Virus record (IMG/VR): IMGVR_UViG_3300030098_004691
Span: 1-38,135 of that record
Strand: one strand, 5' to 3'
Source of the DNA: a virus
Length of the DNA stretch: 38,135 nt
The notes under the pieces: model-generated
Seen by the model: only the letters and a program-made list of their open reading frames with translations
Told to the model about the DNA's origin: nothing
Database searches by the model: none
Position numbers and translations under genes: made by a program
Shown here: piece after piece, positions 1-38,135 of the stretch
Layout of the letters: the number at the start of each line of letters is the position of its first letter
Position numbering within the stretch: position 1 is the first letter of the stretch

Positions 1-98
1 GACTGTTTCACAATCCTGGCATTTAATTTCACCGGAACAATCATCCTGGGGTGTCAACATAAAAGATCCATCTTCAGTAACTAATTCACCATCACATT
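1..98. repeat. Terminal direct repeat, left copy (circular overlap)
   Basis: Bases 1-98 are identical to 38037-38134; base 99 (g) differs from the last base 38135 (a). An overlap this short, with a gene reading intact across it, is what an assembler leaves when it closes a circular or circularly permuted genome, giving a unit of about 38,036 bp. It is probably not a biological terminal repeat. Confidence 0.9.
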
Positions 99-156
99 GA
101 GTGCAACCCCCGTAAATGGCCAGGATTTTATAAGACCTGATGGTTTTCTTTTTCAT
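1..156 (-). CDS. Small zinc-ribbon protein, 5' part (gene crosses the circular junction)
   Basis: The frame starts at ATG 156-154 and is open to base 1; it continues at 38036 and stops at 37980, giving about 72 residues. The protein begins MKKKTIRSYK and carries a CTQC pair, then a DDC and a KCQDC pair, so it has enough cysteines for one small zinc ribbon. Its start lies inside the end of the preceding gene (153-362, same strand), and its stop overlaps the HTH gene start by ATGA, which indicates translational coupling in a leftward operon. Its function is unknown; small zinc ribbons in phages often bind nucleic acid or a host protein. Confidence 0.75.
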   Translation of the reverse strand, partial: MKKKTIRSYKILAIYGGCTQCDGELVTEDGSFMLTPQDDCSGEIKCQDCETV

Positions 157-362
157 CGGTCCTTTATATCTGAAGGTTTCACAACATAAGCATCTACGCT
201 TTTTGAGATCGGTGCAACAGCAACCTTGCCATCCCAGTGTCCCTGGATTTTGGAATCCTCAAAAAAGTAGGGATGATCCATGAATGTTTCATTGGGTGGT
301 CCCTCAAAATAGTAAACGATTACTGGGGTGCCCATGGGGATCACTTTGTTTCTAGGGTCCAT
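153..362 (-). CDS. Small hypothetical protein of the reverse-strand cassette
   Basis: This is a 69-residue acidic/neutral protein starting MDPRNKVIPMGTPVIVYYF. It has no cysteine pairs, no membrane segment and no family I recognise. Its start is supported by the leader CCAGAAAGGCAAA placed three bases before ATG, the same motif found ahead of other small genes here. It overlaps the next gene in the operon by four bases. The many beta-branched residues in the first third suggest a small beta domain, which is inference only. Confidence 0.65.
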   Translation of the reverse strand: MDPRNKVIPMGTPVIVYYFEGPPNETFMDHPYFFEDSKIQGHWDGKVAVAPISKSVDAYVVKPSDIKDR

Positions 363-386
363 AATTTGCCTTTCTGGATAATTTTA

Positions 387-560
387 TTATTTATTGCTGC
401 ATCTAGGGCAAAGATCTTTTTTACCAATAGTCCAACCTAGTTTTCTTGCATAATGAATGGTTCGGTCCATTGATCTGATTGATATTGAAAATCTCTCATC
501 ACAACTATGGAAATGCTCTTTTTTGCCATCACAATAAATTTTTTGAACTGTATTTCTCAT
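387..560 (-). CDS. Small zinc-ribbon protein (57 residues)
   Basis: Reading the reverse strand from ATG at 560-558 gives 57 residues beginning MRNTVQKIYCDG and ending CPRCSNK. Cysteines at about positions 10 and 20 and a terminal CPRC (51-54) form a four-Cys zinc-ribbon pattern. The SD-like AGAAAGG lies seven bases before the start, directly after a stable UUCG hairpin. An ATG two codons upstream in another frame meets a stop at once, so 560 is the usable start. It belongs to the leftward operon; the function is unknown. Confidence 0.65.
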   Translation of the reverse strand: MRNTVQKIYCDGKKEHFHSCDERFSISIRSMDRTIHYARKLGWTIGKKDLCPRCSNK

Positions 561-578
561 ACCATTGCCTTTCTGAGT

Positions 579-594
579 GGGGTCCGAAGACCCC
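579..594 (-). promoter_or_regulatory. Intercistronic UUCG-tetraloop hairpin
   Basis: On the - strand the sequence is GGGGTC-TTCG-GACCCC, a perfect 6-bp stem closed by C(UUCG)G, the very stable tetraloop. It lies just after the stop of the gene at 603-803 and just before the SD of the gene at 387-560. There is no T-run after it, so it looks more like an mRNA stability or processing element than an intrinsic terminator. Confidence 0.6.
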
Positions 595-602
595 GTTGAG
601 TT

Positions 603-803
603 TTACCACTGAGAATTATTCAGTGCTTGGATGATTCCATCTTTGTTGGGTTCGACATCAATGACTGAGATATGGCAACTTTCCATATTCCATTCATTTT
701 CTTTGATTGCCTTCATGATTTCTTTTTTTGATCTGGCATAATAACCACCTCTGCCAGCATCATGTTCTGCTTTGCAGTCTGACTGCACTTGCCAAATTTT
801 CAT
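603..803 (-). CDS. Small hypothetical protein of the reverse-strand cassette
   Basis: This is a 66-residue protein starting MKIWQVQSDCKAEHDAGRGG. The ordered pattern YYARSKKEIMKAIKENEW followed by HISVIDVEP looks like an alpha/beta domain with a helix after a Gly/Ala/Arg-rich turn. I have a weak memory of short phage and plasmid proteins with a similar 'SKKEI ... NPxKxGIIxALN' layout but no function. The start is fixed by the leader AATTATCCAGAAAGGCAAAA directly before ATG. It is flanked on both sides by RNA hairpins. Confidence 0.65.
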   Translation of the reverse strand: MKIWQVQSDCKAEHDAGRGGYYARSKKEIMKAIKENEWNMESCHISVIDVEPNKDGIIQALNNSQW

Positions 804-844
804 TTTTGCCTTTCTGGATAATTGAATGGATCTGCCATCATCAG

Positions 845-868
845 TGATCTAGAGATCAACCTAGATCA
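845..868. repeat. 8-bp perfect inverted repeat
   Basis: TGATCTAG (845-852) and CTAGATCA (861-868) are perfect inverted copies with an 8-base spacer. They lie beside the UUCG hairpin at 870-887, so the leftward mRNA would carry two tandem hairpins between its first and second genes. A protein-binding site is equally possible. Confidence 0.5.
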
Positions 869-869
869 G

Positions 870-887
870 ACACCCCCGAAGGGGTGT
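870..887 (-). promoter_or_regulatory. Intercistronic UUCG-tetraloop hairpin
   Basis: On the - strand ACACCCC-TTCG-GGGGTGT is a perfect 7-bp stem closed by C(UUCG)G. It sits five bases after the stop codon of the gene at 893-1057. It repeats the design at 579-594. On the + strand it reads as a CGAA-loop hairpin followed by a short T-rich run, so weak termination of + strand transcription is possible. Confidence 0.6.
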
Positions 888-892
888 TTCGG

Positions 893-1057
893 CTATTTTA
901 TATATCCTTTCCGTTTTGCCCACTTTTCTAATTTCCCGGTATTTTGATAAGGTTTAACTCCCCATGCTTTTCTCCACTCATCACAATCTACACATCCACA
1001 TCCTTCTGTCAGGTCAGGTGAATTTTTGATTATTTTTTCCATAGTTAAATTTTCCAT
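893..1057 (-). CDS. Small Cys-rich protein, first gene of the reverse-strand cassette
   Basis: This is a 54-residue basic protein starting MENLTMEKIIKNSPDLTEG, with a CGCVDCDEW cluster (three Cys within six residues) followed by a Lys/Arg/Trp-rich tail ending KRKGYIK. The start at 1057 is chosen because the leader CAGAAAGGCAAAT lies immediately before this ATG; a longer frame from 1111 would begin upstream of the inferred transcript start. It resembles short phage proteins with a CGCxxC knuckle, possibly metal binding. It is the first gene after the leftward promoter. Confidence 0.6.
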   Translation of the reverse strand: MENLTMEKIIKNSPDLTEGCGCVDCDEWRKAWGVKPYQNTGKLEKWAKRKGYIK

Positions 1058-1109
1058 ATTTGCCTTTCTGATTTTATTCGATCTGGGTTTATTCCCTGAC
1101 CTTGAATAC

Positions 1110-1138
1110 ACTATAGTTTACCCATTGGGTAAAGTCAA
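1110..1138 (-). promoter_or_regulatory. Sigma70-type promoter of the reverse-strand cassette with internal operator
   Basis: On the - strand there is a -35 TTGACT (1138-1133), a 17-bp spacer and a -10 TATAGT (1115-1110), a near-consensus housekeeping promoter with start near 1103. The spacer holds a palindrome, TTTACCC-ATT-GGGTAAA (1117-1133), which overlaps the -35. A repressor bound there would block RNA polymerase. The XRE-type protein at the end of this operon (37663-37983) is the obvious candidate, as autoregulation; this link is inference. Confidence 0.75.
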
Positions 1139-1205
1139 CAATTATTTTAAAGAAAGTTCATTTTTTTTTATTTTTTTTCACAGCAAGGGTGTAACCCGTT
1201 GAATC

Positions 1206-1214
1206 TGCTACAAT
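1206..1214 (+). promoter_or_regulatory. Extended -10 promoter candidate for a leaderless portal mRNA
   Basis: TGCTACAAT (TG-n-TACAAT) ends eight bases before the portal ATG at 1222, so transcription would begin at or within a base or two of the start codon. No SD sequence is visible between it and ATG. No clear -35 is present, as expected for an extended -10 type. A T-rich tract (about 1159-1178) precedes it. Confidence 0.4.
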
Positions 1215-1221
1215 CTTCGGT

Positions 1222-3357
1222 ATGGCAGAAGAAGAAATTTCCGAAGATTCTGGATACCAGACCGGGGTTCCACCAGAATTTGATGGTCCAGAACCCATGG
1301 ATGAATCGGATGTCGATGCTTATGTCGGTCATCTTCTTGAAGATGCAATCGACTATATCGATGAATTATCCGAAGACCGGATCACATCCACTGAATATTA
1401 TTCCGGGCACCTTCCCAAACAGGATGAAGATGGTCGTTCATCCGTTGTCAGTTACGATGTCAGAGACACTGTAAATTCGATCATGCCTGTTCTCATGAGA
1501 ACCTTTTTTGGTTCCAAGCAGATCATGCAGTTCACACCCAGAGGACCAGAAGATGTGGAAATGGCCCAACAAGCCACTGACTACATCAACCATATTATTC
1601 TTGAAGAAAATCAGAATTCCTTCAGCCATTTCTATGCTGCATTCAAGGATTGCCTGATCAAGAGAACAGGAATCCTGAAGTATTGGTATGAGAAGACAGA
1701 AAACGTATCAACATCGAAATACACCGGTCTAGATGAAGCACAAGTGCAGACTCTGGCCGGTGCTGATGGTGTTGAGGGGGTGGATGCATACCAAAGAGAA
1801 GGGGAAGGTGGGCAACCCCTTTATGATGTCATCATCAAACGAAGAACGAATGATGGCAGAATCCGGGTGGAAGCATTGCCACCTGAAGAATTTATCATTG
1901 ATCGAAGGGCAAAGAATGTTGACGAAGCAACAGTTGTAGGGCACCGATGTTATAAGACTCTTTCTGAACTTCAGGCTTTAGGTCATGACATTGAAGAGCT
2001 TGAAGAATATGCCGGTACTGATGACGAATTCGATGTCAATCAAGAATACACATCCAGACATTCAGAAGCACATAACCGGGGTCCAACGAATGTGGAACCG
2101 GCCAGTCGGAAGGTTCTTTATATCGAATGTTTCATGAACCTGGATGTGGATCAGGATGGGATTTCTGAACTACGAAGGTTGATTTGTGTCGGAAACAAAT
2201 ATCATGTGATCGTTAATGAACCATGTGATTACAAGCCCTTTGTTTTGATGACACCAGACCCGGAACCACATGCTGCAGTTGGTTCCTCAATCACTGATAT
2301 TGTAGCGGACATTCAAAGAATCAAGTCCTATATCTTGCGGAATGTAATGGAAAGTTTGGCCATGAGTGTCACACCCAGATTACTCGCAACTGAGGGACAA
2401 TGCTCACTTGAGGATGTCATGAATACAGAACCCGGTGGAATCATCAGAGTAAGAAACACTGCTGCTGTATCTCAACTTTCGATGCCATTTGTGGGACAAC
2501 AGGCATTACCAATCTTAGGTCTTCTAGATGAAATCAAATCTTCCAGAACGGGAATCACAAAACAGTCCCAAGGAATGGATGCAGAAAGTCTACAGTCATC
2601 CAGTAGAGTGGCCATCGATGCCACTTTTAAGGCTGCAGCAGCCCACATGGAACTCTTGGGAAGAATCCTGGCTGAGACAGCAATCAAGCCCTTATACAAA
2701 GGTGTTCTAGGACTGGTCTGCAGATACCAGGACCGGGAAAAGATGATCCGTTTACGGAACACCTGGATTCCAATGGACCCCAGATACTGGGATGCATCCA
2801 TGGATGTGACAGTCGATATCCCACTGGGTGGAGGATCAGATTCTGAGAAACTGACAGTCCTGTCATCGATGCTTCAAAAGCAGGAACAATTGATCAAGGA
2901 AATGGGTCCAGAAGGTCCATTAGTGAACCTCAGACAGTATTATCAGACCCTTGGGAAAATGCTGAATCTTGGTGGATACAAAGATGTGAATCAGTTCTTC
3001 AGTGATCCAGCAAATTATCAACCACCACCCCCGGAACCACCGAAACCGACCCCAGATGAATTATTTGTTCAAGCTCAGATGCAGAAGGTCCAGTCTGACA
3101 TGATCAATGATCAGGCAAAACTTGAACTGGACCGGGAAAAAATGCTGCGTGATGAAGACATGAAACGTGATCAATTTGAAGCAGAACTTCAGTTGAAGAT
3201 TTCTGAATTGGAATCGAAGCACAACACCACCATCGATCAAGCAAACATTAAAGCCATGATGGAAAGGGACCGGGAAATGAACCGGCAACAGACTGAAATG
3301 GCAAAGATGCAGATGCAGCAACAGATGCAACCTCAACAACCTCAAATGCCCCAATGA
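1222..3357 (+). CDS. Portal protein (SU10-like)
   Basis: This 711-residue protein forms the dodecameric ring through which DNA enters and leaves the capsid. The N-terminal third has the portal pattern seen in SU10-type podoviruses: an acidic start, 'STEYYSGHLP', then 'VVSYDVRDTVNSIMPVLMRTF' split around residues 75-95, where the virus-wide 'D(V)xDTVxxxMPxLxRxF' motif sits. The centre includes 'GITKQSQGMDAESLQSSS', typical of portal crown/stem segments. The last ~90 residues are a charged coiled coil ending in a Met/Gln-rich tail. The length matches the family. The large terminase is the nearest upstream + strand gene on the circle, interrupted only by the reverse cassette. No SD precedes the start. 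Confidence 0.85.
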   Translation: MAEEEISEDSGYQTGVPPEFDGPEPMDESDVDAYVGHLLEDAIDYIDELSEDRITSTEYYSGHLPKQDEDGRSSVVSYDVRDTVNSIMPVLMRTFFGSKQIMQFTPRGPEDVEMAQQATDYINHIILEENQNSFSHFYAAFKDCLIKRTGILKYWYEKTENVSTSKYTGLDEAQVQTLAGADGVEGVDAYQREGEGGQPLYDVIIKRRTNDGRIRVEALPPEEFIIDRRAKNVDEATVVGHRCYKTLSELQALGHDIEELEEYAGTDDEFDVNQEYTSRHSEAHNRGPTNVEPASRKVLYIECFMNLDVDQDGISELRRLICVGNKYHVIVNEPCDYKPFVLMTPDPEPHAAVGSSITDIVADIQRIKSYILRNVMESLAMSVTPRLLATEGQCSLEDVMNTEPGGIIRVRNTAAVSQLSMPFVGQQALPILGLLDEIKSSRTGITKQSQGMDAESLQSSSRVAIDATFKAAAAHMELLGRILAETAIKPLYKGVLGLVCRYQDREKMIRLRNTWIPMDPRYWDASMDVTVDIPLGGGSDSEKLTVLSSMLQKQEQLIKEMGPEGPLVNLRQYYQTLGKMLNLGGYKDVNQFFSDPANYQPPPPEPPKPTPDELFVQAQMQKVQSDMINDQAKLELDREKMLRDEDMKRDQFEAELQLKISELESKHNTTIDQANIKAMMERDREMNRQQTEMAKMQMQQQMQPQQPQMPQ

Positions 3358-5864
3358 CCACATATGATCGAAATCGTTCTGTCTTAACACAAGGTAGGGC
3401 ACCGACTATATGGGATGACATCACAGACTGGATGGCAGCAAATACCTGGGACACCACATTACCCCAGGATGCCGGTCCTGCAGTTCAACAAGGATTGATT
3501 GGTCTTGCCAAGGATATGACACCAGTCGAAGGTCAACGAAGATCAGCAATTAGATCAGGTCAGGAATGGGATAAAGCACAACAACAATTCAGGGAAGGTC
3601 AATACCCTCAAGCAGCAGCATCGACAATATGGTCAGGATTAGAAGCAACCGATGCAGCACTTCCAGCACTTGGCTTGATGGGCACATTAGCATCAGCACC
3701 GATTGATGCAGCAAGATCTCTCAAAAAACTTTCAACAGCATTTGATCCAAAAGCTGAAGGAACACCAATCTTCCCGGTTCGTGAAGAAATGACTGAAAGG
3801 GTCTTAGGTGAAAAATTACCGGAAGGTCATTATGTAGATCCAAGAACATTAAAAGCTGAAAAAGTATCTATTCTTGATGAAGCAAATTTTAATGTAGGAA
3901 GGATTGATGTCACCGGTGATAAAGAGAGTTTTGTAATTCAAGGAATCCGGGGTGAAAACAATATTTTAGACATGCCATCAAACGGCATTGCATCCCCTGG
4001 AAGCCAAGTCCAAACCAATCTAAATAAACGACATAAAAACCACTGGAGATGGACTGATGCAGAAGGGAAAACAATCAAGGGTCCACTCAGTAAGGAAGGA
4101 AATGAAATAGGTCAGATTATATCTGTTCAAGGTTCCGATGGGCATCATTATGCTTTGGTCGCAGACCTTGAAGGGGGGAACCTCTGGAGAAACCGGAAAA
4201 ATATTGAAAAAAGAGCAGAACCAAGGCTAAGACCCTCAACCAGAGGTGATATTGAAAAAGGTAATGTTGTTGCGTATTTCACAACACCTGGAGGTAACAC
4301 ACACCCGGTTTATGATCAGATCTCAGTTAAGCCTAAAACAACTGGTTCAATGGATGTCAGGAAAGATGTTCCAGTGACATACCGGGGTAAGGATATTTCT
4401 GAATTTAGTCCAGAAGACTGGGAGGCATTTGGAAAAGAATTTGGTGCAAAAAGAATCGGGCCATTAACCCAACCAGTTCAGTTTCGATATACAGATGGTG
4501 AACCCTTTGAAATCCCTGGTGCATTAGATGGTGAGTTCACTTATTACGATATGCTGTATATCAAGAACCAAGGAATCGATCCTTCCAGGATTCCTAAAAA
4601 ACTTCATGCTGAAATTCAAAGTAAAATTGTCAAAAGTGTTATGCCTCAAGACCTTAGTGATGCCCAATTATTCAATCAAATGGTCTTTGGGTTAACATCA
4701 CCAAACAACCCACTGTTCCCGAATGAACTTGCAGTATCAAGGGTCAGAACAAGGTCTAAATCTGACATTGACAGAATTGCAAAGATGATTCCTTGGGAAC
4801 CTGGGGCAAATGTTTCAAAAGAAAAACGTAATGCAGCAAATGCAAAAATTGCTAAATTTTTCGGGGTCCAAGCATCAGGCAAAGGTGGGTTAGGTGTCAG
4901 GGGTTCAGCCGATTACACCAATATTGCTGAACTGGCAAAAATGTTCCAAAAGAATCCTAAATGGTTCCGCAAAAAAGACACTGAAGGATGGGATGATTAT
5001 GTGGAACGATTAATGTCTCAAACCCGTGGATTGAGTGCAAAAACTGCTTCATTTGCAGGAGTCTGGCAAGACCCTGTCCATGCAGCCATAAGTGCTGTTG
5101 ACCGACATATGGCAAAGATTTTCCAAAAGAAGATTTTCAAGAATCAGGAAGCAAGAAATGCATGGGAAACGAAAGTTATTAAAGCCTGGAATAAGAAAAT
5201 TGATAAACGTGCAGATTTAGCCGGTCAAGTTGGAAGAGGTGAAATAACACCACAAGATTTTGAGGATGAAACAAGAAACCTTTTTGGTGCCGGGAATAAA
5301 AAAGTCAATACCTTGAAGGAAATGATGGAACAAGGTGCTGGTGAAGGACACTTTGTTGACCAAATTCTGGCTGAAGTTTCAAAACCAAAGAACATGGCAA
5401 TGAGGTCAAAAGGTAAAAAAGATTTTGGGCAAGTGAATAAAAATGTGCCTGAAAACATGCAGCCTGAAAGCTTTGTGGTTGAACCAGAAAAAATCAGTCT
5501 AATCGGTGATGTTTACCGGAATGCACTCAAGCAAAATGAGATAGCAGCCAGGAAGGATGGTCTTGGTCTTTTTGCATCTCAATGGATGCTCTGGGATAGG
5601 CAACGAAGAAGGATGGAACCCCATGAAATAATGCACCCAGAACTGAATCTTCTTCCAGCTTTATCTTTGGAGCAAGCACAAGGTGCTAAACAGGCACACC
5701 GGAAACTAGGATTCACAAACTACCAGAAAAGTGATGACACCCAACAATTGATGCCTACTAAGCCTGGGCCATCTCAAGGGGTCACACCAAGTCAATTAGC
5801 CACTATTGGATTACTTCCACCGGCTATTGCTGCACCACTTCTTTATGAAGAAAGGAATCAATGA
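3354..5864 (+). CDS. Large virion-associated protein with HhH-GPD-like signature
   Basis: This 836-residue protein starts by an ATGA overlap with the portal stop. I recognise no full-length family, though similar long proteins follow the portal in other podophages. Residues ~370-590 form the most conserved-looking block: 'LYIKNQGID', then 'FGLTSPNNPLFPNELAVSR', 'GLGVRGSADYTN' and 'GLSAKTASFAGVWQDP...AVDRHM'. The last stretch matches the helix-hairpin-helix plus catalytic Asp layout of HhH-GPD DNA glycosylases (G-x-K-T-A then VD-x-H). The N-terminal region has short hydrophobic segments (LPALGLMGTLASAP) and the C-terminus has a hydrophobic run before YEERNQ. It is probably an internal or ejected virion protein; the enzymatic idea is unproven. 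Confidence 0.7.
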   Translation: MTTYDRNRSVLTQGRAPTIWDDITDWMAANTWDTTLPQDAGPAVQQGLIGLAKDMTPVEGQRRSAIRSGQEWDKAQQQFREGQYPQAAASTIWSGLEATDAALPALGLMGTLASAPIDAARSLKKLSTAFDPKAEGTPIFPVREEMTERVLGEKLPEGHYVDPRTLKAEKVSILDEANFNVGRIDVTGDKESFVIQGIRGENNILDMPSNGIASPGSQVQTNLNKRHKNHWRWTDAEGKTIKGPLSKEGNEIGQIISVQGSDGHHYALVADLEGGNLWRNRKNIEKRAEPRLRPSTRGDIEKGNVVAYFTTPGGNTHPVYDQISVKPKTTGSMDVRKDVPVTYRGKDISEFSPEDWEAFGKEFGAKRIGPLTQPVQFRYTDGEPFEIPGALDGEFTYYDMLYIKNQGIDPSRIPKKLHAEIQSKIVKSVMPQDLSDAQLFNQMVFGLTSPNNPLFPNELAVSRVRTRSKSDIDRIAKMIPWEPGANVSKEKRNAANAKIAKFFGVQASGKGGLGVRGSADYTNIAELAKMFQKNPKWFRKKDTEGWDDYVERLMSQTRGLSAKTASFAGVWQDPVHAAISAVDRHMAKIFQKKIFKNQEARNAWETKVIKAWNKKIDKRADLAGQVGRGEITPQDFEDETRNLFGAGNKKVNTLKEMMEQGAGEGHFVDQILAEVSKPKNMAMRSKGKKDFGQVNKNVPENMQPESFVVEPEKISLIGDVYRNALKQNEIAARKDGLGLFASQWMLWDRQRRRMEPHEIMHPELNLLPALSLEQAQGAKQAHRKLGFTNYQKSDDTQQLMPTKPGPSQGVTPSQLATIGLLPPAIAAPLLYEERNQ

Positions 5865-6136
5865 CAGAACCAACACCCCAGGAAGCAATCAAAAAAGCAG
5901 AACGTGCCAAGGCAATTCTTGCAGATCCAATTGTCACTGAAACATTTGAGACTCTTGAAAAGAATTATTTTGAAGCATGGAGAGATACAAACCCAGAAGA
6001 CTCTGAAGCAAGGGAAGCCATGTGGCAATTATTATGGGCATCAGCAGAGTTCCGAAGGCATCTTAGTGTTATATTACAACGTGGCCAATTTCACAAAAAC
6101 CATTTGGATAAAGTGAAAAAGCGTCAAAAGTCTTAA
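5861..6136 (+). CDS. Small helical protein between portal block and scaffold
   Basis: This is a 91-residue, mostly helical, charged protein starting by ATGA overlap with the preceding gene. The segment 'LEKNYFEAWRDTNPEDSEAREAMWQLL' (split at residues ~32-58) is a layout I associate with small proteins found between portal and scaffold genes in many podophages ('DxEARExxWxxL'). The function is unknown; a role in capsid assembly is inferred from position only. The C-terminus is strongly basic (KVKKRQKS). Confidence 0.7.
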   Translation: MTEPTPQEAIKKAERAKAILADPIVTETFETLEKNYFEAWRDTNPEDSEAREAMWQLLWASAEFRRHLSVILQRGQFHKNHLDKVKKRQKS

Positions 6137-6160
6137 CCTTCATTTTAGAAAGGAGCAACC

Positions 6161-7081
6161 ATGGACGGACTCCAAGCAGCAGAAGGTGCATTTCAGGAAA
6201 TGTTGTCCGGGGAATCCGACACACAACAAGAACTGGAAACTGATACCGGTGATGAGAATTTTCAGGATTCAGCATCGGAAATAGAAGAAGAGGAAATTTC
6301 GGAGGAAATCAATGAGTCTGCACAAGAACCTGAACCAGCTTATTATCAAGTTCAAATCGATGGTGAGCAACATGAGGTCACACTTGATGAAGCACTCAAA
6401 GGATACCAACGACAATCCCACTTCACCAGATCGACCCAAAAATTAGCCGAAGAACGCAAAGCTTTTGAAGCAGAGCAACAGGCACTGAGACAGGAACGGG
6501 ATCATTATTCCCAGCAACTGAATCAGATTTTGAGTCAGCAACAAAATGAGCCAGAACCAGACTGGGATCAACTCTATGAGAATGATCCTCTGGAGTGGAT
6601 GAAGCAGAAGGAATCTTTTCGGGACAGAAAAGAGAAAATGCAGAATCTGCAACTGGAACAACAGCAATTAATGTATCGGCAACAGCAGGAGCAAGCCCAA
6701 GCACAACAGGCACATCTTCAGCAACAGCAAGCAACATTAGTTGATGCAATACCAGAGTGGAGAGATCCACAAGTGGCTCAAGCCGAAAAGGCCGGGATAA
6801 GAGACTATGCAAAGTCTTTAGGTTGGCAGGATTCTGAGATTCAGAATATCTCAGATTTCAGAGCAGTTTTAGCATTGAGACAGGGATGGAAAGCTCAGTC
6901 TGCAATGGAACGTGGCAAAACGAAGATCCGACAAGTACCAGAAGGAATCCGACCAGTGTCACCAGGATCTGCACAACAGCAACCAAGGCAACATACTCAA
7001 CTAGCAAAATCCCGGATGAAATTGGCAAAATCTGGATCTATGAAAGATGCAGAAGCAGTTTTCAAAAACATGTTTACATAA
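6161..7081 (+). CDS. Capsid scaffolding protein
   Basis: This 306-residue protein lies directly upstream of the major capsid protein. It has a very acidic N-terminus (residues 15-65), a short folded segment ('YYQVQIDGEQHEVTLDEALK' at ~66-85, a beta-hairpin plus helix that many phage scaffold proteins share) and a long Gln/Glu-rich coiled coil (~95-205). The C-terminus is basic, as expected for the capsid-binding end of a scaffold. It has a good SD, AGAAAGGAG, eight bases or so before ATG. It directs procapsid assembly and is normally lost before or during packaging. Confidence 0.8.
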   Translation: MDGLQAAEGAFQEMLSGESDTQQELETDTGDENFQDSASEIEEEEISEEINESAQEPEPAYYQVQIDGEQHEVTLDEALKGYQRQSHFTRSTQKLAEERKAFEAEQQALRQERDHYSQQLNQILSQQQNEPEPDWDQLYENDPLEWMKQKESFRDRKEKMQNLQLEQQQLMYRQQQEQAQAQQAHLQQQQATLVDAIPEWRDPQVAQAEKAGIRDYAKSLGWQDSEIQNISDFRAVLALRQGWKAQSAMERGKTKIRQVPEGIRPVSPGSAQQQPRQHTQLAKSRMKLAKSGSMKDAEAVFKNMFT

Positions 7082-7096
7082 CAACAGGAGGTCAAC

Positions 7097-8062
7097 ATGG
7101 CCAAAGTTACAAATGCGTTTGACACCTTCACGGCAATAGGCCAAAGAGAGGATCTGTCAGATACGATTTATAATATTTCCCCGGAAGAAACACCTTTTGT
7201 CACAAATGCTGGCAAACGTAGTGTTTCCAATACAAAATTCGAGTGGAGCATTGAATCCCTTCCAGCAGTCTCAACCACTGCACAACTCGAAGGAGATTCC
7301 ATAAGTGCATCTGCAGCAAACAACACCACAAGACTGAGTAACATCACTCAGATTCTTTATAGGTCATTTGCTGTCACTAATACCCAGGCTGCGATGAATC
7401 GGGCCGGGGTGTCAGATGCCATGGCACATCAGGCTGCCATTGCTTCCAGGGCATTAAAAAGGGATGTCGAATCTTTGATGCTTTTGAATCAGGCATCGAA
7501 TGAATCATCTGCTGATGCATCCACTGCAAGAACCACTGCAGCCATGGGTGCCTGGATTCGGACCAATGTGGATAAGGCCAGTGATGGAACCAATCCAACC
7601 AATGCAGTTGGAACAGATCCACGGAATGATGGAACTGCAAGGGCATTGGATGAAACCAAAATGAAGGCAGCCCTGAAACTCTGCTATGACAACAGTGGGG
7701 ATCAACCCTCAATGATCATGGTGGATGCAGCCGGGAAGCAGATTGTTTCTGCATTTTCAGGTCGAGCAAGTGCAACCCAGGTTGTGGCACTACCTCAATC
7801 AAAACCTGATGAAGTTCATGCAACAGTGTCAGTTTACTTTGGGGATTTTGGAACATATAACGTGTTCACTAATCGGTTCCAAAGAGCAAAAGACACTTGG
7901 ATCATCAATCCTGAGTTTGTGAAGATTGCACAACTCCGACCCTATGAAATGACTACCAAAGGGGTGGTCGGTGATGCTTCCGAAGCGTTCATCACATGGG
8001 AAGGTGGACTTCAGGTGGATAACGAATCAGCCCATGGCCTAGTGGCTGATTGTGGTGGATGA
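7097..8062 (+). CDS. Major capsid protein (SU10-like / DUF5309 type)
   Basis: This 321-residue protein has the start of SU10-like major head proteins: 'FDTFTAIGQREDLSDTIYNI' then 'SPEETPFVTNAGK'. It later shows 'TQILYRSFAVTNTQAAMNRAG' (split) and a C-terminal 'VKIAQLRPYEMTTKGVVGDA' region, matching the family with an HK97-like fold. The length agrees with the family. It has one of the strongest SDs in the window (AGGAGGT, six bases before ATG), as expected for the most abundant virion protein, and follows the scaffold by 15 bases. Confidence 0.9.
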   Translation: MAKVTNAFDTFTAIGQREDLSDTIYNISPEETPFVTNAGKRSVSNTKFEWSIESLPAVSTTAQLEGDSISASAANNTTRLSNITQILYRSFAVTNTQAAMNRAGVSDAMAHQAAIASRALKRDVESLMLLNQASNESSADASTARTTAAMGAWIRTNVDKASDGTNPTNAVGTDPRNDGTARALDETKMKAALKLCYDNSGDQPSMIMVDAAGKQIVSAFSGRASATQVVALPQSKPDEVHATVSVYFGDFGTYNVFTNRFQRAKDTWIINPEFVKIAQLRPYEMTTKGVVGDASEAFITWEGGLQVDNESAHGLVADCGG

Positions 8063-8098
8063 TCTGATCTTCTAAACCTTTAAAGATATCCGGGTCTG

Positions 8099-8116
8099 AC
8101 CCCATGGAAGTGGGGT
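8099..8116 (+). terminator. Hairpin after the capsid gene (possible attenuator)
   Basis: ACCCCA-TGGAAG-TGGGGT is a perfect 6-bp stem 37 bases after the major capsid stop. No strong T-run follows (only TATTTT further on), so it would act as a partial terminator or a 3'-end stabiliser that sets a high capsid to downstream mRNA ratio. Confidence 0.35.
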
Positions 8117-8138
8117 GAGATCTGGGTATTTTAAAAAA

Positions 8139-8447
8139 ATGCCATTAAATTCTACTGTTCTTGATGACCATGCCGGTGTAAGGACTACAGTCAACACCGA
8201 AGATGGGGATGGAAAATTCCATGTCCATAAGAAGCAGGATATCCAGCCAATTCTGGATCATGTCAAGTCCCAACGGGATATCCCAATAGACAGGACCAAC
8301 CCTGGAAGACATGTTGCCGAAATCCCATTGGTTTTGGCATCGAAGTTAATGAGGGAAGGAATCCTGAACGACAAAAAAGCCTTGGCTAAATGGCTAGATA
8401 AACCAGAAAACAAGCCATTCAGGGTCTGGGAAGGAAGGTTGACTTAG
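8139..8447 (+). CDS. Small conserved head-region protein
   Basis: This protein is about 102 residues from ATG 8139 (a GTG at 8115 would add eight residues but lies inside the hairpin). The pattern 'KKQDIQPILDHVKSQRD' then 'GRHVAEIPLVLASKLMREG' and 'FRVWEGRL' is one I know from small proteins downstream of capsid genes in many podophages, with no assigned function. Its stop TAG is followed at once by the ATG of the adaptor gene. The start codon lacks a clear SD, so coupling or low expression is likely. Confidence 0.65.
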   Translation: MPLNSTVLDDHAGVRTTVNTEDGDGKFHVHKKQDIQPILDHVKSQRDIPIDRTNPGRHVAEIPLVLASKLMREGILNDKKALAKWLDKPENKPFRVWEGRLT

Positions 8448-9077
8448 ATGTCAATCACAACTCAGCCAGAACTATTAACTGCTGCATCGAACTGGCTTAA
8501 CCGATCAGACCTTTCAGGCCGATTGGAAGAGTTTATTGCTATTGCTGAAGCAGGGTTTAATAGAAGGTTGAGAACACGGGATCAGATGACCCGTTCAACA
8601 ACATCTGCAACCACCCAGTATGTCAGTCTGCCATCAGATTTTCTTCAGGCAAGAAACGTAAATATCACAAGCACCAGTCCACCTAAGAGACTGGTTTATC
8701 TGACACCAGACCGGGCCGATGATTACCGGGAATCCTTTGATAACACAACCGGAATTCCAGAGTATTACACCATAGCCGGTGATGCCATGGAACTTCTGAA
8801 GACCCCGGATGGAACATACACACTACAGATCCAATATTTTGCAAAGGTTCCTGCATTAACATCAAGCAACACCACCAACTGGCTACTGACATCACATCCA
8901 GATGCATACCTTTATTCGACCTTAATGGCAGCAGAACCATTCCTGATGAATGATGCAAGGTTACAAACTTGGGCATCATTATCTGAAAAAGCCATCCAGG
9001 AAATTGTTGATGCAGATGATGCATCCAGATATGCCGGTGGAACCTTGGCAGCAAGACCGATCACAACCTATTCATAA
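8448..9077 (+). CDS. Head-tail adaptor protein (SU10 adaptor-like)
   Basis: This 209-residue protein's start, 'LLTAASNWLNRSDLSGRLEEF' (split) followed by 'IAEAGFNRRLRTRDQ', matches the adaptor/connector proteins that follow the capsid gene in SU10-like and related podoviruses ('WLNRxDL...FIxLAEAxxNRxLR'). A central beta-rich part contains 'VSLPSDFLQARNV' and 'IQYFAKVPAL', both characteristic. It would form the ring below the portal that docks the short tail. It is adjacent to its upstream neighbour with no gap, and its stop overlaps the next start (TAATGA). Confidence 0.8.
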   Translation: MSITTQPELLTAASNWLNRSDLSGRLEEFIAIAEAGFNRRLRTRDQMTRSTTSATTQYVSLPSDFLQARNVNITSTSPPKRLVYLTPDRADDYRESFDNTTGIPEYYTIAGDAMELLKTPDGTYTLQIQYFAKVPALTSSNTTNWLLTSHPDAYLYSTLMAAEPFLMNDARLQTWASLSEKAIQEIVDADDASRYAGGTLAARPITTYS

Positions 9078-9301
9078 TGAGTTGGACAGAACAGACCAAT
9101 GAAACATCTACCTGGACCAACCAGACTGATTCAAGCCAGACCTGGAGTGGGCAATCTTCCACATCAGCCACATGGGCCGGTCAGGATAATAATCTCAATC
9201 TGATTTATGGTGCAGATCCTTATGGGTATGGTATTTACAGTGGGCTTCCCCATGCTTGGGAAACTCTAACATCATCGACACAAACATGGACTAATCACTA
9301 A
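9077..9301 (+). CDS. Small Trp/Thr/Gln-repeat virion protein
   Basis: This 74-residue protein consists largely of short repeats with a period of about nine residues, each with W flanked by T/S/Q/N (WTEQTNETS, WTNQTDSSQ, WSGQSSTSA, WAGQDNN). It then has a Gly/Tyr patch 'YGADPYGYGIYSGLPHAW' and a closing WTNH. The Asn/Thr/Gln-rich repeats suggest a stacked beta or fibrous structure. It sits between the adaptor and the first tail fibre with one-base overlaps on both sides, so a tail role is likely. No family is known to me. Confidence 0.6.
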   Translation: MSWTEQTNETSTWTNQTDSSQTWSGQSSTSATWAGQDNNLNLIYGADPYGYGIYSGLPHAWETLTSSTQTWTNH

Positions 9302-10476
9302 TGGCAAACGAATTTACAACGAACTACAGTCTGGTCAAAAGTGAGGTTGGTGGTGACAATCAAAACTGGGGAACAAATCTACGGAATTCCTTAGACACCA
9401 TCGATGGTCAACTCATCAATAAGCTTGATAAAGATGTAGTCAAAGGTTTCACAAGTAGTGCAGTTGTCTTCACAAACACTGGATCAAGTGCTGGAACCAT
9501 CAGTGCTTCATCCGGGGATCTTTTCCAGGATTTTGAGGTTGGTGACAAGGTCCGGGTCACGGGTGCATCAGAAGCAACCAACGGATCAGATGCAAGCCCT
9601 TCCACCCATACCATCACAACCAAAACTTCATCAAATTCAATTACAGTCAGCACCGGTCTTGTATCAGATTCCGGGGATTCAGTCACTGTTGCATTAGTTC
9701 TGGAACCATACCATCTGGATGGTGGATCGATTGATGGCACACCGATAGGGTCATACGATGCATCAAGTGGTGCATTCACAACTATTTCTGCATCTGGAAC
9801 CACAACATTAAACGGGGATGTCGATCTTGGAAATGCAGCAACCGATACGATCACTGCAACAGCACAATTTGATTCTGATCTAGTCCCAAGCACCGATGAT
9901 GCACGGGATTTAGGATCATCCACAAAGGAATGGAAAGATCTTTATATCGACGGAACTGCATACATTGATGCAGCAGAAATCGGGTCAATCAATGCTTCAG
10001 GTGGTGCAGGAATTCAGAATACCCCGGTAGGAACCACAACAGCAGCAGCCGGTGGATTCACAACCCTAACATCTTCAGATGATGCTCAACTAGATTCACT
10101 TGGTGTTGGAACTGCAGCATCCGGGACTACCGGTGAGATTCGGGCAACCGATAACATCACTGCATATTATTCTTCTGATAAAAGGTTGAAGGATAATATC
10201 GAACCAATTCCAGATGCACTTCAAAAGATCGATTCAATAAGTGGTGTTTCATTTGATTGGGATGAAGAGTACATCAAATCCCATGGTGGTGAAGATGATT
10301 ATTTTCTTCAGAAACATGATATCGGAGTCATTGCCCAGGAAATCCAGAGTGTTCTTCCAGAGGTGGTCAGGGAACGTGAAGATGGATACCTTGCAGTCAA
10401 ATACGAGGGAATCGTTCCATTACTGATCCAGGCAATAAAAGAACTGAAAAAAGAGGTTGAGGAACTGAAGAAATGA
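9301..10476 (+). CDS. Tail fibre with C-terminal S74 self-cleaving chaperone
   Basis: This 391-residue protein has residues 1-25 of the 'NYSLVKSEVGGDNQNWGTNL' type, common at the start of phage tail fibres that begin with a neck-attachment segment. The middle is Thr/Ser/Gly/Asp-rich beta repeats. From about residue 288 to the end is an intramolecular chaperone of the peptidase S74 family: 'SSDKRLKDNIEPI' with the catalytic Ser-Asp start, 'GVIAQEIQSVLPEVV', 'AVKYEGIVPLLIQAIKEL' and a final coiled coil. The domain trimerises the fibre and then cleaves itself off. It is probably a receptor-binding or side-fibre protein. Confidence 0.85.
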   Translation: MANEFTTNYSLVKSEVGGDNQNWGTNLRNSLDTIDGQLINKLDKDVVKGFTSSAVVFTNTGSSAGTISASSGDLFQDFEVGDKVRVTGASEATNGSDASPSTHTITTKTSSNSITVSTGLVSDSGDSVTVALVLEPYHLDGGSIDGTPIGSYDASSGAFTTISASGTTTLNGDVDLGNAATDTITATAQFDSDLVPSTDDARDLGSSTKEWKDLYIDGTAYIDAAEIGSINASGGAGIQNTPVGTTTAAAGGFTTLTSSDDAQLDSLGVGTAASGTTGEIRATDNITAYYSSDKRLKDNIEPIPDALQKIDSISGVSFDWDEEYIKSHGGEDDYFLQKHDIGVIAQEIQSVLPEVVREREDGYLAVKYEGIVPLLIQAIKELKKEVEELKK

Positions 10477-11360
10477 CCACACCAGCATCAGGTCAGATCT
10501 CATTTTCTGACATCAGAACTGAATTTGAATTTTTAGGAAGTGGTGCAGCTTCAATGTCTACTTTAAGAGGTAAAGGTAATTGGACAGGAAGCACCAACAA
10601 TACCCTTCCAAGTGGGCAAATCAGTTTCAGTGATCTTTACGGAAAAAATGATTACTACGGAAATTATACTCAGGGTTCAGATGTAAATTATTCAGGTGGA
10701 ACGAACGACACTGACACCTATTCACCAGGATCTCTTGATATAAAATTTTTGAGAATTCGATGCTGGGGATCAGGTGGTGGATCAGGTGGGAATTCTAGAC
10801 ATGACACCTATGGGACTTGCACGGGATACCCACCAGTTCCAGGGGGTGCAGTGGGTGCAACAACATTCACCGGTGGTTCAGGTGGAACCGGGGGGTATGC
10901 CGAAATGATTGTTAAATTCCAGGGTGGAACTATTTCATACATCAGGGGTGCTGCTGGAGCAAATAATAAACCTCAAGTCAATGCCACCCCAGTTCCAACC
11001 TATGGACAAACAGGGTCTTCCGGGAGTTTTAGTGGGGCAACCGGAGCAACTGGTAATTCCGGGCATTCTGCGACTGCAACCTACACAGGGAACGGAACAA
11101 GCCAGACAGTAACCGGAAACGGGGGTTCAGGTGGAAGTGGGGCAAGTATCTCAGGAAGTGTTGCATGTTCAAGGGAAAGTTCTAGCCAGGGAGGGAGTTA
11201 CTGGGGTTATAACGTAAGTCGAAGTAATGGAAGCACTGGTTCTAGTGGAACGGGTGTGACTGATGCTCTAAGTGCAACAATCCAGTATGTGAATACAACA
11301 ACTGGTGGTGGAAAATCAGCAAATACACATGGTCAAGTAACCTTTAATCATTACACCTGA
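10473..11360 (+). CDS. Glycine-rich tail fibre / adhesin
   Basis: This 295-residue protein overlaps the S74 fibre gene by ATGA. The first 65 residues carry two copies of 'P(A/S)SGQISFSDI/LR/YG', a short repeat found at the start of many marine phage fibre proteins. The rest is Gly/Ser/Thr-rich with polyglycine runs (GSGGGSGGNS, GGSGGTGGY, GNGGSGGSG), similar in composition to Gly-rich receptor-tip adhesins of tailed phages. The low-complexity body makes homology hard to see; receptor binding is inferred from composition and neighbours. Confidence 0.65.
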   Translation: MTTPASGQISFSDIRTEFEFLGSGAASMSTLRGKGNWTGSTNNTLPSGQISFSDLYGKNDYYGNYTQGSDVNYSGGTNDTDTYSPGSLDIKFLRIRCWGSGGGSGGNSRHDTYGTCTGYPPVPGGAVGATTFTGGSGGTGGYAEMIVKFQGGTISYIRGAAGANNKPQVNATPVPTYGQTGSSGSFSGATGATGNSGHSATATYTGNGTSQTVTGNGGSGGSGASISGSVACSRESSSQGGSYWGYNVSRSNGSTGSSGTGVTDALSATIQYVNTTTGGGKSANTHGQVTFNHYT

Positions 11361-12136
11361 TGCCGACCACGACAAACCTTTCACTGACTCTTCCAGATCC
11401 TGGTTCAGAATCTTCACGGGGAACCTGGGGAACGACTTTAAACACTGCAATCACTGCAATCGACACTGCACTTGCAGATGCATCTAGTTCTGCTGCTGGC
11501 AGGATGTCATCCAGTGACAAATCAAAACTGGATGCAATAGAAGCAAACGCAAAAGCAGACCAGACTGGTGCCGAAATAAAATCTTTATATGAAGGTGAAT
11601 CCGACACCAATGCTTTCACTGATGCATTACTTTCAAAATTAAATGGTATCGAAGCAAGTGCAACTGCAGACCAGACCGGTGCCCAAATCAAAACTGCATA
11701 TGAAGCAGAATCAGATACCAATGCATTTACGGACACCTTACTTTCAAAATTAAATGCTGTTGAAGCATCTGCTGATGTCACTGATGCAACGAATGTCAAT
11801 GCAGCCGGTGCATTCATGCACACTGATATCCCAGATTCTGATACCGGGTTCCTTAAAAGAACTGGATCAGAAACTTACGATGTTGACACATCAACATACA
11901 TTACCGGAAACCAAACCATCACAGTCTCAGGTGATGTCACGGGGTCCGGGACAACAGCAATCACAGCAACCCTTGCAGCTTCAGGAGTAACTGCAGCAAC
12001 CTATGGTTCGGCAACCCAGGTTCCAGTTCTGGCAGTAGATGCAAAGGGCAGGGTCACATCAGTAACGAATACAACAATCACATCTTCAGGAGTCTCTGAG
12101 GACACAGTGGTGGCATTAGCTTTGGCTTTAGGTTGA
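11360..12136 (+). CDS. Tail fibre protein with tandem helical repeats
   Basis: This 258-residue protein has two copies of a ~42-residue repeat at about 52-135, each reading 'KL(D/N)xIEAxAxADQTGAxIK' followed by 'xYExESDTNAFTDxLLSKLN'. This is a widespread phage fibre repeat, usually helical shaft. The C-terminal half has the beta motif 'ITVSGDVTGSGTTAITATLA' and 'VPVLAVDAKGRVTSVTNTTI', common in fibre proteins of marine phages. It starts by a TGATG-type overlap with the preceding gene. It is probably part of the same fibre system. Confidence 0.7.
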   Translation: MPTTTNLSLTLPDPGSESSRGTWGTTLNTAITAIDTALADASSSAAGRMSSSDKSKLDAIEANAKADQTGAEIKSLYEGESDTNAFTDALLSKLNGIEASATADQTGAQIKTAYEAESDTNAFTDTLLSKLNAVEASADVTDATNVNAAGAFMHTDIPDSDTGFLKRTGSETYDVDTSTYITGNQTITVSGDVTGSGTTAITATLAASGVTAATYGSATQVPVLAVDAKGRVTSVTNTTITSSGVSEDTVVALALALG

Positions 12137-12137
12137 T

Positions 12138-12494
12138 ATGGCAAACACATTTAGAGTAGTCACTAAATCCGGGGTAGCAACAGATTCCAGTAGCCCAACA
12201 AGTCTATACACCACCCCGGCAAGCACCACATCGATTGTGCTGGCATTATTGGTTTCTAATAAGCACAACAGCAGCATCAAGGCAACAGTGGTGGTCAGTT
12301 CTGATACGACTGTCAGTGGTGCCGGTGCCACCAATGCTGATGCACATATCATCAAAGATGTCTCAATCGAAGAAGAAACATCCCTGGAAATCATGTCAGG
12401 TCAGAAATATGTCTTGGCAACCACCGATGTTTTAAAGATTTATGCAGATAATGCCAACCTTGATGTTGTGTTTAGTTTCATGGAGATAACGTAA
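12138..12494 (+). CDS. Small beta-sandwich-like fibre-associated protein
   Basis: This 118-residue protein matches in layout a small protein common in marine phage fibre clusters: 'MANTFRVVTKSGV', 'LYTTPASTTSIVLALLVSN', 'VSIEEETSLEIMSGQKYVL' and a C-terminal 'DVVFSFMEIT'. No function is established that I know of; a capping or decoration role on fibres is possible. Its last codons (MEI) contain the GGAG Shine-Dalgarno used by the next gene. Confidence 0.65.
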   Translation: MANTFRVVTKSGVATDSSSPTSLYTTPASTTSIVLALLVSNKHNSSIKATVVVSSDTTVSGAGATNADAHIIKDVSIEEETSLEIMSGQKYVLATTDVLKIYADNANLDVVFSFMEIT

Positions 12495-13486
12495 TGCCAT
12501 TCATCGGGAAACAATCCACATCTAATTCTCAGATCACTAATTACACCACAACAGTTGGTTCAGGTGGACAAAGTAATTTCACAGTAGTGATTGAGGGTGG
12601 TGACGAAACACACGTTTACTTGAATGGTGTTCTGCTTAAAGAAACCACGGATTACACAGTCAGTTCCACACAAGTAAGTTTGGTTAGTGCTGCAGTAGAA
12701 AACGATATTGTTGAGATTAAAGTATTCAGAAGTTTTGCGTTATCGGATGCAGTAAGAGCAACGGGTGGAACCTTTAGTGGTGATGTTACTGTCCCGAATT
12801 TAACACTTTCGTCAAACGTCATTAAAGCAAGTGATGGTGGATCAACGATTACTTTAGATACGTCTGATAATGTCGCTATTGCTGGAGATTTAAAAGTTGG
12901 TGCAATTAAAGCCTCAAACGGAACGTCAGGGATTACAATAGCATCAGATGGTCAGATCACAGTTAATCAAAATAATCCTACGATTACGTTAGGGAGTAAC
13001 ACGACTTTTCCTGCTGGTACTATAATCCAAGTACAACAACAATTAAAGAACATTGATAATTCAGGTGCTGATATAAATAATCCCACAATTACTGCTCAAA
13101 CATTTGCTTCAGGTTTTAAAGCTCATGAATTTTCATTTACTCCTAAAAAATCAAATTCAAAATTATTATTAGATTATAGAGGGCATATTCAAACACCCAC
13201 AAGTAACGGGGCAGAAATGTATTTTGCTAGAGATAATACAAACTCTGGGACTGATAATGGGACAAAAACGAGATCAGGCTCAACAGGAAATAAAACTGCA
13301 AACGCTTTTAGTTATTTAGCTCAAGAAACTACTATGTATCATACAGTTTCAATAAACCAGATGGTAGATGCTTCACAAAACACTGCTATTAGGTTTTTAG
13401 TAATTTTCACAAGTTTTGATGGGGATGGTCTTACAATACAACATGATGGTACAAGTGTATTTACTATAATGGAGATCGCACAATGA
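12494..13486 (+). CDS. Tail fibre protein A of a duplicated pair
   Basis: In this 330-residue protein, residues ~13-85 form a beta domain of the 'NYTTTVGSGGQSNFTV' / 'VYLNGVLLKETTDYTV' type found at the start of many fibre proteins. Then comes repetitive shaft, then 'NPTITLGSNTTFPAGTIIQV' leading into a C-terminal head domain ending 'FTIMEIAQ'. From about base 12780 the codon use becomes visibly more A/T-rich than upstream. The block from 'NPTITLGSNTTF' on has a paralogue in the gene at 13791. It is probably a host-range determinant. Confidence 0.7.
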   Translation: MPFIGKQSTSNSQITNYTTTVGSGGQSNFTVVIEGGDETHVYLNGVLLKETTDYTVSSTQVSLVSAAVENDIVEIKVFRSFALSDAVRATGGTFSGDVTVPNLTLSSNVIKASDGGSTITLDTSDNVAIAGDLKVGAIKASNGTSGITIASDGQITVNQNNPTITLGSNTTFPAGTIIQVQQQLKNIDNSGADINNPTITAQTFASGFKAHEFSFTPKKSNSKLLLDYRGHIQTPTSNGAEMYFARDNTNSGTDNGTKTRSGSTGNKTANAFSYLAQETTMYHTVSINQMVDASQNTAIRFLVIFTSFDGDGLTIQHDGTSVFTIMEIAQ

Positions 13487-13791
13487 ACCAAACTCCAGAT
13501 TTTTTAGTTAAAGCATTACAAGCCTTAGTACCTAAAGCACAATTTATTTCATACGGGGGTAAACTAGAATTACTTGATTGGAAAGATGAAAGACCAAAGC
13601 CAAGCGACAAAGAAATAACCGACAAGGTTGCTGAACTCCAAACTGAGTACGAAAAACAGGCTTACGCTAGGTCAAGGGCTGAATCTTACGACCCAATCCC
13701 AGAGCAATTAGACCAGATATATCATGATATGGATGGGTGGAAAAAGCGGATAAAATCTGTAAAAGACAAATACCCAAAGCAGAGTGAATAA
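13483..13791 (+). CDS. Fibre-assembly chaperone-like protein, copy 1
   Basis: This 102-residue protein overlaps fibre A by ATGA. The central pattern 'AELQTEYEKQAYARSRAESY' then 'PEQLDQIYHDMDGWKKRIKS' and 'VKDKYPK' is the signature of small proteins placed after tail fibre genes in marine phages and assumed to help fold the fibre tip (related in layout to XkdW-type proteins). The paralogue at 14483-14806 follows the second fibre. The start GGAG is built into the end of the fibre gene. Confidence 0.7.
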   Translation: MNQTPDFLVKALQALVPKAQFISYGGKLELLDWKDERPKPSDKEITDKVAELQTEYEKQAYARSRAESYDPIPEQLDQIYHDMDGWKKRIKSVKDKYPKQSE

Positions 13792-14483
13792 TGAGTAGAT
13801 CCAGAGATTTAGCAAACCTAGCAAACAACGCAACAGGTTTAGAAACATTAACTGTTTCTGATATTACTGACCTCACTGCTACGGCAACTGAATTGAATTA
13901 TGTTAGTGGTGCAGGTAGTGCTTTACAGACACAAATTAATTCAAAGATAGGTGGCAGTAATCCTACGCTGACGTTAGGAAGTAATACGACTTTTGCTTCT
14001 GGCAATATTGTTAAGACTTATTATGCCGAATATACAGAAAGTAATTCTACTACTTATAGTATACAAACTTGGCATGATATACCAAATTTATCGATAACAA
14101 CTGATGTTCCTAAATCAACAAGTAGTAAGTTTCTACTTTTTGGTCACACAGTTCATGGAACAAATGAAGATTGGTCAGCAAAATTTAGATTTTATAATGT
14201 CACAACAAGTAGTGCAGTGAGTAATGCAACAACTCGTGCCCAAGGTTCCGAACAATTTTCAAATTTTATAGGAGGACATACCTATCCCAATTCTAGTGCG
14301 GATATGTTCAATGGAAATGGTCAGGGTTATCAGTCGAGCAATAATGGTTCTGCCCAAACTTTTAAGTTACAAGGATATTCAGGCCGAAATGGTTATATAT
14401 TAAACAGACAATGGGCCAATAATAACGATGACATATCTGGTAATGCTTGTATTTGTTCATTGATTGTAATGGAGATAGCATAA
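13791..14483 (+). CDS. Tail fibre protein B of a duplicated pair
   Basis: This 230-residue protein begins 'MSRSRDLANLANNATGLETL', a frequent start of short fibre proteins, followed by 'ATATELNYVSGAGSALQTQI'. It then has 'NPTLTLGSNTTFASGNIV', which is also similar at the DNA level to fibre A around 12977. The C-terminal head is different in sequence but ends in the same 'VMEIA'. It is A/T-rich like its neighbours. It is probably an alternative or additional receptor-binding tip. Confidence 0.65.
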   Translation: MSRSRDLANLANNATGLETLTVSDITDLTATATELNYVSGAGSALQTQINSKIGGSNPTLTLGSNTTFASGNIVKTYYAEYTESNSTTYSIQTWHDIPNLSITTDVPKSTSSKFLLFGHTVHGTNEDWSAKFRFYNVTTSSAVSNATTRAQGSEQFSNFIGGHTYPNSSADMFNGNGQGYQSSNNGSAQTFKLQGYSGRNGYILNRQWANNNDDISGNACICSLIVMEIA

Positions 14484-14806
14484 TGAATTTAATTCAATTT
14501 TATGCAGAAGCATTGGATGCAGTAGCCAAAGGTAAGTGGTTACAAAATACTCAAACTTATGAGTCAATTGTATGGAAAGACCCAACCGATACTATCCCGA
14601 AAGAAGTTATTGATGCAAAGGTTGCTGAACTTAAAGCTGAATTTCAAGATCAAGCCTACGCTAGAAATAGACAATCTAATTATCCTAATGAGCATGATTT
14701 AATTGTAGCACTTTGGGAAAAAGTAGTAGAAGGAAGGAGTGAAAGTGCAGATGCTTTAGAAGTAAAAAGACAGGAGGTCAAAACCGCACACCCAAAGCCT
14801 GAATAG
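14483..14806 (+). CDS. Fibre-assembly chaperone-like protein, copy 2
   Basis: This is a 107-residue protein; ATG 14483 overlaps the fibre B stop (TAATG) and has GGAG eight bases upstream, so it is preferred over the earlier in-frame start at 14447. 'VWKDPTDTIPKEVIDAKVAE' and 'LKAEFQDQAYARNRQSNYP' align with 'DWKDERPKPSDKEITDKVAE' and 'LQTEYEKQAYARSRAESYDP' of copy 1, while the C-terminal third differs. This indicates an old duplication of a fibre-chaperone pair. Confidence 0.65.
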   Translation: MNLIQFYAEALDAVAKGKWLQNTQTYESIVWKDPTDTIPKEVIDAKVAELKAEFQDQAYARNRQSNYPNEHDLIVALWEKVVEGRSESADALEVKRQEVKTAHPKPE

Positions 14807-15135
14807 TGGACCACCATTTTAACCCGGCAGATCAATACTATAATTATAAACCTCAACCCATTAAAGAAATGCCTGACACTGAATTAATGTTGACTTTAAT
14901 TGAAAGAATCGGGGTACCCGTAGCAACATTAATTGCAGCAGGATATTTGATCATGTGGTTGCTGAAGAATGCCACCAAGGAACGTGAACAATGGCAGCAG
15001 CGTGATGAGCAAAATGATGAACGAATCATGAAATTAGTTGAGTCAAGCAGTGATGCATTGCTGCATGTTAAAATTGCCTTGGAACAGAACACCCAGGCAA
15101 TGAAAGAATACATTCGATTCAGAGGTGGACAATAA
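14806..15135 (+). CDS. Single-span membrane protein, BhlA/UviB-like holin candidate
   Basis: This 109-residue protein has one hydrophobic segment at about 36-51 (GVPVATLIAAGYLIMW) and then a long charged coiled coil beginning KNATKEREQWQQRDEQN. Short protein, one early membrane span and a charged helix after it is the layout of BhlA/UviB-type holin-like proteins. A GTG start at 14806 overlaps the previous stop (TAGTG); ATG 14869 would also keep the membrane span. Its place two genes before the endolysin supports a lysis role. Confidence 0.6.
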   Translation: MDHHFNPADQYYNYKPQPIKEMPDTELMLTLIERIGVPVATLIAAGYLIMWLLKNATKEREQWQQRDEQNDERIMKLVESSSDALLHVKIALEQNTQAMKEYIRFRGGQ

Positions 15136-15491
15136 TGGAAACAATAACTGAAAAAACAACTGTAAAGGGATCTGAAAAACCTCAAAAAACAGAGATCACA
15201 GTTAAGGATAGATTAGTTCTGAGAAGGGCAAACTTTAGGTTTCTTTTAGCAATGCTAATCTTAGCAATATACGGATTCACCATATATAGTTTGATGTATT
15301 CTGAGATCAACATGGATGATAAAGTTTCGACACTTTTGGTGTCGGTAATTTCTGCACTTACAGTGTTAATTTCACAGACCGGGTCTTTCTATTATTCAGA
15401 TCCAAAGAGTGATGCAAATGACACATCTGACCCCAATAACCCTGAAGAAGAAGAGGACAATGGAAGCATTCCTGTTAAATCTGGTGTTTAA
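15135..15491 (+). CDS. Two-span membrane protein, second holin/antiholin candidate
   Basis: This 118-residue protein has two hydrophobic segments (about 36-54, 'FLLAMLILAIYGFTIYSLM', and about 65-85, 'VSTLLVSVISALTVLIS'). It has a charged N-terminus and an acidic C-terminus (NPEEEEDNGS). The length and topology fit a holin or antiholin; no family is recognised. It follows the single-span protein with a TAATGG junction and precedes the endolysin. Confidence 0.6.
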   Translation: METITEKTTVKGSEKPQKTEITVKDRLVLRRANFRFLLAMLILAIYGFTIYSLMYSEINMDDKVSTLLVSVISALTVLISQTGSFYYSDPKSDANDTSDPNNPEEEEDNGSIPVKSGV

Positions 15492-15633
15492 TTTATGCAA
15501 AGACCCAGTAAACAATCTGACTGCCGACTTAATCGAAAAACATGTTCCAGAAGACATGCAAGAAAATGTCGATAAATTAGTGGACCAAATGGCTGATAAT
15601 TCTTTCAAAAAATTATCTGAAGCACTCAGATGA
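15460..15633 (+). CDS. Small hypothetical protein in the lysis cluster
   Basis: This is a 57-residue protein from ATG 15460, with GAAGAAGAGG just upstream as SD; earlier in-frame ATGs lie deep in the previous gene. It begins MEAFLLNLVFNLCKDPVNNL with one hydrophobic stretch at the N-terminus and an amphipathic acidic/basic remainder ending KKLSEALR. It is coupled to the endolysin by ATGA. A lysis-related or regulatory role is only inferred from position. Confidence 0.55.
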   Translation: MEAFLLNLVFNLCKDPVNNLTADLIEKHVPEDMQENVDKLVDQMADNSFKKLSEALR

Positions 15634-16016
15634 AACTAACCCCGAATTTCAGTGTTGCAGAAATGCAATGCAAATGCGGTTGCCAAACATGTGAAATGGA
15701 CCCAGAGTTCATGGACATATTACAAAACATCAGGGAGGACATTGGAAAACCGATGAAGGTGACATCAGGATTCCGATGCATGGCACACAATCAAGCAGTG
15801 TCTCATTCCGGGAAAGCTGGACCACACACCACCGGCAAGGCAGCCGACATCCAGATTTCCGGGCATGATGCATTCGATCTGATTGAGATTGGACAAGCAC
15901 ATGGCATCCAAGGAATCGGTTTGGATCAGAAGGGTGACCACAATCGAAGATACATCCATCTGGATTCCCTGGATAATGGGAATGGCAGACCCAGACCATG
16001 GGTGTGGACCTACTGA
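15630..16016 (+). CDS. Endolysin, peptidase M15 type (D-Ala-D-Ala carboxypeptidase-like)
   Basis: This 128-residue protein is an M15 zinc peptidase that cuts peptide bonds in peptidoglycan. Visible motifs are 'VTSGFRCMAHN' (45-54), the zinc-binding 'GPHTTGKAADIQ' (H66 and D73) and 'RRYIHLD' with the third ligand H110. The family's catalytic acid is not obvious in this short form (the D/H cluster at 99-104 is the likely place). An N-terminal Cys cluster (CKCGCQTC) is common to this phage subgroup. No signal peptide is present, so export depends on a holin. Confidence 0.85.
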   Translation: MKLTPNFSVAEMQCKCGCQTCEMDPEFMDILQNIREDIGKPMKVTSGFRCMAHNQAVSHSGKAGPHTTGKAADIQISGHDAFDLIEIGQAHGIQGIGLDQKGDHNRRYIHLDSLDNGNGRPRPWVWTY

Positions 16017-16019
16017 GCC

Positions 16020-17903
16020 ATGGGAAAGATTGTCCCATTCAATATTCCACCGGGTGTTCATCGTAATGGAACCCAATACCAGACCAAAGGCAGATGGTAT
16101 GATGCCAACCTAGTCCGATGGAAGGATGGTAGACTCAAACCGATTGGTGGATGGACCCGTGCAACAACATCCGGTCTGACTGGAATCAGTCGGGCCATGC
16201 TTGCATGGAGAGATAATGATGGTGACAAGTGGCTTGCAATCGGAACCTCTTCAAAACTTTATATTTTCACAAGCCTATCTGGATCTGCTGCTGACATAAC
16301 ACCATCAGGTTTTGTTCCAGGAAATGATACTGCAGAACCAGGATCTGGTTTTGGTGCCGGAAATTTCAATGGACCTGAAGTTTTCAAAACTTTAACAAAA
16401 ACTGATATCTCAGCAACCCGGTCCACCGACAAATTCACAACCGGTGGATCAGTTGACTTCACTGAATATTTTGCAGTCGGTGATGAAATCCAGGCATCCG
16501 GTTTTTCCAATGGTGCCAACAATAAAACCTATAATGATTCACACCGGGTTACTGCAGTCAGTGCAACAGAACTGACCCTTGGAACAAAGAACGGATCTGC
16601 TGCATATGGTGGATCAACCCTAGTTGATGAATCCCATGGTGCATCAATCACATTGAGTCGGGCCAGAAGATTCGGAAATGAAAGTGTTACGACCACATCA
16701 CTGGTCATCGAAGCATCCAATTGGGTCTTTGATACGTTTGGCCAACTTTTGGTGGCATTATCAACATCAGATGGAAAGATTTATTCTTGGGACCCTTCTG
16801 CCACAGATCCAACCGGAACCTTGGCTGCAGCAGTATCGAATGCACCAACATCGAATTCAGCAATTCTGGTTTCCAAGGAACGGCATTTATTTGCTTTGGG
16901 TGCAGGGGGTGACCCCAGAAAGGTCCAATGGTCTGATGCAGAATCTTTAACAACATGGACACCAACAGCAACAAACCAAGCAGGATCATTTAATCTTGAA
17001 ACTCAGGGTGAGATCCTGAATGCAAAATCTGTTGGTTCCAGGATCATTGTCTGGACCAATACAGATGTCCATGCCATTGACCATGTCGGTGTTCCATTTG
17101 TGTATGGCAGACAAAAGATCGGTGATGCATGTGGTGCCATCTCAAACAAAGCCATGGCTGCTGTTGGGGATACGGCATACTGGATGTCGAAGGGTGGATT
17201 CTTTATGTATCAGGGATCTGTTGAACCACTACCTTCTTCAGTCTCAGATTATGTTTTCAATGACATCAATCATGTACAGGATTCAAAAATATATGCATCA
17301 GTCAACAGTTCATTTTTTGAGATCACATGGTGGTATTCCAGTGGATCTGCAACAGAGATTGATCGATATATCACATATAACTATCAGGAAGGATGGTGGA
17401 GTATCGGCAAGCTAACCCGGACAGCATGGCAGGATGCCGGTGTCTATGATGATCCGATAGCCTTGGCAGATGACAATATCATCTATAGCCATGAACAGGC
17501 ACCATCCACATCAGCCAGAACGACTGCATCAATTGCAACAACAGTTTCAGAACTTTCTGATGTTGATCGGAATCTAGTTACTGGTGGTGAAACAACAGAT
17601 ATCGGTTTGTGTTATGCCGAAACCGGTGCCATGGAAATCGGGGATGGTCAGAACATCACAAACATCACTCAAATGATTACAGACCAGACCAGTGGAACTA
17701 ATGGTTTAAGATTTAAATTTAAAACTAGATTAAATCCGAATACTACTGAAACAGAGTCCAGTGCCCTTGAAGTCAGTTCTGATGGTTATACTGATTGCAG
17801 GGTGCAGGGTCGGCAATTTGTGTGGAGGTTGGAATCAGGATTCGACCAGGACTGGGAAGTCGGCACCATCCGGGCTGACATTACTGCAGGGGGTGCCCGA
17901 TGA
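16020..17903 (+). CDS. Large tail / DNA-stabilisation-like protein
   Basis: This 627-residue protein has a start, 'VHRNGTQYQTKGRWYDANLV' followed by 'RWKDGRLKPIGGW', that is characteristic of a podoviral tail component frequent in marine phage genomes. The body has repeated 'D..W.A.GT...L' and 'W.TNTDVHAI' segments suggestive of a beta-propeller. By position and layout it could be the counterpart of P22 gp10-like tail accessory or nozzle proteins. It begins three bases after the endolysin stop and ends by ATGA overlap with the next gene. The exact role is uncertain. Confidence 0.65.
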   Translation: MGKIVPFNIPPGVHRNGTQYQTKGRWYDANLVRWKDGRLKPIGGWTRATTSGLTGISRAMLAWRDNDGDKWLAIGTSSKLYIFTSLSGSAADITPSGFVPGNDTAEPGSGFGAGNFNGPEVFKTLTKTDISATRSTDKFTTGGSVDFTEYFAVGDEIQASGFSNGANNKTYNDSHRVTAVSATELTLGTKNGSAAYGGSTLVDESHGASITLSRARRFGNESVTTTSLVIEASNWVFDTFGQLLVALSTSDGKIYSWDPSATDPTGTLAAAVSNAPTSNSAILVSKERHLFALGAGGDPRKVQWSDAESLTTWTPTATNQAGSFNLETQGEILNAKSVGSRIIVWTNTDVHAIDHVGVPFVYGRQKIGDACGAISNKAMAAVGDTAYWMSKGGFFMYQGSVEPLPSSVSDYVFNDINHVQDSKIYASVNSSFFEITWWYSSGSATEIDRYITYNYQEGWWSIGKLTRTAWQDAGVYDDPIALADDNIIYSHEQAPSTSARTTASIATTVSELSDVDRNLVTGGETTDIGLCYAETGAMEIGDGQNITNITQMITDQTSGTNGLRFKFKTRLNPNTTETESSALEVSSDGYTDCRVQGRQFVWRLESGFDQDWEVGTIRADITAGGAR

Positions 17904-18166
17904 ATCTTCCACCAGTGACCAAAGTCTATCAGCCTGGAATTCAGAACAATCTTCAGAATGCCATCAGGCAAGCCGATGATCAGAACTTAAAACTGGATAA
18001 AGATAATTTTATTGATTCAGGAAGTATCTGTCTTCAGTCACCAAACGGAAAATGGTTCATTATAAAAGTTGATAACTCAGGGAACTTGTCAGCAACAGAG
18101 TTGACCGGGACTCAAATTGATTCAAACGGAAGACCTAAAATAGCATCCTCAAACCCATATTCTTAA
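17900..18166 (+). CDS. Small virion-region hypothetical protein
   Basis: This is an 88-residue protein starting MNLPPVTKVYQPGIQNNLQN, coupled by ATGA to the tail gene before it. The segment 'SICLQSPNGKWFIIKVDNSG' followed by 'NLSATEL' looks like a small beta-sheet domain. It has no membrane segment and no Cys pairs. Its place among tail and ejection genes suggests a virion or assembly protein. Confidence 0.6.
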   Translation: MNLPPVTKVYQPGIQNNLQNAIRQADDQNLKLDKDNFIDSGSICLQSPNGKWFIIKVDNSGNLSATELTGTQIDSNGRPKIASSNPYS

Positions 18167-18167
18167 T

Positions 18168-19346
18168 ATGTTCACTAATTCAATGCCAATGGCAAATGCA
18201 GCCGAAATACTTAAATCCCAAGGCCGATACGGGGATTCAGAACTCATGCATGTGAACCCAGCAGAACGGGCACAATTAGAAAGAGACAGAGGTGGATTCC
18301 AATCTATCAATCCAGTGACTGGACTTCCTGAAGCATGGGTTGGAATGGCAGCATCAGTAGCAGCACCAATAGCACTGAATATGCTAGGCAATAGCCCAAT
18401 TGGCAAACAACTGGGTCTAGGACCACAAGAACAAAACATGCAGTCCACCCAGTCCACACAACTAGACCCGACTTCACAAGCCATCAAGCAATATGGTTTT
18501 GATAAAATGCAAGGTCATATTGATGCAGGATTTCAGCAATATAATGAACCAAGATATGCAGATTTCAATGCAAACCAAACCGATGCAATGTCAGGAATCA
18601 CTGACACTGTTGGTACTTACACCGGACCCGGTGGAAGATTGGATCAGGCATATGATGTTGCATCAGGTGCTGGAACTTATAAACCCGGAACAGTTCAAGC
18701 AGGATCATTTCTGACTGGTCCTGGTATTGATCAGTACATGAATCCGTACAACCAGGCTGTCATCGATGCCGGGAAACAAGATCTAGATGATGCATTGAAG
18801 ATGGGTCGGAATACAGTGGGTCAGGCTGCACATGGTGCCAATGCCTTTGGTGGTGATCGACATGCCCTGGCAGAAGGAACGATGGCATCGAAAGCTATCC
18901 AAGATTATATGCAACGGGGTGATGCATTAAGACAACAAGGATTTGAAGCAGCAGCCCGAAGAAAAGAATCTGACATGACAAGAGGTCAGACTGCATCAAG
19001 CCAGAATGTTGGTTACGGAATACAAGGCAAAGGATTAAACCTCAGTGCAGTCCCACAAATGAGAGATCAATCAGGATACTTTGATGCCTATGGCCAGCTA
19101 ATGAATGTCGGTGATAAGAAATACGGATTAGGTCAAGCCCGTAGAGATTTTGATTTTGGTCAGTTCCAGGCTGAACAGAACTTCATCCCAGACATGGTCG
19201 GAAAACTGGGTGCCTTTTCCGGGGGAACTGGATCAGGATCAACCACAACATCAAACACACCAATGTACACCAATCCAATGAAGGAAAATCTTGGTCTTGG
19301 ATTAGCCGGTCTGGGTGCATACGGAATGTACAAAAACATGAGTTAA
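18168..19346 (+). CDS. Internal virion / ejection protein 1
   Basis: This 392-residue protein begins with 'AAEILKSQGRYGDSELMHVN', 'PAERAQLERDRGG' and 'INPVTGLPEAW', a run I recognise from marine podophage proteins placed after the tail genes and regarded as internal virion components. Repetitive Gly/Asn/Gln-rich segments include 'GQAAHGANAFGGDRHALAEG'. A short hydrophobic stretch near 59-72 (MAASVAAPIALNML) could insert in a membrane during DNA delivery. The function as an ejection protein is inferred. Confidence 0.65.
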   Translation: MFTNSMPMANAAEILKSQGRYGDSELMHVNPAERAQLERDRGGFQSINPVTGLPEAWVGMAASVAAPIALNMLGNSPIGKQLGLGPQEQNMQSTQSTQLDPTSQAIKQYGFDKMQGHIDAGFQQYNEPRYADFNANQTDAMSGITDTVGTYTGPGGRLDQAYDVASGAGTYKPGTVQAGSFLTGPGIDQYMNPYNQAVIDAGKQDLDDALKMGRNTVGQAAHGANAFGGDRHALAEGTMASKAIQDYMQRGDALRQQGFEAAARRKESDMTRGQTASSQNVGYGIQGKGLNLSAVPQMRDQSGYFDAYGQLMNVGDKKYGLGQARRDFDFGQFQAEQNFIPDMVGKLGAFSGGTGSGSTTTSNTPMYTNPMKENLGLGLAGLGAYGMYKNMS

Positions 19347-19355
19347 AGGAATGAA

Positions 19356-19751
19356 ATGTTGGATTATGACATAGCAAACCAAATGGCCCCAATTGAAGGT
19401 GGATATCGTTACCAAGGAATGATTCCATTTCAATCAAATGATCAGTTCATTATGGACATGAATGCTGGAAGACCAGGGTTTTACGATGATTTAATGTCCA
19501 CACATTCCCCATCCGGTGGTATTTCATTAGATCAATTTGCTCATGGACAAATAAATCCGATGGGTGGTTTATTATCAGGTTCTGGCAATCCAGATTATGG
19601 GCAATTTTACAGACAAAACATGCAGATGCATATGCCTGAACCTATGCAAAAAAGAATAACAATGACAACTGATCCAAGATCAAAGTTTGACAAGCAAGGA
19701 TTCAACTCTGGTCTGCAAATGATGAACATGGGACTAGGACTACTGGACTAA
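19356..19751 (+). CDS. Small internal virion-region protein
   Basis: This is a 131-residue Met/Gly/Gln-rich protein (MLDYDIANQMAPIEGGYRYQ ... NMGLGLLD) between two putative ejection proteins. The AAAGGA SD lies about four bases before ATG. No domain is recognised. Its composition (many Met, Asn, Gly, few charged residues) resembles its neighbours, so it is likely part of the same internal structure. Confidence 0.6.
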   Translation: MLDYDIANQMAPIEGGYRYQGMIPFQSNDQFIMDMNAGRPGFYDDLMSTHSPSGGISLDQFAHGQINPMGGLLSGSGNPDYGQFYRQNMQMHMPEPMQKRITMTTDPRSKFDKQGFNSGLQMMNMGLGLLD

Positions 19752-19753
19752 TT

Positions 19754-21319
19754 ATGGCACTACTTGGATACCCCGACCATCTTCTAGATGAGCAAGGTAA
19801 CCCTAAACCGGGTGTGACCGGGCCATCACCAGCATCAATGGGACTACTCTCTGCAGGACTAGGGATGCTATCAACCCCAACTTATTCCAGACTTCCTGGT
19901 GACATGTCTGGTATTGGTCAGGGTGCCATGCAGGGTCTTCAAGCCTATCAGCAAAGACTGAATCAGATTCAGCAACAGAGAAAGGATTATAATCAGAGTC
20001 TGATGCAAGCCCAGAATCAGGAAATGGCCAAGCAAAGATTTGGTCTGGAAATGGGTGAAGCAAAAAGACTTGAAGGTCGAAGAAAGCAGATGGTTTCAGA
20101 ACTTCCAAATCTTTTGGAACAGATGAGATCCTTGCCATTGACTGGTATTGAGCAAAAAATTGCATCGATTCAAGCACAAGCAAATGCCGGTGATATTGCC
20201 GGTGCATATCAGGCTGCAACTGGGATTCTTCAACAGAAACTTCCATCAACTGAAAAACTGAGTTTTACCCAGATCCCCAACACAGATAGTGTTCTTGTTT
20301 CCCAAGGCAATGAATACAAAACAGTGGTGCCTTTAAGTGGGACAACAAAGAAGTTTAAATCTTCATTGATTGGTGAAGAAGCAAGTAACTTTTTAACTAA
20401 GAATTTCCCGAATTATAAAATACCAGAAGGTCAGCAACCGATTGTAAAATTAAACCAGGATGGTGAATTACAAGATGTTAAATTCTTAAAAACTGAAGAA
20501 AATTTTGATGAAAAGAAATTAGGGTGGCTGCAAACCATGGCAGATCGATGGGAAAAGAATCCTTCTGTCCAAAATCTTCAGACTCAAGTTGATCTTTATA
20601 GGCAGATGGAAGCATGGTCAACTGAACCTTCAGGTCCAGGTGATGTTGCTATGATTTTCAGCTTCATGAAGTCATTGGACCCAAGATCTACTGTCAGGGA
20701 TACAGAATATCAAACTGCTGCACAGGCAGGATTAAATATTCCAGAAAGCCTGTTCCAGATGTGGAAGAAAGCAGAAGCAGGGCAATTGTTAACACCTACC
20801 CAAAGACTGGAATTTATTAAAGTTGCAAAACAAGCAGTTATTGCAAACAAATCTGCTTTAGATAGTCATATTGATAAGCAAATAAAATTAGGTAAAGCAA
20901 TTGGTATAAATGAAGACATCATAAGACAAGCAGTTATAAGAGATCCAACATCAGGTCTTATTTTAAATAAACCATCAGAAACACCACCACCCAAGGTGAC
21001 TGAGGTTCCAGAACCTGGACCAGTTGAAGATGATAATGCAGCCGAACTTGCAGCCAAAGTGGCAGCCAGTCTGAATCTTGGTCCCAAGAAACCTGAAAAA
21101 CTTAAACGTGAAGTCCGAAGAAACAATGCCGGAAGAGCATACGAAGTCCAGGTTCTTCCAGGTGATGGTGCATCAAAGATTCTTCAAGCAGCAGGGATCA
21201 AATATTCCGAAGAGAATATCAAGGCATTGATCCGGGCAAACAAAAAACGATTCAATAAAAATAGAGAACTGGTTTCTTCCGGTGGGTTCCTGCTCATTCC
21301 AAAAGCAATCCGACAATGA
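19754..21319 (+). CDS. Ejection-type virion protein with C-terminal LysM-like domain
   Basis: This 521-residue protein's residues 25-130 are Gly/Gln-rich and then coiled coil ('AYQQRLNQIQQQRKDYNQSL'), a start typical of internal virion proteins of marine podophages. The middle is helical. The last ~59 residues read 'YEVQVLPGDGASKILQAAGI', then 'ENIKALIRANKK' and a final 'GGFLLIPK', which follows the LysM layout (xV..GDG...I....G......L...N......L..G..L.IP). That would give peptidoglycan affinity to a protein delivered into the envelope. It follows its neighbour by two bases. Confidence 0.65.
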   Translation: MALLGYPDHLLDEQGNPKPGVTGPSPASMGLLSAGLGMLSTPTYSRLPGDMSGIGQGAMQGLQAYQQRLNQIQQQRKDYNQSLMQAQNQEMAKQRFGLEMGEAKRLEGRRKQMVSELPNLLEQMRSLPLTGIEQKIASIQAQANAGDIAGAYQAATGILQQKLPSTEKLSFTQIPNTDSVLVSQGNEYKTVVPLSGTTKKFKSSLIGEEASNFLTKNFPNYKIPEGQQPIVKLNQDGELQDVKFLKTEENFDEKKLGWLQTMADRWEKNPSVQNLQTQVDLYRQMEAWSTEPSGPGDVAMIFSFMKSLDPRSTVRDTEYQTAAQAGLNIPESLFQMWKKAEAGQLLTPTQRLEFIKVAKQAVIANKSALDSHIDKQIKLGKAIGINEDIIRQAVIRDPTSGLILNKPSETPPPKVTEVPEPGPVEDDNAAELAAKVAASLNLGPKKPEKLKREVRRNNAGRAYEVQVLPGDGASKILQAAGIKYSEENIKALIRANKKRFNKNRELVSSGGFLLIPKAIRQ

Positions 21320-23625
21320 ATGAAAAATTACTAGAATTCTATGGTCTTCTGAAAGACAAGGGTCTGACTGATTCCCAGATTGATGCTGCATTCCAGGAAC
21401 ATGTAGGGATGTCATTGGATGATGTTAGGAAGATGTTCAGTCCAGGCCAACCGGCATTCGATGAAATGATTCCAGACACATCACAGTCAAGGATGAATGA
21501 AGAGATTGCAGCAAGAATCACACGGCAGCATCCAGATTCAGACCCTGATGATGCAATCAATGATGTAGTGGACCGATTAAGGATGATTGGTCAAGGTGCA
21601 TTATATGGGGGTGCTGATGAACTGGAAGCCGGGGTTCGGGCTGCATTAGATCCCAACACAACCTATGAAGCTGAACTACAAACAGTCCGGGATGAAATTG
21701 AAAAATTCAGACTGGAAAATCCTGGAACCTCATTAGCTTATGAAGTCGGTGGATCATTTGTGTTACCTGGGTTTGTTATCGGAAGAATCGCACAATTCCC
21801 CGGATTAGCATTGAAAGTCGGTCAACCATTCAGAAATGCCCTCAGAAGACTTGGTGTTGGTGCAGCCAGTGGTGGACTTGCTGGTGCAACATATGGTTTA
21901 GGTGCATCAGATCCTGATCCAGAACTAAGCCTTGGTGAAAGTGTTGAAGAAAGAATAGAGGGTGCATTAGAGAGTGGATGGACTGGTGCTAAGTTTGGAC
22001 TTGGGATGACACCGGCAAACGTATTAATCGAAAAAGTAGCCGGTAGAATTGCAAATAAAATGGGAGGTGGTGCTGGTCAAGGTCCACCACCAATAAAGAC
22101 TGATGGAACAACACCACTAGGGGGAAGACCATCAGATGAAAGTCTTGCTGAAGAAGGTCGAAATGCAATTCTCAGATCCATGGAACGGGACAACATCCCA
22201 ATCAGTGATCTTGAAAAGACCATGGATGAAATTATTGAAATGGGTCTTCAGAAAAATATGACAGTTGCTGAAATGCTTGGGGCACAAGGACAGGGTATGG
22301 CACAAGTTGCATCAAGGGCACCGGGTGTTGGTCCACAATTAGCCAGAGATTCATTTGAAGGAATTGGACAAGGTGCAAAAGAGCAAGCAAGAAGGGCTGT
22401 TGTTAATATGGACCCTTCAAGCCCGACACCAAGGGTGAAGGATTACAAGCAAAGTGGGGAACCTTATTTCGGGAAGAATGTTTTCCTGACTGAAATGACA
22501 AACCTTGCAAGGGCAAAAGCCCAACCCTTTTACGATATAGCAGATCCTATCCCATTCAAAAATAATATTCTTGCAGACCAGATCAATCATGCCATGAAAA
22601 GGGATGATTCAGTTGGTAAGGTTATAAGAAAGGCATTTGGTGAAGCAAAAGGAAACATCGGAGTAAGGCAAGGTGTTTCACAAAATGTCCAAAAACATCC
22701 ACCTTATAAAATCTGGGATGATAAAGTTGAAGGAATAAAGCCAATACTACACTGGCATGAATTAATGAAAGCAATTGATCAGCAACTCACCAAGTTTTCA
22801 ACAAAAAGTCCTGCATTGTCAACAGCAGCCGGTCAAATCAGGACTCTGAAAAATTCAATCGGTGAATCAATCTCAAAATCATCAGGTGAAGGTGGGAAAG
22901 CATTCCAGAAAGCACAAAGTATTTATGCTGAAAAGGGTGCAATGGTTGATGCTTTTAAGTTGGGTAAGGATGCAAATATGTCTGATATCCCAGCAACAGC
23001 AGTAAGGTCGATGCTTCAAAAATTACAGACTGATGCAGAAAAGAAATTTTTTAGATGGGGTTTTGCTCATAATCTTCATCAAAAGATAACAGCAAACAAC
23101 ACAAAGACCCCGGATATGGATAAGGTCATCAGTGCATATAGCCTAGAAAACCAAGACAAAATAAGAGTGGTATTAGGCCAGAATGCTGAGAACTTCATGA
23201 AGAAATTTAATACTATTGCAAAACGTGGGATTCTTTCAGGGAAGTTATTACAAGGTTCACCAACAGCACCATTGCAGATGATTGAAAGAGATTTAAAAGG
23301 TGGACCTGGAATGGTTGAAAGAGCAAAAGAATTATTCCGTATGGGGAAGAATCCTCTTGATGCAGGGGTGCAAATTGATGACATACTTTCTCAAAAAAGA
23401 TTGGAACGAAAACTAGAAACCATGTCACCAATGTTTTTCAATCGTGGACCCCAGGCAACTAGAGCAACCATTCAGCAATTAAAGGCACAAGACCAAATCA
23501 ACAGACAGAGAATGGCAGATCCTTCACACTGGCAAGGCCGATCACCGGCAACAGTTGCACCTTTACTTGACCAAGATCCTGAAGCAGCACTTAGAGGATT
23601 CCAGGGTTTGATGGGTAATTGGTGA
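21316..23625 (+). CDS. Large internal virion / ejection protein
   Basis: This is a 769-residue protein, the last gene of the structural block, coupled by ATGA. It has an N-terminal acidic helical region. Gly/Ala-rich weakly hydrophobic segments at about 135-200 ('SFVLPGFVIGRIAQFPGLAL', 'GVGAASGGLAGATYGLGAS') could traverse a membrane. A long helical, Lys-rich remainder makes up the rest. Size, position and the amphipathic Gly segments fit proteins ejected with the DNA to form an envelope channel in podoviruses (functionally like T7 gp15/gp16 or P22 gp16/gp20). No enzyme motif is seen. Confidence 0.6.
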   Translation: MNEKLLEFYGLLKDKGLTDSQIDAAFQEHVGMSLDDVRKMFSPGQPAFDEMIPDTSQSRMNEEIAARITRQHPDSDPDDAINDVVDRLRMIGQGALYGGADELEAGVRAALDPNTTYEAELQTVRDEIEKFRLENPGTSLAYEVGGSFVLPGFVIGRIAQFPGLALKVGQPFRNALRRLGVGAASGGLAGATYGLGASDPDPELSLGESVEERIEGALESGWTGAKFGLGMTPANVLIEKVAGRIANKMGGGAGQGPPPIKTDGTTPLGGRPSDESLAEEGRNAILRSMERDNIPISDLEKTMDEIIEMGLQKNMTVAEMLGAQGQGMAQVASRAPGVGPQLARDSFEGIGQGAKEQARRAVVNMDPSSPTPRVKDYKQSGEPYFGKNVFLTEMTNLARAKAQPFYDIADPIPFKNNILADQINHAMKRDDSVGKVIRKAFGEAKGNIGVRQGVSQNVQKHPPYKIWDDKVEGIKPILHWHELMKAIDQQLTKFSTKSPALSTAAGQIRTLKNSIGESISKSSGEGGKAFQKAQSIYAEKGAMVDAFKLGKDANMSDIPATAVRSMLQKLQTDAEKKFFRWGFAHNLHQKITANNTKTPDMDKVISAYSLENQDKIRVVLGQNAENFMKKFNTIAKRGILSGKLLQGSPTAPLQMIERDLKGGPGMVERAKELFRMGKNPLDAGVQIDDILSQKRLERKLETMSPMFFNRGPQATRATIQQLKAQDQINRQRMADPSHWQGRSPATVAPLLDQDPEAALRGFQGLMGNW

Positions 23626-23627
23626 TG

Positions 23628-23641
23628 TTGTCATGTGACAA
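23628..23641. repeat. Small inverted repeat near the end of the structural operon
   Basis: TTGTCA-TG-TGACAA is a perfect 6-bp inverted repeat three bases after the last structural gene. It has no T-run. It may be a protein site (integrase or repressor) belonging to the attP region. Confidence 0.3.
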
Positions 23642-23698
23642 TTGAATGTCATGACTTTACCCATTGTACCAACTTTTACAACAATTATTACAACATGG

Positions 23699-23716
23699 TG
23701 TCAGATGATGATTGGG
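23699..23716 (+). repeat. Direct repeat left of attP core (candidate integrase arm site)
   Basis: TGTCAGATGATGATTGGG is matched at 23857-23874 by TGTCTGGTGATGATTGCG in the same orientation (15 of 18 identical). The two copies flank the tRNA-derived core, as arm-type sites of tyrosine integrases do. Confidence 0.45.
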
Positions 23717-23745
23717 GGACAAAGCATTGAAAACACTGGGTTTTT

Positions 23746-23795
23746 TGGTGGCCAGAGGTGGAATCGAACCACCGACACACGGATTTTCAGTCCGT
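23746..23795 (-). other. attP: attP core: 3' half of a tRNA-Phe(GAA) gene
   Basis: Read on the - strand, these 50 bases give the anticodon arm (5-bp stem ACGGA/TCCGT, loop CTGAAAA, anticodon GAA), a 5-base variable loop, the T arm (stem GGTGG/CCACC, loop TTCGATT), the acceptor 3' strand TCTGGCC, discriminator A and CCA. The D arm and 5' acceptor strand are absent: bases beyond 23795 are unrelated. This is the usual attP layout for integration into a tRNA gene, with the phage fragment restoring the 3' end. The sequence type is that of alphaproteobacterial tRNA-Phe. The integrase gene ends 91 bases away. Confidence 0.88.
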
Positions 23796-23856
23796 TTTTA
23801 TTTTGAATTTCAACAATAATTTCAATCAGATAATCCTGACAGCAATTATAATTAGT

Positions 23857-23874
23857 TGTCTGGTGATGATTGCG
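23857..23874 (+). repeat. Direct repeat right of attP core (candidate integrase arm site)
   Basis: TGTCTGGTGATGATTGCG is the partner of 23699-23716, 158 bases apart and on the other side of the tRNA-like core, just before the end of the integrase gene. Confidence 0.45.
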
Positions 23875-23885
23875 TACATGACCCG

Positions 23886-24959
23886 TTAGATCGATACAGC
23901 ATTCACCACTTCATGCAGATCGAAGTCAGATTCATCGATATACTTCCAGGTCATAATCGGTTTCGCATGTCTTAGAATCCGTTGAGCTTCAATAATCCCA
24001 AACCTTTTATAGACCCTCTTTGCCATAGATGCTCTGAAGGCATGGAGTGGCTTCCTTCCAGTGATCCCCAATCTTTTGCATATCCTTCTCAGTACATTCC
24101 CGATGGCACCGACATGGTAATACACCCATCCCCCATCACCATTGTCCAGAAACCACACCTCAGTTTCGTTACGTTGATCCCCTTCTAGAAATGCAGCTAA
24201 TTTTTCTGACATAGGAACCCAGTTCTCAACACCAGTTTTTGGTGTCCATTCATCACCTACAACAATCCAGATTTTTCTAGATGGAATGTCGATGTGTTCT
24301 AGCTTCAGATTCAAAAGTTCACCGGCCCGGATACCAGTCTCAGATAGCATCAATAGAATTCTGATATGATCCTGGATCTTTCTTTCCATGACATATTCTT
24401 CAATCCGTTTGATTTCTTCCGGGGAATAATCTTTGATCTTTTTATCAGGCACCGAAATCTTTTTGAGTTCCAGTTTCGGAATCTCATATTTCATAGATGC
24501 ATAACTGAGGAAGCCCTTGAAGGCTTGTTGGTGTTTGGCAATGGTTGCCGGTGCCAGAAGTTCCATCCCTTTCTGGAAATTCCCCCAGTGGTCCAGGGTT
24601 AATTGCTGAATGGGATGATCATCATTGGCATCCTGGTAATATTCCAATGCAGTCTGATACTCTGACCATGTTGCTGTTTTCTGGGTGTTCCTGACATAGG
24701 TCAACCAGTCGGTTGATACCTTGGAAATCATGGACACTTGATTGGCAGATTCCTCTTTTTTCTGATCGATCAACCTCTGAAGATAGTCAGCAATCTGATC
24801 TTCCCTTCTTTTTCTACCGGCTGCTGTGTGTGTGGCATCCTTGATGCTGCAAAGCGTAACCGGTTTAGTCCTAATCCCTTTCCGGTATTCCTTGAATTTA
24901 TAGAAATTTCCATGGATGGCTAATCCAAGGATGCCATGCATTCTTGATCGGCTACGCAT
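23886..24959 (-). CDS. int: Tyrosine-family site-specific integrase
   Basis: This 357-residue recombinase carries out integration and, with a directionality factor, excision at attP. The N-terminal part has a basic DNA-binding start, then a SAM-like core-binding domain (~80-165). The catalytic domain shows R211 in 'ETGIRAGELLNLKL', K241, 'HAFR' H306 and R309, H331 in 'LRHAK' and the nucleophile Y340 in 'TWKYID'. Length and residues are complete, so the enzyme is expected to be active. GAGG six bases before ATG serves as SD. Its start overlaps the end of the upstream gene by eight bases, placing it in the repressor operon. Confidence 0.93.
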   Translation of the reverse strand: MRSRSRMHGILGLAIHGNFYKFKEYRKGIRTKPVTLCSIKDATHTAAGRKRREDQIADYLQRLIDQKKEESANQVSMISKVSTDWLTYVRNTQKTATWSEYQTALEYYQDANDDHPIQQLTLDHWGNFQKGMELLAPATIAKHQQAFKGFLSYASMKYEIPKLELKKISVPDKKIKDYSPEEIKRIEEYVMERKIQDHIRILLMLSETGIRAGELLNLKLEHIDIPSRKIWIVVGDEWTPKTGVENWVPMSEKLAAFLEGDQRNETEVWFLDNGDGGWVYYHVGAIGNVLRRICKRLGITGRKPLHAFRASMAKRVYKRFGIIEAQRILRHAKPIMTWKYIDESDFDLHEVVNAVSI

Positions 24960-25260
24960 TAATGACCTCTTTGATTTCTGAAACTATTTCAGTCACACCC
25001 AAAACCTGAATTTCAGGGACTCCCATAAGCTCAAAAGTGAACCCGTTCCTAGTGCAGATATGTATTAAATCATTATGTTTTTCATGGTTTTTATTTACAT
25101 CAATAACCATGTTCCAGATACCATTTTCAGTTTCTGCCAACATAATCAAATCACCACCACATGCTTTGATTTGCTTCACATGATCCCCAGAGAGTGTCCA
25201 GTTCCTATATTTTTCTGGTTGATCAATTTTGAATTTAACTGTGTGCCTTTCAATTACCAT
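24952..25260 (-). CDS. Unknown protein between repressor and integrase
   Basis: This 102-residue protein begins MVIERHTVKFKIDQPEKYRN and contains the segments 'GDLIMLAETENGIWNMVIDV' and 'FELMGVPEIQVLGVTEI', suggesting an alpha/beta fold with a beta-rich core. It has no HTH typical of excisionases. It is transcribed with the CI-like gene and the integrase, with an 8-base overlap into int, and has the GAAAGGCAAAT leader directly before ATG. A role in lysogeny control or an immunity/defence function would fit the position, but neither is shown. Confidence 0.7.
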   Translation of the reverse strand: MVIERHTVKFKIDQPEKYRNWTLSGDHVKQIKACGGDLIMLAETENGIWNMVIDVNKNHEKHNDLIHICTRNGFTFELMGVPEIQVLGVTEIVSEIKEVINA

Positions 25261-25301
25261 ATTTGCCTTTCTTTATCTCAGTTCTGTCTTGTTTGAAGAG
25301 A

Positions 25302-25601
25302 TTATTTTTGAACCAGTTTTTCAAGTCGTTGGACATGATAATCCAGTAACTCAAGTTTCTTTTCGGCCTTTTCGGCCCGTTCCTTCCACTGATCTTTCTT
25401 GCCCGTAAGAATCCATTCGATGGGCCATCCATTAAAGGCTAAAGACTTTAAAAAAGCCCCGGACATATCAGCCCGACCAACCAAGATACTGCTGATATAA
25501 GTCCTAGAAAATCCTAATGCTTCAGCTAGTTCAGCCTGAGTAACTTCCCTTTCCCTCATAAGATGCTGAAATCTCTTAATGATTTCAGGATCACCTTTCA
25601 T
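25302..25601 (-). CDS. CI-like repressor with XRE-type HTH
   Basis: This is a 99-residue protein from ATG 25601, with AAGGG nine bases upstream; the longer frame from 25652 would start inside the promoter. Residues ~8-65 form an HTH_XRE domain ('EREVTQAELAEALGFSRTYI' then 'SSILVGRADMSGAFLKSLA'). It ends in a coiled coil (KERAEKAEKKLELLDYHVQR) that would serve as dimerisation domain in place of a LexA-like peptidase domain, so RecA-stimulated self-cleavage is unlikely. Divergent promoters and a shared operator lie just upstream. It most probably maintains lysogeny. Confidence 0.8.
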   Translation of the reverse strand: MKGDPEIIKRFQHLMREREVTQAELAEALGFSRTYISSILVGRADMSGAFLKSLAFNGWPIEWILTGKKDQWKERAEKAEKKLELLDYHVQRLEKLVQK

Positions 25602-25621
25602 AACGATACCCTTAGATTTAT

Positions 25622-25652
25622 ATTTTAAAAAAAAGTTTTGACATTGTGTCAA
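25622..25652 (-). promoter_or_regulatory. Leftward promoter of the repressor operon
   Basis: On the - strand there is a -35 TTGACA (25652-25647), and TAAAAT at 25627-25622 serves as -10 at 19-bp spacing; a poorer TTTAAA at 17 bp is also present. The -35 is the left arm of the operator palindrome. Confidence 0.5.
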
Positions 25653-25653
25653 A
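25637..25653. promoter_or_regulatory. Operator between repressor and Cro-like gene
   Basis: TTTGACA-TTG-TGTCAAA has perfect 7-bp arms and a 3-base centre. Both arms contain TTGACA, so the operator itself supplies the -35 boxes of the divergent promoters. One bound dimer could therefore silence both directions, with autoregulation of the repressor. Confidence 0.7.
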
Positions 25654-25666
25654 TGTGTTTCATAGT
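25638..25666 (+). promoter_or_regulatory. Rightward early promoter
   Basis: -35 TTGACA (25638-25643), 17-bp spacer and -10 CATAGT (25661-25666) form a strong sigma70-type promoter reading into the Cro-like gene and the early recombination/replication genes. Confidence 0.75.
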
Positions 25667-25733
25667 TGTCATCAACACAGTGAAAACAAGATTACAACAT
25701 TGGTTTCAACATATGCAAGGAAAAAATCTGACA

Positions 25734-25922
25734 ATGCCTTTAAAGACATTAATGAAGGAAGCAGGGATCACTTTGCAGATGGTTGCCAAGGAAACTGGGA
25801 CATCCAGAACAGATGTGTGTCGGGTGCTTGATGATGACTTGAATGACAGAATCAGGACCGGTGCCATCAAACTGATCAAAGCTCAGAATCTTAAAGTAGC
25901 AAACCAGATAGCAGAGTTATGA
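25734..25922 (+). CDS. Cro-like small HTH protein
   Basis: This is a 62-residue protein from ATG 25734 (an in-frame ATG at 25713 adds seven residues; neither has an ideal SD, AAGGA lies 12 bases before 25734). The core 'GITLQMVAKETGTSRTDVCR' followed by 'VLDDDLNDRIRTGAIKLIKA' has the helix-turn-helix spacing of short XRE/Cro proteins. It is the first gene after the rightward promoter, opposite the CI-like gene, and probably competes for the same operator to commit to lytic growth. Confidence 0.7.
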   Translation: MPLKTLMKEAGITLQMVAKETGTSRTDVCRVLDDDLNDRIRTGAIKLIKAQNLKVANQIAEL

Positions 25923-26155
25923 ATGAGATTCCAAATGAAAAGCAGGAAGAATCAAGGAAGATTCAAGTCGCTACGGAAGCATTCCTGCAAAAAGGTGGGA
26001 AAATTAAAAAACTCCCATCGTTCAAAGCATTCAGTTTGCCTACCTTTTACGAAATGGAAGCAGAAGGTCAAACCGAATACCAAGAGGTTATCAACGAAGC
26101 AACTCAGACAACGGAAAGGAAACATCCATGGAGAACCTTCAGATCAGTGGTGTGA
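25919..26155 (+). CDS. Small early hypothetical protein
   Basis: This is a 78-residue protein starting MNEIPNEKQEESRKIQVATE, linked to the Cro-like gene by ATGA; that coupling decides this frame over a competing 82-codon frame four bases later. The segment 'FLQKGGKIKKLPSFKAF' resembles a short motif seen at the start of small bacterial and phage regulators. It is very hydrophilic. It overlaps the next gene by 28 bases. Confidence 0.55.
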   Translation: MNEIPNEKQEESRKIQVATEAFLQKGGKIKKLPSFKAFSLPTFYEMEAEGQTEYQEVINEATQTTERKHPWRTFRSVV

Positions 26156-26463
26156 TTCAAAAAATCTTTGATGAGCAAGTCATCTCAGAGAAATTCAAGA
26201 AACGTGAATTCGTTGTGGAAGCCGGTACACCGGAATATCCAGAGTACATCAAAATGGAATTCACCCAGGACAAAACAGGAATCCTGGATCAGTACAAAGT
26301 GAATGACCCGGTTGAAGTTTCATTCAATCTGAAAGGTCGGAAGTGGACTGATCCACAAGGTGTTGATAAGTGGTTCAACACAATCCAGGCATGGAGAATT
26401 TCTTCAGCCGGTGAGACTGCATCAGCCAACGGGGTTGCTGCAGAAGATGATATGCCCTTTTGA
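26128..26463 (+). CDS. DUF3127-like OB-fold protein, SSB-like
   Basis: This 111-residue protein's residues 1-92 follow the DUF3127 pattern: 'ISGVIQKIFDEQVISEKFKK' then 'REFVVEAG', a YPEYIKMEF strand, 'DQYKVNDPVEVSFNLKGRKW' and 'FNTIQAWRI'. This family is predicted to adopt an OB fold and to act like a single-strand binding protein. The C-terminus is a flexible linker followed by AEDDMPF, which mimics the acidic DDxPF tip by which SSB recruits partner proteins. It is placed ahead of RecE-like and ERF genes, consistent with DNA replication/recombination. Confidence 0.8.
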   Translation: MENLQISGVIQKIFDEQVISEKFKKREFVVEAGTPEYPEYIKMEFTQDKTGILDQYKVNDPVEVSFNLKGRKWTDPQGVDKWFNTIQAWRISSAGETASANGVAAEDDMPF

Positions 26464-26504
26464 AGCATATCAAATTGAAAACTGTCAAATCCCAGAAAGG
26501 CAAT

Positions 26505-27371
26505 ATGGCAGCAAATCAAATCAGTACAGAATCCATTGGCCCCGATCAGGCCAGTGCCCTGCTTGCAGGGAATCTAAGTAACCGGGATTTATCCCAAAGC
26601 TTTGTCAATAAATATGCAGCAGATATGGAGTCCGGTAAGTGGGCATCCAATGCATCCATGATCAGGATTGACACCAACGGACATCTTCAAGATGGACAGC
26701 ATCGACTTGCTGCCATCAAGCAATCTGGGACCACTCAGGATTTTGTGGTTGTTAAGGATTGTCCAGTTGAAGATTTCAAAAAACTAGATCTTGGCAGAGG
26801 TCGATCAGCTAGGGATGCACTGACTGTTCTTGGCTACAAAAAACCGAAGGTCTTGTCAGGTGGGATCAGACTTCATTATTTATACAAGTCTGGTCGGTTG
26901 ACTGAATCCTCTGTTTTTGCTGTCACTAATGACAATAAAAATGGGATTGGAAACAGAACAACTCAATTATCAAAATCTGAGACAATTGAGTATGCAATCA
27001 ATTATGCCAAGAAACATCCGATGGTTTCACCATTGGTTGAAAGGGCATCATCAATTCAAAAGGGATTTAGAATTGTCCCAGTTACAGTCTTCTTAGCTTT
27101 TCTTTTGGAAGCAAATGAATTGGGTGACACAACCCTGGAATTTGCTACCGATTTCTTAAAAGAATTTGCTGACTGCAAATCAACACCCGGAACTGCAACC
27201 CATTCATTGTTTGTGAAGATGGTTCAGCAATCCAAGACGGGGATGCATTATTCACAAGCCAATCGGTTAGCACATTTCATTGTTGCATGGAATGCCTGGA
27301 TCAAAGGTAAGCCCAGGATTCACATCAAAGTCAAAGGTTCTGTTCCTAAGATGGTAAAAGCTGATGACTAA
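26505..27371 (+). CDS. ParB/Srx-superfamily phage protein
   Basis: This is a 288-residue protein from ATG 26505, chosen because CCAGAAAGGCAAT lies directly before it; the frame is open from 26460. Residues ~28-115 hold 'YAADMESGKW', 'IDTNGHLQDGQHRLAAIKQS' and 'LGRGRSARDALTVLG', the layout of a phage/actinophage family with a ParB/sulfiredoxin-like nucleotide-binding core (DGQHRLAA at 63-70). The C-terminal half is helical and Lys-rich. Related proteins lie in early replication regions; nuclease or NTP-binding activity is possible but not shown. Confidence 0.7.
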   Translation: MAANQISTESIGPDQASALLAGNLSNRDLSQSFVNKYAADMESGKWASNASMIRIDTNGHLQDGQHRLAAIKQSGTTQDFVVVKDCPVEDFKKLDLGRGRSARDALTVLGYKKPKVLSGGIRLHYLYKSGRLTESSVFAVTNDNKNGIGNRTTQLSKSETIEYAINYAKKHPMVSPLVERASSIQKGFRIVPVTVFLAFLLEANELGDTTLEFATDFLKEFADCKSTPGTATHSLFVKMVQQSKTGMHYSQANRLAHFIVAWNAWIKGKPRIHIKVKGSVPKMVKADD

Positions 27372-27516
27372 GTGTAAGCAATGCAAAAACTTGGGAAGAT
27401 TCTGGAAGGTTGTGAATGGTTTTCTCACACCTTTCAATTGCTACAAATGCCGTGCAGCCCAGTCCAGAGTGGCAGCACCCAGCACTAAGCCTAACCCGGT
27501 AAGTGCTGAAAACTAA
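27364..27516 (+). CDS. Small zinc-ribbon protein (50 residues)
   Basis: The frame from ATG 27364, overlapping the preceding stop, gives a 50-residue protein with MTKCKQCKNLGRF and then CYKCRA 22 residues later. The two CxxC pairs, hydrophobic/aromatic spacing and basic charge fit a treble-clef or ribbon zinc knuckle. It is followed by a terminator-like hairpin, so it closes this transcription segment. Confidence 0.6.
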   Translation: MTKCKQCKNLGRFWKVVNGFLTPFNCYKCRAAQSRVAAPSTKPNPVSAEN

Positions 27517-27586
27517 ATAACCATGGACCAAGCAGCATCTGGGTTCTTCTCATGCTCTTATCCCCGGAAAAGCTGCACCAAACAAA

Positions 27587-27625
27587 AAAACCCGGCACCA
27601 GATGATCAATCCAGTGTCGGGTTTT
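27587..27625 (+). terminator. Terminator/attenuator-like hairpin
   Basis: AAAACCCGGCAC (27587-27598) pairs with GTGTCGGGTTTT (27614-27625) through a 15-base loop; the only imperfection is a G-T wobble. The A-run before and T-run after make it possibly bidirectional. It lies between the zinc-ribbon gene and the exonuclease gene. Confidence 0.65.
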
Positions 27626-27669
27626 AAATTCCCAGAAAGGCAAATTTCATAGGAACGAAAAATAATAAC

Positions 27670-28536
27670 ATGTCCATAAAAACTGTCAACAAACTTCCAG
27701 CACTCATCGATAATCTTCCATTCGAGGATTATCTGAACATGCCTGGATTTCTTCATGCTTCTCAAATCAAAAACTATGTACCCAATTCAACAGGGTCCAT
27801 CAACCACAATGAACTGAATGATCTTAGACCAGAATCTGATGCACTGAAGGAAGGAACTCTGGGGCATACAACAGTCCTAGAATTCAATGATGTCCATGAC
27901 CGGTACATCTGTATGCCTAAAGTCGATGGACGGACCAAAGAAGGCAAGGAAATGAAAAGGTTGGCTGAACAGCAAGCAGCAGCCGAAGGGAAAGAATTGA
28001 TGAATCAGGATGAATTCACACGGGCACTGCGGTGGAGAGAAAACATCCTGAATGACCCCTATGCCAAGAAATTGATGGCCAATGGTCTTCAGGGTCACAA
28101 TGAAGTCTCAGGATTCTGGCACCATGAACTAGGTGTGGATGCTTGCTGTAGACTCGACCGATTCCTTCCTCAGATCGACACCATCATTGATGCCAAGTTC
28201 ATGAGAGAAGGAAGCCCGGAATCGTTCAGAAGAGATGTATTCAAATACGGATACGATATGCAAGCTGCATGGTATATCGATGGTGTTAAGGCCATCACTG
28301 GACAGGAATGTGATTTTCTTTTTTTGGTATGTGAAAAGAACTGGCCATGGAATGTTCAACTATACCGGATTGAAGATTCCTGGATTGAAAAAGCCAGAGA
28401 AAAAATCAAGAAAGCCATCGATAAATATCATCAGTGGTGCAACTGCACTAATGATGAAGAACGGAACAAACTAAAGTCATACCATGAAGGTATTCTAACC
28501 ATTACAATGAAAAGGGAAAACGATGACACCATCTGA
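27670..28536 (+). CDS. RecE-like PD-(D/E)XK exonuclease
   Basis: This 288-residue protein resembles the RecE/exonuclease VIII domain, which degrades one strand of duplex DNA to prepare for annealing. Visible signatures are 'YLNMPGFLHASQIKNY', 'KEGTLGHTTVLEF' (the G-x-x-x-H region), 'ACCRLDRF' with the active-site Asp at ~159, 'IIDAKF' (D-x-K, ~168-171) and 'YGYDMQAAWYIDG' (Q and Y of the final motif). It is followed with a small overlap by an ERF annealing protein, the usual partner, so the pair forms a complete homologous-recombination module. Confidence 0.85.
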   Translation: MSIKTVNKLPALIDNLPFEDYLNMPGFLHASQIKNYVPNSTGSINHNELNDLRPESDALKEGTLGHTTVLEFNDVHDRYICMPKVDGRTKEGKEMKRLAEQQAAAEGKELMNQDEFTRALRWRENILNDPYAKKLMANGLQGHNEVSGFWHHELGVDACCRLDRFLPQIDTIIDAKFMREGSPESFRRDVFKYGYDMQAAWYIDGVKAITGQECDFLFLVCEKNWPWNVQLYRIEDSWIEKAREKIKKAIDKYHQWCNCTNDEERNKLKSYHEGILTITMKRENDDTI

Positions 28537-29125
28537 AAACTACATGCAATCTGACATAACAAAACTGATGCCTAGTTTGATCAAAGCAAAGTTAAAGATT
28601 GGATCAATACTAAAGTATGATGCAACCAATCCTTTTCTGAAAAACGAATATGTCAGTCTGGAAGGTCTTCTGAAAAAAGTAAACGGACCACTACTGGAAA
28701 ATGGATTGATGATTCTTCAAATGCCGACCGGTGATAAACTGATCACAAAACTGGCACATGAATCAGGTCAGTTTATTCAGTTTGAATACATTCTCAATCC
28801 AGTCAAACAAGATCCTCAGTCAATTGGTTCCAATATCACATACGCAAAGAGGTATAGCATAGAATCGATTCTAAGCCTGTCAGGTGGCAAGGAAGCCGAT
28901 ATGGATGATGATGGTACCGAAGCATCAAAAAATGCTAATAGCGGGGGATCTGGGGATTCTGATGGCCAATCTAATTCATTGTCATCTATCAAGTCTAAGG
29001 TCCAGGAACAAAAGACCAAAGCAGCACTTGATCAGTTCTTCAAAACACTACCTGAAAAGGCTCAGAAAAACCGGGCTGTCATTGATCTTTTCAAGAGCCG
29101 AAAAATTGAGTTGATTCCTGAGTGA
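28523..29125 (+). CDS. ERF-family single-strand annealing protein
   Basis: This 200-residue protein anneals complementary single strands, acting with the exonuclease. ERF family marks are 'NPFLKNEYVSLEGLL' (~37-51), 'PLLENGLMILQMPTG', 'LITKLAHESGQFIQFEYIL' and 'GSNITYAKRYSIESILSLSG' (~111-130), followed by the acidic 'DMDDDG'. A flexible Ser/Gly/Asp linker and a short helical C-terminus follow. It overlaps the exonuclease by 14 bases. Such proteins help circularise the genome and make phages mosaic. Confidence 0.85.
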   Translation: MTPSENYMQSDITKLMPSLIKAKLKIGSILKYDATNPFLKNEYVSLEGLLKKVNGPLLENGLMILQMPTGDKLITKLAHESGQFIQFEYILNPVKQDPQSIGSNITYAKRYSIESILSLSGGKEADMDDDGTEASKNANSGGSGDSDGQSNSLSSIKSKVQEQKTKAALDQFFKTLPEKAQKNRAVIDLFKSRKIELIPE

Positions 29126-29139
29126 TATCTGCTACGCAC

Positions 29140-29206
29140 GCACGGGTATATTATTAATAATATATAAAGGGTTATTAATAAAAAAAAACTTAGTAAATAA
29201 TTAAAA
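29140..29206. other. A/T-rich island, replication-origin candidate
   Basis: A non-coding stretch of almost pure A/T with two GGGT(T/A)(A)T...TTAATA-like segments (GGGTATATTATTAATAAT and GGGTTATTAATA) lies between the recombination and helicase-loader genes. Easily melted DNA with repeated short motifs beside replication genes is typical of phage origins. The repeats are too few to be sure. Confidence 0.35.
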
Positions 29207-29213
29207 CCCCCAA

Positions 29214-29234
29214 ACCCCCTTTGGAAGAGGGGGT
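29214..29234 (+). terminator. GC-rich hairpin before 29253
   Basis: ACCCCCT-TTGGAAG-AGGGGGT is a perfect 7-bp stem with a 7-base loop, followed by ATTTC. The weak T-run suggests partial termination or mRNA protection between the ERF gene and the next operon segment. Confidence 0.45.
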
Positions 29235-29252
29235 ATTTCAAATGGATTTGAT

Positions 29253-29636
29253 ATGCCTAAAATCATACCACCTTCAGCAGAAGAAATCTTGGATGGAACT
29301 ATCATCCCAGAAGAACTGCAGCACCTAGAAACCTTTGAAGATATCTGGTCAGAGTGGGTCTGCTATAAGCAAGAAGAATGTGCTGACCGGGATGGCTACT
29401 TAAAACCCTGGAACAGTGTCAAAGCAGGACAACGGGCACTGTCCATGATTCGGAACCAGTTCATGAAAGGCCGGGATGTTGTTCATGTCATCAATGAATC
29501 GATGAACCGACAATGGATTGGTATCAGATTCGACATCATTGAAGACAAGCCCAGACAGCAGCAGAGATCCAGAGATATGACATCAGCATTGGATCTGGAA
29601 TGGATGAATATTAAAAAGAAAGGTGTAACACAATGA
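29253..29636 (+). CDS. Replication-region protein (possible primosome component)
   Basis: This 127-residue protein has the segment 'FEDIWSEWVCYKQEECADRD' followed by 'GQRALSMIRNQFMKGRDVVH' and 'INESMNRQWIGIRF', which resembles the C-terminal part of phage replication proteins ('W..W..YK........I..SI..GW.G..'). That part normally follows a DnaD- or HTH-type DNA-binding domain; here only this domain is present, so it may act as an accessory factor. It lies directly after the A/T-rich island and before a helicase-loader-like gene. Confidence 0.55.
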   Translation: MPKIIPPSAEEILDGTIIPEELQHLETFEDIWSEWVCYKQEECADRDGYLKPWNSVKAGQRALSMIRNQFMKGRDVVHVINESMNRQWIGIRFDIIEDKPRQQQRSRDMTSALDLEWMNIKKKGVTQ

Positions 29637-29824
29637 CTGAATCCCAATTTGCAGAAATCAAAGGTGAACTTGCAGAAATAAAAGAAAATCAGATGACACC
29701 AGAGTTTCAGAAAGAACTTCTGGGAACACTGAAGATGTTGACAGATGTCATGGAACGACACTCTGAAATTCTGGAACTCATCAAAAGAGATCCCGAAGAA
29801 GAACCTGAAATTATGTTGAGCTAA
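29633..29824 (+). CDS. Small coiled-coil protein
   Basis: This is a 63-residue acidic protein starting MTESQFAEIKGELAEIKENQ, almost entirely predicted helix with heptad spacing, ending DPEEEPEIMLS. It is coupled by ATGA to the gene before it and by TAATGA to the one after. No family is recognised. Confidence 0.55.
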   Translation: MTESQFAEIKGELAEIKENQMTPEFQKELLGTLKMLTDVMERHSEILELIKRDPEEEPEIMLS

Positions 29825-30009
29825 TGAAAACCCTGGAACAGGAACAGTGCCAGTTCTGTCACAGAATCGGGTTACAGTTCTGTCATGGTCATTATCACTG
29901 CACTCATTGTGGTTCAGCAAATTTTGAGTGCTGTTCTGGTGAACTAAATCAGGAGTCAAATGGATTGGACAGTGATCGTAGTTTGGACCCTATTAGCGAT
30001 CCTAGTTAG
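29824..30009 (+). CDS. Small zinc-ribbon protein
   Basis: This 61-residue protein has the Cys/His array CQFC (9-12), FCHGHYHCTHCG (19-30) and FECCSGE (34-40). The 'GHYHCxxCG...CCxGE' arrangement is one I know from short phage and bacterial zinc proteins without known function. It starts in an ATGA overlap. The downstream membrane gene begins inside its 3' end at 29960. Confidence 0.65.
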   Translation: MKTLEQEQCQFCHRIGLQFCHGHYHCTHCGSANFECCSGELNQESNGLDSDRSLDPISDPS

Positions 30010-30106
30010 CATTATTTCAGGAATGCTTTGGATCATCATGAACTACTATATCAAGATTGAAATGGTGCCTAAATGCATCTGGTGTGGAAGAGAAGATCAT
30101 GAATGA
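29960..30106 (+). CDS. Small membrane protein with C-terminal CxxC
   Basis: This is a 48-residue protein from ATG 29960 with AGGAG five bases upstream, a better SD than its neighbours have. Residues 4-27 are a single hydrophobic span (TVIVVWTLLAILVSIISG onward). The tail holds KCIWCGREDHE, a CxxC that may bind metal or be redox active. The stop overlaps the next gene start (ATGAATGA). The function is unknown; it could be a superinfection-exclusion or signalling peptide. Confidence 0.55.
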   Translation: MDWTVIVVWTLLAILVSIISGMLWIIMNYYIKIEMVPKCIWCGREDHE

Positions 30107-30524
30107 CATCACACTTCAGACCCTGCTTCAGTGCCTGAAAGCATGTGAAAAGAATTATTCAGCCCATGTACGGGAACATGGCAAATTAGATCAGGCTGAT
30201 ATAGCACTCTGGAAATCAGGATTATCAGATCTGACACCACTTCAGATCCAGGATGGATTTGATAGGCACATCAAAACATCAAAATGGTTTCCGACTGTTG
30301 CTGATGTCAGAGGTGGAAGCAACGAAAGAAAAAGAGGTGATGACTGGGATAGATCCATGGCCATAACATGGGACCCAATGTATGAGATGATCGAAGGTGA
30401 AAAGAAAATCAAGCCGATGACCCCGGAACAAAGGTCAAGGCTGCATAGGCTTATGGAAGAAGCTAAACAATCTCTGAAAAAATCTCATGGAAGAGATCAA
30501 ACTGGATCTACCTTGGCCGGTTAG
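30099..30524 (+). CDS. Helicase-loader-like protein
   Basis: This is a 141-residue protein from ATG 30099 (GGAAGAG about eight bases upstream); the longer frame from 30057 lies in the preceding membrane gene. The segment 'ADIALWKSGLSDLTPLQIQD' followed by 'GFDRHIKTSKWFPTVADVR' has the 'W...L.dl....v...l..hi....fPt.aDv' layout of phage helicase loaders such as the G39P type. The C-terminus is basic and helical ('EQRSRLHRLMEEAKQSLKKS'). It would recruit the host replicative helicase, since the phage has none of its own. Confidence 0.55.
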   Translation: MNDITLQTLLQCLKACEKNYSAHVREHGKLDQADIALWKSGLSDLTPLQIQDGFDRHIKTSKWFPTVADVRGGSNERKRGDDWDRSMAITWDPMYEMIEGEKKIKPMTPEQRSRLHRLMEEAKQSLKKSHGRDQTGSTLAG

Positions 30525-30924
30525 TGCCAACGGATATTGGCAACCAGTTGGTAAACGATTAGTCAAAACCAAACAGGCCAGAGACTACATTTCAAAGGTC
30601 ACTCTGGACTGGATGGAAGCCCGTGCAGAGCATGGTCTAAAACCCTTCAAGAATGGAACTGAATTGGCTATGGCCATCAGTGCTCATTATCCAAAAAGGA
30701 AGGGTCCAGATGCTGATCTGGATAATCTCACCAAAGTCCTGATTGATGCCCTTGAGGTGGCAGGAGTCTATGACAATGACAATTGTCTGAGACATGTCCA
30801 GATCACCAGAGAATCTGGGGTGCCTGAAGGTCTAGTCAGGGTCTATCTCAGACCCATTAAATCCGGGCTGCACCTGGATAAATCATCACTCAAAGTTCTG
30901 GGGGTCCATGAGTATTGCGACTGA
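30487..30924 (+). CDS. rusA: RusA-type Holliday junction resolvase
   Basis: This 145-residue protein, a dimeric Mg-dependent nuclease, resolves four-way junctions made by recombination. The family signature 'GPDADLDNLTKVLIDALEVA' is at residues 73-92 with Asp ligands D75, D77 and D79 region and D87, followed by 'GVYDNDN'. The start 'LPWPVSANGYW' is also typical. The C-terminal ~25 residues go beyond the usual 120-residue length. It acts with the RecE/ERF module and clears branched DNA before packaging. It overlaps both neighbours. Confidence 0.88.
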   Translation: MEEIKLDLPWPVSANGYWQPVGKRLVKTKQARDYISKVTLDWMEARAEHGLKPFKNGTELAMAISAHYPKRKGPDADLDNLTKVLIDALEVAGVYDNDNCLRHVQITRESGVPEGLVRVYLRPIKSGLHLDKSSLKVLGVHEYCD

Positions 30925-31159
30925 ATCTTCAGATGAACAGAAAGAGGTGTTGATGAAAGTCCTGGGATATTGCTTGGAAGGATTAAGAAACGAATACCCT
31001 CACAAATGGAAAGTCATCCTTTACGGGGATCTGATTTCTTTCCTTCATCACACAGCAATCATTGAAGAAATGCCTGATGAAATCATCGGGAAACTAGATG
31101 AACTGAAAGGATGGTTCATGGCAGAACTGGAAGCATGTAATGCCGGGGGGATTAATTGA
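30908..31159 (+). CDS. Small early hypothetical protein
   Basis: This is an 83-residue protein, helical, starting MSIATESSDEQKEVLMKVLG. Its only notable segment is 'WKVILYGDLISFLHHTAII'. It overlaps rusA by 17 bases and its stop overlaps the TTG start of the methyltransferase (TTGA). No family is recognised. Confidence 0.55.
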   Translation: MSIATESSDEQKEVLMKVLGYCLEGLRNEYPHKWKVILYGDLISFLHHTAIIEEMPDEIIGKLDELKGWFMAELEACNAGGIN

Positions 31160-32532
31160 AATACTTGAGTGTCTGTTCAGGAATCGAAGCAGCAACAAGA
31201 GCATTTGAACCACTAGGTTGGATACCCATTGGATTTTCAGAGATCGAAGTATTCCCAAGTGCAGTCCTGAAACACCACTATTCCGAAACACCAAACTTTG
31301 GAGATATGTCGAACTATGAATCATGGAACTTCACAAGACCTGGACCCGAATCAGATGACTTTTTACTTTGCGGAGGAACACCATGTCAATCCTTCTCAGT
31401 CTCAGGACTCAGAAAAGGACTCAGTGATGAACGGGGAAACCTCACACTCACATTCGTCAAGCTTGCAGACTTCTTCAACCCGGACTGGATCATCTGGGAA
31501 AACGTACCGGGAGTCCTCAGTTCAAAAGACAACGCATTTGGATGCTTTCTGGCAGGACTTTGCGGAGAGAGTGAACCCTACGTTCCACTCAAAAAATGGA
31601 CAAAGTCGGGTGTGGTGTCTGGACCCAAAAGAACCGTTGCCTGGAGGGTTCAGGATGCTCAATACCATGGAGTGGCCCAACGCAGACGGAGGGTCTTTGT
31701 TGTCGCTGTCCCAGGTACTGATAACTGGGAATGTGCCCAAGCATTATTTCCTGTCGGAGAAGGCATGTTCTGGGATACTCCGAAGAGCAGAGAAACGGCA
31801 AAAGAAACTCCCGGAGATGCTGGAAAAAGCACTCAAGGAAGTAGTGGAGAAAGCAAATCCATGATTGACATAGACCCTGCAGGATCATTGTGTGCCAGAT
31901 CACCGGGATACAGTGTCCAGGATTTTACGGAAGGACATATGGTCTGCATGGCAACCGGTCAGACAAATGCTGAGATTCTGGATAACCATTCACCGACACT
32001 GAACACCATCGGAGAACAACCGATCATTGCTTGGGAAAATCATCCTCAAGATTCACGGGTCAAGGAAATGGGTGATGTCTGCAGCTCCATTACTGCGAAG
32101 TATGGAACCGGTGGTGGAAATGTACCATTGATCAGTTTTAAATCAAACATGGGTTCATTTGTCGGTGAACAGGATGGTATTAGTCCGACCCTGATGACTG
32201 ATGCACCTAATGCTGTTGCATTTAATACTACTGGGGGGTTTCAAGTAACAGAGAACAATGTGACACCAACTTTGGACACATCTGCTGGCAAAGGTGGACA
32301 TCAACAATACGGAGTCCGACAAGGAATGATGGTCCGAAGACTGATGCCTGAAGAATGTGAACTACTGCAGGGATTTCCGATGGGATACACAAGAATCCCA
32401 TGGAGAAACAAAGACCCGAAGGATTGTCCTGATGGACCTAGATACAAGGCTTTAGGAAACAGCATGGCAGTTCCATGCATGAGATTCATTGGTGAAAGAA
32501 TTCAAATGATCAAGGATCAGCATGGCCGGTAG
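31156..32532 (+). CDS. DNA (cytosine-5) methyltransferase
   Basis: This 458-residue protein adds a methyl group to cytosine C5 in DNA using S-adenosylmethionine, likely shielding phage DNA from restriction. Motif I is 'LSVCSGIEAA' (4-13), motif IV 'GGTPCQSF' with catalytic C77, motif VI 'WENVPG' (114-119), motif VIII 'QRRRRVF' (175-181) and motif X 'ALGNSMAVPCM' (~434-444). The long segment between VIII and IX/X (185-400) holds the target-recognition region with repeated 'SPTL.T'-like units. The start is TTG 31156 with a GGGGGG tract upstream, coupled to the previous stop. Confidence 0.92.
   Translation: MKYLSVCSGIEAATRAFEPLGWIPIGFSEIEVFPSAVLKHHYSETPNFGDMSNYESWNFTRPGPESDDFLLCGGTPCQSFSVSGLRKGLSDERGNLTLTFVKLADFFNPDWIIWENVPGVLSSKDNAFGCFLAGLCGESEPYVPLKKWTKSGVVSGPKRTVAWRVQDAQYHGVAQRRRRVFVVAVPGTDNWECAQALFPVGEGMFWDTPKSRETAKETPGDAGKSTQGSSGESKSMIDIDPAGSLCARSPGYSVQDFTEGHMVCMATGQTNAEILDNHSPTLNTIGEQPIIAWENHPQDSRVKEMGDVCSSITAKYGTGGGNVPLISFKSNMGSFVGEQDGISPTLMTDAPNAVAFNTTGGFQVTENNVTPTLDTSAGKGGHQQYGVRQGMMVRRLMPEECELLQGFPMGYTRIPWRNKDPKDCPDGPRYKALGNSMAVPCMRFIGERIQMIKDQHGR
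31298..31864 (+). CDS. Overlapping reading frame inside the methyltransferase gene
   Basis: A 188-codon frame lies wholly within the methyltransferase gene in another frame. Its C-terminal half reads like a known phage protein type: 'WPNADGGSLLSLSQVLITGN', 'VPKHYFLSEKACSGILRRAE', then 'KRQKKLPEMLEKAL'. I recall many phage sequences with 'SLSxVLExxxVPxxYxLSxKACxGILRRAEKRGxxLP'. The N-terminal half is low-complexity Ser/His/Thr. Either the gene is dual-coding, or the family in databases is itself the shadow of a conserved methyltransferase segment. No SD is evident at 31298. Confidence 0.4.
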   Translation: MEICRTMNHGTSQDLDPNQMTFYFAEEHHVNPSQSQDSEKDSVMNGETSHSHSSSLQTSSTRTGSSGKTYRESSVQKTTHLDAFWQDFAERVNPTFHSKNGQSRVWCLDPKEPLPGGFRMLNTMEWPNADGGSLLSLSQVLITGNVPKHYFLSEKACSGILRRAEKRQKKLPEMLEKALKEVVEKANP

Positions 32533-33046
32533 ACCAGTCAGAAAAGCAAGGCTTGCAAGACAGGCCAGGATCTTTGCAGACCCAGAATTCTGGGACCGAT
32601 TATTCGATGAGTATCTGAATGTCGGGAACATGAAGAAGTCTGTTGAGACAGCAGCCAAGGATGCAAATGTTTCATATCACAGTCTGATGAAAGAAATCAG
32701 TACGAAACCTGATCTCAGAAAACGATGGGATGATCTAAGAGTCATGCTTGCAGAAAAGCAGATCGATGACATCAACGAAACCATGAACAAACTGGAACAT
32801 GGACTGATCGATCCTAGTGCCGGGAAGACCATCATCAACACCAAACAATGGCTTGCTGAGAAGTATGGACCACAAGTCTATGGTCAGAAGACCCAGATTG
32901 ATATGAAAGTCACTGACACCAATGCAGAGCATCTCAAGGCACTGCAGGATTTAATGGACAGAAAGGCAATTGATATAACACCAGAACCAAAACGATTGCC
33001 TGGAAATGACGGAGAAACTTTACCGACTGGAACTGAATTGGAATGA
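32522..33046 (+). CDS. terS: Terminase small subunit
   Basis: This 174-residue protein recognises phage DNA and starts packaging with the large subunit. The N-terminus is very basic (AGRPVRKARLARQARIF), followed by an HTH-like part ('SVETAAKDANVSYHSLMKEI', ~40-59) and a central helical region. The segment 'TKQWLAEKYGPQVYGQKTQI' with the 'WLxEKxxPxxYGxK' motif is a hallmark of phage small terminases. The tail is flexible and acidic. It overlaps the methyltransferase by 11 bases and is separated from terL by about 3.3 kb, which is unusual. Confidence 0.75.
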   Translation: MAGRPVRKARLARQARIFADPEFWDRLFDEYLNVGNMKKSVETAAKDANVSYHSLMKEISTKPDLRKRWDDLRVMLAEKQIDDINETMNKLEHGLIDPSAGKTIINTKQWLAEKYGPQVYGQKTQIDMKVTDTNAEHLKALQDLMDRKAIDITPEPKRLPGNDGETLPTGTELE

Positions 33047-33209
33047 GATCTTCGCACTAGATGATCTTTTGGATCTGACTGAGGAACTGGAACCAGAAGT
33101 CTTTCGAGGTTTTGATGAAGAAGCAATCAAAAGAATTCAGGAACAGGTTCATCAGAAGATGGCCCGAATCACACGAAATGATCAACTACAGTACGAAGAC
33201 CAGCCATGA
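33006..33209 (+). CDS. Small acidic hypothetical protein
   Basis: This is a 67-residue protein starting MTEKLYRLELNWNEIFALDD, acidic and helical, coupled to its neighbours by 41-base and 4-base overlaps. It has no Cys and no membrane span. No family is recognised. Confidence 0.55.
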   Translation: MTEKLYRLELNWNEIFALDDLLDLTEELEPEVFRGFDEEAIKRIQEQVHQKMARITRNDQLQYEDQP

Positions 33210-33631
33210 ATGCAAAAGACAACACACCAGAGACACAGACCTATGCCAACAATGCGAAGACTACCATTTCAGAAACCATCCTTGAAGAAGCAGAACGATT
33301 GGTTGCCGGTGATAGACAATGGGCATACGACCATCCAAAGGATAACTGCACCAGAATCGGGCAGATCTGGGGGGTCATCCTAGAAAGAGATCCTATTCCA
33401 CCGGAAACAGTTGGATTGATGATGGTAGGGCTGAAGGTGGCAAGACAGATGTTCAGACCAACCAGAGACAATCTAGTGGACATTGCCGGGTATTCTAAAG
33501 TGATTGATATCATCCTCAACGAAGAAACAAAACAATATGATCCAGAACTCAGATACACCGAAAAAGAAACCTCAGATGACCGGCAAGATTCCGGGAACTT
33601 TACTTACTTTGATCCGGTACAGTCACTATGA
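33206..33631 (+). CDS. DUF6378-like protein
   Basis: This 141-residue protein has a core, 'ILEEAERLVAGDRQWAYDHP' then 'IGQIWGVILERDPIPPETVG', 'LMMVGLKVARQMFRPTRDN' and 'LVDIAGYSKV', that matches the phage family I know as DUF6378, an all-helical domain with similarity to MazG/dUTPase-like nucleotide pyrophosphohydrolases. The conserved D..DI.GY is present. It may control a nucleotide pool, which is inference. It starts in an ATGA overlap. Confidence 0.7.
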   Translation: MNAKDNTPETQTYANNAKTTISETILEEAERLVAGDRQWAYDHPKDNCTRIGQIWGVILERDPIPPETVGLMMVGLKVARQMFRPTRDNLVDIAGYSKVIDIILNEETKQYDPELRYTEKETSDDRQDSGNFTYFDPVQSL

Positions 33632-33956
33632 GAAAGGCCGAAGATACAACATCTATGAGTGTGAGTGTGGCAACCAGAAAAAGATCAGATCCGATCATGT
33701 GAGTCCTGACAATACGATGTCATGTGGATGCCTTCTGGCTACTCATAAAACCCCGGAATACATGAAGAAGATCAGGAATGATCCAAAGAGACTTCCAAAC
33801 CTCAGAGCAAAACATCAATCTAGGACCATGAACTATCGGAAAGAATCACCGATCAAAGGAAAGATCAGGATTGAAGATCCGATTGGGTCAAAGAAATATC
33901 GATACATCACTGAAGAAGAACTGACTGCACTTTATTACGCATTAGATGCTGCATGA
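33576..33956 (+). CDS. Zinc-finger protein of the homing-endonuclease/AP2-associated type
   Basis: This protein is about 126 residues from ATG 33576; the frame is open from 33504, all inside the preceding gene. The N-terminus 'GTLLTLIRYSHYEKGRRYNI' followed by 'YECECGNQKKIRSDHV' and 'TMSCGCL' matches a short beta/zinc module seen in phage AP2-domain and HNH homing proteins ('yxCxCGxxxxvrxxxLxxGxxxSCGCl'). No HNH or AP2 domain follows; the rest is very basic, with 'YRYITEEELTALYYAL' at the end. It is probably a DNA-binding protein or a decayed homing element. Confidence 0.6.
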   Translation: MTGKIPGTLLTLIRYSHYEKGRRYNIYECECGNQKKIRSDHVSPDNTMSCGCLLATHKTPEYMKKIRNDPKRLPNLRAKHQSRTMNYRKESPIKGKIRIEDPIGSKKYRYITEEELTALYYALDAA

Positions 33957-34126
33957 AAGATGATGACTGGGTCGATGCCATCGAAAGGAAGAAGAACGAA
34001 CAATGCAGCCATGAGCAAACCAGAACATCACTTGAGAAAGGGATTCTAATGGAGTGGTGTGAGAAGTGTGGGAAGATCCTTCAAGAGGTCGGGTACGATG
34101 GCAAAATGAGGTTTGATCTGGAATAA
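33953..34126 (+). CDS. Small Cys-containing protein (57 residues)
   Basis: The frame from ATG 33953, overlapping the previous stop by ATGA, gives 57 residues: MKDDDWVDAIERKKNEQCSH, then 'LMEWCEKCGKILQEVGYDGK'. C18/H20 and WCEKCG could bind zinc. It is acidic at the start and basic in the middle. It lies immediately upstream of the transporter-like gene. Confidence 0.55.
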   Translation: MKDDDWVDAIERKKNEQCSHEQTRTSLEKGILMEWCEKCGKILQEVGYDGKMRFDLE

Positions 34127-34127
34127 G

Positions 34128-34571
34128 ATGCATCCTGCAATAACAACATTAAGTGGTCTGGTTTTGTTTTATGTTGGACTAAAACTGTTCTCAGGTGGCA
34201 TGAAATCCATGGGGAATATTGAACACCTGGAAGCATTCATTGGGAATCCTTTATGGATGTTTTTGGGGGGTGTTGTCATGACTCTTTTATGGCAATCATC
34301 ATCACTCAGCACCACTGCAATTGTTGCTCTGGTTGCATCAGGATTGAAACTTGAGATGGCTATTCCAGCACTTCTTGGAGCAAATTTAGGGACCACTGGT
34401 ACCATCTGGATTGCTTCATTCTTTGTCAGTGGATCTGGTCATTCGATTGGGATGCCTGAAGGCCCAGTAAAACAGATTGCTATAGTTCATACCGGGGCAA
34501 ACCTGATGATGGCATTAGCATTGTTGCCGTTCAGTGGAGTCATTGCTAGATGGCTACAGAGGTTCGGTTAA
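34128..34571 (+). CDS. Half-length Na+/phosphate-cotransporter-like membrane protein
   Basis: This is a 147-residue protein from ATG 34128 (TTG 34113 adds five residues). It looks like one repeat of the Na/Pi cotransporter II (NptA, Na_Pi_cotrans) domain: 'LVLFYVGLKLFSGGMKSM' (11-28), the hallmark 'WQSSSLSTTAIVALVASG' (55-72), 'AIPALLGANLGTTGTIWIA' (78-96) and 'IAIVHTGANLMMALALLPF' (118-135). Full transporters have two such inverted repeats, so this would need to dimerise or to modify a host carrier. Four hydrophobic regions are visible. It is a likely auxiliary metabolic gene acting in the host membrane. Confidence 0.72.
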   Translation: MHPAITTLSGLVLFYVGLKLFSGGMKSMGNIEHLEAFIGNPLWMFLGGVVMTLLWQSSSLSTTAIVALVASGLKLEMAIPALLGANLGTTGTIWIASFFVSGSGHSIGMPEGPVKQIAIVHTGANLMMALALLPFSGVIARWLQRFG

Positions 34572-34594
34572 TGAGATTCTATCTAGGCTGATCG

Positions 34595-34789
34595 ATGACC
34601 CTTCTAGAACTGGAAGCAGAATATCTGGGAGTGTCACCTGAGTGTCTGTATTCCATCAGGCACAATGATCAGAACGGAAACAGGGTGCTGCATTATGGTG
34701 AGCAACGGAAGAAGAAGAGAAAGAAAGCAGTGAGGTTGAGAGGGAATAAGTTTGTGAAGTTGAGGATTCGGCAAGCCCCGATCAGTTAA
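34595..34789 (+). CDS. Small very basic protein
   Basis: This 64-residue protein has an N-terminal third, MTLLELEAEYLGVSPECLYS, that could be a helix-turn-helix-like start. The rest is dominated by Lys/Arg ('EQRKKKRKKAVRLRGNKFVK'). It is probably nucleic-acid binding or simply a low-confidence frame. It precedes the long non-coding stretch. Confidence 0.45.
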   Translation: MTLLELEAEYLGVSPECLYSIRHNDQNGNRVLHYGEQRKKKRKKAVRLRGNKFVKLRIRQAPIS

Positions 34790-34951
34790 TGGTTAATCTT
34801 TATAGGTTGGGCTTAATTGAGAAAGTGTGGAGCTTTTGGGGCTTGTTGAGTGATGTCACACATTCCTTTAGACCATTCCTTTGTGCTGCGTATGTGCCTG
34901 TTCCTAATATGCATTCAATCGTTACCAGACAACAATATCAGGTTCGACATA

Positions 34952-34960
34952 TGCTATGAT
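34952..34960 (+). promoter_or_regulatory. Extended -10 promoter candidate
   Basis: TGCTATGAT (TG-n-TATGAT) fits an extended -10 element and resembles TGCTACAAT before the portal. No good -35 is visible 17 bp upstream. A transcript starting near 34967 would include the whole structured region. Confidence 0.4.
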
Positions 34961-35009
34961 CGAAGTGTTATCAATGGGTTGGGAGTATTGACATACGGAT
35001 AGATGATCC

Positions 35010-35075
35010 GGGGGTCTTCCAAATATGCTGGGCAAGCGACAGTATCAGCATATGCCGGGTGACCGGCAGACCCCC
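35010..35075 (+). ncRNA. Three-way-junction structured RNA candidate (leader or small RNA)
   Basis: Three perfect helices nest in 66 bases. P1 is GGGGGTCT (35010-35017) with AGACCCCC (35068-35075). P2 is ATATGCTG (35023-35030) with CAGCATAT (35046-35053) and a 15-base loop. P3 is GCCGG (35054-35058) with CCGGC (35063-35067) around a GNRA-type loop GTGA. P2, P3 and P1 abut with no unpaired bases except five (TCCAA) between P1 and P2, a compact one-sided junction. No known riboswitch or ribozyme consensus is recognised. It could be a cis-regulator of 35139 or a free phage RNA. Confidence 0.55.
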
Positions 35076-35138
35076 CCCCGGTGTTAGGAAATGGGGGGTG
35101 CCCACTGGCCTACCCCACACACACCAAAGAAAGGCAAT

Positions 35139-35348
35139 ATGGATACCTATGAAAAAATCATGATTGGCAGAAAAATCAGTTTTGAAGTTTCAACCGAAGA
35201 AAATGACTGGGACAGAAAGTTCACCAAGAGGGTCCAGGCCAAGGTCCGTGAATCCCAGAATGGCATCATCATGGCCACTGATATTGATGAACCAGATCAT
35301 CTTTACACTCTGACCTATGACCCCAAATTCGTTACCTTGGAAGCCTGA
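35139..35348 (+). CDS. Small hypothetical protein downstream of the structured leader
   Basis: This is a 69-residue protein starting MDTYEKIMIGRKISFEVSTE, with mostly beta-type spacing ('VQAKVRESQNGIIMATDI', 'HLYTLTYDP'). The start is set by AAAGAAAGGCAAT immediately before ATG 35139; the frame upstream to 35091 runs into the G-run of the leader. If the three-way-junction RNA is a cis element, this is the gene it controls. No family is recognised. Confidence 0.65.
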   Translation: MDTYEKIMIGRKISFEVSTEENDWDRKFTKRVQAKVRESQNGIIMATDIDEPDHLYTLTYDPKFVTLEA

Positions 35349-35550
35349 TCAAGGAATCTTAGATGACATCAAGATCCAGATGAGATCCAAGGGTTGTTCT
35401 TTAACCCAATGCAAGGATACCTATGCAGCAGAAAAACTCTGTCAGTGGCTCAAAGATTGTCTACCTGGACACAAATATGGTGTCACAGTCATCAGAGAAT
35501 CAGAGGTCAACATCTATCGATGGTATCGAAGTCAAATTAAGTTCGGCTGA
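35317..35550 (+). CDS. Small hypothetical protein
   Basis: This is a 77-residue frame with plausible protein character: 'YAAEKLCQWLKDCLPGHKYG' followed by 'VTVIRESEVNIYRWYRSQIK', a helix then beta strands, and three Cys. The start is unsure (ATG 35317 overlaps the previous gene by 32 bases; ATG 35380 is an alternative); no SD is seen for either. Confidence 0.5.
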   Translation: MTPNSLPWKPDQGILDDIKIQMRSKGCSLTQCKDTYAAEKLCQWLKDCLPGHKYGVTVIRESEVNIYRWYRSQIKFG

Positions 35551-36016
35551 GATCCAGGTTGGTGCCTTAATCGGAATCCAGAGACAGATCAGAGAGGTCC
35601 AGAAGAATGGAACTTTTATGCTCGAAAAATATATTTCTAAAAATCATGACCCTGGCAAGCATGGACTCTGGGGAAATTCGATTGAGGGTGCCCTTGGTGA
35701 AATTGCTGTAGCCAAAGTGTTGAATCAGTATCCTTCCGGCATGGAATCTCATTGGGCAACTGATGTTGGTGAAGACATTGAAGTCAGAACCAGAAAGAAA
35801 TGGAACCATCAGATGTTTTTGAAGACCACTGATAAGCCTGGATTCCGGTATGTCAGTGTCATCGGATCATTCGGATTGTATTTGATCAAGGGTTGGATTG
35901 AATCTGATTTTGTTTTCCAGCAGCCGAAATGGTTGCATGACAATAATGGGACCACATCGAAGTGCTACTGGGTTCCTGATGATGCTTTAAAACCGATTTC
36001 TGAACTAAGCCTATGA
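35477..36016 (+). CDS. Conserved phage protein, possible PD-(D/E)XK-like fold
   Basis: This protein is about 179 residues if ATG 35477 is used; the frame is open from 35423 and the true start may lie near 35530, where the recognisable part begins ('GIEVKLSSAEIQVGALIGIQ'). The layout 'KHGLWGNSIEGALGEIAVAK', 'WATDVGEDIEVRTRKK', 'FRYVSVIGSFGLYLIKGWIE' and 'YWVPDDALKPISEL' matches a phage family I know by sight without a function. An E, then D...EVRT order is compatible with a restriction-endonuclease-like core, which is speculative. It is coupled by ATGA to the next gene. Confidence 0.65.
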   Translation: MVSQSSENQRSTSIDGIEVKLSSAEIQVGALIGIQRQIREVQKNGTFMLEKYISKNHDPGKHGLWGNSIEGALGEIAVAKVLNQYPSGMESHWATDVGEDIEVRTRKKWNHQMFLKTTDKPGFRYVSVIGSFGLYLIKGWIESDFVFQQPKWLHDNNGTTSKCYWVPDDALKPISELSL

Positions 36017-36300
36017 TCAAAAAAATTATTCTTATTTTGTTGATTGCCACCCCGGCATTTGCAGTTCCATATTCTGGAACCTATCCGACCATCCAGATCA
36101 GATCTTTGTGGAGTCATTGTTTTAATGGCTTAACCATTGTCAATGGTGTCACCCCATCAGAAGAACATGCCTATACTTGTGATTGCATCCTGGATAAAAC
36201 TAGGGTCCGGTATCCTTATCAGGTTTTATTGGAAACCGATAATCGTACTGAGTTATTCCGGCTTATGTACATGGAATGTATTGGATTAGACCCGATTTAA
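36013..36300 (+). CDS. Secreted small Cys protein
   Basis: This 95-residue protein has a clear signal peptide: MIKK, hydrophobic ILILLIATPAFA, and a cleavage site after AFA at about residue 17. The mature ~78-residue part holds C34 (SHCFNG), C-D-C (TCDCILDKTRVRYPY) and C90, so two disulfides are possible in the periplasm. I recall similar 'CDCVxDxxR' proteins in marine phages and alphaproteobacteria. The stop overlaps the terL start by one base (TAATG), so a periplasmic protein is translationally linked to the packaging motor. Confidence 0.7.
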   Translation: MIKKIILILLIATPAFAVPYSGTYPTIQIRSLWSHCFNGLTIVNGVTPSEEHAYTCDCILDKTRVRYPYQVLLETDNRTELFRLMYMECIGLDPI

Positions 36301-37724
36301 TGTCAGATTCAACCTTTGTTGACTTTATTGGTCGATACAAGAATCGGCCTGTTGAGTTTGTCCAAGATGTTTTAGGACAGACCCCGGATAAATGGCAGAA
36401 AACCTTAATGGAAGCAGCCATTCCGAAAAATGATTTCAATCCTGATTCCGGGCACCGATTATGTGCAGCAAAGTCCGGTCATGGTGTCGGAAAATCCACA
36501 TGTGCAGCCTGGATTGCCATCCATAATATTGTTTGTTATTACCCTCAAAAAACAGTTCTGACAGCACCAACATCATCCCAGTTGTTTGATGCATTGTTTG
36601 CAGAACTGAAATCTCAGATGATCCGGTTACCCCCGGTTCTCAAGAATCTTTTTGAGACTTATTCAGACCGGGTCACTCTCAAATCAGACCCATCTGGATC
36701 TTTTATTTCATGCCGTACCAGTCGGAAGGAAACCCCGGAAAGTTTGCAGGGAATCCATTCAGACAGGGTTCTGTTACTGGTTGATGAAGCCAGTTCGATT
36801 GATCAGTCAGTGATCGATGCAGCAGGGGGTTCCTTGTCGGCTGCTGATGCAACATTGGTGTGTCTTGGAAACCCAACCCGGCCTGAAGGATTCTTTTTTG
36901 ATGCATTCGGAAGATTATCTGATAAATGGTTCACTCTCACTGTTTCATGTGAAGATTCAGTCAGGGTCAGTTCTGATTATATCAAGGAAATGGAAGATCG
37001 ATATGGTCGGGATTCCAACACCTTCCGAATCAGGGTTCTTGGTGAATTCCCGGAAACTGCAGATGACACTCTGATTTCCAATGCCTTAGTTGAAAGTGCA
37101 GTAGGTCGGGATGTTGAACCCAGTGAAGGTCCAATCATCTGGGGTCTGGACATTGCCAGATTCGGATCTGATCGATCAGCACTCTGTAAACGGCAAGGAA
37201 ACACTATCCTGGAACCAATCAAGTCCTGGGCAAAACTGGACACCATGCAGCTAATGGGTGCCATTTCCAGGGAATATGACAAGGCATGTGAAGAACTGAT
37301 GCAGCCTAAAGCAATCATGTGTGATGTCATCGGAATCGGGGCTGCAATTGTGGACCGGGGTTTAGAGTTATCTTTGCCGGTCCAGGGCATCAACACCGGT
37401 GAATCTGCATCCCTTAGTGGACTCTATAAGAATTTAAGGGCTGAATTGTGGCATGAAGCAAAGGATTGGTTTGAGAAACGGCACTGCAAGATCCCCAGAG
37501 ACAACAGGCTGATGTTTGAGCTTTGCAGCCCAAGATACACCTATGACAGCACCGGAAGAATAAAATTGGAATCTAAGGATGAAATGCGGAAAAGACTGGG
37601 CCACAGAGGTAGCCCAGACTTTGCAGACAGTTTTGTGCTGACCTTCAGCAACACTGCCGGGATTATTTCAGGGATGTCTCAACCCTGGAATCAACCTCTG
37701 AAACGGAATGTTTCGATTGTTTGA
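36300..37724 (+). CDS. terL: Terminase large subunit
   Basis: This is a 474-residue protein from ATG 36300 (TAATG overlap; an upstream ATG at 36276 adds eight residues). This packaging motor has an N-terminal ATPase with Walker A 'SGHGVGKST' (59-67) and Walker B 'LLLVDEA' (158-164), then the coupling motif 'LVCLGNPT' (~186-193). The C-terminal nuclease has 'GLDIARFGSDRSAL' (D284), 'MCDVIGIGAAI' (D342) and 'SPDFADSF' near 446. All catalytic positions expected are present. The 3' end overlaps the reverse-strand HTH gene by 62 bases. Confidence 0.92.
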   Translation: MSDSTFVDFIGRYKNRPVEFVQDVLGQTPDKWQKTLMEAAIPKNDFNPDSGHRLCAAKSGHGVGKSTCAAWIAIHNIVCYYPQKTVLTAPTSSQLFDALFAELKSQMIRLPPVLKNLFETYSDRVTLKSDPSGSFISCRTSRKETPESLQGIHSDRVLLLVDEASSIDQSVIDAAGGSLSAADATLVCLGNPTRPEGFFFDAFGRLSDKWFTLTVSCEDSVRVSSDYIKEMEDRYGRDSNTFRIRVLGEFPETADDTLISNALVESAVGRDVEPSEGPIIWGLDIARFGSDRSALCKRQGNTILEPIKSWAKLDTMQLMGAISREYDKACEELMQPKAIMCDVIGIGAAIVDRGLELSLPVQGINTGESASLSGLYKNLRAELWHEAKDWFEKRHCKIPRDNRLMFELCSPRYTYDSTGRIKLESKDEMRKRLGHRGSPDFADSFVLTFSNTAGIISGMSQPWNQPLKRNVSIV

Positions 37725-37983
37725 TCCGTTCCTTGATTAGTTTGACTGAAGTCAGACCATCAAACAGTTTGTGATCCTTCATCAGTTTCTCAAGAAAATT
37801 CAGTTCAAATTCGACTGCACTTGAATTGAGCAGATACCAGGACAGCAACACCCATGCATATCCTGGTGTTCTACGATTCCCATCTTCCCATTTGATCCAG
37901 GTCCGATACGGAATGCAGCATTTCCGGGCAATTTCAGCCCGGTTCAATCCTAGTTCAGTTCTGACTTGTTTCAGGGGTGTCAT
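37663..37983 (-). CDS. XRE-type HTH protein closing the reverse-strand cassette
   Basis: This 106-residue protein has an N-terminal HTH (residues 3-45, 'LKQVRTELGLNRAEIARKCC', then 'IPYRTWIKWEDGNRRTPGYA') of the kind with W and E after the recognition helix. A hydrophobic 'WVLLSWYLL' and a helical C-terminus probably dimerise. It is the last gene of the leftward operon, coupled by ATGA to the junction-spanning zinc-ribbon gene, and its 3' end converges on terL with 62 bases of antisense overlap. A candidate target is the palindrome at 1117-1133. Confidence 0.75.
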   Translation of the reverse strand: MTPLKQVRTELGLNRAEIARKCCIPYRTWIKWEDGNRRTPGYAWVLLSWYLLNSSAVEFELNFLEKLMKDHKLFDGLTSVKLIKERIKQSKHSVSEVDSRVETSLK

Positions 37984-38135
37984 AATGATTTATGTTGGGG
38001 TCCATAAGACTGGAACATTTTATCCGGGAAAACATGGACTGTTTCACAATCCTGGCATTTAATTTCACCGGAACAATCATCCTGGGGTGTCAACATAAAA
38101 GATCCATCTTCAGTAACTAATTCACCATCACATTA
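37980..38135 (-). CDS. Small zinc-ribbon protein, 3' part (gene crosses the circular junction)
   Basis: This is the same gene as 1-156. From the junction (base 38036 continuing from base 1) it runs ETV-HVFPDKMFQSYGPQHKSL and stops at TGA 37982-37980, overlapping the HTH start by ATGA. Bases 38037-38135 repeat the window start. Confidence 0.7.
38037..38134. repeat. Terminal direct repeat, right copy
   Basis: Identical to bases 1-98. The final base 38135 is A where the left copy has G at 99, possibly a read-end error or a real variant. Confidence 0.9.

Follow-up and report, generated by a model that had tools for sequence, protein, structure and literature searches.

The window, that is, the whole stretch of 38,135 nt analysed here, has ends that are identical over 97 bases (2-98 = 38038-38134), and the compared sequences L009 and L011 cross the junction between them, from which we infer a circularly assembled genome of ~38.0 kb. 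It encodes an integrase, an Erf-like annealing protein, exonuclease VIII, the small (TerS) and large (TerL) terminase subunits, a portal, a scaffold and a major head protein, and judged by its sequence the virus is temperate podophage-like. As the assembly is circular, TerL continues toward the portal gene across the junction of the ends. Between TerS and TerL, as the sequence-only reading had stated, lies a predicted RNA three-way junction. The 66-base frame of that reading captured the fold and was nevertheless too small: conservation extends further, and the fold makes up the 5' portion of the whole element. TerL lies downstream of this element in the same orientation, ~1.2 kb away in the window with three small genes in between. 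The features of the locus are as follows:

32522-33046, + strand: terminase small subunit TerS (phrog_1482)
34952-34960, + strand: extended -10 promoter candidate TGCTATGAT, by consensus only
34988-35125, + strand: whole conserved element, starting with TTGACATACGGAT and ending with CACACACACC; beyond these borders the flanks of the window and L002 diverge on both sides and cannot be aligned
34997-35009, + strand: P0 hairpin, GGAU-N5-AUCC; the stem is invariant and the loop varies (AGAUG, AAUAG, AAAUG)
35010-35075, + strand: three-way junction, composed of P1, P2 and P3
35010-35017/35068-35075, + strand: P1, 8 bp
35023-35030/35046-35053, + strand: P2, 8 bp, extended inside its loop in the minimum free energy (MFE) structure
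35054-35058/35063-35067, + strand: P3, 5 bp, loop GUGA
35071-35079, + strand: C9 run, C6-C9 in deep relatives; its first five C also belong to P1
35093-35098, + strand: G6 run of the core, GGGGGcgg in freshwater relatives
35099-35125, + strand: block after the G run, TGCCCACTGGCCTACCCCACACACACC
35139-35348, + strand: small gene of 69 aa, adjoining the element in the window
36276-37724, + strand: terminase large subunit TerL (phrog_2, PF03237)

The conserved element begins ~30 nt 3' of the extended -10 candidate, which had been pointed out before and is indeed promoter-like by consensus; a site of the type TGnTATSAT is similarly placed in L001, L024 and L002. A promoter-like ACATAATG block was observed 50-226 nt upstream of the C-run/G-run core in 47 of 53 relatives. 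Near this block, a repeated TTATCCACA resembling a DnaA box occurs before TerL in freshwater relatives such as L112, L133 and L171; around the element of the window no such repeats were seen.

Other parts of the genome yielded separate observations. The region between TerS and TerL contains an unusual phage cargo gene (34113-34571), whose 152-aa product has a Na+/Pi cotransporter domain (PF02690). Rfam recognized a type II hammerhead ribozyme above its gathering score (826-894, - strand, 43.7 bits), whose position upstream of the portal gene is conserved; L008 has it with 51.9 bits and L009 with 48.6 bits. A tRNA-like match (23755-23811, - strand) adjoins the integrase gene (23886-24959, - strand), in L005 too, and probably represents the copy of a host tRNA end carried in attP.

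Fold and conservation of the three-way junction

The helices of 8, 8 and 5 bp and the sole joining strand, UCCAA (35018-35022), lie where they had been placed by the earlier reading. We calculated an MFE of -34.7 kcal/mol for the junction, compared to a mean of -20.7 kcal/mol for shuffled sequences (z = -4.39); none of 200 shuffles folds as well, so that the fold passed the comparison with shuffled sequence, and the centroid equals the MFE structure. No ORF of at least 50 aa extends over 35010-35075 on either strand and no T run was found 3' of the junction, which agrees with the previous statements that no ORF explains the fold and that it is not an intrinsic terminator.

The close relatives L001/L005, L007, L002, L009, L010 and L024 carry the element, in five variants beside that of the window and one truncated copy. 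In a pair count over six sequences 99.3% of the cells are paired; three pairs of P2 are changed on both sides, while P1 and P0 vary neither in sequence nor in pairing, and the covariation score was reached by 1 of 500 shuffles. The three one-sided changes all give G-U pairs on the + strand, equivalent to A-C mismatches on the other strand, which favours a fold of the + strand and hence an RNA. With about three independent lineages, the pair conservation provides modest evidence for an RNA fold. The homologs thus offered the anticipated compensatory changes in P2 with an invariant P1, and Rfam covariance models did not match the element at either gathering or permissive thresholds. The GNRA-type tetraloop described earlier for P3 holds for the window (GUGA), but the loop is not of this type in L009 and L010 (GUCA) or in L002 (CGUAG). 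For the isolated RNA of L002 the three-way junction (-26.5 kcal/mol) is not the most stable structure, another fold (-29.5 kcal/mol) being favoured by 3 kcal/mol. We regard the three-way fold as confirmed, both in being real and in being conserved.

Searching genome contigs with a DNA pattern for P1 gave 80 stretches, none of them with the flanking conserved parts, and blastn of the element against phages and plasmids gave no match. A covariance model of the junction matched the close clade only, and the junction is therefore not deeply conserved. Our best reading is that the junction and the P0 hairpin form a 5' flank special to this phage clade.

The same data bear on whether the locus could be a double-stranded DNA site, an inverted repeat or cruciform bound by TerS or another protein, with the RNA fold as a by-product of DNA symmetry. 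The - strand of the junction region is nearly as stable as the + strand (-31.1 kcal/mol, z = -3.1), and the invariant sequences of P1 and P0 are consistent with such a site. However, the P2 sequence changes with its pairing kept, and the preference for G-U pairs on the + strand points away from DNA; we consider a DNA site unlikely.

The sequence-only reading had also suggested a cis element of riboswitch type that would serve the gene at 35139. A ligand-binding riboswitch would fit a structured 5' leader, and a switch is conceivable in that the 3' G run is able to pair with the C run used by P1. In L002, however, a GNAT acetyltransferase gene (PF13508, 4542-4973) separates the element from the homolog of the gene at 35139, and in L009 a GNAT-like gene is found at the same position (about 1160-1590) with the element retained, so that the element is linked to more than one neighbouring gene family; L113 possibly has a similar GNAT-type insertion. 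Because the element stays where these genes intervene, it belongs with the TerL operon rather than with any single small gene, and the riboswitch proposal, for which the gene at 35139 would have to come next, is barely plausible. The alternative C-run/G-run pairing is not kept either, since the G run is interrupted in L009 and L010 (GGGAGGG); switching of the C run between its two partners, drawn by eye, was rejected on these sequences. A pseudoknot between the loop of the G-run hairpin and (U/C)ACCC, likewise found by eye, was considered as a candidate.

The phi29 pRNA is a discrete small RNA with a three-way junction that acts on the packaging motor, and by analogy the element might act in trans as a free RNA in packaging, as had been loosely suggested. 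It shares with the pRNA the three-way junction and the packaging context, and the discrete promoter-like site together with a compact junction beside packaging genes would suit a free RNA. On the other hand, no terminator follows the element, no Rfam model matches it, and the context of TerS, TerL and an integrase is not that of a terminal-protein phage but of another packaging system; the RNA here is, moreover, a prediction. We found no supporting evidence for this proposal and regard it as very improbable.

The C-run/G-run core upstream of TerL

The 3' half of the element consists of C9, 13 nt, G6, about 12 nt and ACCCCACACACACC. Considered alone as an RNA it has no excess stability (z = +1.46) and was rejected as an RNA structure. 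We defined the core pattern as a run of C6-C9, 6-24 nt and GGGG on the same strand upstream of TerL, and used a TerL profile search, which gave 80 loci. The pattern was observed in 41 of 67 TerL upstream regions compared to 0.73 expected from dinucleotide shuffles, whereas in the controls it occurred in 3 of 67 when the opposite strand was read and in 18 of 1006 windows taken elsewhere in these loci; some loci scored as lacking the pattern carry a core further upstream (L140). The core also precedes TerL in phiM5 and C72C1. An alignment of 54 distinct cores reads GA-C7-9 ... GGGGGcgg ctgatg..gcacc.aacacctaccga. A profile built from five relatives whose TerL is 61-68% identical, with the clade of the window left out, had its best match at 35074-35127 (E = 5.6e-4), and a profile of the freshwater group matched neither the window nor phiM5. 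The strict pattern was absent from Alphaproteobacteria prophages with 45-52% TerL identity in the sampled genomes and from prophages in the sampled genomes of the order Burkholderiales. Since deep relatives share the core and the covariance model of the junction is limited to the close clade, the core is old and the junction local.

Genome ends and a candidate terminase cut site

Sinorhizobium phage phiM5 (MF074189.1), the only relative with annotated termini, has direct terminal repeats at 1-357 and 43648-44005. The repeat ends between GGGGGCAGCGCATATATC and TGCACCC, 13 nt after the G run of the core and 35 nt before TerL. phiM5 resembles the window in the arrangement GA-C9 ... GGGGG ... TGCACCC directly before TerL, and its TerL is 46% identical; it differs in having no three-way junction, and its similarity to the window site outside the runs is not significant. 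As the freshwater-group profile matches neither of the two, the link to phiM5 is one of position and architecture and not of significant sequence similarity. LUZ24 was tried as a parallel and discarded because early genes, not TerL, follow its terminal repeat.

Contig ends point to the same place. A scan with the left half of the core found a C run in 70 contigs. Six of the 70, some of them closely related to one another, have their right end at most 31 nt after the core (0.26 expected, P = 3.7e-7), and 12 have it within 165 nt after the core (1.4 expected); the left ends of the same 70 contigs show no excess at the core. Four contig termini, the ends of L294, L282 and L007 (at 35110) and the start of L162, lie 9-13 nt past the G run, matching the end of the phiM5 repeat. 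As a sign of a cut site this clustering is suggestive; difficult sequence also breaks assemblies, and GC-rich hairpins or the downstream C-rich tract may have caused these ends.

Taken together, we favour the interpretation, with a probability of roughly 55%, that the element is the terminase cut or packaging-initiation site of a temperate podophage, located in the transcribed leader of the TerL operon. The earlier idea of a packaging link would then have been close, in the form of a cut site whose 3' neighbour matches the phiM5 repeat end rather than of a packaging RNA. Transferred from the relatives, the cut would fall ~9-13 nt 3' of the G run, at about 35107-35111, where the terminase would cleave concatemers and create one terminus of a direct terminal repeat like that in the phiM5 annotation. 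The 3' half (C9 ... G6 ... ACACACC) would be the part common to distant relatives, and the junction with P0 a clade-specific flank, which, given the tolerance for G-U pairs on the + strand, most likely forms in the leader RNA as it is transcribed. The folded RNA could influence pausing of the polymerase or recruit the terminase. The fold and the cut site may nevertheless serve different functions, as the 3' half has no excess RNA stability, and the proposal that the nascent junction couples transcription to packaging, the leader pausing RNA polymerase or recruiting terminase at the cut site, is a doubtful one. Also against a cut site, TerL resembles that of headful phages as well (P22-like, P1 PacB), the Alphaproteobacteria prophages are without the strict pattern, and the connection to phiM5 lacks profile support.

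At the concatemer junction of T7, which serves as its packaging site, a specific terminase cut gives direct terminal repeats and the junction is transcribed across. The proposed cut site would resemble it in these respects, but sequence and terminase are unrelated and the T7 site lies far from TerL.

The main rival to the cut site is a cis-acting leader RNA of the late TerL operon with no packaging role, in which the junction and the C/G hairpins would bind RNA polymerase or a phage factor, leading to readthrough of terminators located downstream, as with HK022 put, or to regulation of the whole operon. The putRNA of HK022 is a structured nascent RNA of about 70 nt with two stem-loops downstream of the early promoters PL and PR (PMC9378689). 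Our element, known from sequence alone, is similar in length and in following soon after a phage promoter candidate, but it folds as a three-way junction instead of two stem-loops and stands in the leader of the TerL operon. A leader RNA is consistent with the promoter-like site ~30 nt upstream, the ACATAATG block of the relatives, the G-U tolerance and the fact that the adjoining gene varies while TerL always follows. It leaves unexplained, however, the phiM5 repeat end and the contig ends at the core, its most widely shared part has no excess stability as RNA, and the junction is absent outside the close clade. We judge such a leader, put-like or other, to be possible though not likely.

If the cut-site interpretation is true, the genome ends of a large group of uncultured podophages are marked by C7-9 ... 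G5-6 ... CACC before TerL. It would then be predictable from metagenomes how these phages package their DNA and where its physical ends lie, as the motif can be read directly from the assembled DNA. Moreover, one leader would hold a terminase cut site next to a conserved RNA fold, and a link between transcription and packaging would become testable.
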